Of a stretch of DNA of 64,000 bases, positions 1-64,000 are shown piece after piece (position 1 is the stretch's first letter; each line of letters opens with the position of its first letter). This stretch comes from Pseudidiomarina taiwanensis (GTDB lineage Bacteria > Pseudomonadota > Gammaproteobacteria > Enterobacterales > Alteromonadaceae), in the NCBI RefSeq assembly GCF_003987435.1, contig NZ_PIQG01000001.1:1-64000 (forward strand), written 5' to 3'. The translations under genes and the position numbers were made by a program. Under the pieces are notes generated by a model. The model saw nothing but the letters and a program-made list of their open reading frames with translations. It was not told the origin of the DNA and ran no database searches.

Positions 1-1
1 T

Positions 2-120
2 TGCCTGGCGGCCATAGCGAAGTGGAACCACCTGACTCCATTCCGAACTCAGACGTGAAACGCTTCCGCGCCGATGGTAGTGTGGGGATTCCCCATGTGA
101 GAGTAGGTCACTGCCAGGCT
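2..120 (+). rRNA. rrf: 5S ribosomal RNA
   Basis: The stretch matches the gammaproteobacterial 5S rRNA closely. It has the 5' end TGCCTGGCGGCC, the internal CCGAACTCAGA segment, and a 3' GCCAGGC (113-119) that pairs with GCCTGGC (3-9) to form helix I. The length of about 119-120 nt is standard. It should be the last gene of a 16S-23S-5S operon lying outside the window. A strong terminator follows at once, and then murB, as at the E. coli rrnB locus. Confidence 0.97.
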
Positions 121-128
121 CCTATCCC

Positions 129-163
129 AATCCCTCGTCCTTACGGACGGGGGATTTTTTATT
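129..163 (+). terminator. Rho-independent terminator of the rRNA operon
   Basis: A 12-bp stem (129-140 with 145-156, one G-T wobble) closes on a TTAC tetraloop and is followed by a T-run from 155. It lies about 10 nt after the 5S gene and should end rRNA transcription before murB. Confidence 0.93.
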
Positions 164-204
164 GCCTGCCTATAAGTGATAAAGGGTGATATGATTACGC
201 CATC

Positions 205-1218
205 ATGAAAAGAATCGTTAATACATCGCTGCAACCTTACCACTCATTTCGTTTAGCAACGCAAGCGACGGAACTTATTTTTCTTGAATCTCCTACTGAC
301 TGTTCTGTTGTACAAGACTCTGATTTCCTTATGCTCGGCGAGGGCAGTAATACCATTTTCACAACTGATTTTATGCGCCCGATTGTGATCAATCGTATTC
401 GCTCGGTTGTTATTGAGCATTCAAGTTCTTCATTTGATATCACTGTCGGAGCTGGACTTAATTGGCACGCGTTCGTTGAGTCTTTGATGCAGCAACAGAT
501 TTATGGTCTCGAGAACCTTGCGCTCATACCTGGAACAGTCGGTGCTGCACCGGTACAAAATATCGGTGCGTATGGTCGTGAGGTAGGCGAACTTATTAAC
601 CAAGTTGTCGCCTGGGATAGGTCTAGCGGTCAGCTGGTAAAATTATCGAAAGCGGAATGTGAATTCGGTTACCGTGACAGCATATTTAAACGGCAACCGG
701 AGCGTTGGATGATCACCCATGTGCAGTTTAGTTTACCGATCAAGTGGCGCCCTGTTGTTCACTATGGAGAACTAACATCACTTGGCGACAATTGCACTGC
801 TGAGCAGGTTTTTAATAAAGTCATATCCATTCGTCAAAGCAAGTTACCTGATCCTGCGGTTATCCCAAATGCGGGGAGTTTCTTCAAAAACCCTGTTGTT
901 GATAGGCATCAGTTCACTGAAATTAAGAAGAGCTTCCCAGATGTTATCGCTTACCAGTTGAGTGATAACAAGTTCAAACTTGCTGCTGGCTGGCTGATCG
1001 ATAGGTTAGGTTTGAAAGGCTATTCTATCGGCGCTGCTGCCGTTCATGATAAACAAGCTTTAGTGCTGGTGAATCGAGGCAATGCAACGGGTGAAAACGT
1101 CATTCAATTGGCGCAATATATTCGGCAACAGGTGGCATCATCTTTTGGCGTTAAACTCGAAGCTGAAGTACGCCTCATGGACAGCCATGGGCTAATTGAC
1201 CTGGATGTTTGTGAATGA
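205..1218 (+). CDS. murB: UDP-N-acetylenolpyruvoylglucosamine reductase MurB (type I)
   Basis: MurB is the FAD- and NADPH-dependent cytoplasmic reductase that makes UDP-MurNAc, the second committed step of peptidoglycan precursor synthesis. The 337-aa product is close to E. coli MurB (342 aa). Visible motifs are the FAD-binding LGEGSNTIF (44-52), the GLENLALIPGTVGAAP segment (101-116), YRDS with Arg157, NAGSFFKNP with the proton-donor Ser225, and LEAEVRL with Glu321. These three correspond to Arg159, Ser229 and Glu325 of the E. coli enzyme. The tyrosine loop of type I enzymes is present. The ATG at 205 has no strong Shine-Dalgarno sequence, but the upstream ATG at 191 is quickly closed by a stop. 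The end overlaps birA by 4 nt (ATGA), so the two are translationally coupled. Confidence 0.97.
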   Translation: MKRIVNTSLQPYHSFRLATQATELIFLESPTDCSVVQDSDFLMLGEGSNTIFTTDFMRPIVINRIRSVVIEHSSSSFDITVGAGLNWHAFVESLMQQQIYGLENLALIPGTVGAAPVQNIGAYGREVGELINQVVAWDRSSGQLVKLSKAECEFGYRDSIFKRQPERWMITHVQFSLPIKWRPVVHYGELTSLGDNCTAEQVFNKVISIRQSKLPDPAVIPNAGSFFKNPVVDRHQFTEIKKSFPDVIAYQLSDNKFKLAAGWLIDRLGLKGYSIGAAAVHDKQALVLVNRGNATGENVIQLAQYIRQQVASSFGVKLEAEVRLMDSHGLIDLDVCE

Positions 1219-2198
1219 GTAAAACTGACGATAAATTAGCGTTTATCATCGCAACCCTTGCTGATGGTCAGTTCCATTCCGGGGCGGACTTAGGTCGCAA
1301 TCTTGGTATCTCACGTGCGGCAATCCATCAACTTGTGCATCAACTCGAAACGCTCGGTCTGGATATTTACAGTGTCCCCGGAAGAGGCTATCGACTTGCC
1401 CGAGGATTTACTGTGCTTGATCAAAGTAGCATCGCTGACCTACTTGGCACAGACGGGCAGCAATTTGAGCTCGAGCGTATCGTAACGTCCACCAATGATG
1501 TTTTGAAAGAGCGGATAAGATCGCAGCAATTGCAATCTGGCTATGTGGTCGTGGCTGAAGCGCAAACGGCTGGTCGTGGCCGGCGTGGACGCATCTGGCA
1601 ATCGCCTTTTGGTGCGCACCTTTATCTCAGTATGTATTGGCGCCTGGAACGAGGGATGTCGGCTGCGATGGGGCTAAGCATTGCCGTCGGGGTTGCTGTC
1701 GCTGAATTATTGCAACAGCAGGGTATTGCTGGAGTTGAACTCAAGTGGCCAAATGATATTTTGATTCACAAGGCCAAATTAGCGGGTATTTTAGTTGAAC
1801 TAGAAGGCCAAGCGGCAGCCGGTGCTGACGTGGTGATCGGTTTAGGACTAAATGTAGCAATGCCAGACTCAGTGGCGGATAAGATAGAGCAGGATTGGAC
1901 GGATTTGAGTCAGTTGCTTGGTTCATCAGTCGATAGAAATTTTTGGGTTGCCGCACTTATCAAGGCTATTCGTGATTGTCTGGTATTATTTGAGCAAGAG
2001 GGGATTGCACCATTTATTCAGAGGTGGAATCGTTTTGATGCATTTCTTGGTCAACCGGTACAGTTAAAGCTCGGCGAACATCAAGTTATTCGCGGCATGG
2101 TACTCGGCATTGATGAAAGTGGTGCGCTACTGCTAAGGCGAGATGGTATAACCGAGCGATTTCACGCCGGAGAGGTGAGCTTACGTCATGACAACTAA
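1215..2198 (+). CDS. birA: Bifunctional biotin-[acetyl-CoA-carboxylase] ligase / biotin operon repressor BirA
   Basis: BirA attaches biotin to the carboxyl carrier protein of acetyl-CoA carboxylase and, in enterobacteria, represses the bio operon as biotinyl-AMP-bound dimers. The 327-aa protein has an N-terminal winged helix-turn-helix (about 1-62, ending SVPGRGYRLA). This makes it the two-function group II form, not ligase only. The catalytic domain shows TSTND (91-95), the biotinyl-AMP loop GRGRRG (120-125), KWPNDIL (177-183) and KLAGILVEL (188-196), followed by the small C-terminal SH3-like domain. It overlaps murB by 4 nt and coaX by 11 nt, so murB-birA-coaX is a tight operon. No bio genes are in the window, so the repressor targets cannot be seen. 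Confidence 0.96.
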   Translation: MSKTDDKLAFIIATLADGQFHSGADLGRNLGISRAAIHQLVHQLETLGLDIYSVPGRGYRLARGFTVLDQSSIADLLGTDGQQFELERIVTSTNDVLKERIRSQQLQSGYVVVAEAQTAGRGRRGRIWQSPFGAHLYLSMYWRLERGMSAAMGLSIAVGVAVAELLQQQGIAGVELKWPNDILIHKAKLAGILVELEGQAAAGADVVIGLGLNVAMPDSVADKIEQDWTDLSQLLGSSVDRNFWVAALIKAIRDCLVLFEQEGIAPFIQRWNRFDAFLGQPVQLKLGEHQVIRGMVLGIDESGALLLRRDGITERFHAGEVSLRHDN

Positions 2199-2931
2199 AT
2201 TATTACTGGACGCAGGAAATAGTCGTATTAAAGCCGCTCTACTGAGTTCTGAGTATCAACTCGAACCGCTATTTAATTACAGCTATGAAGAGCTTGAGGC
2301 ACACCCGTTTGTGCTTCCAAATAACATCACTGAAACTCTGTTAGCCAGTGTTGCAAGCCAAACAAACGAAGCCAAAATCCGCGCATGGTTAACAGAGGCT
2401 ATGCCGATCCATCATGTTAGTTCTGAAACCAGGGCCTTTGGGGTAACCAATAGCTATCAATCACCACAGAATTTGGGTGTTGATCGATGGTTAGCCATGA
2501 TTGGTGCCTATACTGAGCGCCAGGAAAATACGCTAATTATTGATGCGGGTACAGCAATTACAGTGGATTGGCTCGCGGCGGATGGTGCTCATTTAGGTGG
2601 TTGGATTGTGCCGGGTGTGAGCCTTATGCAGGAGTCTATTGTCGCTCGAGCGCCGCGAGTCTTTAATGATCTCGATAGTGCTTTTGGTCGCGTCAATGAA
2701 CTCGGGAATTCGACTCCTGACGCGCTTTTAAACGGCTGCGCAAATGCTTTTGTCGGGCTGGTAAAACAAGCCTTATCAGTAAGTGAGACAGAGCTTGATT
2801 GGTTTGATTATCGGATCATTTATCTCGGTGGCTCGCTGCCACTGCTGCCTGCTGAGCTTAAACGTCGTGGTGAATCGAGAACGGATATGGTGTTACAGGG
2901 GCTGGCAAAATATGCAACCCAAGCCAGTTAG
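2188..2931 (+). CDS. coaX: Type III pantothenate kinase CoaX
   Basis: CoaX phosphorylates pantothenate, the first step of coenzyme A synthesis. It belongs to the ASKHA fold, unrelated to the P-loop CoaA. The 247-aa protein shows the phosphate-1 motif LLLDAGNSRIK (5-15, Asp8), the pantothenate-binding GVDRW (97-101, catalytic Asp99), the phosphate-2 motif IIDAGTAITVDW (117-128, Asp119) and GGWIVPG (137-143). A Shine-Dalgarno-like GGAGAGGTGAG at 2169-2179 supports the ATG at 2188. Type III enzymes as a family are not feedback-inhibited by CoA and need a monovalent cation. The gene sits where E. coli has coaA after rrn-murB-birA. Confidence 0.96.
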   Translation: MTTKLLLDAGNSRIKAALLSSEYQLEPLFNYSYEELEAHPFVLPNNITETLLASVASQTNEAKIRAWLTEAMPIHHVSSETRAFGVTNSYQSPQNLGVDRWLAMIGAYTERQENTLIIDAGTAITVDWLAADGAHLGGWIVPGVSLMQESIVARAPRVFNDLDSAFGRVNELGNSTPDALLNGCANAFVGLVKQALSVSETELDWFDYRIIYLGGSLPLLPAELKRRGESRTDMVLQGLAKYATQAS

Positions 2932-2940
2932 GCTTGGGTT
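2916..2940. terminator. Bidirectional hairpin between coaX and nspC
   Basis: A perfect 10-bp inverted repeat AACCCAAGCC / GGCTTGGGTT encloses the loop AGTTA and contains the coaX stop codon. It lies between two convergent genes. Neither side has a long T-run, so termination may be imperfect. Confidence 0.6.
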
Positions 2941-2958
2941 ACATTGACATCGCATTAT

Positions 2959-4095
2959 TTACGAGAGCTTATCGCGAAAATCCTCGTATTCGAATTTTCG
3001 AACCAGGTCAAAGTGTCCGTCGCGGCGCAAAATGCCAATACTCGGATGCTCCACACCATTAAAGAAAGTGGTCTTTACCATAGTGTAATGCATCATATCT
3101 TCAAAGATGATCCGAGTCCCTACCGCTAACGGTTCAGCAAAACTGTAGGAACCAATTACATCCCCTGCAAGGCATGAATTACCGCCGAGCTTATAAGTAT
3201 GAGGGTACTCGTTAGGTTCTCCTGCGCCGGTCACTGTAGGCCGATAAGGCATTTCTAACACATCAGGCATGTGTGCGGTGGCTGAAATATCGAGGATCGC
3301 GATGTTGCCGTCATTTTCCACAATATCAACAACCTCAGCCACGAGAGGACCAGTTTGCCAAGCCACAGCTGAGCCTGGCTCCAAAATAACTTGTACCTGA
3401 TAGGTCTCTTGAATTCGTTTGAGCTGCTGAATCAGGTGTTCAACATCATATCCAGCTCGCGTCATCAAGTGACCACCACCTAAATTGAGCCATTTCACCT
3501 TATGTAACAGTGCCCCGAACTTTTCTTCAACGGCAGCTAAAGTGCGTTCAAGAGCGACGGAGTCACACTCGCAAAGATTATGGACGTGAAGCCCTTCTAA
3601 GCCCTCAAGATCAGCATCGACAAGCTCCGCTGCGCGGACGCCTAAACGTGAACCGGGTGCACTTGGGTCATACAGCTCAGTGCTTGCTTCTTGATGCTCT
3701 GGGTTGACTCGCAAGCCAGCAGAGACGCCCGCAGCAAGTGTCTGGTCACGATAACGCAGCCATTGACCGATGCTATTGAAAGAGATGTGCTCACAAAGCG
3801 GAAGGATCTCATCAATATCTTTTTGCTTGTAGCCAGGTGCATAAGCATGCACGCTGCGACCAAACTCATATTTCGCCAACTTAGCTTCCCACACCGAACT
3901 CGCGGTACAGCCGACGAGGTATTCGCGAACGAGCGGAAAAGTCGACCACATTGAGAACCCTTTCAAGGCGAGAATGATTTGCGCACCACTCTCGTCTTGA
4001 ACACGCTTCATCAATTGCAAATTACGCTCGAGCAAAGCCTCGTCACAAACGTAACAAGGCGATGGAATAGCGTCGTTGTGATAGGGCGTCGACAT
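2959..4095 (-). CDS. nspC: Carboxynorspermidine decarboxylase NspC
   Basis: NspC is a PLP enzyme of the fold III alanine racemase/ornithine decarboxylase superfamily. It decarboxylates carboxynorspermidine to norspermidine, or carboxyspermidine to spermidine. The 378-aa length is almost that of Vibrio NspC. Features seen are the PLP lysine in LALKGFS (Lys45), the glycine-rich LNLGGGH phosphate loop, EPGSAVAW, the substrate-side NLCECDS, and MMHYTMVKTTFFNG near the C terminus. The gene lies 8 nt after lys1 and both are read leftward, giving an operon of two consecutive pathway steps. An AAGGA sits 12 nt before the ATG, slightly farther than ideal. Which polyamine is made depends on whether putrescine or diaminopropane is the substrate, which this window does not show. 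Confidence 0.95.
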   Translation of the reverse strand: MSTPYHNDAIPSPCYVCDEALLERNLQLMKRVQDESGAQIILALKGFSMWSTFPLVREYLVGCTASSVWEAKLAKYEFGRSVHAYAPGYKQKDIDEILPLCEHISFNSIGQWLRYRDQTLAAGVSAGLRVNPEHQEASTELYDPSAPGSRLGVRAAELVDADLEGLEGLHVHNLCECDSVALERTLAAVEEKFGALLHKVKWLNLGGGHLMTRAGYDVEHLIQQLKRIQETYQVQVILEPGSAVAWQTGPLVAEVVDIVENDGNIAILDISATAHMPDVLEMPYRPTVTGAGEPNEYPHTYKLGGNSCLAGDVIGSYSFAEPLAVGTRIIFEDMMHYTMVKTTFFNGVEHPSIGILRRDGHFDLVRKFEYEDFRDKLS

Positions 4096-4103
4096 CGTTG
4101 TGA

Positions 4104-5303
4104 TTATTCCTTAAAAGGTGATTCGCATTCGACCACGTGCCAAGGTAGGCCATATTTGTTAAGGCGCTCCATGAACTCATCCGGATCGAATTGCTCCATA
4201 TTCCACACACCTGGTTTCATCCAATGGCCTTGCAGCATCATTGAAGCACCGATCATTGCAGGAACACCCGTCGTGTATGAAACCGCTTGAGCGCCGACTT
4301 CAGCGTTACAGACTGCGTGGTCACAGTTGTTGTAGATAAAGATAGTTTTTTCTTTACCATCTTTGATACCGGTGACGTAGGTTCCGATACAGGTTTTACC
4401 TGTGTAGCCCTCGGCAAGCGAGCCTGGGTTTGGCAGAACCGCTTTTAAGAACTCAAGAGGTGCGATCTTTTGACCTTGAAAATCAATCGGCTCGATCGAG
4501 GTCATGCCGATGCCTTCTAGTACTCGTAAGTGGTTCAAGTACGCATCGCCGAAAGTCATCCAGAAGCGAGCACGTTTTAAGGTCGGGAAGTGCTTAACCA
4601 ATGACTCCAGTTCTTCGTGGAATAACAAATATGATGGGCGGACACCGACATTTGGATAGTCGAGGTCTTTGCGCACGCTAATCGGCGCAGTTTCATGCCA
4701 TTCACCATTCTCCCAATATTTACCTTTTTGGGTGATTTCACGAATGTTGATTTCAGGGTTAAAGTTGGTTGCGAAAGCCTGACCATGGTCACCACCATTA
4801 CAATCAACAATGTCGAGATAATGGATTTCGTCGAAGTAATGTTTCGCAGCATAGGCCGTATAAACGTTGGTCACGCCTGGGTCGAAACCTGCTCCGAGTA
4901 GGGCCATGATACCTTTTTCTTTGAATCGCTCTTGATAAGCCCATTGCCACGAGTATTCGAATTTGGCCTCGTCTTTGGGTTCATAGTTTGCGGTATCGAG
5001 ATAGTGCACACCCGTTTCAAGGCAGGCATCCATAATAGGTAAATCTTGATATGGAAGTGCGACATTGATAACTAGGCTAGGCTCAACTTTACGAATCAGC
5101 TCTGCTACTTCGTTAGCGTTATCGGCGTCAACAGAATAGACTCCAACGACGCGATCACTCCCGACTTCTTGTTGTAGCTTTTCGCACTTTGAAACCGTCC
5201 GACTTGCAAGGTGTATTTCGCTGAAATACTCAGGCAACATGGCGCACTTTTTCACGACGACACCAGCTACGCCACCGGCACCTATAATCAATACTCGAGA
5301 CAT
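4104..5303 (-). CDS. Carboxynorspermidine synthase (saccharopine dehydrogenase family)
   Basis: This NADPH-dependent enzyme condenses aspartate semialdehyde with diaminopropane or putrescine to give carboxynorspermidine or carboxyspermidine, the step before NspC. The protein opens with the Rossmann motif RVLIIGAGGVAGVV and continues as a typical LYS1-like saccharopine dehydrogenase family member (LGAGFDPGVTNVYTAYA, VDCNGGDHG, TGVPAMIGASMML). I chose the ATG at 5303 (399 aa) because AAAGGG lies 9 nt upstream and the Rossmann strand follows directly. A start 12 codons earlier is possible but lacks a site. It is often annotated as saccharopine dehydrogenase, but pairing with nspC argues for the polyamine role. 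Confidence 0.92.
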   Translation of the reverse strand: MSRVLIIGAGGVAGVVVKKCAMLPEYFSEIHLASRTVSKCEKLQQEVGSDRVVGVYSVDADNANEVAELIRKVEPSLVINVALPYQDLPIMDACLETGVHYLDTANYEPKDEAKFEYSWQWAYQERFKEKGIMALLGAGFDPGVTNVYTAYAAKHYFDEIHYLDIVDCNGGDHGQAFATNFNPEINIREITQKGKYWENGEWHETAPISVRKDLDYPNVGVRPSYLLFHEELESLVKHFPTLKRARFWMTFGDAYLNHLRVLEGIGMTSIEPIDFQGQKIAPLEFLKAVLPNPGSLAEGYTGKTCIGTYVTGIKDGKEKTIFIYNNCDHAVCNAEVGAQAVSYTTGVPAMIGASMMLQGHWMKPGVWNMEQFDPDEFMERLNKYGLPWHVVECESPFKE

Positions 5304-5384
5304 AGTAATAGACCCTTTAATTGCATCCAAAATTGGCATGATTTAAAGCGTGAAAGATAGCATAGATTGGCGCATTTCGCATAT

Positions 5385-7283
5385 CTAATAAGATGTATTT
5401 TCGAGCAAAGATTTTGCCATTCTACGTAAGTTTTGCGTCGCTTGCTGTTGGCTCGAGCACTGAAGGTCGTGACAGATCGTATTGCTACTGACCTGTGCGG
5501 GCCAACTCTGGATAAAGTGGTACTGTCCTTGCTGATTGACATGACCGTCTAAATAAACAATCCAAGCGAAATGCGCATCATAAAAGGGTAAGTGACCAGA
5601 GCTAAAGCCCGTTAGGATTTGTTTTGCGCCATCCATGAGTTGTGGTGTTGCTGCATAACGTCCGCTTCGACGCCACCGTTGTTCCTGTTCGCAATAAAGC
5701 GCAAGGCTCTGCAGTAATTGTGAGCTGCCGGCACTAATTGGCACAGCCATAAGCGAACTCGGTGCGCCGCTACTCATATTCTTTTTGAAGCCATAGCGCA
5801 GTGGGACAAATCCGTTTACTTGCCAGAATCTATGTAACTCGGCAGTGTCACCAAAGCTGGTCCCAATCGCATCGATGCCAGCATTAGCAGCCTTGCTTTT
5901 CAATTCCCTCAGCATTGCACTGGCGTGGCCTTTTTGGCGGAACTCGGTGGTGACTGCGATGCGTGAGACACGCCACCAATACAGTTGCAACGCAAGCTCT
6001 GATTGCCGATAAAAACCTAAGGCTTGGGGAATCAAACCTCCCCCTTTAAGGCGTCGTGTGCCAGCCATGACAGAGTCTCGCAGGTCTGCCGCTAAAGCCG
6101 GTTCATCACAGTACCAAATAACGCCGATTAATTGTTCCTGCAAGCACAGTAACAAGCGCTGCTTCGGATCATCGAGTAATAAGCGCAGATCGTTAGGGCT
6201 GGTTTGGTAATGCGCATCAAGGAGTAATCGAACGACCCGGTGGAGCGTGTTCTCGTCGAGTTCAGCAGCGTGGCAATCGCGATAGTGAAATGAAGCCGCG
6301 TGTTGTGTGACCTCGGTTGCGGTTATATCTGTGAGCAGTAGTAATTTGTTGAGCCAGTTTTCAAGCGGGTCATCAGCTGCCCAGCGAAGCGGCTGGGTAA
6401 GTTGGTAGTGGTTATAATCAGTACGCTTGGCTAACCACTCTAAGAAACGCAGGATAAAGCCCCGACCACAGCCTTCATAGCCTTCAACTGTTGTCGCAAT
6501 GGCTAATACCTCGAATGACTCGACCAGCTGCTTGAGAATATGCAGTGGGATCGCTGCCGCCTCATCAATGACCAACAGCTTTGATTGCGAGCGCTGTGTA
6601 GGATTATCCAGGAGTTTGTCCCAGGCTACAAATTGAGCACAATTCTCAGCATATTTAAGTAAGGTTGCGACCGCATTTGGGTGAGGCCCCGTCACTATGA
6701 CATCTAACTCTGGCTGTCGAGCAACGAGAGCTTTTAGCGCAAGCCCTAAAGTCGTACTTTTTCCGCGACCACGGTCGGCGGTAAGCACGATACAGTCATG
6801 ATCATGGCGCAGTAAACTTTGGATAACTTGCTGTTGGCTGGGTGTCGCTATGACACCCGTTTGTGCTTGTGTTGTTTGTTTGCGTGGTTTAGCCGCCTCG
6901 ATACGAGACCAAATATTTTCCTCGGTGGTTGGTGTCACCGTGGTGACATAAGCTGTGGCTGAACTGAGTTCTAGCATTCTTTTAATAAAAGGTGTTTGCT
7001 GCTCGGGCAGCAACAAACAAAGGATGCCCCCAGCTTCAATGGTTCCGCTTAGTGCAGCTAATGCATCAATATTTAAATCGCTACTGAAATCGAGAAAGAC
7101 TAACCGAGCATCTCGCCCTAAAAAGTCTCGATAACGATTCAGCTTGGGACCAAACTCGCCATCTCCATCAAGGGTAATGCAGGGATTTGCTTGGTGCAGC
7201 CGAGTTCTAATTCGGTCACGCCAGTTTTTGGGACCAGTAAATAAAAAGACAGCACGCTCAGGTGCTGCCTTTTGCTGAGTCAT
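5385..7283 (-). CDS. tmcA: tRNA(Met) cytidine acetyltransferase TmcA
   Basis: TmcA uses acetyl-CoA and ATP to make N4-acetylcytidine at the wobble position of elongator tRNA-Met, preventing misreading of AUA. The 632-aa protein has an N-terminal DUF1726-type domain, a helicase-like ATPase module with Walker A TADRGRGKS (Lys175) and Walker B-type LLVIDEAAAIP, a GNAT domain (VSRIAVTTEFRQKGHASAML) and a C-terminal tRNA-binding tail. The start chosen is the ATG at 7283, preceded by AGGGTGAG. A GTG four codons upstream (7295) would place that site inside the gene. It begins 18 nt after the transporter at 7302-8729 and is probably cotranscribed with it. Confidence 0.95.
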   Translation of the reverse strand: MTQQKAAPERAVFLFTGPKNWRDRIRTRLHQANPCITLDGDGEFGPKLNRYRDFLGRDARLVFLDFSSDLNIDALAALSGTIEAGGILCLLLPEQQTPFIKRMLELSSATAYVTTVTPTTEENIWSRIEAAKPRKQTTQAQTGVIATPSQQQVIQSLLRHDHDCIVLTADRGRGKSTTLGLALKALVARQPELDVIVTGPHPNAVATLLKYAENCAQFVAWDKLLDNPTQRSQSKLLVIDEAAAIPLHILKQLVESFEVLAIATTVEGYEGCGRGFILRFLEWLAKRTDYNHYQLTQPLRWAADDPLENWLNKLLLLTDITATEVTQHAASFHYRDCHAAELDENTLHRVVRLLLDAHYQTSPNDLRLLLDDPKQRLLLCLQEQLIGVIWYCDEPALAADLRDSVMAGTRRLKGGGLIPQALGFYRQSELALQLYWWRVSRIAVTTEFRQKGHASAMLRELKSKAANAGIDAIGTSFGDTAELHRFWQVNGFVPLRYGFKKNMSSGAPSSLMAVPISAGSSQLLQSLALYCEQEQRWRRSGRYAATPQLMDGAKQILTGFSSGHLPFYDAHFAWIVYLDGHVNQQGQYHFIQSWPAQVSSNTICHDLQCSSQQQATQNLRRMAKSLLENTSY

Positions 7284-7301
7284 CTTTACGCTCACCCTAA
7301 A

Positions 7302-8729
7302 TTAAAAGAGTTGCAGCAATGATGTGCCGAAGTATTTAGTGGCGACAGTATTGATGAAAATAACTGCCAAGATAACGGGTATAAAGGTCGTTATCGAGAA
7401 ATTCACATAGCTGTGGAGCCATGACTTCGCATAGGCTGCATTACCGTCACTAAGCTCTTCAGTGAGGCGCGCGCGTTTCCAGCGGAAGCCGACAAATAAG
7501 CAAATTAACAGACCATTAAGCGGTAAGATGGTGTCATAGAAAATGTCATAGATGACATCAAAGACTGATTTTGATTGGTCTGCGTAACTGACAAACTCAG
7601 TGAAGAACGGCACTAATCCAAATGAGGTTGCCGCAATCAGAGTTAATACGGTCATACTCGATGCCATAACCAGCAATGAACGCTTCCGAGAAACGTTAAA
7701 TTTCTCCATGAAAGACGAAGTAGGCACCTCAATGATCGAGACCAGCGAGGTAATTGCAGCCACAAACGCGAGCAAGAAGAACACGGTTGCAGCGACACTT
7801 GCTGGGAAGTAACCAATGATCTCGGACAATGCGAGGAAGATTTTCGGGAAGAATGAGAAAATCATGCTGACACTGCTATCGCTGAGAGATTCAGGGTTAG
7901 TGTCAGGATAAATCGCAAAAATCGCAGGAAGTGTCATCAAACCGGCAATGAACGCAACAGAAGTATCGGTTACTGCGACCAGTTTACCCGAAGTGACAAT
8001 ATCATCATGACGGCGGAAGTATGAGCCATACGTGATTAAAATCCCCATACCGAGTGACAGCGAGAAGAAGGCTTGCGCAAGCGCACCATTGACCACATCA
8101 CCAGTGATTTTGCTGAAATCGGGAACGAGATAAAACTCAACGCCGGCCCAGGCATTATCAAGAGTCAGTACGAATACAACCAGTGATAACAGCATCACGA
8201 ACAATGTTGGCATCAGTACTTTTGATGCACGCTCGATACCATTCTTAACACCGCCCATCAGAATCACGTTAACGACTAAGGTGACTGCGATAAGGTAATA
8301 GACAAAGTCATAATTTTGGACAAACTGACCGAAATACCCGTCACTTGCTAAATCATTGAGGTTGCCCATCAAGGATTGGACTAAGTAGCCAAATATCCAA
8401 ACAGTGATCACCATATAAAACACGGCAATCATAAAGGGGGTAATGGTTGCCAGGATGCCAGCTAAACGCCACTGTGGTTTGTTATCGCCAAGTTCGGTGT
8501 AAGCACGGTAAGGACTATGCTGAGTTTTTCGACCTAAGCCCATCTCAGCCAACATGACAGGTAGACAGATAAACGCGACAAATAAAGCATACAAAATCAA
8601 AAATGCACCACCGCCATTTTTGGTGGCGGCTACCGGGAAGCCCACTAGGTTCCCAATACCAACTGCAGAGCCTGCTGCGGCTAGAATGAATCCAAGTTTG
8701 GAACTGAAGTGTTCGCGCGATGTGGCCAT
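7302..8729 (-). CDS. Sodium-dependent transporter, NSS/SNF family
   Basis: A 475-aa integral membrane protein of the neurotransmitter:sodium symporter family (LeuT fold), which takes up amino acids or related amines with Na+. The N terminus has the family signature: REHFSSKLGFILAAAGSAVGIGN runs into LVGFPVAATKNGGGAFL, the unwound first helix that holds Na+ and substrate. About eleven to twelve hydrophobic segments follow. AAGG lies 8 nt before the ATG. The substrate cannot be read from the sequence. Amino-acid uptake would suit a marine proteolytic lifestyle, and Na+ coupling suits a marine cell. The gene is immediately upstream of tmcA on the same strand. Confidence 0.93.
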   Translation of the reverse strand: MATSREHFSSKLGFILAAAGSAVGIGNLVGFPVAATKNGGGAFLILYALFVAFICLPVMLAEMGLGRKTQHSPYRAYTELGDNKPQWRLAGILATITPFMIAVFYMVITVWIFGYLVQSLMGNLNDLASDGYFGQFVQNYDFVYYLIAVTLVVNVILMGGVKNGIERASKVLMPTLFVMLLSLVVFVLTLDNAWAGVEFYLVPDFSKITGDVVNGALAQAFFSLSLGMGILITYGSYFRRHDDIVTSGKLVAVTDTSVAFIAGLMTLPAIFAIYPDTNPESLSDSSVSMIFSFFPKIFLALSEIIGYFPASVAATVFFLLAFVAAITSLVSIIEVPTSSFMEKFNVSRKRSLLVMASSMTVLTLIAATSFGLVPFFTEFVSYADQSKSVFDVIYDIFYDTILPLNGLLICLFVGFRWKRARLTEELSDGNAAYAKSWLHSYVNFSITTFIPVILAVIFINTVATKYFGTSLLQLF

Positions 8730-8835
8730 CTTAGTTACCTTGTTATTATGATGATTTGGTGTCTACGCATTCGCTGCGTGCAAAGTTGCTCAATCCTAGC
8801 GCAATGCGGTTTGAGCGGCAAGTGAGCTGACTGTA

Positions 8836-8866
8836 ACAAAAAAGCCAGCCCCAAATCGGGGCTGGC
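8836..8866 (-). terminator. Rho-independent terminator after the thioredoxin-TPR gene
   Basis: A perfect 9-bp stem GCCAGCCCC / GGGGCTGGC (8844-8852 with 8858-8866) is followed, in the leftward direction, by six T (8838-8843). It ends the aldehyde dehydrogenase - thioredoxin-TPR transcript before the NSS transporter. Confidence 0.92.
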
Positions 8867-8906
8867 AACCATGTCAATCGTATGGAGAAGTCGTTCATTA
8901 GCGGAG

Positions 8907-9770
8907 CTAATAAAGCATACTGTATAATTTTCTACGATAAGCAGCGGCGAGTGGATCACCTGCGGGTAAAGAATTAATGACGCGCAGGGCTTGCTCTTTT
9001 GCATTCGCAAACCCAAGCTCACGACTCAAGACGAAGAAAATATGCTCTAGAGCCTCTTCGTAACGCTGCACCTCAAACAGTTTAGCCGCCAGTTCGAGTC
9101 GTAATTCGAATTGCTCGGGTTGCGCCTCAACTTGTTGCTGTAATTGTCGCAACTCAGGTGAGTCGGCCGCTTGCTCGGCAAGCTCAATTAAGCTCAGAAC
9201 ATGATGATAGCTCTGATCGTGATCAGCCATCGAAATTGTCTCAATAAGCTCTTTTGCCTGCTCGATTCGACCCACTCTGGCTGCCGCTTCGGCCAGTACT
9301 AACCTCACATCCACACGTTCTGAGTTGAGATCATAGGCTTGTTTGGCTGCACTGTAGGCGTCCGCGTAATTTTCTTCTGCTAGCAGGGCTTGCGCCTGAG
9401 TTAACGATTCATCTTCAGCTTTAGGTAGATGGGGCTCAAGTCGAGCGCGAATGGCGGCTTCGGGTTCGACCCCCGCAAAACCATCAATGGCTTGTCCATT
9501 TTTAAATAAGGCCACAGTAGGTAGACTACGAATGCCAAATTGGGCCGCTAATTGCTGTTCTGCTTCACAATCAATTTTTGCCAATACCAAATCGTTTGGA
9601 TATTCTGCCGCGATTTTCTCCAGTACCGGCATCAGCTGCTTACACGGCTCGCACCAGTCAGCCCAAAAATCGACCATGACTAACTTGTCTTGTGAGCCAA
9701 CTAAGATTACTTGTTGAAAGTTCTCCAAGGTGACGTTGACGATATTATTTGTGTTCACTACTTCTATCAC
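8907..9770 (-). CDS. ybbN: Thioredoxin-TPR co-chaperone, YbbN/CnoX type
   Basis: A 287-aa soluble protein with an N-terminal thioredoxin fold (about 10-115) and C-terminal TPR-like helical repeats (about 120-285). The family (E. coli YbbN, renamed CnoX) holds unfolded clients, protects them from over-oxidation and passes them to GroEL/ES and DnaK. Unlike E. coli YbbN (SxxC), this copy keeps the full redox motif WCEPC (Cys40 and Cys43), so real disulfide exchange is possible. The start is uncertain: it is a GTG at 9770, with another GTG at 9758 that is better spaced from GGAG. The gene lies 18 nt after the aldehyde dehydrogenase and ends at a clear terminator. Confidence 0.9.
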   Translation of the reverse strand: MIEVVNTNNIVNVTLENFQQVILVGSQDKLVMVDFWADWCEPCKQLMPVLEKIAAEYPNDLVLAKIDCEAEQQLAAQFGIRSLPTVALFKNGQAIDGFAGVEPEAAIRARLEPHLPKAEDESLTQAQALLAEENYADAYSAAKQAYDLNSERVDVRLVLAEAAARVGRIEQAKELIETISMADHDQSYHHVLSLIELAEQAADSPELRQLQQQVEAQPEQFELRLELAAKLFEVQRYEEALEHIFFVLSRELGFANAKEQALRVINSLPAGDPLAAAYRRKLYSMLY

Positions 9771-9788
9771 TCCATCTCTAATTTCGGT

Positions 9789-11141
9789 TTAACCTAACCA
9801 GCGCAGTAGCTTTTGTTTAAACGAGGTATAGGGAGGGTAACGAAAATTCGGGTCACTCCAAAACGGTCGAGACATGACAGACTTTAAATGCGAGAAGGTA
9901 TCGAAACCGAATTGGCCATGATAGCGCCCCATGCCGCTTGGTCCAACGCCACCAAAGGGCAGTTCAGGGTTGAGCATGAACATCAAAGTATCGTTGTTGC
10001 ACTGATTTCCTGCATGGGTTGCTTGGGTTAATTGGTTGAGCTTAGCTTTGTCTTTACTGAACCCATATAGTGCAAGCGGCTTATCACGATCGCAGATGAA
10101 ATCAATCGCCTGCTGTAAATCAGTAATTTTGACGATCGGTAAAATCGGACCGAAAATTTCTTCCGTCATCACCGCACTTTCTAAATCCACGTCAGTGAGG
10201 ACAGTCGGTGCAATAAAGCGTTCCTGCTCGTCATAATCCCCTCCAATCGCGATAGTGCCATCCTTGAGGTATTCGACTAACCGCTGCCAATGACCGGCAG
10301 AAACGATGCGACCATAATCTTCAGTATCTTGCGGGGAGCTGGAATAAAACTCAGTAATGGTTGCTTTGAGCTGCTCGACGAATTGGTCATGCACTTCATC
10401 GGCCACCAGAATGTAATCAGGGGCGATACAGGTTTGTCCCGCGTTGAGCCATTTGCCCCAAGCGATGCGCTTTGCCGCAACCTTTAGGTCTGCATCTGCA
10501 AGAACTACTGCCGGACTCTTACCACCGAGTTCTAGTGTCACTGGCGTTAAATACTCTGCAGCAGCTTTCATGACGATTCGGCCGACACGGCCACCGCCGG
10601 TATACATGATATGATCAAACCGCTCGCTTAGCAGTTGCTGAGCAACCTCGGCGCCTCCAGTTTGAATCCAAACGGCTTGTTGGTCGAGATATTCAGGAAT
10701 TAACTTAGCCAGCAAATCGGCTGTTTTAGGGCTCAACTCTGAGGGCTTTAAGACAACACAGTTACCGGCAGCTAAAGCAGCGACTAACGGACTTAACAGT
10801 AATTGAAGAGGGTAATTCCAAGCACCAATAATAAGCACCACCCCAAGTGGCTCGGGGTATAAACAGCTTTTGCCTGGCCAAGCCATCAGCGGCTGCGAGA
10901 CGCGCCGCGGGGCACTCCACTTTTTCAAGTGCTTGAGAGTATGTTTAATATCGCTATGAAGATAACCCAGTTCCGTTAACCAGCCTTCGGCTGCTGACTT
11001 GCCAAGATCGCTGGCGAGCGCATCGAGTAGCTCTTGCTCATGTTCAGTAAGGAGTAAATCCAATTGATTCAACTGCTTGCGACGCCAGTCTAACGGACGT
11101 GTCAGGCCGCTGCGATAGGTTGCGCGTAATGTTTCGATCAT
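9789..11141 (-). CDS. NAD(P)-dependent aldehyde dehydrogenase (class 3 / coniferyl aldehyde type)
   Basis: A 450-aa ALDH superfamily enzyme that oxidises aldehydes to acids. Catalytic features are WNYPLQL (Asn109), KPSELSP (cofactor site, Lys132), TGGGRVGRIV, LELGGKSP with the general base Glu204, and NAGQTCIAPDY with nucleophile Cys238. The short length and the FGGVGPSGMGRYHG C-terminal segment place it near class 3/fatty or coniferyl aldehyde dehydrogenases. It is not the betaine or semialdehyde type. AAGGG lies 6 nt upstream of the ATG. The natural substrate is not evident. Coupling with a redox chaperone would fit aldehyde or oxidative stress defence, but that is only inference. Confidence 0.9.
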   Translation of the reverse strand: MIETLRATYRSGLTRPLDWRRKQLNQLDLLLTEHEQELLDALASDLGKSAAEGWLTELGYLHSDIKHTLKHLKKWSAPRRVSQPLMAWPGKSCLYPEPLGVVLIIGAWNYPLQLLLSPLVAALAAGNCVVLKPSELSPKTADLLAKLIPEYLDQQAVWIQTGGAEVAQQLLSERFDHIMYTGGGRVGRIVMKAAAEYLTPVTLELGGKSPAVVLADADLKVAAKRIAWGKWLNAGQTCIAPDYILVADEVHDQFVEQLKATITEFYSSSPQDTEDYGRIVSAGHWQRLVEYLKDGTIAIGGDYDEQERFIAPTVLTDVDLESAVMTEEIFGPILPIVKITDLQQAIDFICDRDKPLALYGFSKDKAKLNQLTQATHAGNQCNNDTLMFMLNPELPFGGVGPSGMGRYHGQFGFDTFSHLKSVMSRPFWSDPNFRYPPYTSFKQKLLRWLG

Positions 11142-11233
11142 AGGGTTCCCTTTTCTTATCTGTTAAAGCGGTTGCGCTATAGCACCATCATCTAGTGAAT
11201 ACGTAAGAATGGCAACTGCGACCACAATAATTT

Positions 11234-11262
11234 TGCACTCAAGCCCATTTTAGCGTATAGTT
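11234..11262 (+). promoter_or_regulatory. Sigma-70 promoter candidate for deaD
   Basis: TTGCAC (11234-11239), a 17-nt spacer, then TATAGT (11257-11262). Each box differs from consensus by one base. Transcription would start near 11269 and leave an untranslated leader of about 145 nt. The leader contains a short hairpin (TACCCC / GGGGTA, about 11305-11326). Long leaders are usual for cold-induced RNA helicase genes. Confidence 0.55.
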
Positions 11263-11414
11263 CGCGCACTTCAGGGTCACTACCGCTATTGATGGGAGCG
11301 GCTTTACCCCTGATACGTTGGGGTAGCACGCACCTGAAACACGCCAGAGTGTTCATCATGTTCTGTAGCTTGGTGCAAATCCCCTTTGCATGACAGAAAT
11401 GATGTGAGAAAAAT

Positions 11415-13205
11415 ATGTCTGATAAAATGACAGAGCTATCCTTTGCGGATATGGCTCTACCTGCGCTTGTGCTCAAGCAACTTGAAAAATTAAATTTCAC
11501 CACTCCTACTCCGATCCAAGTTCAGGCGATCCCAGCCCTTATGGCGGGCAGTAATGTGCTTGGTGAAGCGCAAACTGGAACAGGGAAAACCGCCGCTTTT
11601 GGTTTGCCTGGAATTGCGATGGTTGACGCTAAGCAACGGGCGACACAAATGTTAGTGGTTGCCCCAACTCGTGAATTGGCGATTCAGGTTGCTGATGCCT
11701 TGACCGAGTTTGCGGCTATGGTCCGTGGCTTAGAAGTCACTACAGTTTATGGTGGGTCAGCGTTTGGTCCACAAATCAAAGCATTACGTGGTGGTGCTCA
11801 GATCGTCGTGGGTACTCCAGGGCGCTTGTTGGATTTGCAGAAGAAAGGTGTATTAAACCTTAATTCATTGCGCTTCGCGGTTTTAGACGAAGCAGATGAA
11901 ATGCTCAATATGGGCTTTATTGAAGATATCGAAGCAATCATGAGTGCAGTGCCTGAAACTGCACAACGCGCGTTATTTTCTGCGACTATGCCAACTGCGA
12001 TTCGCAAGCTAGCGAAGACTTTCTTGGTCAACCAAGCGGGTGAGCAACCGCTGAATATTCAAATTGCTCCGAAAGAGAAGAAAACAGCGACCATTCGTCA
12101 GCGTGCATGGCAAGTTCGCGGTTTCACGAAACTCGTTGCATTAACTCGTTTACTTGAAACGTTAGAGTATCAGCGTGTTCTTATTTTTGTCAGAACGCGC
12201 CAAGATACTATGGATTTAACCGAGCAGTTACAGTCGAGTGGCTTTAAAGCATCTCCGTTAAGCGGTGATCTCACTCAAGTACAACGTGAGCAAACCGTGA
12301 GTCAGTTGCGCAGTGGTCACATTGAAATTTTGGTTGCGACCGATGTTGTTGCCCGTGGTCTCGACGTGCCAGAAATCACTCATGTGATCAATTACGATTT
12401 GCCTGGTGATAGCGAATCATATGTGCACCGGATTGGCCGCACGGGCCGAGCAGGGCGCAGCGGCGAGGGAATTTTATTTTTCCGCAATAAAGAGCGTCAT
12501 TTGTTGAAGCAATATGAGCGTTTGACGAATGGTTCAATTGAGTTTTTCGAAATTCCGAATGCACAAGAGCTCGGAAAATATCGTCAACAACGTTTGAAAG
12601 ACCAATTGGTACATACAAATGCGACCAGCGAATTAACTGAGTTGACTGCCATTGTGCAACAAATTCAAGCAGATACTGGCTTAACTGCAGAGCAGGTTGC
12701 GGTGGCACTGTTAGCCAACCAACAGCAACAACGTCCGTTAATCGTTCCTGCAGATCCACCAATGAAGAAATTTGCTGAGCGCAGTGAGCAAGATGCACGT
12801 CGTAAAGATAAACGTCGCGGTGATCGACCTGAGCGTGGGCCTCGTGTGAATGATATCGATTTTGAAACCTATAAAATCAAGGTTGGTCGTGAGCATGGTG
12901 CGCGCCCGCAAGATATCGTTGGTGCGATTGCTAATGAAGGGGAAATCGATAGCCGTTATATCGGTCAAATCCAATTGTTTGACCAACATAGTTTGGTGGA
13001 ATTACCGAAAGGAATGCCAACTGCTGTATTGCGAATTCTGCAACGTGCTCGAGTTCGTCAGCAGCAAATGGGGCTGGAATTAAGCGATGAGCAGGTCACG
13101 CGCCGTCCCAAGCCAAATTTTGGCAAAGGACGTCCTGAGCGCAATGGCCCTCGTCGAGCTCCTCGTTCAAACGGCTCAGCGCGCAACAGCCGTCGACCAG
13201 CGTAA
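11415..13205 (+). CDS. deaD: ATP-dependent DEAD-box RNA helicase DeaD/CsdA
   Basis: DeaD unwinds structured RNA, assists ribosome large-subunit assembly and mRNA turnover, and is a typical cold-shock protein. The 596-aa protein has the whole motif series: Q motif (PTPIQVQAIP, 31-40), Walker A AQTGTGKT (Lys58), PTRELA, TPGRLLD, DEAD (158-161), SAT (189-191), then in the second RecA domain RGLDVPEITHVINYDLP and HRIGRTGRAGR. The tail has a DbpA-like RNA-binding fold (about 475-550, PQDIVGAIANEGEID) and an Arg/Gly-rich end, the layout of CsdA rather than RhlB or SrmB. It is a single-gene transcript, with its own promoter and terminator. Confidence 0.95.
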   Translation: MSDKMTELSFADMALPALVLKQLEKLNFTTPTPIQVQAIPALMAGSNVLGEAQTGTGKTAAFGLPGIAMVDAKQRATQMLVVAPTRELAIQVADALTEFAAMVRGLEVTTVYGGSAFGPQIKALRGGAQIVVGTPGRLLDLQKKGVLNLNSLRFAVLDEADEMLNMGFIEDIEAIMSAVPETAQRALFSATMPTAIRKLAKTFLVNQAGEQPLNIQIAPKEKKTATIRQRAWQVRGFTKLVALTRLLETLEYQRVLIFVRTRQDTMDLTEQLQSSGFKASPLSGDLTQVQREQTVSQLRSGHIEILVATDVVARGLDVPEITHVINYDLPGDSESYVHRIGRTGRAGRSGEGILFFRNKERHLLKQYERLTNGSIEFFEIPNAQELGKYRQQRLKDQLVHTNATSELTELTAIVQQIQADTGLTAEQVAVALLANQQQQRPLIVPADPPMKKFAERSEQDARRKDKRRGDRPERGPRVNDIDFETYKIKVGREHGARPQDIVGAIANEGEIDSRYIGQIQLFDQHSLVELPKGMPTAVLRILQRARVRQQQMGLELSDEQVTRRPKPNFGKGRPERNGPRRAPRSNGSARNSRRPA

Positions 13206-13210
13206 TATTG

Positions 13211-13236
13211 AAAAGGCCGCATTTGCGGCCTTTTTT
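13211..13236. terminator. Bidirectional terminator between deaD and the photolyase gene
   Basis: AAAAGGCCGC / GCGGCCTTTT, 10-bp stem with the loop ATTT. There is a T-run after it on the plus strand, and four A (giving four T) on the other side. It serves the two convergent genes. Confidence 0.9.
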
Positions 13237-13243
13237 AATGTTC

Positions 13244-14848
13244 TCACAACGTGTTGATCTGTTCTAGGTACTGCTCGGCCTGATTGAGTAGAGCCTGACG
13301 CTGACTTGGGTCGCGTTTCTCCCATTGCTTCAAAATTAAGCTCATTCGATGATTGCCTGCCAGTTTGTCGCGATGACGGTCAATGAAGTGCCAATACAAG
13401 CTATTGAAAGGGCAAGCTTTGGCGCCCGTTTTTTGCTTCACGTCATAATGGCACGAGCCACAATAGTCCGACATTTTGTCGATGTAATTACCACTCGAAA
13501 CATAGGGCTTGGTGGCCAGTAACCCGCCGTCGGCATATTGGCTCATGCCACGAGTATTTGGCATTTCAACCCATTCAATCGCATCAATATAGATACCGAG
13601 ATACCAGGCATCTAATGCGTCAGGGTTTATGCCACTTAACAACGCAAAGTTTCCAGTTACCATGAGGCGTTGAATATGATGAGCATAGGCATATTCAAGT
13701 GACTGCTCGATACTTTCACGCAGACACTTCATATGTGTTTTGCCCGTCCAATAGAACTCAGGAAGAGGGCGATTGTGGTCGAAGAAATTAAGTTCGGCAT
13801 ATGCTGGCATTTGTTGCCAATAAATTGCTCGAATGAATTCACGCCAACCAATAATCTGCCGGACAAAACCCTCTATTTGCGCTAAGTCGATTTCATCTTG
13901 GTGGGCTTGCCAATAATCGATAGCGCGCTCAACAACTTCTGCTGGACTTAACATTTTACTGTTCAGTGCGAATGAAATTCGAGAGTGAAAAAGCGACCAG
14001 CCGCGATCAGTGAGCGCATCTTGATAAAGTCCAAAATTCGGTAAGCAAGTGGTTAAAAAGTGATTGAGTAATTCACGGCTTTGGCGTCGAGTTGTCGGCC
14101 ACAGCAGTTGCTTCGGATTTACCTCTCCTAGGGTTTCAATACCTCGCGCATTGAGCATCTGGTCAAGTTCGGTCACATCGTTGGCAAATAAAAGCGGGGC
14201 TGGGATAGACGCATCTTGTGGGAGTGCATTGCGGTTTGCTTTGTCAAAATTCCACTTCCCGCCAAGTGGTTTGTTCGCTGTGTCCATCAAATACCCGGTT
14301 TGCTGGCGCATACGGCGATAAAAACTTTCCATCAAGTAGCTTTTGCGCTCTCCAAACCAGTCGACCAAGACCGTTCGCTCAGTCATGAAGTGTTCACTCG
14401 AGCACCACTTCATCGCAACTGCGCTATGCTCATTTTGCCACGTTTCTAGCGCCTGTTGGAGGCGATACTCATCGGGTTCTTGCAGCGTAACAAGGTGTGG
14501 TTCAAGTTGCTCGACTAAGGCACTTAATGTCGTAGTGATGGAGCCGGGATTTTGCGGATTATCGAGCGTCAGATAGAGAACTGTGTGGCCTTTGTCTGCC
14601 AGCGCTTGCGCAAAATTGCGCATGGCTGCAAAGAAAGCGAGGACTTTTTGGCGATGATGGCGCACATAACTCGCCTCTTCTGCAGCTTCAACCATCACGA
14701 CGAGTCTGTTCGGGATAACTTCTTGCCACCAGCTGTGGCGAGCATTGAGCTGATCTCCGAGGACTAATGCCAGTTGCTGAAAGGCGTGCTCACTATGGCG
14801 ATTTAACAGGTCGTCAAACTTGAGGATCAAATTAGCAGAGGTCAGCAC
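13244..14848 (-). CDS. phrB: Iron-sulphur bacterial cryptochrome/(6-4) photolyase (PhrB-like)
   Basis: A 534-aa flavoprotein of the FeS-BCP group (deoxyribodipyrimidine photolyase-related family), which repairs UV (6-4) photoproducts with blue light. The N-terminal antenna domain starts at LALVLGDQLNARHSWW. Four cysteines, Cys375, Cys463, Cys466 and Cys479, have the spacings 88, 3 and 13. These are the same as the four [4Fe-4S] ligands I recall for Agrobacterium PhrB (350, 438, 441, 454), so the cluster is predicted intact. The start is a GTG with GGAG 6 nt upstream. It is transcribed away from the glycosyltransferase gene and toward deaD. No light-sensor or regulator gene is adjacent. Confidence 0.92.
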   Translation of the reverse strand: MLTSANLILKFDDLLNRHSEHAFQQLALVLGDQLNARHSWWQEVIPNRLVVMVEAAEEASYVRHHRQKVLAFFAAMRNFAQALADKGHTVLYLTLDNPQNPGSITTTLSALVEQLEPHLVTLQEPDEYRLQQALETWQNEHSAVAMKWCSSEHFMTERTVLVDWFGERKSYLMESFYRRMRQQTGYLMDTANKPLGGKWNFDKANRNALPQDASIPAPLLFANDVTELDQMLNARGIETLGEVNPKQLLWPTTRRQSRELLNHFLTTCLPNFGLYQDALTDRGWSLFHSRISFALNSKMLSPAEVVERAIDYWQAHQDEIDLAQIEGFVRQIIGWREFIRAIYWQQMPAYAELNFFDHNRPLPEFYWTGKTHMKCLRESIEQSLEYAYAHHIQRLMVTGNFALLSGINPDALDAWYLGIYIDAIEWVEMPNTRGMSQYADGGLLATKPYVSSGNYIDKMSDYCGSCHYDVKQKTGAKACPFNSLYWHFIDRHRDKLAGNHRMSLILKQWEKRDPSQRQALLNQAEQYLEQINTL

Positions 14849-15000
14849 AGGTTACTCCATCGTCTTCATTGAACCCTGAATTACGTTAAAGCAAAGTAAA
14901 AAGATCCGCTCAAACAGTCTTTTGATAGCGCGCAAACATAGCGATTTTGCCGAGTTTTTGGCATTATGAACGAATTCATTAAAGAGCGAAGGAATTCATT

Positions 15001-15741
15001 ATGCAACCCGTTAACGTCATCTGTATTAAATGGGGTAATAAATACGGTTCTGATTATGTTAATACGCTTTACTCAATGGTCAGTCGTAACTTATCACGAC
15101 CATTTCGTTTTGTTTGTTTAACAGATGATGCCTCAGGGATCCGTGATGAAGTTGAAGTTAAAGATATTCCACAGGTCGGTTTTAGCGATTTTGATGAACG
15201 CAAGCCTTGGACATTTGCCCATGGCTGGTTGAAATTAACTTGTTTTGCGGAACCGCTCTACGATTTGGAAGGGCAGACGCTATTCCTCGATTTAGATATC
15301 GTGATTGTGGGCAGCCTTGACGAATTCTTTGAGCCTGAAGGTGACTTCTTGGTGATTAAAGAATGGGATAAATCTGATGCGACCGGCAATACTTCAGTCT
15401 TTCGCTTTAATATTGGTGCGCATGTCGATGCCTTAGAACACCTTAAAGCTGATCCTGTTGCGGCGAAGAAAGATGTTCGCAACGAGCAAGAGTACATTAC
15501 CCAATTTGTCGCGCGCCAAGGGAAGTTAAAGTACTGGCCGGCAGAGTGGTGTCGGAGTTTCAAACGCCATTGTCTGCGACCGTTCCCGCTCAGCTTTTTT
15601 CAGCAACCTAGAATTCCTGAGGGTGCTAAAGTCATCATCTTCCATGGTCGTCCACATCCAGATGATGCGATTGCAGGACGTAGCGGCAAATGGTACCGCA
15701 AGGTTCTCCCGACTACTTGGATTAAAGATTACTGGCGCTAA
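15001..15741 (+). CDS. Putative nucleotide-sugar glycosyltransferase
   Basis: A 246-aa protein with a GT-A style core. It has an N-terminal nucleotide-binding strand (VNVICIKWGNKYG), then LFLDLDIVIVGSLDEFF with a metal-binding DxD (Asp97 and Asp99), and a late FHGRPHPDDA segment that could be the second metal/substrate site. I do not recognise a named enzyme. GT8/GT32-type sugar transferases are the closest in pattern. GAAGGA lies 8 nt before the ATG. The gene is 9 nt upstream of waaA-kdkA, so a role in lipopolysaccharide core or another surface glycan is plausible. The donor and acceptor cannot be deduced. Confidence 0.75.
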   Translation: MQPVNVICIKWGNKYGSDYVNTLYSMVSRNLSRPFRFVCLTDDASGIRDEVEVKDIPQVGFSDFDERKPWTFAHGWLKLTCFAEPLYDLEGQTLFLDLDIVIVGSLDEFFEPEGDFLVIKEWDKSDATGNTSVFRFNIGAHVDALEHLKADPVAAKKDVRNEQEYITQFVARQGKLKYWPAEWCRSFKRHCLRPFPLSFFQQPRIPEGAKVIIFHGRPHPDDAIAGRSGKWYRKVLPTTWIKDYWR

Positions 15742-15750
15742 GAGGCAAGC

Positions 15751-17790
15751 ATGACGGCTCTTTATCGGGGCATAATGACGCTGGCTGTGCCGCTCGCGCG
15801 GGGATACTTTTGGTGGCGAGGGCGCAAAGCCAGCGCCTATCGCGAGCGCTGGTCTGAGCGCGTAGGGCGCGGGGATTATCCGCCACAGAGCCGAGATGGC
15901 ATTCTCATTCATTGTGTTTCGGTGGGGGAGACGGTTGCCGCGCGAGCTTTGATTGAGCAGGTCATCGCGACCTATCCAAGCTTACCTATCACCTTGACCT
16001 CAATGACGCCAACAGCGGATAACCTCGCCCGCAAGATGTTCGGTGATAAAGTCATGTATCGGTACTTGCCGGTTGATCAGAATCACGCAGTTAAGCGGTT
16101 TATTGATGCGCTTCAACCGCGAGCAATTTTAATTCTAGAAACCGAGTTATGGCCAAATTTGTTGGCTTACGCTCAGCACCGTGATATCCCGGTTATATTG
16201 CTCAATGCCCGATTATCTGAGCGCTCTGCACGTGGCTATCAGCGGTGGGGCAAACTGATTGGTCCCGTTTGGCAGCGCCTAAGTTTCGTAGCCACTCAGG
16301 ATCAAGCTACTCTTGAGCGCATGCAAGCCTTGGGTTTAGCTAAAAATGCTGGAGCTGTGCTCGGTAACCTTAAATTAGATGCTCAAGTCCCCGACTTAAT
16401 TCAACAACAAGGGTTGAATCTTCGCCAACAGCAAAACCGTTTTATCTGGGTTGCAGCGAGCACTCACGCGGGCGAAGACGAACTTATTCTGGCAGCTCAT
16501 AAGCAATTACTTCAGCAACGCCCTGGGAGTTTATTGATTATTGTCCCGCGTCATCCCGAGCGCTTTGAGGCGGTATATGAGCTCGCTCAAGCTACACAAT
16601 TACGGGTGCAACGGCGCTCTCAACACGAGCAATTAGATACTGATACCGATATTCTAGTCGGTGACACTATGGGTGAACTGTTGCTGTGGTATGCAGCTGC
16701 AGATGTCGCCTTTATCGGGGGGAGTTTGATTGAGCGTGGCGGTCATAATCCACTTGAAGCGATTGCGGCAAATACAGCTGTTTTGTCTGGACCACATGTT
16801 TTTAATTTTGAAACCCTTTATCAGCGACTCGATGCCGTTCAGAGCGTAAGTTGGGTGACCGATGCTGACACACTTAGTCAGGCTTTAGGTCGTTTTGAGC
16901 CTACCCAGGCACAGCAATCAGTACAGCGCGCTAGAGAGGAATTCGCGCAAGATTATGGCGCGACGCAGCGGATGTTCGAGTTAGTTCAAAACTATCTCCC
17001 GGTGCCGAAAAATGAACCGCACAATGTTCCGCTAAGGACAATGAAAATGATTAAGACGACTGAACTTTCAACGAGCCATCAGATTTGGTTTGATAGTGAT
17101 TTTTTCTCCGAGTTATCAGCCGAACAGTTTAAGCCCGAATATTGGCAACAGCACGACGCAGTTGTCGGGGCAGCAACCGGCAGAGCAAAAGCATTTTTTA
17201 TTCAACATGGCCCGCATCAGATTTTGTTGCGCCATTATTATCGAGGTGGCTTAGTCGGTAAATTCAATACCGACCGGTTCAAGCGCGAGCCCATTGTCCA
17301 TAGTCGTGCGATGGCGGAGTTCGCCTTATTGTTGAAGTTGCGTGAACTCGAGCTGCCTGTGCCACGACCTGTAGCTGCGCACTTTGAAGCAGCACCGGTA
17401 TGGGGGTATCGTGCCGATATTATGGTTGAGGTGATCCCAGGTGCTGTCGATATTTTTAAACGCTTAAGCGAGGCAAAGATTGAAGCTCCTGAGTGGCAAA
17501 AGCTCGGTATAGCAATTGCCGAATTGCATAAAGCAGGCGTCTACCATTCAGATTTAAACTGTCATAACTTGATGTTGGATCAAGCAGGCAAAGCTTGGAT
17601 TGTCGATTTTGATAAATGCGGATTTAAGGCTGAGGGTGATTGGCGTGAGAAGAATTTAGAGCGGCTGTTACGATCGTTCCGCAAAGAAAATGAAAAAGCC
17701 AGTGCCAAGGCACTGACTTTTGCGTGGGATGAGGAGTGCGATTGGCCACTCCTAGTTGAAGCCTATCGCAGCCATATTAAGGCTGGTTAA
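15751..17790 (+). CDS. waaA-kdkA: Fused Kdo transferase WaaA - Kdo kinase KdkA
   Basis: One 679-codon frame holds two enzymes. Residues 1 to about 427 are WaaA, which transfers Kdo from CMP-Kdo to lipid IVA at the inner membrane. It has an N-terminal membrane anchor, SVGE (57-60, proposed catalytic Glu), ETELWPNL, LNARLSERS, and the GGSLIERGGHNPLEA donor loop. Residues 433-679 are KdkA, the kinase that puts a 4-phosphate on Kdo: HSDLNCHN (599-606) is the catalytic loop and DFD (619-621) the metal site. Each half has the normal length of the separate enzyme. In Haemophilus, KdkA goes with a WaaA that adds a single Kdo, so a mono-Kdo, phosphorylated inner core is inferred here. The stop overlaps the convergent proA stop. 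Confidence 0.93.
   Translation: MTALYRGIMTLAVPLARGYFWWRGRKASAYRERWSERVGRGDYPPQSRDGILIHCVSVGETVAARALIEQVIATYPSLPITLTSMTPTADNLARKMFGDKVMYRYLPVDQNHAVKRFIDALQPRAILILETELWPNLLAYAQHRDIPVILLNARLSERSARGYQRWGKLIGPVWQRLSFVATQDQATLERMQALGLAKNAGAVLGNLKLDAQVPDLIQQQGLNLRQQQNRFIWVAASTHAGEDELILAAHKQLLQQRPGSLLIIVPRHPERFEAVYELAQATQLRVQRRSQHEQLDTDTDILVGDTMGELLLWYAAADVAFIGGSLIERGGHNPLEAIAANTAVLSGPHVFNFETLYQRLDAVQSVSWVTDADTLSQALGRFEPTQAQQSVQRAREEFAQDYGATQRMFELVQNYLPVPKNEPHNVPLRTMKMIKTTELSTSHQIWFDSDFFSELSAEQFKPEYWQQHDAVVGAATGRAKAFFIQHGPHQILLRHYYRGGLVGKFNTDRFKREPIVHSRAMAEFALLLKLRELELPVPRPVAAHFEAAPVWGYRADIMVEVIPGAVDIFKRLSEAKIEAPEWQKLGIAIAELHKAGVYHSDLNCHNLMLDQAGKAWIVDFDKCGFKAEGDWREKNLERLLRSFRKENEKASAKALTFAWDEECDWPLLVEAYRSHIKAG
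17034..17049 (+). promoter_or_regulatory. Internal ribosome binding site and possible separate start of kdkA
   Basis: AAGGA (17034-17038) lies 8 nt before an in-frame ATG (17047-17049) at the exact WaaA/KdkA boundary. An out-of-frame TAA (17033-17035) overlaps it. This is the layout expected for a kdkA gene that once started here, so KdkA may still also be made alone. Confidence 0.5.
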
Positions 17791-19040
17791 GCTCGAGTTT
17801 GGCCGGTACCAGTGACCACAAACTTCTCTGTTGTGAGCGCTTGCAACCCCATCGGACCATAAGCGTGTAGCTTGCTGGTCGAGATACCAATTTCGGCGCC
17901 TAGCCCAAGTTGGCCACCATCACTAAAGCGTGATGAGGCATTGGCCATGGTTACCGCCGAATCAACTTCGCGAATAAAGCGCTCAGCTGTTGCTTTATTT
18001 TCGGTCGCAATCACTTCGGTATGGCCACTGCCAAACTGATCAATATGCTGTAGTGCGTGATCAAAGTCTGCAACTGTGCGTACCGCAAGTTCTAGAGCGA
18101 GATATTCTTCGCCAAACGCATCATCAGCAATAATGTCTGGCTTGTCGAAGAAGCGAGCTGATGCTTGGTCAGCATGAATTTTGACGTCTTTTTCTGCTAA
18201 TGCAGCAGCGGCCAACGGTAAAAATTTATCAGCAATATCTTGGTGAACCAGCAAGCCTTCAAGTGCATTACAGACTCCGGTTCGCTGGGTCTTACCATTG
18301 AGCAATAAATTAAGCGCTGTCTCAAGATTTGCATCTTTATCGACGTATAAGTGACAGACCCCTTTGTAGTGTTGAATGACAGGGATTTTGCTGTTGTCAC
18401 TCACAAAGTGAATCAGGCCTTCGCCGCCGCGTGGAATCACTAAATCGATATAGTCTTTCTGCTGCATCAGGTCGAGCAATAAATTGCGATCAGGCGTTGG
18501 AACGACTGTGATCACATCTGCGGGTAAATCGCTATCGATTAGCGCCTGATGAAGAGCCGCAGCAATGGCTTTACTTGATTCAATGGCTTCGCGACCGCAG
18601 CGCAGAATAATCGCATTACCTGATTTGAAGCACAAGGCACCGGCATCAGCGGTGACGTTTGGACGCGCTTCATAGATCATGCAAATAACGCCTAAAGGAA
18701 TCCGCATTTTATCCACTTGCAGCCCATTCGGACGTGTCGTAAGCGGATAACGTTCGCCGACTGGATCGTCGAGTTCAATAATTTCCTCGATAGCTGTTGC
18801 CATGTCTTCGATACGCGCCTCATCTAGCGCGAGGCGATCGAGCATTGCTGCTGCTAAGCCTTTCTCTTGCCCGGCAGTTAAGTCGGTTTGATTGACTGCG
18901 ATAATTTCATCTGTAGCCGCACGCAAGGCGTTTGCCATGCGTTCTAACACAGTATTTTTTTCTGCTGTCGTTAAGTTCGCGACCGCTTTTGCTGCGGTTG
19001 CTGCGCGTTTTGCAATCTGCTCTGCAGATTCGGTACTCAT
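17787..19040 (-). CDS. proA: Gamma-glutamyl phosphate reductase ProA
   Basis: ProA reduces gamma-glutamyl phosphate with NADPH to glutamate semialdehyde, the second step of proline synthesis. The 417-aa protein has the length of E. coli ProA (417). It has the ALDH-like fold, with MIYEARPNVTADAG, the nucleotide-binding LRCGREAI, VIPRGGEGLI, and the nucleophile Cys257 in QRTGVCNALEGLLVH. The start overlaps the end of proB by 4 nt (ATGA), giving coupled translation. Its stop codon shares TTA with the convergent kdkA stop (4-nt overlap). Confidence 0.97.
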   Translation of the reverse strand: MSTESAEQIAKRAATAAKAVANLTTAEKNTVLERMANALRAATDEIIAVNQTDLTAGQEKGLAAAMLDRLALDEARIEDMATAIEEIIELDDPVGERYPLTTRPNGLQVDKMRIPLGVICMIYEARPNVTADAGALCFKSGNAIILRCGREAIESSKAIAAALHQALIDSDLPADVITVVPTPDRNLLLDLMQQKDYIDLVIPRGGEGLIHFVSDNSKIPVIQHYKGVCHLYVDKDANLETALNLLLNGKTQRTGVCNALEGLLVHQDIADKFLPLAAAALAEKDVKIHADQASARFFDKPDIIADDAFGEEYLALELAVRTVADFDHALQHIDQFGSGHTEVIATENKATAERFIREVDSAVTMANASSRFSDGGQLGLGAEIGISTSKLHAYGPMGLQALTTEKFVVTGTGQTRA

Positions 19041-20149
19041 GCATCCTCCAATGTGGTTAAATCTTGACTCTCAATCACTTGAGTTTTCGGCGTGTAACCG
19101 AACTGTTCGGCAATAAGACTGGCGTCTTGCCCTTTCAAGTGCAGCAACTCATGTGAGCTGTATTGAGAAATTCCTTTACCAATCGCGTCGTGAGTTTCTT
19201 GACTGCGAATCAGAACTGCGTCGCCACGATTAAAATCACCGGCAATATCGACAATTTCGAGGGTACTTAAACCATCGCCTTCGCGAATAGCGTGCGCGGC
19301 ATCTTGGTCGACAAAAACTTCCCCTTTAGAAATCAAGGTATGACGTAGCCAATGTGTTTTGTTGTTCATAGGCTCAGGCTTACCTTTAAATAACGTACCT
19401 GGGTTGAAGCCTTGTAACAGTTGTTCGAAGGTTTCGCCTTTGCGGCCATTGACGATGTAGGTATCGATACCATGCGAAGTTGCCTTCTCGGCAGCTTCTA
19501 TTTTGGTTCGCATTCCGCCCGTTGCGATGGCATTGGTTGTGCCTCCGGCTAAGGCAAAAATCTCTGGAGTAATATCCTCGACCACCTCGATCTTTTCAGC
19601 ATCTGGTTTTACCCGAGGGTCGGCATCATACAAGCCATCAATGTCTGAACAAATGAACAGCGCATCGGCATGAACAACGGTCGCAACCATTGCTGCAAGG
19701 TTGTCATTATCACCGACTTTTAATTCGTCTGTTGCGAGCGCATCGTTTTCGTTCACTATGGGTAAGACATCGTGCTCAAGCAGGGTATAAATCGTATCTC
19801 GAACAGAGATATAGCGTTTACGGTTACGCAAATCACCATGGGTCATCAGTACCTGCGCACAAGGGAAGTCAAAAAACCGCGACCAGTTCGCCATCATGTC
19901 GTTTTGACCAACTGCTGCCATTGCTTTTTTGACTGTAACTGGCAATGAGTCTCCATCATATTCGATGTGTTTGCGCCCAGCAGCTGCGCTGCCTGACGAA
20001 ACGAGGACAATTTCTTGGCCGCGCTCGTGACACTCAATAATAAAGCGCGCAATCGCAAGCAAATACTTAGAACTCGTACCTTGTGCATCGGGAGCGATGA
20101 GTGCGCTCCCGACTTTTAAGACTGCTCGACGCCATGTAGGCATTTGCAT
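19037..20149 (-). CDS. proB: Glutamate 5-kinase ProB
   Basis: ProB phosphorylates glutamate with ATP, the committed and usually proline-inhibited step of proline synthesis. The 370-aa protein has the amino-acid kinase domain (about 1-260: VLKVGSALI, VSSGSAAAGRK, NENDALATDELKVGDNDNLAA, GGMRTKIEAAEKA) and a C-terminal PUA domain (about 280-360), as in E. coli. AAGGAG lies 11 nt upstream of the first ATG. It forms the proBA operon. Proline is also a compatible solute, so this operon may respond to salt, but no operator is recognisable upstream. Confidence 0.97.
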   Translation of the reverse strand: MQMPTWRRAVLKVGSALIAPDAQGTSSKYLLAIARFIIECHERGQEIVLVSSGSAAAGRKHIEYDGDSLPVTVKKAMAAVGQNDMMANWSRFFDFPCAQVLMTHGDLRNRKRYISVRDTIYTLLEHDVLPIVNENDALATDELKVGDNDNLAAMVATVVHADALFICSDIDGLYDADPRVKPDAEKIEVVEDITPEIFALAGGTTNAIATGGMRTKIEAAEKATSHGIDTYIVNGRKGETFEQLLQGFNPGTLFKGKPEPMNNKTHWLRHTLISKGEVFVDQDAAHAIREGDGLSTLEIVDIAGDFNRGDAVLIRSQETHDAIGKGISQYSSHELLHLKGQDASLIAEQFGYTPKTQVIESQDLTTLEDA

Positions 20150-20303
20150 AACCGTTAAATCTCCTTACTGAAAAATTGTTCGTACTCTAACATATTTTGC
20201 CGTTCTAGGCGAGTTTGCAGGTATCAATAAAGGTTATGGTAGGTATTGATTGTAATAATCTGTATAAATACCCTTCTAGGATGAATAAATACCCAGATAA
20301 AAA

Positions 20304-20330
20304 CAAAAAAAGCCTCCAGAAGGAGGCTTT
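20304..20330 (-). terminator. Rho-independent terminator after yggX
   Basis: AAAGCCTCC / GGAGGCTTT (20309-20317 with 20322-20330), a 9-bp stem with the loop AGAA. Read leftward it is followed by a T-run. It closes the mutY-yggX transcript. Confidence 0.92.
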
Positions 20331-20358
20331 AAGTGCGGCAACACTCAGTTTGTGTTGG

Positions 20359-20631
20359 TTAGGATGAAGGAGGCTGATACCCTTCGATCTCAATTTCTTT
20401 TCCTTCGAATAAGAAATCGACCATGGCTTGCTCGAGAAAAGCGCGCGCTTCTGGATCCATCAGGTTGAGACGCTTTTCGTTGATCAGCATGGTCTGCTTT
20501 TTCTGCCATTCAGCCCAAGCTTGCTTCGAAATATTCTCGAAAATTCGCTGACCGAGCTCGCCGGGATAGAGTTGAAAATCCAGGCCTTCAGCTTCTTCTT
20601 TTAGATATTGACAGTATACGGTACGGCTCAT
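20359..20631 (-). CDS. yggX: Probable Fe(2+)-trafficking protein YggX
   Basis: A 90-aa small acidic protein, the usual length of the family. The family signature [19 protein letters not shown] at the N terminus includes the conserved Cys7. Then come [22 protein letters not shown] and [16 protein letters not shown]. YggX protects iron-sulphur enzymes from oxidative damage and is linked to iron handling. The reading frame stays open upstream, but the family start is the ATG at 20631 with an AGAGAG site. It follows mutY by 34 nt. MutY carries an iron-sulphur cluster, and this gene pair is conserved in gammaproteobacteria. Confidence 0.95.
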
Positions 20632-20665
20632 ATCGCTCTCTCTGCTATCAGTTTGATGGGCTATT

Positions 20666-21676
20666 CTAATTGTTGTCCGCGGGCTTAAGCAAATGCTGTT
20701 CGATGAATTTACGGATAGGGGCTGGCATACCGATGTCTTGTAGCTGGTCGATCGCGAAGCGTTTAGTGAGGTTGTTTGTCTTAAACTCTGCGCCTTGGTA
20801 GACCACAGCATCTAACTTGTAGTGAGAAAAGGTATGCTTAAAACGTCCAAGAACAGGCGCTTCTGTATCTTCGTCAACAAGTTCTGGAAGCGCCCACAAG
20901 CGCGGCCAAATCGTATCTGCTGGGCGCTGTTCTAGCACAATACCTGCATCACTTTTGTTGAGCACAAAATATCCTGAACGTGTTGGTAGTGGGGATTTTT
21001 TAAATCGTTGCGGAAACTCATTCACAGTATTATGGCTAAATGCCTTGCACTTTAACTGTAACGGGCATTCCTGACATCTAGGCTGGCGCGGAGTGCAGAT
21101 GGTTGCCCCTAGATCAAGTAAGCCCTGGGCAAATTGTCGGTTGTTGGTGGTCGGGGTGTAGCGCTCGACTAACTCCCATAATTCCCGATGGCGGGCGCCT
21201 GTATTAAGGTTCCCCTCAAGTTCAAACAGGCGCGCAAATAGTCGCTTCACATTTCCATCAACAATTGTTCCTGGCTCGTTGTAGGCAAACGCAGTTATTG
21301 CACCGGCAGTGTACGGGCCAACTCCGGGTACCTCGCGTAGTTCGGCTGGAGTTTTGGGGATTTCGCCAGCTAGTTCATGAACCACATATTTTGCGGTCTT
21401 ATGAAGATTTCTCGCTCGGGAATAGTAACCGAGTCCTTGCCAACAGCTCATCACATCATCTTCAGCTGCAGCTGCTAAGCTGGCAATGTCCGGGAAACGC
21501 GCGAGCCAGCGCTGGAAATACGGGATCACGGTTTTGACCTGAGTTTGTTGCAACATAATTTCACTGACCAGCACTTTATAGGGCGTTATATGCTGCTGCC
21601 AGGGCAAATCATGGCGTCCATATTGCGCCTGCCAATTTAAAACAACCTCTTGAAAATATTCAGGTTTCAACATCAT
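20666..21676 (-). CDS. mutY: Adenine DNA glycosylase MutY
   Basis: MutY removes adenine mispaired with 8-oxoguanine or guanine. The protein (about 336 aa) shows [21 protein letters not shown] near the N terminus, the helix-hairpin-helix [13 protein letters not shown] with the catalytic Asp in IVDGNVKRL, and the [4Fe-4S] loop C-x6-C-x2-C-x5-C ([17 protein letters not shown]). The C-terminal NUDIX-like domain that recognises 8-oxoG is present. The frame is open further upstream, but homology begins at MLKPEYF. Two adjacent ATGs (21676 and 21673) are candidates and neither has a clear ribosome site. It is divergent from the OmpA-family gene and cotranscribed with yggX. Confidence 0.95.
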
Positions 21677-21741
21677 AAAAGGAAGCCATGCAAAGCTTGT
21701 GTAAAGATTAAATTTACAAAGCAAATGAAAGTAATTTGTTC

Positions 21742-21747
21742 TATAAT
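21742..21747 (+). promoter_or_regulatory. Candidate -10 box of the OmpA-family gene
   Basis: A perfect TATAAT lies 50 nt before the porin start codon, giving an untranslated leader of about 40 nt. No good -35 box is seen at 16-18 nt (TTACAA at 21714 is 22 nt away), so activation may need another factor. Confidence 0.4.
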
Positions 21748-21796
21748 AGTAGTGGATTTTAAATTGGTGATTGAGAAATACAACAGGGAGACTCTC

Positions 21797-22882
21797 ATGA
21801 AACATTCAAAGGTCATTTCATCTGCTATTTTAGCATCGCTTCTCGCAGCACCTTCTATAGCGTCTGCGCAGGACAATGAGAGTGCAGTTGAAAAGTTTTA
21901 TGTTGGACCTCGAATTGGTCTATATGGGACTGACTCAGAACGTTTAGGTCTAGATGGGACGCAAGTCGTTAGCTTTGCCGGTGGTTTGGATAGCATCTTT
22001 GGTGGTGTTGAAGTTGGATTTAACTTCACTCCTGAGTGGGGTTATCGAGCTTATTATGATTACCTGAATGGTGATACACAACAATCAGGCAGTGTAGACG
22101 GTCGTATTTTTGGATTCGATGTGCTCTACAACTTTAACCAAAATATTTATGCGGGTGTGGGCTTAAATCAAACGAAACTTGGTGAAATTAATAACCGTTT
22201 TGTACGCGTAAGTGCGGGTTATAAGGATTTTGTTGCTGATAATTTAGCTTTTACTGTTGAAGGTGCGGTTCAGCAAAATGATGGGAACTTGACCGAATTT
22301 ATGGTTTTGACCACGTTGCGTTATTACTTCGGCTTTAGTGAGTCGACTGCCTCAACCTACGAATCAGCAGCACCGGCAGAGCCTGCACCAGCGCCTACTC
22401 CAGTAGTCGTTGCCGATACTGATGGTGATGGGGTTCGTGATGACCGTGACCAGTGTGCAGATACCCCGATGGGCCATAAGGTTGATAGTAGCGGTTGTAC
22501 ACTCTATGCAGAGCGTGAAATTACCCGCGAGCTGCTGGTTATTTTCCCACTCAATTCATCGTGGATTCCGGCTGACCAAAAAGCAGATATCGCAGATACA
22601 GCTGAGTTTATGAAAGAGCATCCACAACTTAACGTCACCATTGAAGGGCACACTGATTCAAGTGGTGAGGAAAAATATAATCAATGGTTATCTGAACGTC
22701 GTGCCAAGGCGGTGAGTGATAGCTTGGTGAATAATTTCGGGATTGCAGCAAGTCGTGTGACGACTATCGGTTACGGTGAGAGCCGACCTAAAGTTGCCAA
22801 TGACTCTGCGGAAAATCGTGCGATGAACCGCCGTATCGAAGCGAAACTTTCAGTAACAGAGCGCGTTCCAGTCCAAGACTAA
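21797..22882 (+). CDS. OmpA-family outer membrane protein
   Basis: A 361-aa outer membrane protein. It has a signal peptide (MKHSKVISSAILASLLAAPS, cut after SIASA), an N-terminal beta-barrel domain (about 25-185, alternating aromatic strands such as WGYRAYYDYLNGD and LRYYFGF), and a short Ala/Pro hinge (PAEPAPAPTP). A thrombospondin type 3 calcium repeat follows (DTDGDGVRDDRDQC), then a C-terminal OmpA domain that binds peptidoglycan (VTIEGHTDSSG, NQWLSERRAKAV, GYGESRP, NRRIEAKL). GGGAG precedes the ATG at 21797 by about 8 nt, and an earlier in-frame start has no support. It ties the outer membrane to the cell wall. It is a single-gene transcript with its own terminator. Confidence 0.93.
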   Translation: MKHSKVISSAILASLLAAPSIASAQDNESAVEKFYVGPRIGLYGTDSERLGLDGTQVVSFAGGLDSIFGGVEVGFNFTPEWGYRAYYDYLNGDTQQSGSVDGRIFGFDVLYNFNQNIYAGVGLNQTKLGEINNRFVRVSAGYKDFVADNLAFTVEGAVQQNDGNLTEFMVLTTLRYYFGFSESTASTYESAAPAEPAPAPTPVVVADTDGDGVRDDRDQCADTPMGHKVDSSGCTLYAEREITRELLVIFPLNSSWIPADQKADIADTAEFMKEHPQLNVTIEGHTDSSGEEKYNQWLSERRAKAVSDSLVNNFGIAASRVTTIGYGESRPKVANDSAENRAMNRRIEAKLSVTERVPVQD

Positions 22883-22902
22883 GCTCAGTTACGAATAAGA
22901 AT

Positions 22903-22937
22903 AAGGCGTAACAAACTTGCGTTTGTTGCGCCTTTTT
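22903..22937 (+). terminator. Rho-independent terminator after the OmpA-family gene
   Basis: A 14-bp stem (22903-22916 with 22921-22934, one wobble), loop TTGC, then T-run. A strong terminator fits a highly expressed porin gene. Confidence 0.93.
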
Positions 22938-22983
22938 GCATAATGGCGTCCGATTTCTATTCAAACCTGCTTAAAGGATGACA

Positions 22984-23703
22984 ATGACCAGTAAAGATAA
23001 CCTTGAGAATGCGCTGTCTGAGGGAAAGTACATCCGCCGTATTCGGAGTTTCGTAAAACGCGAAGGCCGTCTCACCAAGGGGCAGGCTGGCGCTATCGAG
23101 CGTAACTGGGATTCAATGGGGCTAGTGCACCAAACTGCGCCATATGACTTTGATCAGATTTTTGGGCGTGAAGCTGAAACGGTCCTAGAAATTGGTTTTG
23201 GCATGGGGCATTCACTGGTGACCATGGCTAAGGCCGCTCCTGAGAAGAACTTTATTGGGGTTGAGGTGCATCGGCCTGGGGTTGGCGCATGCATGCTTGA
23301 AGCGGAGCAACAGAGCGTTAGCAATTTACGTGTGATCGAGCATGATGCAGTCGAGATATTAACGGACTCTATTGCTCCAGCGAGCCTGTCTTGCGTACAA
23401 ATATTTTTTCCAGACCCATGGCATAAAAAGCGTCATCATAAACGCCGTTTGATTCAGCCTGAATTCATTCAGTTATTGCGCGATAAGCTCAAGTTGGGTG
23501 GAGTGATTCATCTGGCTACCGATTGGGAAAACTATGCTGAGCATATGCTCGGGGTGCTGCAAGCTGCGCCGGGATTCGAGAACTGTGCGGCGGATAATGG
23601 TTATATCCCGCGTCCAGATAATCGTCCATTGACCAAGTTTGAACAGCGCGGTGAACGCCTCGGCCATGGTGTTTGGGACCTGCAGTTTAAACGCACCAGC
23701 TAG
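22984..23703 (+). CDS. trmB: tRNA (guanine(46)-N7)-methyltransferase TrmB
   Basis: TrmB methylates G46 in the variable loop of tRNAs with S-adenosylmethionine. The protein (239 aa, E. coli 239) shows the SAM motif [26 protein letters not shown], the family signature [17 protein letters not shown], and a C-terminal [17 protein letters not shown]. The start at 22984 is favoured because AAAGG lies 6 nt before it; an ATG two codons earlier overlaps that site. The stop shares CTAG with the convergent hemW stop (4-nt overlap). Confidence 0.96.
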
Positions 23704-24839
23704 AGTAATTGGTCGAGAATGGTGTTTAAAAATAGATAGCCTTTTTCGCTAACACGCCATTCTTGTGCCGTTGATTCGATTAAATTAGTTGCAATACTGG
23801 CAGCTAAGGCTTCATCAGCACGGGCTCGCGGTAGCCCCGTTCGTTGTTCGAATAACTGCTTCGCAATCGGCTGGCGCAGGCGCAGTGTATTTAGAAAAAA
23901 CTCAAAGATCATCTCATCTGTATCGATTTGCCATTGGCGATAACGCAGCGGTTTGGTCAAATCCAAGTAACCGCGCGGATGCTTTATCTTTTCACAACGA
24001 ATCAGACGCTGTTCGTCGGCAAGTGTGATCTTGCTGTGAGCGCCGCAGCCGATGCCAAGATAATCACCGAATTGCCAGTAATTCTGGTTGTGAACACTTT
24101 TATGGTCAGGCTTTGCATAAGCGCTCACCTCGTATTGTTGGTACCCAGCAGCCAAGAGTTTGGCGTGTCCATGTTCTTGGATCGACCATAAGAGTTCATC
24201 TTCAGGGAGTTGCGGTGGGCGACTCGCAAACTGAGTGTTGGGCTCAATGGTGAGTTGATACCAGGAAATATGAGGCGGCTGGAGAGCAATCGCTTGATCC
24301 AGGTCGGCCATAGCTTGGGATAAACTTTGCTCCGGCAAGCCATGCATTAAATCAAGGTTGAAGCTCACTAAACCAAGCTCTTGCAGATGTTTAGCAGCTT
24401 GTCCTGCTTGGTCTGGATTATGAATGCGACCCAGTCGTTCGAGGTGCGCTGCATTAAAACTTTGCACCCCAAGTGATATCCGATTTACCCCAACCCGTTG
24501 ATAATCCGAAAAACGTGCCGCCTCAAATGTACCCGGATTTGCCTCCAGCGTGATTTCACAATTTGGGTGCAAGTTACAGAGAGCTTTAATGCCATCAAGT
24601 AGCTCGCCAATTGCAGCAGCGGAGAACAAGCTCGGAGTCCCACCACCAATGAAAATACTCTCAAGGGGGCGTCCTTGTGCCCAACTCAAGTCGGCGCGCA
24701 AATCATCAAGTAAGCGCGCTACGTACTCTTGTTCTGGCAGGGCAGCCTTTTGCGCATGAGAGTTGAAGTCACAGTAGGGACACTTTTGAATGCACCAAGG
24801 AATGTGCACATAAAGTGAAAGTGGTGGGAGTGTCAGCAT
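23700..24839 (-). CDS. hemW: Heme chaperone HemW (radical SAM, HemN-like)
   Basis: A 379-aa radical SAM protein. [19 protein letters not shown] carries the [4Fe-4S] CxxxCxxC motif (Cys16, Cys20, Cys23). GGGTPSLF and LEANPGT are further radical SAM signatures, and the HemN_C domain follows. HemW binds heme and inserts it into respiratory proteins. It is often misnamed oxygen-independent coproporphyrinogen oxidase, but the CxxxCxxC without the further HemN-specific Cys fits HemW. It is the last gene of the yggS-proC-yggT-DUF4426-rdgB-hemW operon, 3 nt after rdgB. Confidence 0.94.
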
Positions 24840-24842
24840 AGT

Positions 24843-25451
24843 CTAGCGATACAACTGCGCTAATTGCGGTAGCAGCTGCTGTAGCGCCTTACCACGATGG
24901 CTAATCTCGCGCTTACGCTCAGCAGGTAATTCAGCTGCACTTAGGCCTTCTGCGGCGACCCAAAAAATCGGATCGTAGCCAAATCCACCTTGCCCTCTCG
25001 GTTCAGGTAAAATAGTTCCCCGCCACTCGCCTTGGCTGATGATAGGAGTTGGGTCGGATGCGTGACGGACAAGCGCTAACACACAAATAAAGCTGGCTGC
25101 GGAATTTTCAATTCCACGCGCTTTGAGCTGTTGCAGAACTTTATCAATATTCGCCGTATCTGATTTATCCGTACCGGCGTAGCGCGCTGAGTAAATTCCA
25201 GGTTCACCATTTAAGCCGTGGACGGCCAAACCTGAATCATCGGCCAAAGCAGGAAGTCCGGTTAGTGCCGCGGCATGACGCGCTTTCAAAATAGCGTTCT
25301 CAATAAAGCTCAAGCCAGTCTCGTCAGCATCACTTACCCCAAGTTCCCCTTGTGGGATAATCTCGATGGCTAACGGTGCAAATAACTCTGAAAATTCACG
25401 CAACTTGCCCTTATTACCGGAGGCCAGCACGATTTTTTGCTTGTTTGACAT
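24843..25451 (-). CDS. rdgB: XTP/dITP pyrophosphatase RdgB
   Basis: RdgB hydrolyses non-canonical purine nucleoside triphosphates (dITP, XTP) to monophosphates, keeping them out of DNA and RNA. The 202-aa protein has the Ham1 fold signatures IVLASGNKGKLREF (5-18), ETGLSFIENAILKARHAA, ALADDSGL (metal-binding Asp pair), PGIYSARYAG, and GGFGYDPIFW. GGAAG lies 6 nt before the ATG. The start codon overlaps the stop of DUF4426 by one base (TAATG), and hemW follows after 3 nt. Confidence 0.96.
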   Translation of the reverse strand: MSNKQKIVLASGNKGKLREFSELFAPLAIEIIPQGELGVSDADETGLSFIENAILKARHAAALTGLPALADDSGLAVHGLNGEPGIYSARYAGTDKSDTANIDKVLQQLKARGIENSAASFICVLALVRHASDPTPIISQGEWRGTILPEPRGQGGFGYDPIFWVAAEGLSAAELPAERKREISHRGKALQQLLPQLAQLYR

Positions 25452-25882
25452 TAATTCTTCCAGAACTCTTGGTTGAAGCGCAGTTCATGCTGTTCGTTGC
25501 CATCACTAACCGTTATAAAAAACCGCAATCTTTCGTTGGGAGTGAAGTCTACTTCAGTAATGTAATAGACAGCTTCGCCCTCAACCACCTCAGTAAAATC
25601 TAACCGTTGTTGTTGACTGAGTGGGTTCATGACATAACCGCTCACATTAACCTGTTGTGCTGGCTTACCGGGTAGCTCAGCGGCAAGTACAGCAATGTTC
25701 AAAACAGCATTGGTTTGGCTTCGGGTAATATCATATTGGCGCGCCATTTCCGCTCTTAAGAAGGTGGAATTAAACGCATTATAATGAATTTCCCACGGCC
25801 CTAACCGAGTGCTCTGTTCGGCCACAGCAGAATTGCTCCAAGCGCCTAATAGCAGCGCCAACATTAGCAGTAGCTTCGGCAT
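25451..25882 (-). CDS. DUF4426 periplasmic protein
   Basis: A 143-aa exported protein of unknown function. It has an N-terminal signal peptide (MPKLLLMLALLLGAWSNSAV, likely cut after AVA), then a compact beta-rich domain with LGPWEIHYNAFNSTFL, which is the recognisable DUF4426 start, and a C-terminal LRFNQEFWKN. No cysteine lies at the cleavage site, so it is not a lipoprotein. It is fixed between yggT and rdgB in an operon, with a one-base overlap with rdgB. The conserved place suggests a function linked to the envelope, but none can be assigned. Confidence 0.85.
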   Translation of the reverse strand: MPKLLLMLALLLGAWSNSAVAEQSTRLGPWEIHYNAFNSTFLRAEMARQYDITRSQTNAVLNIAVLAAELPGKPAQQVNVSGYVMNPLSQQQRLDFTEVVEGEAVYYITEVDFTPNERLRFFITVSDGNEQHELRFNQEFWKN

Positions 25883-25905
25883 ATCAAATCTCCGTTTCGC
25901 TTCGA

Positions 25906-26430
25906 TTAAACGCCAAGCACAACGCGCACGGCTTGAATGGCGATAAGCACGATCAGCACGGATAGATCGAGTCCGCCAAGTGGAGGAATAATTCTGCGCA
26001 CAGGGGCGAGAATCGGCTCTGTCAGTTGCACCAATAGACCAACCATCGGATTATAACCCTGCACAAACCAGCTCATGATGGCGCGAATAATGAGTACCCA
26101 AAAGAGCAAATCAAAAAACTGTTGCGCGAGTCCTAGCAGCCCGAAACGGAGCAAGTCTGGCACGTTCGATGCGTAGCCAAGCATGGCAAATAGTGCCAGA
26201 AACTTACTGACACTTATCACATAAGCAAGCGTGAGTGCGGCTAAATCCCAGCGTCCGACAGTGGGAATGACACTGCGTAGTGGGGTTACGATCGGATTGG
26301 TTGCTTTGACCACGAACTGCGACAAGGGGTTGTAAAAATCGGCCCGTGAAACTTGCAACCATACCCGCAAGATCATCACCATGAGATATAGTTCGAAAGC
26401 AATTCGAACCAGAAATTCGATTAATTGCAT
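25906..26430 (-). CDS. yggT: YggT family membrane protein
   Basis: A 174-aa inner-membrane protein of two tandem YGGT repeats. Each has a hydrophobic helix, a LRVWLQVSRADFYNPLSQFV-like or IRAIMSWFVQGYNPM-like amphipathic stretch, and a TNPIVTPLRSVIP or TEPILAPVRRIIP motif, followed by another helix. Family members have been linked to osmotic or K+ tolerance and to cell division or envelope integrity in different bacteria, so the exact role is unsettled. It sits 28 nt after proC. Confidence 0.9.
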   Translation of the reverse strand: MQLIEFLVRIAFELYLMVMILRVWLQVSRADFYNPLSQFVVKATNPIVTPLRSVIPTVGRWDLAALTLAYVISVSKFLALFAMLGYASNVPDLLRFGLLGLAQQFFDLLFWVLIIRAIMSWFVQGYNPMVGLLVQLTEPILAPVRRIIPPLGGLDLSVLIVLIAIQAVRVVLGV

Positions 26431-26458
26431 AATGCACTCACTTTACTATCAGGCAGAC

Positions 26459-27286
26459 TTAAAATAATTCGGCCATTTCTTGATTGCGCTTCACCGCAGC
26501 GCGAACTGCATCCGCTGAAATCTGCTCGAGGTTAGCTTGCTGGTAAACCTCAACACCTTTCGCGGTAGAGCCACCTTTACTGGTCACCTGACTGCGCAAA
26601 TCCGCTAATTCGAGGTCACTGTGTGATGCCATTTTAGCAGCGCCAAGGGCAGTTTGCTGCACCATTTCACGTGCTTTATCGAGGTCAAATCCAAGTGCCT
26701 CTGCGGCTTTCTGCAAGGTCGCCATAAATTCAAAGAAATACGCGGGGCCACTACCTGCTACTGCCCCAAGAATATCGAGTTGATCTTCATTTTCGACCCA
26801 AACGCTTTTGCCGACACCATTGAAAGTATGTTCAATAAAGTCACAATCGGCAGATGTTGCGCGATCATCACTGACAAGTCCTGATAGACCCTCACCAACC
26901 AGAGAGGGGGTATTTGGCATCACCCGAATCATGCGAATATCTTCGTTTAAGTAGTTTCTATATTTATCGAATCGAATACCTGCAGCAATCGAAACGATGA
27001 GTTTGCTTTCTAAATCTGTGACGGTTGTGCGTAAATGTTCACACACATCTGCCATAAGTTGTGGTTTGACAGCCAACACTATCACTTCTGCGGCTTCGGC
27101 GATTTCGACATTGTCTTGACTGGTTTGAACATTGAGTTCGTTCTTTAACTTGTCGAGTTTAGCGGTGCTTGGGTTACTTACAAAAATATGATCCGCTGGG
27201 TAGCCACTGGCAACCATCCCGCCGACAATACTTTGGGTCATATTTCCAGCGCCAATAAAACCGATTTTGCGAATAGGTGTTGTCAT
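26459..27286 (-). CDS. proC: Pyrroline-5-carboxylate reductase ProC
   Basis: ProC reduces pyrroline-5-carboxylate to proline, the last step of the pathway started by proB and proA at 17787-20149. The 275-aa protein has the Rossmann start RKIGFIGAGNMTQSI, VKPQ, VSIAAGI, the dimer and substrate region RVMPNTPSLVGEGLSG, GSGPAYFFEFM, and TSKGGSTAKGVEVYQ near the C terminus. The start at 27286 has an almost perfect AGGAGG 6 nt upstream, so a start four codons earlier, inside that site, is less likely. It lies between yggS and yggT. Confidence 0.97.
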   Translation of the reverse strand: MTTPIRKIGFIGAGNMTQSIVGGMVASGYPADHIFVSNPSTAKLDKLKNELNVQTSQDNVEIAEAAEVIVLAVKPQLMADVCEHLRTTVTDLESKLIVSIAAGIRFDKYRNYLNEDIRMIRVMPNTPSLVGEGLSGLVSDDRATSADCDFIEHTFNGVGKSVWVENEDQLDILGAVAGSGPAYFFEFMATLQKAAEALGFDLDKAREMVQQTALGAAKMASHSDLELADLRSQVTSKGGSTAKGVEVYQQANLEQISADAVRAAVKRNQEMAELF

Positions 27287-27314
27287 CAATTCCTCCATTA
27301 GGGGATGGGGAGAG

Positions 27315-28001
27315 CTAGGTACGTGCGCCGAATATAGCGGTACCCACGCGAACGAGTGTTGAGCCGCACGCGATTGCTAACTCAAGGTCACCGCTCATGC
27401 CCATCGAGAGTGTATCTACTTCAGGATATTGGGATGAAAGCTCAGAATACAAGTTTGCCATATGCTCGAAACTTTGTTGTTGTTGTGCTTCATCACTGTT
27501 AGCTCGCGGTATCGTCATCAAACCGCGTAATCTGAGTTGTGGATAATCATCGACAAGCGCGGCAAGCTCGGCAATTTGACTCGGAGCAACTCCTGATTTG
27601 GTTTCCTCATCATCGATGTTAACTTGAATCAGTACGTTGAGAGGCCGCAGTCCAGAGGGTCTTTGCTCCGCTAAGCGGCGAATAATTTTAGCGCGATCAA
27701 CTGAGTGAACCCACGCCGCTGTTTTGGCGATATCTTTCGTTTTATTCGATTGAATGGGTCCAATAAAGTGCCACTCTATATCTTTCAAATCAGCTAGTTG
27801 TTGTGCTTTAGTGACAAGTTCCTGCACATAATTTTCACCGAATTTGTGTTGCCCTTGCTGATAAGCTGCTTGGACAGCCGTTGCCGGTTTTGTCTTGCTC
27901 ACAGCTAATAGCTGCACAGAGCTTTGCTCGCGCTGTGAGTTTTCGCAGGCAATTGCAATTTGTTTACGGACTTCAATTAAACCTTCAGCTATGCTTTTCA
28001 T
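27315..28001 (-). CDS. yggS: PLP homeostasis protein YggS
   Basis: A 228-aa PLP-binding protein of the YBL036C/YggS family, a single TIM barrel like the N domain of alanine racemase. It is a non-enzymatic buffer of pyridoxal phosphate and affects amino-acid and keto-acid pools. Visible are LLAVSKTKPATAV (PLP lysine), FGENYVQEL, WHFIGPIQSNKTKDI, and LSMGMSGDLELAI with GSTLVRVGTAIFG. The start is uncertain: the ATG at 28001 aligns with E. coli YggS, another is at 28010, and neither has a good ribosome site. It is the first gene of a six-gene operon and divergent from pilT, as in many gammaproteobacteria. Confidence 0.93.
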   Translation of the reverse strand: MKSIAEGLIEVRKQIAIACENSQREQSSVQLLAVSKTKPATAVQAAYQQGQHKFGENYVQELVTKAQQLADLKDIEWHFIGPIQSNKTKDIAKTAAWVHSVDRAKIIRRLAEQRPSGLRPLNVLIQVNIDDEETKSGVAPSQIAELAALVDDYPQLRLRGLMTIPRANSDEAQQQQSFEHMANLYSELSSQYPEVDTLSMGMSGDLELAIACGSTLVRVGTAIFGART

Positions 28002-28068
28002 CGAGTTCATATTTTTCGTTAGAGTGACCTTGTCATCAAATTCACTGAGTTGCCCATGAGGATACCAC

Positions 28069-29106
28069 ATGGATATTACTGAACTGCTCAGCTTCGCAGT
28101 AAAACACAAATCGTCAGACTTGCACCTTTCAGCAGGCTCGCCACCTCTGATTCGGGTCGACGGCGATGTTCGCAAGATCAATATACCAGAGCTTGATCAT
28201 AAACAGGTACAAGCCTTGGTTTACGAAATTATGAACGATCGGCAACGACGTGAATACGAAGAAAACTTAGAATGCGATTTCTCTTTCGAAGTTCCTGACT
28301 TAGCTCGCTTCCGGGTTAATGTGTTCGTTCAGAACAGAGGCGCAGCTGCTGTTTTACGGACTATCCCGAGTGATGTGTTGACACTTGATCAACTCGGCGC
28401 GCCGGAAATATTTAAATCGATTTCTGACTATCCGCGAGGATTAGTATTGGTGACTGGACCAACCGGTTCGGGTAAATCAACCACACTGGCGGCGATGATC
28501 GATTACATTAATGAAAATAAGTATCACCATATTCTTACCATTGAGGATCCGATCGAATTTGTTCATAAGAACAAGCGAGCACTGATTAACCAGCGGGAAG
28601 TGCATCGTGATACCCATAGTTTTAACGCAGCCCTACGTTCCGCTTTGCGGGAAGATCCTGATGTTATTTTGGTCGGTGAGATGCGCGATTTGGAAACCAT
28701 TCGATTAGCGATGACTGCGGCAGAAACCGGCCATTTGGTGTTCGGGACCTTGCACACTACTTCGGCTCCGAAAACGATTGACCGGATCGTCGATGTGTTC
28801 CCCGGAGATGAGAAGCCCATGGTGCGCTCAATGCTCTCAGAGTCGCTACGCGCAGTTATTTCACAAACTTTGTTAAAGAAAGTCGGGGGCGGGCGTGTTG
28901 CTGCGCATGAAATCATGATTGCCACATCAGCGATTAAAAACCTGATTCGAGAGGACAAAGTAGCGCAGATGTATTCATCTATTCAAACGGGAGCCGCGCA
29001 GGGCATGCAGACACTCGATCAGAGTTTACAAAACCTGCTTAACTTGGGACTTATTTCTCGTGTTGATGCTAAAGCCAAAGCAACCAGCAAAGATAGCTTT
29101 AATTAA
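28069..29106 (+). CDS. pilT: Type IV pilus retraction ATPase PilT
   Basis: PilT is the hexameric motor that depolymerises type IV pili, powering twitching and DNA uptake. The 345-aa protein has the PAS-like N domain (SSDLHLSAGSPPLIRVDG), Walker A GPTGSGKS (Lys136), an Asp box (ILTIEDPIEF), Walker B (VILVGEMRDLETI), a His box (GHLVFGTLHT) and the PilT-specific AIRNLIRE-like segment near the C terminus (here SAIKNLIREDK). GAGG lies about 8 nt before the ATG. pilU follows after 21 nt. No pilin or assembly genes are in the window. Confidence 0.97.
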   Translation: MDITELLSFAVKHKSSDLHLSAGSPPLIRVDGDVRKINIPELDHKQVQALVYEIMNDRQRREYEENLECDFSFEVPDLARFRVNVFVQNRGAAAVLRTIPSDVLTLDQLGAPEIFKSISDYPRGLVLVTGPTGSGKSTTLAAMIDYINENKYHHILTIEDPIEFVHKNKRALINQREVHRDTHSFNAALRSALREDPDVILVGEMRDLETIRLAMTAAETGHLVFGTLHTTSAPKTIDRIVDVFPGDEKPMVRSMLSESLRAVISQTLLKKVGGGRVAAHEIMIATSAIKNLIREDKVAQMYSSIQTGAAQGMQTLDQSLQNLLNLGLISRVDAKAKATSKDSFN

Positions 29107-29127
29107 TTCTAGCGAAGGACCTTGTTC

Positions 29128-30246
29128 ATGATTCTCGATAAATTACTTGCCGCAATGCTTAAGCACGATGCTTCAGATTTATTTGTATCGGCCGGCTTGG
29201 CGCCCAGTGTAAAAGTTAACGGTGAATTAACCCCGCTAACTGATAAACGGTTATCGAGCGAGGCCGCCCTTGCAGTGGTGAAAGAAGCTCTCGGTAAGGA
29301 GCACGAGGAAGAGTTCTTCGAGCACAAAGAAGCCAATTTTGCGATTGCACGAGAAGGCATTGGCCGTTTCCGGGTCAGTGCATTTTGGCAGCGACAACAA
29401 GCCGGAATGGTGATTCGTCGGATCGTGACTGAAATACCGACAGTCGAACAACTCAATCTGCCTAAGAGTTTAGTTGATTTAATTATGGCCAAGCGTGGTT
29501 TGATGTTAGTGGTCGGTGGCACCGGGACAGGTAAATCAACCAGTTTGGCGGCCCTCATTGGTTATCGGAATCAGCACTAGCGTGGGCATATTTTGACGAT
29601 TGAAGATCCTGTCGAATTCGTGCATCAACATGGTCAAAGTATGGTAACGCAGCGTGAAGTTGGGGCCGATACAGAGTCATTCGAAGCCGCTTTGAAGAGT
29701 TCATTACGGCAAGCTCCGGATGTGATTATGGTGGGTGAGATCCGCTCGCAAGAAGTGATGGAGTATGCACTAACTTTCGCCGAAACTGGCCACTTGTGTG
29801 TGGCAACCTTGCACGCCAACAATGCCAACCAAGCGATTGAGCGGATCATGCAGATGGTTCCCGAGGACAAGGTGAATAAGCTGATGTTCGATTTATCATT
29901 AAACTTACGTGGTATTGTTGCGCAACAGCTTATTCCAACCACCGATGTTAAGCGGGTCGCAGCGATTGAAATCCTGCTTAATACTCCAAGTGTTTCGGAA
30001 AAAATTGCGAAACATGATATGGGTGAAATTAAGTCAATTATGGCTAAGTCAACTGAGCTGGGAATGCAAACCTTCGACCAAGCTCTATTCAACCTCTACA
30101 AAGAGGGCCGAATTACCTATGAAAATGCCCTGCGCCACGCTGATGCACCAAACGATCTTCGCTTAAAAATCAAACTCTCTGGTGAGAATACTGATGATGA
30201 CGGCGATAGTGCGTTAAAAGGCGCGACGCTAGACCTTGATGATTGA
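29128..30246 (+). pseudogene. pilU: pilU, PilT-like retraction ATPase interrupted by an in-frame amber codon
   Basis: The frame from ATG 29128 (GAAGGA 8 nt upstream) to 30246 spans 372 codons, the usual PilU length, and looks intact except that codon 151 (29578-29580) is TAG. Before it are the N domain and Walker A GGTGTGKS (Lys136). After it, in the same frame, are HILTIEDPVEFVH, Walker B VIMVGEIRSQEV, the His box GHLCVATLHANN and an acidic tail typical of PilU. In paralogues this position is a polar residue just before GHI. If Ser TCG was ancestral, one base change would give TAG. The 150-aa truncated product would lack Walker B and be inactive. Possible causes are a recent null mutation, a base-call error, or read-through. 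Confidence 0.88.
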
Positions 30247-30315
30247 GCAATCTAGTCCGCTACGGTAAACTATGCGCCCTTTAATTCAGCCATCTTAGGC
30301 GCAGGTGAGACCGGC

Positions 30316-31353
30316 ATGCGAGTAGTAGGTATTGAGAGCTCTTGTGATGAAACTGGCGTAGCGATCTACGATACAGAGCGTGGACTACTGGCCCATAGAC
30401 TCTACTCACAGGTCAAGCTGCATGCCGATTACGGTGGGGTGGTGCCAGAACTCGCCTCGCGCGACCATGTGCGCAAGACCCTGTCGTTGCTTGATCAAGC
30501 GCTCGCCGACGCTGAATTGACGCGCACCGACATCGATGCTGTGGCATACACTATGGGCCCAGGTTTAGTGGGGGCTTTGCTAGTTGGCAGTTGTATTGGC
30601 CGCAGCTTAGCATTCGGACTCGGCGTACCTGCGCTTGGGGTTCATCATATGGAAGGTCATCTGCTGGCGCCAATGCTCGAGGATGATGCACCAGAATTTC
30701 CATTTATTGCCCTGTTGGTTTCTGGCGGCCACACGCAACTGGTTGAAGTCCGTGGCATCGGTTCCTACCAACTGCTGGGTGAGTCAATTGATGACGCAGC
30801 CGGTGAAGCGTTTGATAAAACCGCTAAACTCATGGGGCTTGAATACCCTGGTGGCCCACGACTCGCTGCGCTTGCCGCAGAGGGGCGGGCTGGGCAATAT
30901 CGATTCCCACGCCCTATGACCGATCGCCCTGGTCTCGACTTCTCCTTTAGTGGTCTCAAAACATTCGCTGCAAACACCATTGCAGACTCGGATAAATCAC
31001 AGCAAGCGCTTGCTGATATTGCCTTTGCGTTTCAAGAGGCGGTCATCGACACCCTGGTGATTAAAGCGCGTCGTGCGATTGAGCAAACTGGACTCAAACG
31101 CTTAGTCGTCGCAGGTGGGGTAAGTGCCAATATTGCCTTGCGGGAGCAACTCACTGAGTTTATGCAGAGGGTCGGCGGTAAGGTTTACTTTCCGAGACCC
31201 GAGTTTTGTACCGATAATGGTGCGATGATTGCTTTTGCCGGAGCGCAACGCTTAGTTGCAGGCGAACGTCAGGATCTGGCCGTGATCACTAAGCCACGCT
31301 GGCCACTTGCTGAATTATCGGCGCTTGATAGGGGTCTCGCTTCCGGCGCGTAA
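30316..31353 (+). CDS. tsaD: tRNA threonylcarbamoyladenosine transferase TsaD
   Basis: TsaD, with TsaB and TsaE, transfers the threonylcarbamoyl group to A37 of tRNAs that read ANN codons. It is essential in most bacteria. The 345-aa ASKHA-fold protein has [15 protein letters not shown] at the N terminus, the metal-binding HMEGH (111-115), [30 protein letters not shown], and [13 protein letters not shown] with [22 protein letters not shown] lies 8 nt before the ATG. Its last 39 nt overlap the convergent plsY gene. Confidence 0.97.
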
Positions 31354-31902
31354 GCGCGCGATATTACTTTGGTGACGCCACATGATGAGAACCGAAATCA
31401 TGATGGTTGGCACCGTGTATTGTGGCTTAATCCAGTAGGCGTAAAATGGCGCAAGGCTGACGGTAATGATCGCAGCAAGCGAGGATACCTTGCTGATTCT
31501 AAACACCAAGAGCCAGGTGAGAATGAGCAGAAGAGCCATTTCTGATGCGACTGGGAACATGGCTCCTAGAGCAGTTGCGACGGCTTTACCGCCTTTGAAG
31601 CGAAAATAAAGTGGGTAAATATGGCCAAGGCAGGTCGCAACACCGATTAAGCCAAGATAAAACGGTTCTATACCAAGAAAATATGCGCCCCACACGGGTA
31701 TCATGCCCTTGAGGACATCGAAAAATAGCGTTAGCGCTGCGGGGAGTTTGCCGCCAATCCGATAAACATTGGTCGCGCCCGGATTGTGTGAACCTGTGGT
31801 ACGTGGGTCAGGCAGTTTGAATAGTTTACAGATAAGCACAGCGCTGCTTATTGAGCCAAATAAGTAGGCTGTTAGAATAGTCAGAATGATCAGCGCGCCC
31901 AT
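31315..31902 (-). CDS. plsY: Glycerol-3-phosphate acyltransferase PlsY
   Basis: PlsY acylates glycerol-3-phosphate using acyl-phosphate, giving lysophosphatidic acid, the substrate of PlsC. The 195-aa membrane protein has about five helices and the three conserved cytoplasmic loops: [33 protein letters not shown], and [16 protein letters not shown]-terminal [14 protein letters not shown] motif is typical. It overlaps the end of tsaD by 39 nt tail to tail, and is divergent from folB. E. coli has the same plsY/folB arrangement. Confidence 0.96.
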
Positions 31903-31995
31903 TACGTTTGCTTCTCTGTGTCGTTGAAACGTATCGTGCTTATAGCATACGGGGATTTATTGCGAATTTCCATGAATCAAAGAGTGATGGTGTGA

Positions 31996-32349
31996 ATGGA
32001 TAAAGTTTTAATTGAGCAACTCGTTATTGATGCCTATATCGGCGTCTATGATTGGGAGCACGATGCTCCGCAACCTTTGGTATTTGATATTGAAATGGCT
32101 TGGGACAATAAGCCTGCGGCGGCAACTGATGATATTGCGCTGGCGCTAGATTACGACAAAGTAAGTCAAGCCTTGCAGAAGCTGGTACAAGATCGACCAC
32201 GACAGTTAATTGAGACGATCGCTGAGGAGGCGGCAGCGCTCATTCAAACGGATTTCAAGGTCAGCTGGGTACGGGTCAAAGTAGGCAAGCCAAAAGCCGT
32301 CGCGGCGGCGCAAACCGTTGCGGTAGAAATCGAGCGAGGCTCAAAATAA
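31996..32349 (+). CDS. folB: Dihydroneopterin aldolase FolB
   Basis: FolB cleaves dihydroneopterin to 6-hydroxymethyl-dihydropterin and glycolaldehyde in folate synthesis. The 117-aa protein is full length, with the family start DKVLIEQLVIDAYIGVYDWE (metal-free active site Glu in the YDWE segment), ALDYDKVSQAL, LIETIAEEAA, and VRVKVGKPKAV containing the catalytic Lys. It forms an operon with folK (next enzyme, 4 nt apart) and uppP. Confidence 0.96.
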   Translation: MDKVLIEQLVIDAYIGVYDWEHDAPQPLVFDIEMAWDNKPAAATDDIALALDYDKVSQALQKLVQDRPRQLIETIAEEAAALIQTDFKVSWVRVKVGKPKAVAAAQTVAVEIERGSK

Positions 32350-32353
32350 AACC

Positions 32354-32884
32354 ATGACGCATGTACTGCTAGGGGTAGGGAGCAACCGGCAACGCCAGTA
32401 TCATCTCACTGAGGGACTCATAGCCCTGCATCAAGAATTTGCGACGGCGGACAACCCGTTATACGTGTCGCGGGTGTTCGAGAGCGCTGCAGTCGGCTTT
32501 GATGGTGCCCCTTTCTACAATCTCGTGGTTGGCTTTACAACAGCAGCGTCGGTTGAGTTCATTCAGCAGCGCTGTAAGGCGTTAGAGATACGGTTTGGTC
32601 ATCAACCTGGAGTTGCAAAATACAGCCCGCGTACACTTGATATCGATATATTACTTTATGATCAGATGGTGATGGAGCACCCCGTACAACTGCCAAGGGC
32701 TGAAATACTGCATAACGCGTTTGTTCTGTGGCCACTGGCTGAGCTGGTTCCGAACTTTATTCATCCGCTTGAACAGCGTACACTGCAAAGCCTTTGGGAT
32801 GAGTATGAATCTACACAACAACTTGAACCCATCGAGTTTAGTTTTCCGCAATTACCTTACTTACAACAGGGACGTATGTTATGA
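32354..32884 (+). CDS. folK: 2-amino-4-hydroxy-6-hydroxymethyldihydropteridine pyrophosphokinase FolK
   Basis: FolK transfers pyrophosphate from ATP to 6-hydroxymethyl-dihydropterin, the product of FolB. The 176-aa protein has [14 protein letters not shown] (5-18), [10 protein letters not shown], and the Mg/ATP signature [13 protein letters not shown] (91-103, Asp96 and Asp98 are the metal ligands). [18 protein letters not shown] closes the fold. It begins 4 nt after folB and overlaps uppP by 4 nt (ATGA). In enterobacteria folK usually sits with pcnB, so the folB-folK pairing here gives two consecutive folate steps in one operon. Confidence 0.96.
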
Positions 32885-33678
32885 GCACAGTTGAAGCAAT
32901 TTGGTTGGCGCTGATTCAAGGCATCACCGAGTTTTTACCTATTTCAAGTTCAGCTCATTTAATCCTGCCGTCGCAGTTATTAGGATGGAATGACCAAGGC
33001 CTAGCCTTCGATGTAGCGGTTCATGTCGGTACGTTGCTTGCAGTGGTGACCTATTATCGCCGCGAGGTCCTTGGCTTGGTGAAGGGCTGGTTTGGCTCCT
33101 TTACGGGGAATTACAACGCTGATGGACGGCTTGCTTGGTTCATCATTGCCGCAACCATTCCAGCGGGGTTGGCGGGACTATTTGGCAATGACCTGATTGA
33201 AAATTATGCGCGCTCAGCGTTAGTTATCGCGACCACAACTATTTTGTTTGGCCTGTTACTTTGGTACGCAGATGGGCGTGCGGCCGAACATTCTAATTTG
33301 GCGAAACTCTCGTTTAAGCAAGCTCTCCTTATCGGGGTTGCCCAAGCGCTTGCGTTAATACCCGGGACTTCGCGCTCTGGCATTACGATCACTGCGGGCT
33401 TATTACTTGGTTTGACCCGAACTGATGCGGCTAGGTTCTCTTTCCTACTTTCGATTCCTGTCATTGCAATGGCCGGCCTTTATCATGGCGTCAACTTAGT
33501 CGAGCAAGGCGAGGCTGTACAATGGCAACCTGTCTGGATTGGGGTCGTGGTCTCTTTTGTTGCCGCGTACCTCTGTATTCACTTATTCCTAACCGTCATC
33601 GAGCGGATGGGAATGTTGCCTTTTGTGCTTTATCGATTGGCGCTAGGAGCGCTGCTTTTTACTTTTGTATTCTGGTAA
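32881..33678 (+). CDS. uppP: Undecaprenyl-diphosphatase UppP (BacA)
   Basis: UppP dephosphorylates undecaprenyl diphosphate so the lipid carrier for peptidoglycan and O-antigen can be reused. High dosage gives bacitracin tolerance. The 265-aa polytopic membrane protein has the two catalytic signatures [17 protein letters not shown] (13-29) and [17 protein letters not shown] (161-177), and about seven or eight helices. It is coupled to folK by a 4-nt overlap. Its last 20 nt overlap the convergent cca gene. E. coli keeps the same plsY-folB-bacA-cca order, without folK. Confidence 0.96.
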
Positions 33679-34768
33679 ATTGAGCGCTGATGAGGTCGCG
33701 GCGAGCTGCTTTAATGGCGGCTCCTAGTTCGCGACCGGAAAGTTCGCCTTCGGCGCTGTTCAAAATCGCTTGCGCATCAATTTTCAAAGCTTGTTCATGA
33801 ATGCTTCTAAGGCTCTTCAGGATGCTTTCGGACAGTCCTAAGCGATGCCATACTCTTGTTATCGCCGTTAAACGCTCGGGCTTACGCCACATATCATTAC
33901 GTTCAATTAACTCGATGAAAAGCTCAGCGTCTAATTGTTGCGTCTTATAAATCGGATAGTCGACTAAGATCTCGGCGCGCTGACCGAGTTCTTTTGGAAC
34001 GCGTAAGCGCTGATTGAGGCGTTTTACCTGCTCCTTAGAGAGCGGACTTACCAAGCTTAAATAGCTGAGCTCGAGATTGGTTCTATCAGCACTATCACGA
34101 ACTTTAAATACCGACCGAAGTTGAGCACGCGCAGTAACATCCGAGAACTCATTAAACCAAGGTGAGAGAGCCTTGGCTTCTGCAAGGACTTCAAAAAATA
34201 TGTGTGGATGCTCAGTTGCAAGCGCCTTCGTTAATTCAAGCCAAACTCGCTCAGGACTTAAACTATCGAGCTCCGAAGCCAGCTTGCGCATCAACTCGAG
34301 TGTCTCAGCAGCAACTTTGAAACCAAGATGGTCAAAGCGAGCTGCAAAGCGCGCTACGCGTAATACCCGCAAAGGATCTTCAATGAAGGCGTCCGAGACG
34401 TGTCGAAGGATTCGTAGACTGAGATCTTGTTGACCATGGTAGGGGTCAATAATGTGCCCTGTTTCATCTTCTGCCATGGCGTTGATGGTTAGGTCGCGCC
34501 GTTGCAGGTCTTCTTCCAACGTGACTGTTGGTGCCGCATTGATGGTAAAACCATGATATCCACGACCGCTTTTACGCTCAGTTCGAGCGAGCGCATATTC
34601 AGCCTTAGTCTGGGGGTGCAGGAATACCGGAAAATCTTTTCCTACCTGCTGATAACCACGGTCGAGCATGTCCGTTGCGGTTGCCCCAACGACAACATAG
34701 TCGACATCCGTTACCGGGATGCCGAGTAAACGGTCGCGAACTGCTCCACCTACACGATATATTTTCAC
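33659..34768 (-). CDS. cca: CCA tRNA nucleotidyltransferase (class II, no HD domain)
   Basis: The enzyme adds or repairs the 3' CCA of tRNAs without a template. The 369-aa protein begins [25 protein letters not shown], with the GG and DxD motifs of class II nucleotidyltransferases. It also has [23 protein letters not shown], the flexible loop region and [16 protein letters not shown]. The C-terminal HD phosphohydrolase domain of the E. coli enzyme (412 aa) is absent. The start is the GTG at 34768, which begins directly before the conserved KIYRVGGA; it has a GAGAGAG site upstream. The gene is transcribed toward uppP and overlaps its end. Confidence 0.93.
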
Positions 34769-34867
34769 ATCAATCTCTCTCTGTTGAGTTAGATGATCGC
34801 GAATCACTAGCTCTTAATCAAGTGAGTCGTTACACTTGAAGCATACTCGCAACAGAACTTGAACACT

Positions 34868-36331
34868 ATGGCAATGTATTTAAATCATTTTGGGCTGCAT
34901 ACGGTACCGTTTTCGATTGCGCCCGATCCACAATTTCTTTATATGAGTGAACGCCATCAAGAAGCCCTGGCGCACTTAAGCTATGGTCTTCAAGGAAGTG
35001 GTGGTTTTATTCTGCTTACTGGCGAAGTCGGCACCGGTAAAACGACGGTGTCTCGAGCTTTGCTGACGCAGTTGCCAGAAACAACACGCACAGCCTTCAT
35101 TCTTAACCCCATGCTTAATGAGCAGGAGTTACTCGCCACCTTGTGTGACGAGTTTGGGATTCGCTATGCCAAGCGCAATTTGACCAATAAAAAACTCACC
35201 GACAAATTGAGTCAATTTTTACTCGATGCTCATGAAGCCGGAGAGCAATGTGTTGTGCTTATCGATGAGGCACAGCATCTACAGCCGCAGGTCCTTGAGC
35301 AACTTCGGTTATTAACCAACCTCGAGACCAACCAAGAAAAATTGTTAAGAGTCATTTTGATTGGTCAGCCTGAGCTGCAAGACCTTCTCCGCAGACGGGA
35401 ATTAAGACAATTGGCACAGCGTATCACCGCCCGTTACCACTTGCTGCCGTTGCAAGCGAGTGATACCGAGCGTTATGTGCATTATCGATTGCAGGTGGCG
35501 GGAGCGACCCAAGGTATATTTACTGCAGCGGCGATTAAACGTATTCACCAAGTTAGAGAAGGTATTCCACGGCGGCTAAATTTGCTCGCAGATAGAGCCT
35601 TGTTAGCGGCGTACAATGATTCAGCGCAAGTGGTTTCAGTGAAGCATGTCAATGATGCAGCTCAAGAACTTGATGGTGATTCACAACAACAAAAGTCCGC
35701 GCGAGTCGGATTACCTATGTTGGCCGCGCTGCTGGTTATCGCAATTTTGACCGGCATCATACTCGCGTCTATTTGGCAAAACTCAGAATCTCCGCGAGCG
35801 TCTATGGAGGCCTCTACTGTACAAGAATCAAGCGCAGGTAAGGCTGAAGTCAACTCGAACAATGCACTTGGCCAGTTACTACGAAACTGGCAGCTTCCTG
35901 CTTATTCGCAACAGCAACCCTTATGTCCTTGGTTAGAGTCATTCGATTTAGGTTGCTTACAAGGTCAACTGAGATTTGATCAGCTGGTGCAGATTGGCTA
36001 TCCGATGTTGTTGGAGCTGAGTGATGGCGGGTATCAATTTATTTCGTCAACGGAGCAAACTCCCGCAGCGGAATGGAATGGGCGTTACCTTCTTATTTGG
36101 CAACTGCCCCCAGATTACAAGAGCGCCGATTCAGATGTGTATCAGACTTGGCTCGAGCGCCAACTAGTCGGTATTGCCCAGCAACCCGAGTCAGATTTAG
36201 TCAGTTTGGTCCGCAATGCACAATTGGAATTTGGACTCCCCGTCACCGGTCAACTTGATGGCACCACATTGGCGGCACTCACTGCACGTGGTTTTGCCAA
36301 TGGCCCGCGTTTACAAGGCTGGGGAGGTTAA
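34868..36331 (+). CDS. gspA: ExeA/GspA-like AAA ATPase with peptidoglycan-binding tail
   Basis: GspA with GspB forms an inner-membrane complex that in Aeromonas (ExeAB) helps the type II secretin pass and assemble through peptidoglycan. The 487-aa protein has a cytoplasmic AAA domain with the typical start MYLNHFGLHTVPFSIAPDP, Walker A GEVGTGKT (Lys58) and Walker B VVLIDEAQ (Asp133, Glu134). One membrane helix follows (about 282-303), then a periplasmic part ending in a peptidoglycan-binding repeat (LVRNAQLEFGLPVTGQLDGT). Two ATGs (34868 and 34874) are possible; family proteins start at the second, and neither has a good ribosome site. gspB follows 3 nt later. MSHA pilus MshM is a relative, but the gspB partner favours GspA. 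Confidence 0.88.
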   Translation: MAMYLNHFGLHTVPFSIAPDPQFLYMSERHQEALAHLSYGLQGSGGFILLTGEVGTGKTTVSRALLTQLPETTRTAFILNPMLNEQELLATLCDEFGIRYAKRNLTNKKLTDKLSQFLLDAHEAGEQCVVLIDEAQHLQPQVLEQLRLLTNLETNQEKLLRVILIGQPELQDLLRRRELRQLAQRITARYHLLPLQASDTERYVHYRLQVAGATQGIFTAAAIKRIHQVREGIPRRLNLLADRALLAAYNDSAQVVSVKHVNDAAQELDGDSQQQKSARVGLPMLAALLVIAILTGIILASIWQNSESPRASMEASTVQESSAGKAEVNSNNALGQLLRNWQLPAYSQQQPLCPWLESFDLGCLQGQLRFDQLVQIGYPMLLELSDGGYQFISSTEQTPAAEWNGRYLLIWQLPPDYKSADSDVYQTWLERQLVGIAQQPESDLVSLVRNAQLEFGLPVTGQLDGTTLAALTARGFANGPRLQGWGG

Positions 36332-36334
36332 GGC

Positions 36335-37030
36335 ATGTCATCAGTGCTAAAGGCTTTGCAAAAGAATTCGGCGCCGAAACTTCACTTCGGGCAACCGCTC
36401 GAGTTGACTGCGGCAAGCGAGCGCAAAGGCAAGAGCTGGCGCCTCGTTCTCGGTATTGTGATTTTTACTCTCGTTGCGAGTGTGACGGCTTGGCTGGTGA
36501 TGTCCATGCAGCCAGAGCCACAACACGTGATTGAACCGCAATTGACGCAAGTGGTGGCAAGTAATGCTGAGCTTGAACTTGGTCCGGTGACGCAAATTAT
36601 CGTGCCAACTTGGCCTACTGACCAGCAGGGCCAACGCCTCAATCCAAGCCGTGAAATCATTTCGACTGGTAAAGCAACAGGCGCACCCGAGCCGGTCAAT
36701 TTGGACCAAGTATCGCCTGAGCTGTTGGCAAACTTTGAGGAAGCGCTTGCGGCCAGTGGTGAAGCGCAAGTTCCTGCAACCGTGATCCCAAGCTTGGCCG
36801 AGTTAAGTCGACCATTGCAGCGCCAAATTGCCTCATTTAAATATGACAGTCACCAATATTCCTCGCGCCAAGCGAGCCGTTGGATTGAATTAAGTGGTGT
36901 GCGTTTACGCGAAGGCGAGCAATGGCAAGGATTACAAGTTATTCGCATCGCACCTGCTCATGTGGTCTTGAGTTTCGGCAACCGTGCTTTCCAGCAACCC
37001 GCCTTAGAAGACTGGACAAACCCAGGTTAG
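36335..37030 (+). CDS. gspB: GspB-like type II secretion assembly protein
   Basis: A 231-aa bitopic membrane protein. The N terminus MSSVLKALQKNS matches the GspB/ExeB start. One helix (about 36-57) is followed by a Pro-rich periplasmic linker and a C-terminal T2SSB domain (YSSRQASRWIELSGVRLREG, then GLQVIRIAPAHVVLSF). GspB works with the ATPase GspA to place the outer-membrane secretin. It begins 3 nt after gspA. No other gsp genes are in the window, so the pair is separate from the main type II secretion cluster. Confidence 0.88.
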   Translation: MSSVLKALQKNSAPKLHFGQPLELTAASERKGKSWRLVLGIVIFTLVASVTAWLVMSMQPEPQHVIEPQLTQVVASNAELELGPVTQIIVPTWPTDQQGQRLNPSREIISTGKATGAPEPVNLDQVSPELLANFEEALAASGEAQVPATVIPSLAELSRPLQRQIASFKYDSHQYSSRQASRWIELSGVRLREGEQWQGLQVIRIAPAHVVLSFGNRAFQQPALEDWTNPG

Positions 37031-37100
37031 ATCTGCTATTAAAACACCTGTTTGAATTACATGTTTGAATATTTCGACAGGATAGCAAGAGGTAGTAACC

Positions 37101-38882
37101 ATGGCAGATTACCGCGTACCAAGAGAAGACATGCAGTTTGTCTTGCAGGACGTCTTTAAAGTAGATCAAGACTGGGCTCGTTTCGAGCCGCTCGCCGAGC
37201 TTGATTTTGATACCGCTGCGGCAATTATTGACGAAGGAGCGAAGCTAGCCGAAACGCTTATCGCTCCAAATTGCCGTGCTGCAGATGAGGAAGGGGTAAA
37301 GTTTGTAGATGGTCAAGTCACCACTCCTAAAGGCTACAAAGAGCAATTTCAGCAACTTGCTGAAGGCGGCTGGGTCGGGGTAACGGCGAATCCTGAGTGG
37401 GGCGGCATGGGGCTGCCAAAATCAATTTCTGCGCAGTACGAAGAGATGCTTTGTGCTGCTGACATTTCTTTCTCGCTCTATTCAGGTTTGACCGCAGGCG
37501 CGATTATGACGCTTGATTTGCATGCGACCCAAGAGCTTAAAGAAACTTACCTAGAGCGCATGATTTCAGGCGAGTGGACCGGAACAATGTGTTTGACCGA
37601 GCCACATTGTGGTACCGACTTGGGTATCATGCGTACCAAAGCAGTTCCTCAAGATGACGGTAGTTTTGCTATTTCAGGTACGAAAATCTTCATCACCGGT
37701 GGTGAGCACGACTTAGTTGATAATATTGTCCATCTGGTCCTTGCTAAGCTGCCTGATGCACCTGCTGGAAGCAAAGGCATTAGCTTATTTGTTGTGCCGA
37801 AGTTCTTAGTCAACGAGGATGGCACATTAGGCGAGCGTAACCCTGTGTTCTGTGGCTCAATTGAACACAAAATGGGGATCCATGCTTCTGCGACCTGTGT
37901 GATGAACTTTGATGGCGCAAAAGGCTGGATGGTTGGCGAGCCGAACCGCGGCTTAGCTGCGATGTTCACCATGATGAACTATGAGCGCCTTGGAGTCGGT
38001 ATCCAGGGGCTTGGCGCCGCGGCGCGTTCCTATGTGAATGCGGTAGAGTATGCTAATGACCGCATCCAAGGACGTGGTGCAAAAGCAACACAAGATCAGA
38101 GTAAAGACGCTGATCCGCTCATCGTTCATGGTGATATCCGCCGGATGTTGCTCACCATGAAGGCTTTTGTCGAGGGTGGCCGCGCATTTTCAACCTACGT
38201 TGGTCAGCAGTTAGACATTGCGAAATACGCACAGGATGACGCTGAGCGAACCCGTGCTGATGCTCTCGTTGCATTATTGACCCCAGTTGCCAAAGCCTTC
38301 TTAACGGATACTGGCCTGGAGGCGACAATCTTGGGTCAGCAGGTGCTTGGTGGTCATGGCTTTGTTCGCGAGTGGGGCCAAGAGCAGTTAGTGCGTGATT
38401 GTCGTATCGCTCAGATCTATGAAGGCACCAACGGTATTCAAGCGCTTGACTTACTGGGGCGTAAGGTCGCAGGCTCTCGTGGTGAATTACTGAAGCCGCT
38501 AGCAGAAGATATTGGTAAGTTTCTTGCTGAGGGGCCGATTGCGGGCTTTGAACAAGAATACCAGCAGTTGCAGCAAGGACTAGAGATGGTAGAGCGTGCA
38601 ACGAAGAGCGTGCTGACTAAAGTCATGCAAGGTGACGAAAATGTCATCAATGGCGCTGCGGTCGAATATTTGCACTTGATTGGATATGTATGTTTTGCCT
38701 ACATGTGGCTGCGGATGGCGAAAACTGCCGAGCCGTTAGTTGCGGAGCGCCCATATTTGGCCAGCAAGGCCAAAACTGCGAAGTTCTATATGGCCCGCTT
38801 GTATCCAAGAGTACATGGTTTATTGGCTGCTATCGAAGATGGGAGCGATTCATTGTACTTACATGAAACTGGCGAGTTTTAA
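37101..38882 (+). CDS. Acyl-CoA dehydrogenase, long DmdC-like form
   Basis: A 593-aa FAD enzyme of the acyl-CoA dehydrogenase superfamily that has the extra C-terminal domain (about 470-590) seen in the DmdC/3-methylmercaptopropionyl-CoA dehydrogenase and related group. FAD and substrate motifs are MCLTEPHCGTDLG, ISGTKIFITGGEHD, and QVLGGHGFVREWGQEQLVRDCRI. IYEGTNGIQALDLLGRKV contains the candidate base Glu. It could act in fatty-acid beta-oxidation, branched-chain catabolism or dimethylsulfoniopropionate breakdown. The window lacks dmdB or dmdD partners, so the substrate is left open. It ends in a hairpin shared with putA. Confidence 0.9.
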   Translation: MADYRVPREDMQFVLQDVFKVDQDWARFEPLAELDFDTAAAIIDEGAKLAETLIAPNCRAADEEGVKFVDGQVTTPKGYKEQFQQLAEGGWVGVTANPEWGGMGLPKSISAQYEEMLCAADISFSLYSGLTAGAIMTLDLHATQELKETYLERMISGEWTGTMCLTEPHCGTDLGIMRTKAVPQDDGSFAISGTKIFITGGEHDLVDNIVHLVLAKLPDAPAGSKGISLFVVPKFLVNEDGTLGERNPVFCGSIEHKMGIHASATCVMNFDGAKGWMVGEPNRGLAAMFTMMNYERLGVGIQGLGAAARSYVNAVEYANDRIQGRGAKATQDQSKDADPLIVHGDIRRMLLTMKAFVEGGRAFSTYVGQQLDIAKYAQDDAERTRADALVALLTPVAKAFLTDTGLEATILGQQVLGGHGFVREWGQEQLVRDCRIAQIYEGTNGIQALDLLGRKVAGSRGELLKPLAEDIGKFLAEGPIAGFEQEYQQLQQGLEMVERATKSVLTKVMQGDENVINGAAVEYLHLIGYVCFAYMWLRMAKTAEPLVAERPYLASKAKTAKFYMARLYPRVHGLLAAIEDGSDSLYLHETGEF

Positions 38883-38892
38883 CTCGCCAGTT
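38867..38892. terminator. Bidirectional hairpin between the acyl-CoA dehydrogenase and putA
   Basis: A perfect 12-bp inverted repeat AACTGGCGAGTT / AACTCGCCAGTT with two T between the arms. It includes the stop codon of the dehydrogenase, and no T-run follows the arms. Confidence 0.65.
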
Positions 38893-38923
38893 ATCATCAA
38901 GATCGCTTTATTGTATCGCGGGA

Positions 38924-41900
38924 TCAGTCACCGAGTGATAACAAGGTGGCGTTCCCGCCTACTGCGGTAATGTTGTTAGTCCGCGTCTTTTCCGTTACAA
39001 AACGGCTTAAGTAGTGTGGACCACCTGCTTTGGGGCCTGTTCCTGACATTCCACGCCCGCCGAAAGGTTGCACCCCGACCACAGCACCAATCTGATTCCG
39101 GTTGATATAAACGTTACCCGCTTCGATACGGCTCGCAACATCAGCTGCGAAGGTTTCGTTGCGACTGTGAATGCCGAACGTCAAGCCATAGCCAGTGCCA
39201 TTAATCGTATCAATAACTTCATCTAAGTTATCTGCACGGTAGCGGATGATGTGCAGTATCGGCCCGAAGTTTTCTTTGACCAACTGATTGATGCTATCGA
39301 TTTCGATCGCTGTAGGCGTGACAAAGGTTCCGCCGTTGGTATATTCAGGCATTTTTGCTTGGGCAATAATACGACCCACTTGAGAAATATCATTGATGTG
39401 TTGCTCAAGGTTAGTTTTCGCAATGCCATCAATGACCGGACCGACATCGGTCTCATGAAGGAGTGGATCGCCAACTTTTAACTCAGCCATCGCGCCGACT
39501 AACAAGTCGGTGACACGATCAGCAATGTCTTCTTGCACGAATAACACCCGCAATGCTGAACAGCGTTGTCCCGCGCTTTGGAAGGCACTGGCGACGATAT
39601 CCGTAGCCGCTTGCTCAGGGAGTGCGGTCGAATCGATCAGCATGGCATTTTGACCACCTGTTTCGGCAACCAATGGCACGATTGCTCGAGTACGTGCAGC
39701 AAGCGCGCGGTTGATTGCTTGCGCTGTGTATGTTGAGCCGGTGAAACAAACGCCACCGATATCCTCTTGGCTCACCAAAAATGATCCAACTTCGGCACCA
39801 CTGCCCGGAATAAAGTGCAGCACATCACCAGGGATACCTGCTTCCAGTGCCAATTGGATCGCACGGTAAGCAATTAAGCCGGTCTGTTCGGCCGGCTTGG
39901 CGATAACGCAGTTACCAGTGACCAACGCGGCGGCAATTTGTCCTAGGAAAATCGCCAGTGGGAAGTTCCATGGACTGATACAAATAAAAGTCCCACGACC
40001 TTCAAGGAAGAGTTCATTCGTTTCGCCAGTTGGCCCTGGTAGGGTCACACCTTGTGCCATCATTTTACGTGCTTCACCAGCGTAATAGCGGCAGAAGTCG
40101 ACGGCTTCGCGAACTTCATCGATGCCATCTTGCATGACTTTACCCGCTTCGATACAGCACAATGCGACAAACTCATTGCGATTTTCTTCGAGTAAGTCAG
40201 CAAGCCGCTCAAGGGCTTGAGCACGCACATTGACGTCAGTATCACGCCAGCGACGATAGGCTTTGTTAGCAATCATTAGGGCTTCTTCGGCTAACGCTTT
40301 ATCACCCCAGCTAATGGTACCGATTTGCTTCGCAGTTTCTTGCGGCGAGGTGATCGAAACACAATGATGGGTCTCGAGAGTTTTGCCATTAATGATCGGT
40401 CCTGCTTGCCATTGATGGTCTCGATAACTCGCGACTTCGGCAATGAATGCATCGGCTTGTGAATGAATGTTCATATTGAGTCCTAATGAATTCCGGCGAT
40501 CACTAAAAATCGCGGTTGGCAGAGGTATTTTTGAATTATAAAAGGTGTCAAAGCTCTTCGCTGTCACCAATGGGTGAGTGACCAACTGATCGACTGGCAC
40601 AGTTGGGTCAACCAGTTTATGCACAAACGAAGTATTGGCGCCGTTTTCGAGCAAGCGCCGCACTAGGTATGGAAGTAATTCCTTGTGGGCGCCCACGGGT
40701 GCATAAATTCGCACGCGAGTACCGGGTTGTTGCTCAAGTAGCGTATCGTAAAGCGCATCACCCATACCATGTAAGCGCTGAAACTCCATTGCGCGCTGGT
40801 AATTAGCGTTAAGCTGCTGAATTGCTGTAACCGTTTGTGCATTATGAGTCGCAAACTGCGGGTAAATGGCACCTTTAGTGGCATCACTTAACAGATAATG
40901 GGCGCACGCTAAGTAAGAGATATCAGTATTTACTTTGCGAGTGAATACCGGGTATCCGGTTAAACCTCCGACCTGACATTCTTTGATTTCGCTATCCCAA
41001 TAAGCACCTTTTACCAAGCGCACTGGTATCTCATCGCCAACATCATTGGCTAGGGCGGTGAGCCAGCATAGGGTTGGTAATGCACGTTTTGAGTAGGCTT
41101 GCACCACGATTCCAAACTGTGGCCAGCCTTTGCAGACACCACTACGATACACCCGTTCGAATAGTTCGAGTGAGAGTTCGTGTCGATCACACTCTTCGGC
41201 ATCGATGGTCAAGCCGACATTCAGCTCGCGTGCAAGCGCAGCAAGTTGTTTCAAGTCACTGCCGAGCTCTTCTAAAACGCGTTGATGATTTGCAACTTCA
41301 TAGCGCGGATGAAGTGCTGATAACTTGATAGAAATTGCTGGTCGCGGAGCGTCCGGATTATTCAATTTTTCGGCCGCAACCGCTTTGATCGCATCCACGT
41401 AGTCAGCTAGGTAGCGGGCTGCATCTGCTGCTGTTAAAGCTGCCTCGCCGAGCATATCGTAGGCGTGAGTATAACCTTTTTCGCGATTCTTACGACTCTT
41501 CTTCAATGCTTCTTTAATATCACGGCCCAAGACAAACTGAGCCCCCATGATTTTCATGGCCGCGTAAGTTGCTTTGCGAACGACCGGCATACCTAGCCGC
41601 TTGGTCAAGCGTCTGAACACCTGTCGCGGTGTCTCCATCGCAATGCCGTTGGGATTGATCACTGAGTTGGTGAGCACTAGCCCCCAAGTACCTGAGTTGA
41701 CTAACCAAGAAGCACTCTCGCCCATATGCTTTGACCATTGTCCATGGGAAAGTCGATCTTGGATTAGGGCGTCTGCTGTCGCGCTATCAGGGATCCGCAA
41801 TAAGGCCTCAGCCAGACACATCAATACGATCCCTTCTTTGGTATCGAGACTGTATTGTTGCAAAAAGGCATCAACGCCTACTTTGCCGCTGTGCTCGCGA

Positions 41901-42091
41901 ACTTTTTCGACCAGTGCAGCTGCGCTCTCGGTGGTGTGCGTGATGGCTTCTTCTGATGATGGCACCAATTGCACCAGTTCTTTCAGATAAGCATCTTCGT
42001 CAACAATGTAGTTAGCACTCACGGCCTGTTGAAGGGCAGCAAGATTTTCACCGTTATAACGTGCGGTTAAGACGTCGCTCGCTTTGAACAT
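38924..42091 (-). CDS. putA: Bifunctional proline dehydrogenase / P5C dehydrogenase PutA
   Basis: PutA oxidises proline to pyrroline-5-carboxylate with FAD, channels it internally, and oxidises glutamate semialdehyde to glutamate with NAD. In the 1055-aa protein, the proline dehydrogenase barrel (about 180-490) shows ISIKLSALHPRYE (254-266), RLVKGAYWDSEIK (358-370) and FATHNAQT (413-420). The P5C dehydrogenase part (about 560-1030) shows SPWNFPLAIFLGQ, the general base Glu810 and nucleophile Cys844 in AGQRCSAL. The N-terminal ribbon-helix-helix DNA-binding domain of the 1320-aa E. coli PutA is missing, so it cannot repress its own gene. No putP transporter is adjacent. Confidence 0.97.
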   Translation of the reverse strand: MFKASDVLTARYNGENLAALQQAVSANYIVDEDAYLKELVQLVPSSEEAITHTTESAAALVEKVREHSGKVGVDAFLQQYSLDTKEGIVLMCLAEALLRIPDSATADALIQDRLSHGQWSKHMGESASWLVNSGTWGLVLTNSVINPNGIAMETPRQVFRRLTKRLGMPVVRKATYAAMKIMGAQFVLGRDIKEALKKSRKNREKGYTHAYDMLGEAALTAADAARYLADYVDAIKAVAAEKLNNPDAPRPAISIKLSALHPRYEVANHQRVLEELGSDLKQLAALARELNVGLTIDAEECDRHELSLELFERVYRSGVCKGWPQFGIVVQAYSKRALPTLCWLTALANDVGDEIPVRLVKGAYWDSEIKECQVGGLTGYPVFTRKVNTDISYLACAHYLLSDATKGAIYPQFATHNAQTVTAIQQLNANYQRAMEFQRLHGMGDALYDTLLEQQPGTRVRIYAPVGAHKELLPYLVRRLLENGANTSFVHKLVDPTVPVDQLVTHPLVTAKSFDTFYNSKIPLPTAIFSDRRNSLGLNMNIHSQADAFIAEVASYRDHQWQAGPIINGKTLETHHCVSITSPQETAKQIGTISWGDKALAEEALMIANKAYRRWRDTDVNVRAQALERLADLLEENRNEFVALCCIEAGKVMQDGIDEVREAVDFCRYYAGEARKMMAQGVTLPGPTGETNELFLEGRGTFICISPWNFPLAIFLGQIAAALVTGNCVIAKPAEQTGLIAYRAIQLALEAGIPGDVLHFIPGSGAEVGSFLVSQEDIGGVCFTGSTYTAQAINRALAARTRAIVPLVAETGGQNAMLIDSTALPEQAATDIVASAFQSAGQRCSALRVLFVQEDIADRVTDLLVGAMAELKVGDPLLHETDVGPVIDGIAKTNLEQHINDISQVGRIIAQAKMPEYTNGGTFVTPTAIEIDSINQLVKENFGPILHIIRYRADNLDEVIDTINGTGYGLTFGIHSRNETFAADVASRIEAGNVYINRNQIGAVVGVQPFGGRGMSGTGPKAGGPHYLSRFVTEKTRTNNITAVGGNATLLSLGD

Positions 42092-42312
42092 GGGCGCTCC
42101 TGAAAACCACGCTTATTGCGTCGGTATAAAAGACCAAAATTTCGGCGCAAGTATATGCTTTTTTTGAGTGGCGTAAAGCCCAAAAATTGACTTTTTTTCA
42201 CCGCCCCACGGTGCAATTTTTAAGCGTACCTGTCAACCTTTCTGCAGTTGATTATAAGACGTCCTCGGAGTACCGTATAAAACAGTGTTTTTAATGCCTT
42301 GAGGGCGAATCT

Positions 42313-43809
42313 TTGAGTAACGAAGTTGAATTAAAATTACTGGTAGAACCAGCACAAAAAGATGCGGTTGTGAGTTTGTGTCAGCAGTTGGCTGGTGGCA
42401 TTTCCCCGACCACTGCGCAGCTCAAAAACACTTACTACGATACTGAGGATTTGCGCCTGCGACAGTTTGATATGGGCTTGCGGATGCGCACCACTGAAGC
42501 CTATCAAGAGCAAACCATCAAGCTTGCGGGGGAGGTACTCGGAGGGCTGCACCAGCGTCCCGAATATAGTGTCCAGACATTATTGGATCAGCCAGATTTG
42601 ACTCTGTTTCCGGAGGATATCTGGCCCGATGATTTCCCTTTATTCGATGTCCAGCGGGAATTGGTGGCGATTTTCACAACTAATTTTGAGCGTTTCACCT
42701 GGCGTATCGATAGTGACAATGATGGATATATCGAATTGGTTTTTGATTATGGACGAATCGAGACTGGTGCGCGCGAGCAGGTTCTTTGTGAAGTGGAGAT
42801 AGAAGTTCATCAAGCTCCGATGCATGAGGCATATAAACTTGCCCGACGCTTGATCACTCGACTTGGAGCGCGCGTGGGGAGTTTAAGTAAAGCGGCTCGA
42901 GGTTATTTACTGGCGGAAAAAAGTGTCCTCGAACCCTTTATTCATGAGAGTTTTGTCGAACAACACAGTGGTGATGATATTGGGGTCGGTCTTTACCGAT
43001 CGCTTAATTATGCCCTGCAATACTGGCAGCACAACGACGCTTGCTTTAGTTTGAACCCGAGCGTTAGGGCTGTTGCTGGGATTACTGAAGGGATTCGATT
43101 AAGTAAAGTGATTTTGCAGCAGTTAACCATGCTCGAGGTTGACGTTAATGATCATATTTTACGATTAGAACAAATGCTTGGTCATCTTGGCTGGTTGAGT
43201 CGTTATGATGGGTTGACTGAGTTAATCGCTGAGGATGGTGCCTATCATCGAGCTTTAAAGAACTCTCCCAAACTTTATGAGCAATTATTGCAGCAACAAG
43301 AACATGCAGTGCAAACCGAGTTGGTGCAAAAGCTCACAGCGCGAGATGACTATCAACTTACCTTACTCGAGTTAGGTGAACTATGTCAGCGCCAACCTCG
43401 GCACCCCGAATTAATGGAGATCCCGCTGAAACAGTGGGCGGTACAGAGATTGCGCGATGACTGGCAGCGGGTGACTGAACAGTTCGCACGAACCGAGGAA
43501 CTGCGGCCAGAACATTATTTGAAGCAATTACCGCAACTACAGAGCTCGCTCCAGCTTGGTTATTGTGTCGGCTATTTATTTGATGCCGATTACCGTGAGC
43601 GGTTCCGCGCCCCATGGCTTGATATGGTGCGTGGTATTCGCGAGATTATGGCGCTACGGTTACTGCGCGAAGCGATTAAGGATTCCGATGAGCCACAAAC
43701 GGAAAAGCTGCTGAACTGGCAACAAGTACAGCTCGAATCCTTGCTTTACGCGCTTGAGTATTCGCGTCGCTCAGCACTTAAGCAGGAACCCTATTGGGAA
43801 CTTTCGTAG
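42313..43809 (+). CDS. ygiF: CYTH-CHAD inorganic triphosphatase YgiF
   Basis: A 498-aa protein with an N-terminal CYTH tunnel domain (about 1-200), starting SNEVELKLL with the ExExK metal signature (Glu4, Glu6, Lys8). A C-terminal CHAD helical domain (about 215-490), rich in basic and His residues, is thought to bind polyphosphate. The E. coli homologue hydrolyses inorganic triphosphate. The start is a TTG at 42313, supported by GAGGG 8 nt upstream. It abuts glnE with no gap. E. coli has the same ygiF-glnE pair. Confidence 0.92.
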   Translation: MSNEVELKLLVEPAQKDAVVSLCQQLAGGISPTTAQLKNTYYDTEDLRLRQFDMGLRMRTTEAYQEQTIKLAGEVLGGLHQRPEYSVQTLLDQPDLTLFPEDIWPDDFPLFDVQRELVAIFTTNFERFTWRIDSDNDGYIELVFDYGRIETGAREQVLCEVEIEVHQAPMHEAYKLARRLITRLGARVGSLSKAARGYLLAEKSVLEPFIHESFVEQHSGDDIGVGLYRSLNYALQYWQHNDACFSLNPSVRAVAGITEGIRLSKVILQQLTMLEVDVNDHILRLEQMLGHLGWLSRYDGLTELIAEDGAYHRALKNSPKLYEQLLQQQEHAVQTELVQKLTARDDYQLTLLELGELCQRQPRHPELMEIPLKQWAVQRLRDDWQRVTEQFARTEELRPEHYLKQLPQLQSSLQLGYCVGYLFDADYRERFRAPWLDMVRGIREIMALRLLREAIKDSDEPQTEKLLNWQQVQLESLLYALEYSRRSALKQEPYWELS

Positions 43810-46524
43810 ATGAGTGCTAAGCAGCAGGTATGTGATTACAGCACTTTTATTGCTTCGGTCGCAGCATCAGATGACCAATTTAATACATGGCTACAGCAGC
43901 CTCAGCTTACCCTTCCTGAATTGGCAGAATATAGCGACACGCTCTTACAAAAAATGCGTGGATGCGACTCCGAGGAGGCGGCTGCAGCTTGTTTGCGTCA
44001 GTATCGGCAGCGTTGGTTAGCGCAACTCGCGAGTCTCGATATTGTTAATGAAATTAGCGTAAAACAGATGCTTCAGCGACTCTCAAGTCTCGCTGATCTC
44101 TTTATCAGTGCTAGTTATGAATGGCTCTATCCTCGGTTTTGTGCGCGCTACGGGACGCCAAGAGACTCAGCTGGCGAGCCACAGCCATTACTTATTGTTG
44201 GAATGGGAAAGCTTGGCGGGAGGGAACTGAACTTCTCATCGGATATTGATCTGATGTTTACCTTCCCTGCCAACGGTGAAACGGACCATCCGCGAAAACC
44301 AATTGAAAACACAGTTTTTTTTACCAAACTTGGGCAGGCCCTTATTCGACTGCTCGATGAAATAACTGTTCTAGGTCGTGTTTATCGGGTCGATATGCGC
44401 TTACGTCCATTTGGACAATCAGGTCCGCTAGTAGTGAGTTTGGCAGCATTTGAGCAGTATTATCAGGCCCAAGGCCGAGATTGGGAACGCTATGCCATGG
44501 TTAAAGCCCGTTTGATTGGTGCCTCAGCAGCCTGGCAAGCAAGCTTCCAAAATTTAATCCGTCCCTTTGTGTATCGTCGTTACATTGATTTCTCAGCGAT
44601 TGACGCACTGCGTAAAATGAAGGCTTTGATCCAGCAAGAGGGACGGCGTCAAGCATTATCAAACGATATCAAGCTAGGTCCGGGAGGAATTCGTGAAGTT
44701 GAATTCATCGCTCAGGTTTTTCAACTGATTCGGGGCGGTCAGCAACGCAGTTTGCAAACAAGCTCGCTATACCAGGCCTATCGCGCTATTGCCGAACTGG
44801 GTTTACTTACACCAGACGATGTTGACCAGTTACTAAGCAATTATGAATTCTTGCGTAAGCTCGAACATCTATTACAAGAGCGCGCTGATGAACAAACCCA
44901 ACGGCTACCGGATTGCCCGCAGCAACAGTCACAACTTGCCCAAATCTATCAGTTAGACTGGCCCCAACTACACGCAAAAATACGCTCGGTCATGGCCGAA
45001 ATACATGCCCAATTTAACAAGGTGATTGGTACCCAAGCAGATGACGAAGAGAGTTCGCTACAGATTTTATGGCAAGAGCTCGTGGATGAATCTGCAGTCT
45101 TCGAAGTGTTGGCTGAATATGGTTTAGATAAGCATCGCGCCGAGCAGATTTGGCGCGAAATTCAACAGTTCAGAGCTGAAGCAACGCGGCGTCCGAGTGG
45201 TCCAAGAGGTCGCAGTGCTCTCGCCCGGTTGTTACCGAGTTTACTTGAGCAATTACTACCCTGGGCAGATGCAGAAGTTGTTTTGCAACGAATTCTCACC
45301 ATCCTCCGAAGTATTTTATCCCGTACCGCTTATGTGGAATTGTTGGTTGAAAATAAGGGCGCGTGTCAGCAACTCCTTAAACTGTGCAGAGCAAGCCAAT
45401 GGGTTACTGATCAATTAGCGCGCTACCCCTTATTACTCGATGAACTGATCGACCCCCAGTTGCTTCATCAGGTTCCTGACCTGGCGGAATACCCGCAGTT
45501 AGTCCGTGATTATTTAATTCGCATTCCTGAGGCGGATCTGGAAGCTCAAATGAATGCGCTGCGCCAGGCTCGAAAGGGTTTACAGCTTAAAATTGCAGCA
45601 GCAGATATCAGCGGTAGTTTGCCCCTGATGCAAGTCAGTGATCATTTATCGCGGCTAGCGGAGACAATTTTGAGCGAAGTGATTCAACAAGCTTGGCTGC
45701 AGGTTACCGAGAAGCATGGTGCTCCAGCGGGGTGTAATCGTCAACATACCGGGCTCGGTGTGGTTGCATACGGTAAACTCGGTGGGCTGGAGTTGAGTTA
45801 TGACTCTGACTTAGATCTGGTTTTTTTAACGGATAGCGACTACAAAGGATTAACCAATGGCCGCAAGCCTATCGAAGTCCAACAATTCTATTTGCGCTTA
45901 GTTCAGCGCATTCTTCATCTGTTCACGACGCAGACAACGGTCGGCAGTTTATATGAGGTCGATATCCGACTGCGTCCCTCAGGTAAAGCGGGGTTGCTGA
46001 TTAGTCGCGTGGATACTTTTGCCGATTATCTTCGTGATGAAGCGTGGACTTGGGAATCACAAGCGCTAGTGCGAGCTCGACCGGTTTTTGGTGAAGTGGG
46101 TTTGCGTAAGCAAATCGAACACGTGCGTACCCAACAATTAACGCAACCACGAGTGAGCGATGAGTTGCGCACTGAGATCATTGCCATGCGCGACAAAATG
46201 CGTGCGCATCAAGCGAGTGATTCGCTCAAGCACGCTCCGGGTGGGATTGTGGATTTAGAGTTCTTGGTGCAGTTTTTAGTCCTGAATTACGCCCATCAGT
46301 ATCCGCAGTTGCAAACCTATACCGACAATATTCGAATTCTTGAACAAGCGGCCGAGGTTGGATTGATTACCGCAGAGCAGAGCGAGCAGTTACGCGATAG
46401 TTACCTGTGTCTGCGGCAGCGAATCCATCGTCACGCACTCGATGGTGAGACGGCGCGGCTTGATGCTGAAACTCAAGCCGCACGTGAATATGTGCAACAG
46501 ATTTGGCAACAATGGTTGGGTTAA
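43810..46524 (+). CDS. glnE: Glutamine synthetase adenylyltransferase/deadenylase GlnE
   Basis: GlnE attaches and removes AMP on a tyrosine of glutamine synthetase, as instructed by PII proteins, so that nitrogen supply sets its activity. The 904-aa protein is a tandem duplication. The N-terminal deadenylase half carries GMGKLGGRELNFSSDIDL and RVDMRLRPFG. The C-terminal adenylyltransferase half carries AYGKLGGLELSYDSDLDL and EVDIRLRPSG. Helical PII-binding regions follow both. Each half keeps its Asp-x-Asp metal site, so both activities should be present. The ATG follows the ygiF stop directly. The stop overlaps the convergent lpxL stop by 4 nt. Confidence 0.96.
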   Translation: MSAKQQVCDYSTFIASVAASDDQFNTWLQQPQLTLPELAEYSDTLLQKMRGCDSEEAAAACLRQYRQRWLAQLASLDIVNEISVKQMLQRLSSLADLFISASYEWLYPRFCARYGTPRDSAGEPQPLLIVGMGKLGGRELNFSSDIDLMFTFPANGETDHPRKPIENTVFFTKLGQALIRLLDEITVLGRVYRVDMRLRPFGQSGPLVVSLAAFEQYYQAQGRDWERYAMVKARLIGASAAWQASFQNLIRPFVYRRYIDFSAIDALRKMKALIQQEGRRQALSNDIKLGPGGIREVEFIAQVFQLIRGGQQRSLQTSSLYQAYRAIAELGLLTPDDVDQLLSNYEFLRKLEHLLQERADEQTQRLPDCPQQQSQLAQIYQLDWPQLHAKIRSVMAEIHAQFNKVIGTQADDEESSLQILWQELVDESAVFEVLAEYGLDKHRAEQIWREIQQFRAEATRRPSGPRGRSALARLLPSLLEQLLPWADAEVVLQRILTILRSILSRTAYVELLVENKGACQQLLKLCRASQWVTDQLARYPLLLDELIDPQLLHQVPDLAEYPQLVRDYLIRIPEADLEAQMNALRQARKGLQLKIAAADISGSLPLMQVSDHLSRLAETILSEVIQQAWLQVTEKHGAPAGCNRQHTGLGVVAYGKLGGLELSYDSDLDLVFLTDSDYKGLTNGRKPIEVQQFYLRLVQRILHLFTTQTTVGSLYEVDIRLRPSGKAGLLISRVDTFADYLRDEAWTWESQALVRARPVFGEVGLRKQIEHVRTQQLTQPRVSDELRTEIIAMRDKMRAHQASDSLKHAPGGIVDLEFLVQFLVLNYAHQYPQLQTYTDNIRILEQAAEVGLITAEQSEQLRDSYLCLRQRIHRHALDGETARLDAETQAAREYVQQIWQQWLG

Positions 46525-47453
46525 AGGTACAGATCTTGATCGGTCTCATTTGGCCGTGTTTTAAAACGTCGATGAATCCATAAGTATTGTTCAGGACGTT
46601 GTTGAACGGCGAATTCAACCATTTTGTTCACCCGCATGGCATCGGTTTCATCATCCCCAGTTGGGAAGTTTTCAAACTGCGGGTAAAAGGTAATATCATA
46701 TCCGCTGCCATCGTCGCGGCGATAACAGGTCGTTGGAACCGTGGCACAATTGGCATTGCCGGCGAACAACATGGTTCCCGTAGTAGTGCTGGTTTTCTCT
46801 ACCGCAAAAAATGGCACAAATACGGTACGGCGGCGACCATAATCTTGATCCGGAAGGTAGCCGGCGATATCTCCCTGATTGAGGGCTTCGAGCATACCTT
46901 TAACGTCTTTACGTGGGATCATGTACTTATTTGAGCGTGCTCGCCCGCGCGTCTGTAAAAACTCCATCAAGGCATTATTGTGCGGCCGATACAAGCCTAC
47001 GGCAGGTTTGATTAAACCATGCAAACGTGCGTGCATCTCAAGACTCAGAAAGTGAAATAGCAGGAGCAGAACGCCTTGGCCGTGTTGCAGCGGAGCCTCG
47101 AGGTGTTCGATACCATGCACATGAAGTTTGCGCTGAATCCGCCAGTTTGGCCACCACCACGCCATACCGGTCTCAAAAAAGGCAATTCCAGTATTTTCGA
47201 GGTTCGTTTTAACCAGGGTTTCGATATCTGCGGCGGATTTTTCCGGGAAACACAACTCGAGGTTGCGTCGGGCAATCGCGGCACGGCGGGGCATGAACCG
47301 ATAAAACAAACGCCCGATCAACCGACCGAGCGCTAGCTGTAACTTATAGGGTAACCATGAGATGGTATATAGAACAGCAACTCCAAGCCAAGTTAACCAG
47401 TACTTTGGAAGTAAAAACTTGGCTTGGAATTTAGGTGTTTCAACTATTTTCAT
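46521..47453 (-). CDS. lpxL: Lipid A lauroyltransferase LpxL (HtrB family)
   Basis: The enzyme adds a secondary acyl chain to Kdo2-lipid IVA. The 310-aa inner-membrane protein has an N-terminal anchor (YWLTWLGVAVLYTISWLPY), IARRNLELCFPE, and the catalytic HxxxxE in LLFHFLSLEMHAR. It also has GLYRPHNNALME and the YLPDQDYG motif in place of the usual PDQ. QYLWIHRRFKTRP is the typical C-terminal signature. It overlaps the end of tolC by 14 nt and is probably cotranscribed with it. LpxL and the related LpxM cannot be told apart with certainty from sequence alone. Confidence 0.92.
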   Translation of the reverse strand: MKIVETPKFQAKFLLPKYWLTWLGVAVLYTISWLPYKLQLALGRLIGRLFYRFMPRRAAIARRNLELCFPEKSAADIETLVKTNLENTGIAFFETGMAWWWPNWRIQRKLHVHGIEHLEAPLQHGQGVLLLLFHFLSLEMHARLHGLIKPAVGLYRPHNNALMEFLQTRGRARSNKYMIPRKDVKGMLEALNQGDIAGYLPDQDYGRRRTVFVPFFAVEKTSTTTGTMLFAGNANCATVPTTCYRRDDGSGYDITFYPQFENFPTGDDETDAMRVNKMVEFAVQQRPEQYLWIHRRFKTRPNETDQDLYL

Positions 47454-48798
47454 TCGTCAAACTTGCATTAATCGCGCTTAGGTCTTGTTCGCTTATTTGA
47501 CCAGAAGCTTGCTTCAATGCCAAGTACTGACGGATATATCCATAACGTGCTTGTGACAAGTTACGACGCGCGTTGAATAAATTCCGAGTTGAGTTGAGTA
47601 CATCAACAATCGTTCGCGTACCTACTTCAAAACCGGTTTGCGTTGCTTTCAATGCACTCTCAGCCGAGACCACAGCCTGCTCTAACGCCCGAATGGTTGA
47701 AATCGAAGCAACCACGTCATAATAGGCGCTGCGCACTTCACGCTCGACTGAGCGACGGGTAAATTCGAGTTGCTGCGATGAAGCCACGTAATTCTCACGA
47801 GCTTGATCCACTTGCGAGCTCACGCGGAATCCAGAGAACAGTGGAACCCGCAAGGTTACACCAAGTGAGCGTGAATCAAGACGTGGTGGATCGTTGGTAA
47901 TACCGTTGGCTTCTGACTCCGAGTCACTGGTACCGATTGAACCTGTCAGGCCAAGCGTTGGATAGTGGCCATTGCGGGCAACATCAATTTGTTGCTCGGC
48001 GATTTCAACGGCTACGCGCTGGACGAGTAACTGCAGGTTTTTATCTTCAGCAGTAGTTACCCATGAATCCGCGGCTTGCGGTTGTGGTGATGCTGGAGAG
48101 AAGGTCGCAGTGTCGAGTTGAGCGAGTTGTTCGTGATAGCGGCCAGTAATCTCGCGTAAACTTTCTTGCGCTACTTCAACCGCGTTTTGTGCTTGAATCT
48201 CAAGGGCGACTGCATTATCAAATTGCGCTTGCGCTTCATGCACATCAGTGATTGCAGTTAAACCAACAGAAAACCGTTGTTTGGTTTGCTCAAGCTGACG
48301 TTCAATCGCACGTTTTTCTGCAATTGCGAACTCTAGGTCGTCTTGGCGCTCTAGCACTGTGAAATAGGCATTTACAACGCGAATCATGAGCTGTTGACGA
48401 GTGTTAAGGTAATTCACCTCAGCTTGGTAGGCTTGTTTTTCGGCAATTTCTGTTTGGTCCCAAACCGACATATCAAACAGGGTTTGGCTCAGTGAAACAC
48501 CCGCATCCCAACCGGTGCTGGTCACGTCGAACACAAACAGTTCGCCGGTTGAGCTGAATTGGGTCCGGTCAGCTGTTGCTCGCGAATAACCCGCTTCAAA
48601 GTTCAACTGTGGCCACCAAGCTGCCTCGGCAATGTTAACACTTTCTTGTGCGGCGCGACGTTCAGCATCTACACGTTGCAAGGTCGGATCGTTTTGTAAC
48701 GCAAGCTGAAACACTTGGGCGAGGTCATCAGCGTAAGCTGAGACGCTGCTTGCCGCGAAAGATAACCCGACAAGCGCGGATAAAACGTGTTTTTTCAT
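47440..48798 (-). CDS. tolC: Outer membrane efflux channel TolC
   Basis: TolC forms the trimeric outer-membrane tunnel used by multidrug efflux pumps and type I secretion. The 452-aa precursor has a signal peptide (MKKHVLSALVGLSFAASSVS, cut after AYA) and two homologous halves of coiled helices and strands. These include DLAQVFQLALQNDPTLQRVD, SLSQTLFD, RFSVGLTAITDVHEAQAQ and its repeat FEVGTRTIVDVLNSTRNL. The start at 48798 gives a proper signal peptide with AGGA just upstream. In E. coli tolC is also divergent from nudF. Here lpxL overlaps its 3' end, so the channel and a lipid A enzyme share a transcript. Confidence 0.95.
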   Translation of the reverse strand: MKKHVLSALVGLSFAASSVSAYADDLAQVFQLALQNDPTLQRVDAERRAAQESVNIAEAAWWPQLNFEAGYSRATADRTQFSSTGELFVFDVTSTGWDAGVSLSQTLFDMSVWDQTEIAEKQAYQAEVNYLNTRQQLMIRVVNAYFTVLERQDDLEFAIAEKRAIERQLEQTKQRFSVGLTAITDVHEAQAQFDNAVALEIQAQNAVEVAQESLREITGRYHEQLAQLDTATFSPASPQPQAADSWVTTAEDKNLQLLVQRVAVEIAEQQIDVARNGHYPTLGLTGSIGTSDSESEANGITNDPPRLDSRSLGVTLRVPLFSGFRVSSQVDQARENYVASSQQLEFTRRSVEREVRSAYYDVVASISTIRALEQAVVSAESALKATQTGFEVGTRTIVDVLNSTRNLFNARRNLSQARYGYIRQYLALKQASGQISEQDLSAINASLTNENS

Positions 48799-49021
48799 GA
48801 TGTCCTGATTCCTAGTAATATGCTGACTACGTTGTTCAATGTACCTTATTTTACCAATAATCGAAATAACAACCAAAGCCGCAGTTGCAACAATTGTTCA
48901 GCAAGTGTAAGCAAGTATGTGCAGAATGCTATTCTGTCGAGACGATATTGTGAACTCAACTAGGGTAAAATGGGTATTCTAGGCGGTAAATGTAATTTGC
49001 TCAAAGCACTGAGGAGATAGA

Positions 49022-49654
49022 GTGCAAAAATTTCATCGTGAAGATGTCGATATTATTGAACGCACACAGGTGCGCAAAGGTTTTCTCAATCTGTATCGAT
49101 ACCGACTAAGGCATCGACTATTCGCTGGCGGCTGGTCGGCGACTATGGAGCGCGAGGTGATGGATCGTGGCCATGCGGTCATGGTCATCCCATATGACCC
49201 TGAGCGCGACGAATTAGTGTTGCTTGAACAATTTCGAATCGGTGCCATCGACGTAACCGAAGCCAGTGAAGAGAGTCCATGGCTACTTGAATTTGCTGCG
49301 GGCATGATGGATAAGCCAAATGAGCAACCAAGTGCCGTTGCTGAACGCGAATTAGAGGAAGAAACAGGGCTTAAAGCGCAATCAATGCATTACGCACTGA
49401 CCTACTTTTCGTCTCCCGGTGGTTGTACTGAAAAAATTTCGATCTTCATTGCTTTGGTCGATGCAAGTGGCGCTCAAACTGTGGCTGGACTTGCAAGTGA
49501 GAATGAAGATATTCGCGTGCATCGCGTGCCACGGCAGCAAGTTTATCAGTTGCTCGAGCAGGGGCGTATTAATAACGCGGCGAGTGTGATCGGGTTGCAA
49601 TGGTTACAATTGCATGGTCACAAACATGGCTTGGTGAGTTGTCATGACGAATGA
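49022..49654 (+). CDS. nudF: ADP-ribose pyrophosphatase NudF
   Basis: NudF hydrolyses ADP-ribose to AMP and ribose-5-phosphate, limiting non-enzymatic protein ADP-ribosylation and glycogen precursor pools. The 210-aa protein has the Nudix box at about 94-117 (AGMMDK..., then ERELEEETGL), with one extra residue in the first loop compared with the textbook spacing. LEQFRIGAIDV before it and SPGGCTEKISIFIA after it fit the NudF type. It starts at a GTG with GAGGAG upstream. It is divergent from tolC and leads the nudF-yqiB-yqiA-parE-parC group. Confidence 0.95.
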   Translation: MQKFHREDVDIIERTQVRKGFLNLYRYRLRHRLFAGGWSATMEREVMDRGHAVMVIPYDPERDELVLLEQFRIGAIDVTEASEESPWLLEFAAGMMDKPNEQPSAVAERELEEETGLKAQSMHYALTYFSSPGGCTEKISIFIALVDASGAQTVAGLASENEDIRVHRVPRQQVYQLLEQGRINNAASVIGLQWLQLHGHKHGLVSCHDE

Positions 49655-50066
49655 TGTGAAACGGCAACGTTATCATTTCGATCTGGCCGGTTTTCAGCGG
49701 ATGGCCAGTTTGAACTATGCGCGCTTGCGACGCCTGGTTGAGCGTCTTGGCGTGAACCAGTCACTCACCTTGGTGACACCGTCCACGATGCAAGTTGAAT
49801 GCAAGTGTCTTAATCATGCCCCCTATACCAGTGACATTGAGCTGACCCAAGTTGCAAACTTAGGCGAGCTACCTGGCACGCAACCGGTCCATCTGGAAGT
49901 ACGCCTGTATCATGATGCAAAATTAGCCGAGGTTACTGCGGCGCAGGGGGTGCGTCGACTTGCTGCGGTTTATCCGCAACCGAATCAGGCCATGCATCAA
50001 ACCAACGAAAAATATCAAGTGAACCAATTCCTGCACGAATGGTTGCAGCTATTAAAGCAGCACTAG
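49644..50066 (+). CDS. yqiB: DUF1249 family protein YqiB
   Basis: A 140-aa cytoplasmic protein of unknown function. It has the family pattern YHFDLAGFQRMASLNYARLRRL at the N terminus, the central VECKCLNHAPYTSDIELTQ, VRLYHDAKLAEV, and a C-terminal NEKYQVNQFLHEWLQLL. It overlaps the end of nudF by 11 nt and its product is made from the same transcript. The nudF-yqiB pair is conserved in E. coli. Confidence 0.92.
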   Translation: MTNDVKRQRYHFDLAGFQRMASLNYARLRRLVERLGVNQSLTLVTPSTMQVECKCLNHAPYTSDIELTQVANLGELPGTQPVHLEVRLYHDAKLAEVTAAQGVRRLAAVYPQPNQAMHQTNEKYQVNQFLHEWLQLLKQH

Positions 50067-50101
50067 CGAACGTTGCTCAGATTAATGATGGATTAAACCC
50101 G

Positions 50102-50680
50102 ATGTTATTGTATTTACATGGCTTTGAGAGTTCGCCTGCGTCGCCCAAAATCTTAGCGACCGAACAACACCTACAACTGCAAAATCGCGCGTCGCTCTTA
50201 CGAGCCCCGCAGCAGCCGGCTAAAATGTCCGAAAACTTGCGCTATTTGAATGCGCTGATTGGAAAAATTGATGAGCCTATCGCGGTCATGGGAAGCTCGC
50301 TTGGTGGCTTTTGGGCACACTACGTCGTGAGTCAGTTACAGTTACGCGGTGTGGAGGCTCGGGCAGTACTGATAAATCCTGCGGTCTCGCCAGCACAATG
50401 GATGCCGCGAGAAACAGAACAACGGATTCATCCCTATACCGCTGAACGCTATCAACTCGATGACAGCGATCGTGCGGCATTATTGAAGGCTGAACAGGCA
50501 CTCAGTGAGCAAGTCGAATTATTGGTATTGTTGCAGCAGGGCGATGAAACGCTTGATTTTCGTGATGCGCGGACGCGTTATCGGCATCAGCGTATGATTG
50601 TCGAAGCAAGTGGTGACCATAGTTTCGTCAACTTTTCACGCTACCTGCCCATGACGCTTGAGTTTCTGCGCGTCCTGTAA
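50102..50680 (+). CDS. yqiA: YqiA family alpha/beta-hydrolase (esterase)
   Basis: A 192-aa alpha/beta-hydrolase (E. coli YqiA is 193 aa). It starts with LLYLHGFESSPASPK, carries the nucleophile in GSSLGGFWAHYV, the acid in LLQQGDETLDF, and the His in GDHSFVNF. YqiA has esterase activity on short acyl and palmitoyl-CoA substrates. Its true role is unclear. I use the ATG at 50102, because an earlier in-frame start would overlap yqiB and lacks similarity. In E. coli cpdA lies between yqiB and yqiA; here it is absent. Confidence 0.93.
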   Translation: MLLYLHGFESSPASPKILATEQHLQLQNRASLLRAPQQPAKMSENLRYLNALIGKIDEPIAVMGSSLGGFWAHYVVSQLQLRGVEARAVLINPAVSPAQWMPRETEQRIHPYTAERYQLDDSDRAALLKAEQALSEQVELLVLLQQGDETLDFRDARTRYRHQRMIVEASGDHSFVNFSRYLPMTLEFLRVL

Positions 50681-52639
<1,959 letters not shown>

Positions 52640-52647
52640 GGAGCAGA

Positions 52648-54894
52648 ATGAATATGTCGATGGATAATGTCGAAACATTACCGTTACGCCGCTTCACTGA
52701 GGATGCGTATCTCAATTATTCAATGTACGTCATCATGGACCGTGCATTACCGCATATTGGTGATGGCTTAAAACCAGTTCAGCGTCGAATTATATATGCG
52801 ATGTCTGAACTGGGGTTATCAGCGCTTGCGAAGTATAAAAAATCAGCACGTACCGTTGGTGATGTGCTAGGTAAGTTCCACCCCCACGGTGATAGTGCGT
52901 GTTATGAAGCCATGGTGTTAATGGCGCAGCCGTTCTCGTACCGTTATCCGCTCGTTGACGGACAAGGGAACTGGGGCTCAGCAGATGACCCGAAATCATT
53001 CGCGGCGATGCGCTACACCGAAGCTAGACTTTCCAAATTTAGTGAAGTTTTGCTGACCGAGCTTGGCCAAGGCACGGTTGATTGGATTCCAAACTTTGAC
53101 GGAACCATGAAAGAGCCGAAAATGTTGCCGGCTCGATTACCTCATATTTTACTTAACGGCGTCACTGGTATTGCGGTGGGCATGGCGACGGATATTCCTC
53201 CTCACAATGCCCGCGAAGTTGCTCAAGCCTGTGCATTATTGTTGGATAAGCCGAGTGCTGACTTGAGTGAAGTAATGGAACATTTGCTGGGGCCAGATTA
53301 CCCAACTGATGCTGAAATCATCACATCGCGCGAGGATATCGTTAAGTTATACGAGAGCGGTAAGGGCTCGATTCGGATGCGCGCGAAGTATCAACTTGAG
53401 GATGGTGAAGTGGTGGTCACGGCATTGCCACATCAAGCCTCAGGAGCCAAGGTGCTCGAACAGATTGCTGCGCAAATGCAAGCCAAAAAGCTACCTATGG
53501 TCAATGACTTGCGTGATGAGTCCGACCATGAGAATCCGACTCGACTGGTGATCGTACCGCGTTCAAACCGAGTTGATGTCGAACAAATGATGCAACATTT
53601 GTTTGCGACCACTGATCTCGAGAAGAATTATCGAGTCAATATGAATATGATTGGTCTCGATGGGCGTCCGCAAGTTAAGCCCATGCTGTCAATTCTTAAA
53701 GAGTGGATCGAATACCGCAAAACAACCGTTACCCGTCGTTTGCAATATCGTCTCGATAAGGTCCTTGCGCGCCTACATATTCTCGATGGTTTATTAATTG
53801 CTTATCTGAACATTGATGAAGTGATCGCCATTATCCGCGAGGAAGATGACCCAAAAGCAGAATTAATGCAGCGCTTTAAGCTCAGTGAAAAGCAAGCTGA
53901 AGCTATTCTTGATTTAAAACTTCGTCACTTAGCTAAGTTAGAAGAGATTAAACTCAAGAGTGAGCAAGACGAACTTAATGAAGAACGGCAACAATTGGAA
54001 TTGTTGCTCGGCTCCGATCGCCGTTTGAAAACCCTTATTCGTAAGGAAATTCTTGCGGATGCGGAGAAATATGGCGACGAGAGACGCTCACCTTTAGTTG
54101 AACGCGAAGAAGCGAAAGCTCTGAGTGAGCGCGACCTTACTCCTGCTGAATCTGTGACGGTTGTATTGTCACAAAAAGGCTGGGTGAGAGCTGCAAAAGG
54201 GCATGATGTCGATGGTGCGGCACTTGCTTATAAATCTGGAGATAGTTTTGCGAGCTCCGCTCAGGGTAAGAGTAACCAACAGGTTGTCTTTATTGATTCG
54301 TCAGGGCGTAGCTTCTCCTGTGAAGCTCATCTACTGCCAAGTGCGCGAACCCAGGGCGAGCCATTGACAGGACGCTTTAACATGGTTGCAGGTGAGACAG
54401 TCGAGCATGTTTTGATGGCAAAGGATGAGCAACGCTACTTGCTTGCATCTGACGCTGGATATGGGTTTGTCACTAAGTTCGGAGATTTGGTTTCGCGTAA
54501 TAAAAATGGGAAAGCAATCCTGAACTTACCAACTGGCGCAAAAATTTTGCCGCCAAGTCTCGTACAAAACACTGAAAGTGATTTGCTCGCGGTGGTGTCA
54601 AACGAGGGGCGAATGTTGATTTTCCCACTCGCAGATTTACCTGAGTTGGCGAAAGGTAAAGGCAATAAAATGATCAGTATTCCTGCGCTACGGGCTCAAT
54701 CGCGTGAAGAATATGTTGTTGCAGCAGCAGCGATTCCGGCCGATAAAGCGATTACCTTGCTAGCAGGGAAGCGTAAATTGACTCTGAAGCCCTCAGATCT
54801 AGAACATTATCGAGGCGAGCGAGGACGTCGCGGCAACAAGCTCCCGCGTGGATTACAGCGAGTGGATGCAATTGTTGTTGAAAACGACGACTGA
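52648..54894 (+). CDS. parC: DNA topoisomerase IV subunit A ParC
   Basis: ParC cuts and rejoins DNA in topoisomerase IV. The 748-aa protein has the winged-helix core ([20 protein letters not shown]), the catalytic Tyr123 in [10 protein letters not shown], and the quinolone-resistance region [13 protein letters not shown]. There Ser83 and Glu87 (Ser80 and Glu84 of E. coli) are the susceptible residues. The C-terminal half is the beta-pinwheel DNA-binding domain. AAGGAG lies 4 nt before the first ATG and 10 nt before a second. It follows parE by 8 nt. Confidence 0.97.
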
Positions 54895-54954
54895 TCAGAG
54901 GTTCTTGAGGGTTAAATCAAGGTATACTAGCGAGCATGAAAAGAAGGAGAGGTC

Positions 54955-55692
54955 ATGCTCGCGTTAGCCCGTATTATTATTTTTAGTATCTATATCGCCA
55001 TAGTCAGTATTTTTGGCGTTATTTTTTGTCTATTTCGCCCGTTCAACCCGAACAACACTCCTTTATTCGCCCATTTATACGGTCGCGCGCACCGTATTTT
55101 CGGACTGAAGCTCGATATCCGCGCCCCGAACCACATAAATCATGGCGATCATGCTCACGGTGGTCCGTTCGTCTACATTGCTAACCACCAAAATACTTGG
55201 GATATTTTTACACTATCGCGAGCCATGCCATTTAATGTGGTCAGTATTGGTAAAAAAAGCTTAAAGTGGATTCCATTTTTTGGGCAGCTCTATTGGCTTG
55301 CTGGGAATATATTAATCGACCGAAAAAATTCGGGCCGTGCGCGTGGCACGATTGCTCAAGCCGCTGACGCGATCAAACAACGCGGGATCTCGATTTTATT
55401 ATTCCCAGAGGGGACTCGAAGTAATGGCCGGGGATTATTACCTTTCAAAACAGGGGCTTTTCGGACTGCGGTGCAGGCTCAGGTGCCGTTAGTTTTGATC
55501 TGCGTTTCGGATTTGCACGACAAAATACGTTTAAACCGCTGGAATAATGGTACCTTAATTATTGAATACTTACCGCCGCTCGATGTCAGTCAATACGATG
55601 GTGACTCAGTGAAACAGCTGGTGGAACATTGTCACGAACTGATGAAGCAGAAAATTGAAAGCTTGAATGCCGAGCTTAAGGAAAGCAAATGA
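54955..55692 (+). CDS. plsC: 1-acyl-sn-glycerol-3-phosphate acyltransferase PlsC
   Basis: PlsC adds the second acyl chain to make phosphatidic acid, directly after the step of PlsY (31315-31902). The 245-aa protein has an N-terminal membrane helix (IIIFSIYIAIVSIFGVIFCLF), the catalytic HxxxxD in ANHQNTWD (His78, Asp83), and FPEGTRSNGRGLLPFKTGAF, the glycerol-phosphate site. AAGGAGAG lies upstream of the ATG. It follows parC by 60 nt, as in E. coli, and overlaps rraB by 4 nt. Confidence 0.96.
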   Translation: MLALARIIIFSIYIAIVSIFGVIFCLFRPFNPNNTPLFAHLYGRAHRIFGLKLDIRAPNHINHGDHAHGGPFVYIANHQNTWDIFTLSRAMPFNVVSIGKKSLKWIPFFGQLYWLAGNILIDRKNSGRARGTIAQAADAIKQRGISILLFPEGTRSNGRGLLPFKTGAFRTAVQAQVPLVLICVSDLHDKIRLNRWNNGTLIIEYLPPLDVSQYDGDSVKQLVEHCHELMKQKIESLNAELKESK

Positions 55693-56054
55693 GTATTGAT
55701 ATTGCAGCACTCGTCGCCGAGAGCCATGCCACAGTTGAGGCATTAATATCTGATGGAGCTGATCCAGAAGCCAAGTTCGAAATTGAACATCATCTGGCGA
55801 GTAACGATTTCAGTAAACTCGAAAAGGCCGCGGTAGAGCTGGTGAAAGTTGGTTATCATGTTGATGATGCTGATGAATTTGAACTCGATGATCAATCCAC
55901 CATATTTGCTTTCGTAGCGGTTAGCCGGGTGGTTTTGGATGCTGATATACTCGAGCAACAAACCCGTCAAGTAGCGAATATTGCACAGCAAGCTGGGGTT
56001 GAATACGATGGTTGGGGTACGTATTTCGGTGCGCTTGATGATGAAGAAGAATAA
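55689..56054 (+). CDS. rraB: Regulator of ribonuclease activity B RraB
   Basis: RraB binds RNase E and changes which RNAs it cuts. The 121-aa acidic protein matches the family in length. It has DGADPEAKFEIEHHLASNDFS, KVGYHVDDADEFELDD and the C-terminal GVEYDGWGTYFG. Its start overlaps the plsC stop by 4 nt. The gene is not adjacent to rne here, and E. coli rraB is also unlinked to it. Confidence 0.93.
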   Translation: MSIDIAALVAESHATVEALISDGADPEAKFEIEHHLASNDFSKLEKAAVELVKVGYHVDDADEFELDDQSTIFAFVAVSRVVLDADILEQQTRQVANIAQQAGVEYDGWGTYFGALDDEEE

Positions 56055-56071
56055 TAAATAAAGGTGAACTT

Positions 56072-57433
56072 ATGCTTGGTGACCTTGGTTTAATCGCAGG
56101 ACTCGCCCTACTGATTATATTGGCTTTACGTGGCATAAATATTTTAGTGGCGGTCCTTCTTTCGGTGTTAGTTATCGGGGTCAGTAATCAAATCCCCATT
56201 CAAGATATTTTCCTGAAACACTTTCCATTTGGCCCCTCTGGTGCGTTTAGTTTTGCTGGCAATTTTTTACTGTTGTTTTTGTGTGGAGCTATTTTTGGTC
56301 GAATGATGGCGGCGTCACACGCTGCTCAGGGCATTGCCGTGGCGGTCATGGAACAGCTTGGTAGTAAACGGGCGTTATGGATTGCCATGTTAGTCTGTGC
56401 TTTGCTGACTTACGGTGGAGTTGTAGTATTTGTGGTGATGTTCACTATGTATCCGATAGGCGTGACGTTAATGCGCCAAGCTAATATCCCGCGACGACTT
56501 TATGCGGCGGCGATTGCACTTGGGGCTGGAACCTTCACCATGACCGCATTACCCGGTACGCCATCGATCCATAATGTGATCGCTGCACGCAGTCTCGGCA
56601 CTGATTTATTCGCGGGAGGCTGGTATGGCGTTCTTGGTGGTCTCGTCATGGCGCTTGTTGGTATGTGGTATCTGCAAACGCAGTGGCAGCGCTCCATCGC
56701 GAAAGGTGAGGGGTATCAGGCTCATGTGAAAGATGAGCAAATGGCGGCCTTAGCACCAGCAGAAGGACAACAGCTGCCAAGTTTAATGCGTTCGGCATTA
56801 CCAATTGTCGTGGTGCTTGCGACCATTATTATTCCACGAATCTTGCAAATGTCTGGAGTCGAAGCACCTGTTTTAAGTTTTGCTGCATCGCAGCCAGTGC
56901 TGTGGGCGAGCTTTGCTTTATTACTTGGCGGTGCAAGCTGTTTTGTATTATTTGAGCCACTGCGGCAAAACCTAATGGCAGTCGTAGGACAGGGCGCGGA
57001 TGATGCGTTACTGCCACTGATTAACACTGCGGCGGTGATAGGCTTCGGTGGTGTGGTTATCCAGACCAGTGGCTTTCATGAGTTTGCAAAGTGGTTGCTG
57101 GACTTACCCGTGCCGGAGTTGGTGTCGGTATTTTTATCAGCCAACCTGATTTCAGGGATCACTGCGTCAGCTTCGGGCGGCTTACAGATATTCATGTCTA
57201 GTTTAGCCCCTGCTTATTTGGAAGCTGGAATTGCCCCAGAGCTACTGCACCGGGTCGCTAATTTAGCTGCCGGTGGACTCGATTCTTTGCCTCATTCTGG
57301 GGCAGTCATTGCGCTCTTTACCTTGATGGGACTCACTCATAAAGAGGCCTATAAAGATGTTTTTGTAGTGACGGTTGCGATTCCAATGTTAGCTGCTTTG
57401 ATTGTGGTTGCAGCAGCAATGCTGCTTGGCTAA
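56072..57433 (+). CDS. GntP-family permease
   Basis: A 453-aa integral membrane protein of the GntP H+-symporter family, which takes up gluconate or other organic acids. It has about twelve to thirteen hydrophobic segments. Signature regions are LLLFLCGAIFGRMM, LLTYGGVVVFVVMFTMYPIG, and TALPGTPSIHNVI. The C-terminal ITASASGGLQIFMS precedes a LPHSGAVIALFTLMG stretch. AAAGGTG precedes the ATG by 6 nt. The substrate is unknown. No gluconate kinase or dehydratase is adjacent. It ends the nudF-to-gntP plus-strand run at a good terminator. Confidence 0.88.
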   Translation: MLGDLGLIAGLALLIILALRGINILVAVLLSVLVIGVSNQIPIQDIFLKHFPFGPSGAFSFAGNFLLLFLCGAIFGRMMAASHAAQGIAVAVMEQLGSKRALWIAMLVCALLTYGGVVVFVVMFTMYPIGVTLMRQANIPRRLYAAAIALGAGTFTMTALPGTPSIHNVIAARSLGTDLFAGGWYGVLGGLVMALVGMWYLQTQWQRSIAKGEGYQAHVKDEQMAALAPAEGQQLPSLMRSALPIVVVLATIIIPRILQMSGVEAPVLSFAASQPVLWASFALLLGGASCFVLFEPLRQNLMAVVGQGADDALLPLINTAAVIGFGGVVIQTSGFHEFAKWLLDLPVPELVSVFLSANLISGITASASGGLQIFMSSLAPAYLEAGIAPELLHRVANLAAGGLDSLPHSGAVIALFTLMGLTHKEAYKDVFVVTVAIPMLAALIVVAAAMLLG

Positions 57434-57444
57434 TTAACACGAAT

Positions 57445-57471
57445 AAAAAAGCACCCCTCGGGGTGCTTTTT
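57445..57471. terminator. Bidirectional terminator between gntP-family gene and valS
   Basis: AAAAAAGCACCC / GGGTGCTTTTT with the loop CTCG. The A-run and T-run on both flanks make it usable in both directions. Confidence 0.92.
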
Positions 57472-57493
57472 AGTTATCCAGCTCTCACGCAAC

Positions 57494-60346
57494 TCAGAGC
57501 GCTGCAATTTTGTCATATTGCTGCTGTAATTGCGCTTTGGTCTCTTCCGCTTCAGCAAGCTTCTGGCGCTCTTTCTCGATTACCTCAGCTGGCGCTTTGG
57601 CGACAAAGTTTTCGTTTTCCAGCTTACGGCCAACTTGAAGGAGCTCTTTATCAACGCGCTCGATTGCTTTTTGTAAGCGCGCTAACTCAGCATCTTTATC
57701 AATCAAACCAGCCATTGGAATGTGCAGTTCTACTCGACCGACCAATGCGGTGGCACTGGCTGGTGGCTCATCTTGCAGGCTAATAAAGTCGACGGATTCG
57801 AGCTTCGCTAAGGCCGTTAGTAACGATTGATGTTGGGTCAAACGCTGCTGCGCTAGCTCATCTGCATTGCGAATGATCAGTGGCAATGGCTTGCTCGGAG
57901 AAATATTCATTTCACCGCGAATATTACGAATAGCGACGATGACTTGTTTTAACCATTCCATATCATCGCGAGCATGACTGAACTGCGCCGCCTTAGCTTG
58001 TGGGTAAGGCTGCAGCATAATGGTTTGACCCGAAACATCTGCAAGCGGGGCAACACGCTGCCAAATTTCCTCAGTGATAAACGGCATCAGAGGGTGCAAT
58101 AATCGTAACAGTTGCTCAAGAATCTGTACTAGAGTTTTTCGAGTCCCACGTTTTTGCTCATCTGTCCCATTAAAGAGAACCGGCTTGGTCAGTTCTAAAT
58201 ACCAGTCACAGAATTGATTCCAGGTGAACTCATAGGCAATCGTCGCGGCTTGATCAAAACGATAGTGATCAAGCGCATGACGGAAATCAGCCACGGTTGT
58301 ATTGAATTGCTCAATAATCCATTGGTCTGCCAAAGATAGTTCAATTACTGCGCCGGTTTGACCACAATCTTCATTTTCCGTGTTCATTAACACGTAGCGA
58401 CTCGCGTTCCAGAGCTTATTGCAGAAATTTCGATAGCCTTCAAGGCGCTTCATATCCCAATTAATATCGCGGCCCGTTGATGCGAGTGCGGCGAGGGTGA
58501 ACCGCAAAGCATCGGTACCATGACTGGCGATACCTTCTGGGAATTGCTGCTGGGTTCGCTTAGCTATTTTTGCCTCAAGTTGCGGCTGCATCATATTGGC
58601 AGTGCGCTTTTCAATCAGGTTTTGTAGTTCAATACCATCGATCATATCGAGTGGATCGAGCACGTTACCTTTTGATTTGGACATTTTTTGGCCTTCCTCG
58701 TCACGAATTAGGCCAGTCACGTATACGGTTTTAAACGGCACCTGAGGTTTACCGTTTTCATCTTTAAGGAAGTGCATGGTCATCATGATCATGCGTGCGA
58801 CCCAGAAGAAAATAATGTCAAAACCGGTGACGAGTACATCGGTCGGATGAAAAGTTTTTAAATCGTCAGTTGATTCTGGCCAACCCAAGGTCGAGAAGGT
58901 CCAGAGTGCAGATGAAAACCAAGTGTCGAGGACATCATCGTCTTGACTGAGTGCAATACTAGAATCCAATTGATACTGCTGACGGACTTCATCTTCGTCA
59001 CGGCCAACGTACACATTACCTTGCTCATCATACCAAGCAGGGATCCGATGTCCCCACCAAAGCTGTCTGGAGATACACCAGTCTTGGATATCACGCATCC
59101 AAGCGAAATACATGTTTTCGTATTGCTTAGGAACGAATTCAATTTCACCATCTTCAACTGCTTTAGTTGCGACCTCTGCAAGCGGAGCGACACGGACATA
59201 CCATTGATCAGTTAGGTGTGGCTCGATTGGCACCCCACCGCGATCACCGTAAGGTACTTTGTTCGTGTGTTTTTCAACTTTATCCAGTAGTCCAAGCGCT
59301 TCGAAATCAGCGACAATTTGCTTGCGCGCAGCAAAGCGCTCGAGCCCCGCGTACTGATCCGGAAGCTTGCCATCAAACCCATCGATGTCGTCGCGGGCTT
59401 CACCGGTTGTGGTATACAGCCCGGCGCGAGCGCGGACATGTGCATCGTCATCCAGTACAGCAATCATCGGCAAGTGATGACGACGCCCAATGTCGTAGTC
59501 GTTGAAGTCGTGCGCAGGGGTGATTTTTACGCAACCGGTTCCAAATTCTTGGTCAACATAATGGTCAGCAATAATTGGAATGCGGCGGTTTACTAAAGGT
59601 AATTCAATGAACTTACCCACTAAATGAGTATAGCGCTCATCATCTGGATGAACCGCAACACACACATCACCCAGCATAGTTTCTGGTCGGGTGGTCGCAA
59701 CCACTAAGTAATCTTTACCGTCAGCGGTCTTAATACCATCAGCAAGCGGGTAGCGCAGGTGCCAAATAGAACCTTGTTGTTCCTTATTCTCGACTTCGAG
59801 ATCAGAAATTGCGGTTTTTAATTTAGGATCCCAATTGACCAAGCGTTTACCGCGATAAATAAGGTCTTCTTGATACAGCCGGACGAACACTTCTTTCACT
59901 GCAGCCGAGAGGCCCTCGTCCATTGTGAAGCGCTCTCTATCCCAGTCGACAGAATCCCCTAAGCGGCGCATTTGCGAAGTGATCGTACCGCCTGAATGGG
60001 CTTTCCAGTCCCAAACCTTTTCGATAAATGCATCACGCCCAAGCTCTTGTCGAGTTTTTCCCTGTGCCGCGAGTTGGCGTTCAACGACCATTTGCGTCGC
60101 GATACCGGCATGGTCAGAGCCGACTTGCCAGAGCGTATTAAAACCATCCATCCGCTTGTAGCGGGTTAGGGTATCCATGATGGTATGCTGAAAAGCATGC
60201 CCCATATGTAAGCTACCGGTGACATTCGGCGGCGGAATCATAATGCAATAACTGTCGCCAGAACCACTTGGTTTAAAGTAGCCTGCCTGTTCCCAATGCT
60301 CGTACCAACTTTGTTCAATGGCTTGGGGAGAGTAGGTTTTATCCAT
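57494..60346 (-). CDS. valS: Valyl-tRNA synthetase ValS
   Basis: ValS charges tRNA-Val and edits mischarged Thr. The 950-aa class I synthetase (E. coli 951) starts [20 protein letters not shown]. It has the HIGH-type HMGH (47-50, in [13 protein letters not shown]), a CP1 editing domain, the KMSKS loop QKMSKSKGN, an anticodon-binding domain, and a C-terminal coiled coil (about 880-950). The ATG at 60346 agrees with homologues; a GTG four codons earlier is unlikely. It is the last gene of pepA-holC-valS, the E. coli order. Confidence 0.97.
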
Positions 60347-60363
60347 AGATAGAATCACCCATA

Positions 60364-60816
60364 CTAATCTGATAAATCATTAATCGACGCAGCTTGTTTG
60401 GTTTCTAATTGCACCCCTTCACTGCGATACACTTTATATCTTTGGCGCGCTAGTTCACGTCCAGCCTCATCACTCGGAACCCAGTCGATGAGTTTCTTGA
60501 GTCCCCGCGTCGCAATTGCTTCGCGTTGCAGATTTACCGCTGCGGCAGGGCGTCGTTTAGGGGCTTGGCAGTTCGGCCAGCACAACTCGACCGGAGCTCC
60601 ATGTGGTGGACCCTCACCACTCAAATTATGCGGAACAAAAGCCTCGGTAGGCTGTTGCCAGAGCGCTTCATCGAGTTGCTCAGCTTGGCTTTGATCGACA
60701 CAGTACACTCTGACGCTACGAAACTCGCGCCAGAGTTCGGTAATCTGCTGACAGATAAGTCGCTGCAATTGCTCAGCATCGACGTTATCAGTGACGATAA
60801 AAAGCCCCTGGGTCAT
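60364..60816 (-). CDS. holC: DNA polymerase III chi subunit HolC
   Basis: HolC links the clamp loader, through psi, to single-stranded DNA-binding protein. The 150-aa protein is close to E. coli HolC (147 aa). It has the FEAR-like N-terminal strand [20 protein letters not shown], a middle [31 protein letters not shown], and a C-terminal [24 protein letters not shown]. It abuts pepA and is followed by valS after 17 nt. Confidence 0.94.
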
Positions 60817-62325
60817 TTAGTTTTGTCCGCTAGTGGTCTGAATTTTATTGAGTAAAAATTGACTCAAGAGCGGTACGGGGCGACCTGTTGAACCTTTTTT
60901 GCTGCCACCACGCCAGGCGGTGCCGGCAATATCCAAATGCGCCCAATTATATTTTTTGGTAAACCGCGCAAGGAAGCACGCTGCGGTAATGGTGCCTGCT
61001 TCGCGTCCGCCAAGGTTCGAGAAATCCGCAAATGGGCTCTCTAATTGTTCTTGATACTCATCCCACAAAGGCAGTCGCCATGCTTTATCACCGCTTTGCT
61101 CCGAGGCATTGAGGAGTTCGTGGGCAAGTGGGTTGTGGCTACTCATGAGACCACTCGCGTGCGCTCCAAGAGCAATAACACAAGCCCCAGTTAAAGTGGC
61201 AACATCGATGACTGTGTCAGGCTCGAAACGCTCGACATAGGTGAGGGTATCGCACAACACGAGACGTCCTTCTGCATCAGTATTCAACACTTCAACAGTT
61301 TGGCCGCTCATGGTTGTTAGGATATCTCCAGGGCGGTAGGCATTGCCTCCTGGCATATTCTCACAGCCAGCAATAGCGCCGATCACATTGATGGGTAGAT
61401 CAAGTTCAGCCAATGTTTGCATTGCGCCGAGGACCGAGGCGGCTCCGCCCATGTCATATTTCATTTCATCCATATTGGCGGATGGCTTGATTGAAATACC
61501 ACCACTATCGAAGGTGAGCCCCTTGCCGACCAAAACGATAGGAGCTTGGTCAGGCTCGCCGCCTTGATAGTTCATCAGAGTAAGGATGGATTCGTGCGCA
61601 GAGCCACGGCCCACTGCTAAGTAGGCATTCATACCAAGCTCAGCCATATCAGCTTCACCCACGGTTGAAACCGTTAGCTTGTCATACTCGTTTGCTATTT
61701 CGCGAGCTTGCTGAGCTAAGTAGCTGGGAGTACAAATGTTCGGTGGCATATTGGCGACGTCGCGACAAACTTTCACCCCCTTGGCAACCGCCAGGCCGTG
61801 TGTAATCGCCGTCTCGCCTATAGATAATTCACGTCGCGTTTGCACATTGAAAACCAGTTTGCGTAACGGGCGGCGCGGCTCTTCTTTGCGCGACTTTAAT
61901 TGGTTGAAAGTATATAAACCACCTTGTGCAGCCTCGACTGCCATGCGGATCTTCCAGTAGGTATCACGACCTTTCACATGAAGTTCGCTGAGAAAACAGA
62001 CCGCTTCCATCGAGCCAGTTTCGTTGAGCGTATGGATGGTTTTTTCGATAATTTGTTTGTATTGGCGCTCGTCAAGCTCACGCTCTTTACCGCAACCAAC
62101 TAACAGGACCCGCTCACTGAGCACATTTGGGACGTGATGAAGGAGTAGAGTTTGTCCAGCTTTACCTTCTAAATCACCGCGTCGTAACAGGCTGCTTAAA
62201 TATCCTTCGCTTACTTTGTCGAGTTGCTCAGCGACCCCAGATAAGCGGCGAGGTTCAAAAACGCCAACAACGATACATGCCGAACGTTGCTTTTCTGGGC
62301 TTCCACTTTTGACATTAAACTCCAT
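60817..62325 (-). CDS. pepA: Leucyl aminopeptidase PepA
   Basis: PepA is a hexameric M17 aminopeptidase with two metal ions that trims N-terminal residues. In E. coli it also binds DNA, helping XerCD recombination and repressing carAB. The 502-aa protein (E. coli 503) is very close to the E. coli sequence, beginning with the same [19 protein letters not shown]. The metal and catalytic motifs are [17 protein letters not shown] and [10 protein letters not shown]. The start at 62325 has AGGAG 6 nt upstream, so earlier in-frame codons are excluded. First gene of pepA-holC-valS and divergent from lptF. Confidence 0.97.
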
Positions 62326-62346
62326 AAGTGCTCCTGTAGTTGGCGG

Positions 62347-62375
62347 TTGACTTAAGTTAGCCACCGTAGAATAAT
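62347..62375 (+). promoter_or_regulatory. Sigma-70 promoter candidate for lptF-lptG
   Basis: TTGACT (62347-62352), a 17-nt spacer, then AATAAT (62370-62375). Each box has one mismatch to consensus. Start of transcription would be near 62382, leaving a leader of about 67 nt that includes the palindrome at 62401-62416. Confidence 0.55.
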
Positions 62376-62400
62376 TCTTGTGAAAACGCCAAGTTTACTT

Positions 62401-62416
62401 AAAAACGCGCGTTTTT
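62401..62416. repeat. Perfect 16-bp palindrome in the lptF leader
   Basis: AAAAACGCGCGTTTTT reads the same on both strands. It lies between the predicted lptF promoter and the lptF start. It may be a protein-binding site or a small RNA hairpin (6-bp stem, loop GCGC). Confidence 0.6.
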
Positions 62417-62448
62417 CCAGTAAAAATCAAGGTTAAGAGTGGCATCCT

Positions 62449-63558
62449 GTGCGTATATTCCGCTATTTAATGCGAGAAACATTTAAATCTCAAGTCGCTA
62501 TATTAGCGGTATTGATGACTATTTTTGTCAGTCAGAAGTTTGTTCGAGTACTGGCAGACGCATCAGTGGGTGAAATTCCAAGTGAAGTGGTATTACAACT
62601 ACTCAGTTTAAACCTTCCCTCGTTGCTCACTTTAATCCTTCCGTTAAGCTTATTTCTCGGTATTTTGCTCGCTCATGGTCGAATTTATGCCGATAACGAA
62701 ATGACAGTGTTGCAAGCCTGTGGCGTCAGCGAGTGGTATGTTACTCGAGTCACCTTGGTACTGGCCGCGGTGCTCGCACTTCTCACCGCATTTATGACAA
62801 CCACTCTAGTGCCATGGTCACTCGAACAAGAACAACAAGTTGAAGAGCGGGCACGGAGTGAATCTGGATTGAGTGTCATTATGCCTGGTCGCTTTCAACA
62901 GGCCGCCAACCAAAAGGCCGTGATTTTCGTGCAGGGCTTAACCGATGCGGGTGAACTTGATGAGGTATTTGTTGCTCAGTCGATTCGCGATGAGGCAAAT
63001 CGATTAGTCGGTGGTGCGGTCGTGATGGCTGATATCGGCGCGGTTGAAGCGACCGAATCTGGTGCGCAAACCCTCGTGTTGAAAAATGGCATGCGTTACA
63101 CCAACAATATTTCTGCCGCTGAGTATCAGGTGATGCAGTTTGACCAGTACCAACTGCAAATCAGAGAACAAGAGGCCGCCGTTGATGCGCGTAAACTCGA
63201 AGCCTTTAGTATGGCAGAGTTGTGGCAACTTGGGACACCGGACGCCAGTGCCGAGTGGCAATGGCGAATCGCGATCCCGCTGTCGATTCCGTTACTCACC
63301 TTAATCGCTGTGCCACTTAGTCGGGTCAATCCACGCCAAGGGAAATTCGCCCGCATGGCACCGGCTTTACTGATATATTTGGCGTACTTCTTAATTTTGA
63401 TGGCGGCCAGGTCTGCCGTTGCAGATGGTGCGATACCGGCTGTTATTGGTTTATGGTGGATCCATCTATTGCTGCTCGTGTTCGGCGTTGCCTTGATCGC
63501 TAAAGGGCGTTCGTCAGGTTTAAAAGCCCTCGCACATTTGAAAGGGTTACGGCGATGA
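62449..63558 (+). CDS. lptF: LPS export permease LptF
   Basis: LptF and LptG form the membrane part of the LptB2FG ABC transporter, which extracts lipopolysaccharide from the inner membrane and loads it on LptC. The 369-aa protein has two groups of three membrane helices, with a large periplasmic beta-jellyroll domain between (about 125-260). It starts with MRIFRYLMRETFKSQVAIL. LILPLSLFLGILLAHGRIYADNEM and the coupling region LQACGVSEW are typical. The start is a GTG at 62449 with only a weak ribosome site. Overlaps lptG by 4 nt (ATGA). The divergent pepA-lptF arrangement is the same in E. coli. Confidence 0.95.
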   Translation: MRIFRYLMRETFKSQVAILAVLMTIFVSQKFVRVLADASVGEIPSEVVLQLLSLNLPSLLTLILPLSLFLGILLAHGRIYADNEMTVLQACGVSEWYVTRVTLVLAAVLALLTAFMTTTLVPWSLEQEQQVEERARSESGLSVIMPGRFQQAANQKAVIFVQGLTDAGELDEVFVAQSIRDEANRLVGGAVVMADIGAVEATESGAQTLVLKNGMRYTNNISAAEYQVMQFDQYQLQIREQEAAVDARKLEAFSMAELWQLGTPDASAEWQWRIAIPLSIPLLTLIAVPLSRVNPRQGKFARMAPALLIYLAYFLILMAARSAVADGAIPAVIGLWWIHLLLLVFGVALIAKGRSSGLKALAHLKGLRR

Positions 63559-64000
63559 TATCTATTCTTGATCGGTATATAGCCAAGACAGTTCTGCTTA
63601 CTTCCGCGTTAAGTCTGACTATCCTTACCGGCTTGTCTAGCCTTATCCGATTTGTCGAGCAACTGCGCAGCGTAGGGCGTGGCAACTACGAAATTGCTGA
63701 TGCGGGCTTGTTTGTTCTGTTTAGTATTCCTCGAGACATTGAAGTGTTTTTCCCGATGTCAGCACTACTCGGTGGCTTAATTGGAATGGGCATGCTAGCC
63801 AGTAACTCAGAATTGGTGGTGATGTTAGCGGCAGGACGCTCACGGCTTAATATCATTGGTTCAGTGATGAAAGCAGCGATTGTGATGATGCTAGCGGTGA
63901 TGGCCTTAGGTGAGTTTGTGACGCCGCAACTCGAAGCTGAGGCAAGGGAGTTGCGGGCAAGGGCGATTTCTGGTGGCAGCCTAATATCAGCTCAGCAAGG
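63555..64000 (+). CDS. lptG: LPS export permease LptG (partial, runs off the window)
   Basis: The frame starts at ATG 63555, overlapping lptF by 4 nt, and is open to the end of the window (148 codons seen). The N terminus MISILDRYIAKTVLLTSALS is the LptG pattern, followed by RDIEVFFPMSALLGGLIGMG and LVVMLAAGRSRLNI, the LptB-coupling region. It partners LptF. The 3' two thirds are outside the window. Confidence 0.93.
   Translation, partial: MISILDRYIAKTVLLTSALSLTILTGLSSLIRFVEQLRSVGRGNYEIADAGLFVLFSIPRDIEVFFPMSALLGGLIGMGMLASNSELVVMLAAGRSRLNIIGSVMKAAIVMMLAVMALGEFVTPQLEAEARELRARAISGGSLISAQQ

Follow-up and report, generated by a model that had tools for sequence, protein, structure and literature searches.

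The closest described systems to the locus reported here are the PilU proteins of V. cholerae, P. aeruginosa, and Acinetobacter baylyi, bacterial pseudogenes that arose by a nonsense mutation, and published candidates for the read-through of an in-frame stop codon. With the known PilU proteins, the pilU of Pseudidiomarina taiwanensis has in common its membership of the TIGR01420 family, its position directly 3' of pilT, and its matches to the solved chains 9n32_A and 10my_A, but an amber codon interrupts its frame after Walker A and ahead of the catalytic half. Bacterial nonsense pseudogenes share with it a single in-frame stop, no other lesion, and intact orthologues in most relatives, and nothing tested sets this pilU apart from them. 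The read-through candidates described in the accessible part of PMC7918605 likewise possess an in-frame stop under purifying selection. However, those stops are common to two or more species, whereas the present one was found in one genome only.

According to the accessible part of PMC6762196, PilU works only together with PilT, its deletion in V. cholerae left transformation unchanged, and P. aeruginosa needs it for twitching under agar. A lowered retraction force upon pilU deletion was reported in the available text of PMC6821130. Among the papers listed for pilU pseudogenes or stops and for bacterial read-through, mostly outside subscription journals, no description of this pilU case was seen, and none on the type IV pili of Pseudidiomarina was found within the same scope.

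The interrupted pilU gene, its neighbours, and its relatives

The window, i.e., the whole stretch of 64,000 nucleotides that was analysed, harbours the interrupted gene between an intact pilT and an uninterrupted downstream gene (Table 1). The first-pass annotation had claimed an amber codon at codon 151 of pilU, followed by an intact remainder, and both were found: TAG is the sole in-frame stop within the gene, with 150 codons before it and 221 sense codons after it, up to a normal TGA. A PilU is a hexameric ATPase encoded in a single continuous frame, and it is this continuity that is lost here.

Table 1. Coordinates of the features discussed; positions without a locus name are those of the window
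Feature	Coordinates	Strand	Details
pilT, intact retraction ATPase gene, 345 aa	28069..29106	+	TIGR01420, 516 bits; 92% identical to nearest congener
pilU, whole frame	29128-30246	+	ATG at 29128, TGA at 30244-30246
pilU 5' piece, 150 sense codons, then TAG	29128..29580	+	TIGR01420 profile positions 2-149, 144 bits
GGTGTGKST in 5' piece, presumed Walker A motif	29515-29541		
Premature amber codon, pilU codon 151	29578..29580	+	Context CAC TAG CGT
pilU 3' piece, 221 sense codons and TGA	29581..30246	+	TIGR01420 profile positions 152-343, 251 bits
Downstream gene, uninterrupted, tsaD-like	30316..31353	+	ORF; synteny in congeners
Short-PilB locus, G010	L197:4338-5498		
Short-PilB locus, G022	L198:3853-5115		
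Short-PilB locus, G016	L199:4353-5555		

The two pieces abut almost end to end on the TIGR01420 profile, and in the profile search of the genome the full frame, with the stop counted, scored 410 bits as compared to a cut-off of 319. Both pieces match the solved PilU-type chains 9n32_A and 10my_A, and their identities to the nearest congener are 79% and 86%; among the matches listed for the 3' piece, the best named ones were from Pseudidiomarina gelatinasegens (84%) and P. mangrovi (80%). Twelve codons separate the stop from the end of the stretch that we take to be the Walker A motif, and the stop precedes the catalytic half; the regions presumed to be the Asp box, Walker B, and the His box were placed in the 3' piece. 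A chance open frame is excluded because 221 stop-free codons after a TAG would arise at random with a probability near 2.5e-5 (by simple arithmetic) and because the homology reaches the end of the frame.

The gene begins directly 3' of pilT, as membership in PilU requires. The downstream gene, which from its sequence we assume to be tsaD, is found near pilU in 10 of the 10 congener loci searched. The frames of pilA, pilB, pilC, pilD, and pilM to pilQ, among which pilA, pilD, and pilM to pilP were presumptively named, in part from gene order, are all uninterrupted in this genome. PilB has its full length (571 aa, 826 bits to TIGR02538), and the best family of pilC was a PilC model, with a score below the cut-off. 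On the basis of these pilA to pilD and pilM to pilQ frames, a dismantled pilus was ruled out. The pilT gene, claimed by the first-pass annotation to be intact, is so, and its translation, read by eye, contains AIKNLIRE as the counterpart of AIRNLIRE, a motif of the PilT C terminus named in the accessible part of PMC6762196. No AIRNLIRE-like stretch was seen by eye in the translations of the two PilU pieces, which fits PilU.

The alignment set consisted of 109 relatives, namely, 80 loci (the best 80 of the 588 relatives found) and 29 more; a few species occur in both sets, and L009 and L106 are identical in protein sequence. Serine had been expected at the site of codon 151, and it is indeed the residue in 82 of these relatives, followed by Ala (17), Gln (6), Gly (2), and Thr (2), as well as in all 22 congener loci aligned. 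The residues flanking the stop are typical of the genus. A stop-cut pilU frame was found in none of the 109 relatives: as in nonsense pseudogenes, the stop is missing from the intact orthologues, and the conservation of the stop among orthologues that characterizes programmed read-through is not seen. The frame measures 368-391 codons in 108 of the 109, and that of L075, read over 285 codons, is open up to the contig end. In a wider sample of the family, 108 of 118 genomes, including that of the window, had a pilU-like match at E 1e-60 or better, and the only frame under 370 codons among the 118 was that of the window. No split pilU was present among the relatives examined.

Selection and the age of the stop codon

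Selection on pilU was estimated with a codon model of the GY94 type (own script, F3x4, fixed tree, 10 congeners), from which the stop codon was left out. On the window branch, omega was 0.054 (profile range of about 0.027-0.11) versus a background of 0.032, a difference that is not significant (2dlnL 1.76), and omega was far below 1 for both pilU pieces; the value for pilT on the same branch was 0.020. This test is rough, the window branch being long and control tips deviating too: with each of the 10 other tips as foreground, the omega of pilU ranged from 0.0018 to 0.126, and L152, L153, and L160 were significantly off the background. When the window branch is described as a mixture of background and neutral evolution, the strong constraint leaves, by our own rough arithmetic, at most about 8% of the branch as neutral time, and thus as time spent as a pseudogene. 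The count of lesions alone is weak evidence, since a second stop would be expected with 95% probability only after about 86 substitutions. An old pseudogene was rejected by dN/dS together with the absence of further lesions, and the stop appears to postdate by far the divergence from the nearest congener.

Relaxed selection was also assessed from private residues and was not supported, as the window PilU has a single residue that is private with respect to all 109 relatives, which is not above the 0-3 seen in 31 control relatives. Against congeners there are five private residues, four of which lie between residues 274 and 290; for comparison, the two congeners whose nearest neighbour is least similar have 4 and 10, and the remaining 20 have 0-2 each. 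The four residues concerned (274, 275, 288, and 290; window 29947-29997, 3' piece) include position 274, at which the window PilU differs from a glycine that is invariant across the 109 relatives. They are possibly an early trace of relaxed constraint.

Origin of the stop codon

In this Pseudidiomarina genome, pilU, which encodes an accessory, PilT-dependent retraction ATPase of type IVa pili, was likely inactivated by a single-base nonsense mutation of recent date. A very recent loss was the leading option of the first-pass annotation, and the intact remainder, the strong constraint on the branch, and the lack of any relative with the stop argue for it. Tolerance of pilU loss in the genus provides further support, since the gene is absent from 3 of 23 congeners. 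A base error, or a mutation private to the sequenced culture, would look the same in this one genome as a mutation fixed in the species, and a gene that is still read through at some level could likewise show strong constraint until now. Overall, this is probably the ordinary loss of an accessory gene by a very recent nonsense mutation and not a new way of reading genes.

The main rival is a base error in sequencing or assembly, with pilU intact in the organism, which we regard as unlikely. The 2.2 Mb assembly comprises 7 contigs, with a completeness of 99.88% and a contamination of 0, and pilU stood out in a gene-by-gene check with a non-overlapping set of 63 ORFs (120 aa or more) from a 75-kb stretch of the congener G009. 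Of these ORFs, 51 had a counterpart in the window and pilU alone was cut in mid-gene, so the sequence is not generally error-rich; in two other flagged genes the stop precedes the window's own start codon (31993; 49635). This check replaced an earlier comparison of overlapping ORFs with G009, which had flagged 24 of 76 and, in reverse, 17 of 68, mostly antisense or overlapping frames. On the other hand, a single stop with no other defect and with a constraint that is not measurably changed is compatible with a base error, and the assembly seems to be gapped: no tRNA-Ile with the anticodon GAT was found among 49 tRNAs, so gaps probably hide some tRNAs, and the tRNA search is incomplete.

Read-through is a minor rival, according to which ribosomes pass the UAG, for example by means of a near-cognate tRNA-Gln, often enough to yield useful full-length PilU, and it is judged very unlikely. 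The purifying selection on both pieces speaks for it, but the recency of the stop explains this constraint equally well. Glutamine is natural at the site in 6 of the 109 relatives, and misreading of UAG by tRNA-Gln in E. coli is reported in the accessible part of PMC5289835; in addition, the survey in PMC7918605, in its available text, contends that constraint and translation persist in many bacterial genes that carry in-frame stops. Against this stand the lack of the stop in all 109 relatives and the termination apparatus of the genome. The RF1 gene is present (prfA, 569 bits, over the cut-off), and TAG terminates 11 of the 47 other long non-overlapping ORFs of the window, so that neither the loss of RF1 nor the avoidance of UAG that goes with a recoded UAG was found; an altered genetic code was ruled out by the same observations. 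The genome gave 50 tRNA hits, 49 of them over the cut-off (anticodons from ARAGORN), and the weak 50th is a 3' fragment of tRNA-Arg(CCG). A suppressor tRNA with the anticodon CUA, for which the first-pass annotation had advised a search, was looked for, and no UAG-reading tRNA was present among the 49. The same annotation considered TAG followed by C a leaky context, a view that is unsupported for bacteria. In the accessible part of PMC11126739, a following G raised read-through in E. coli reporters and T lowered it, older work cited there has T and C favouring termination, and the increase by a following C concerns mammalian cells; for yeast, it is reported in the available part of PMC5289835. 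In the window itself, TAG-C ends three other long ORFs. Routine read-through is hence unsupported. It is highly improbable, too, that the UAG acts as a throttle, at which low-level misreading, most likely by tRNA-Gln, gives a small amount of full-length PilU; if true, PilT-driven retraction would be kept and only a trace of a force-boosting second motor would be added.

It is barely conceivable that pilU is a pseudogene of old date or has been split into two genes with separate functions. A possible TTG start at 29593 in the 3' piece would suit split genes, but there is no second lesion, omega is far below 1 for both pieces, no relative examined has a split pilU, and each piece alone is without a part of the ATPase if the motifs are what we take them to be.

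Expected consequence and pilus motors in the genus

With the recent nonsense mutation as the preferred reading, we infer a loss of PilU function. Translation from 29128 would end at codon 151, and the resulting 150-residue product would keep the N-terminal domain and Walker A but miss the catalytic half, whereas a product restarted downstream would be without Walker A; motor activity is expected of neither piece. Since the genes for PilT, PilB, PilC, PilD, PilM to PilP, and PilQ have uninterrupted frames, pilus extension and retraction should both continue, and work on Vibrio and Acinetobacter points to less force under load. The first-pass annotation had predicted that pilU loss would change twitching or DNA uptake. 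For DNA uptake this is at variance with the unchanged transformation of V. cholerae (PMC6762196, accessible part), while the retraction force was lowered (PMC6821130, accessible part). A mild loss of force is the likely effect here in view of these deletion effects and the work on P. aeruginosa.

Within the 23 congeners, pilU is uninterrupted in 20 and wholly absent from three (G010, G016, and G022), in which the tsaD-like ORF starts 42-84 bases after pilT. The PilB ORFs of these three genomes have 386-420 aa, and their match to the family model leaves out its N-terminal part; the MshEN domain, which the window PilB has, is missing from the PilB of G010 and G016, the two tested. PilC is shortened as well in the three (ORFs of 359-362 aa versus 411). 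In 19 of the pilU-bearing congeners a PilB passes the cut-off, and it has its full length in every one of them; none passes it in G001, which is 77% complete. A tree of pilT and tsaD placed G016 with P. mangrovi (support of 100) and G010 with G022 elsewhere; the support was 74 with pilT alone. In a tree of the PilB core, G016 grouped with G014 (96); G014 and P. mangrovi have identical PilU proteins. In spite of long branches and weak other supports, this suggests two independent events of pilU loss and PilB shortening, and the three genomes may have undergone a parallel, coupled remodelling of their pilus motors. The window genome, with its full-length PilB, is outside this remodelling.

In the wider family, 10 genomes have no pilU match, and 4 of them retain a PilB that passes the cut-off, which argues against a simple rule. 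G067 and G110, which belong to these four, are only 81% and 87% complete, and the pilT of G110 lies at a contig end; their pilU may merely be missing from the assembly. Six genomes (G045, G049, G066, G097, G109, and G140) possess pilT but lack both a pilU match at E 1e-60 and a PilB over the cut-off; in them, PilT may act on other pili, for instance MSHA.

Taken alone, the window gene is one more nonsense pseudogene, and its value is comparative. It is probably a natural null for pilU, with the remaining type IVa pilus genes examined apparently intact, in a genus that also shows outright pilU loss in genomes having a shortened PilB, and it may serve as a natural test of the conditions under which a cell can do without the second retraction motor.

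A separate observation concerns the tRNA-Arg(CCG) 3' fragment, which is located some 8.7 kb past the intact gene (L200:818-9615; G000 C5, 24817-33614) and suggests an element inserted at tRNA-Arg(CCG). Between the gene and the fragment are an AcrB-family pump with what we take to be two partner genes, and an AbiEi/AbiEii pair, and a second frame that by eye resembles the AbiEii protein is found just beyond.
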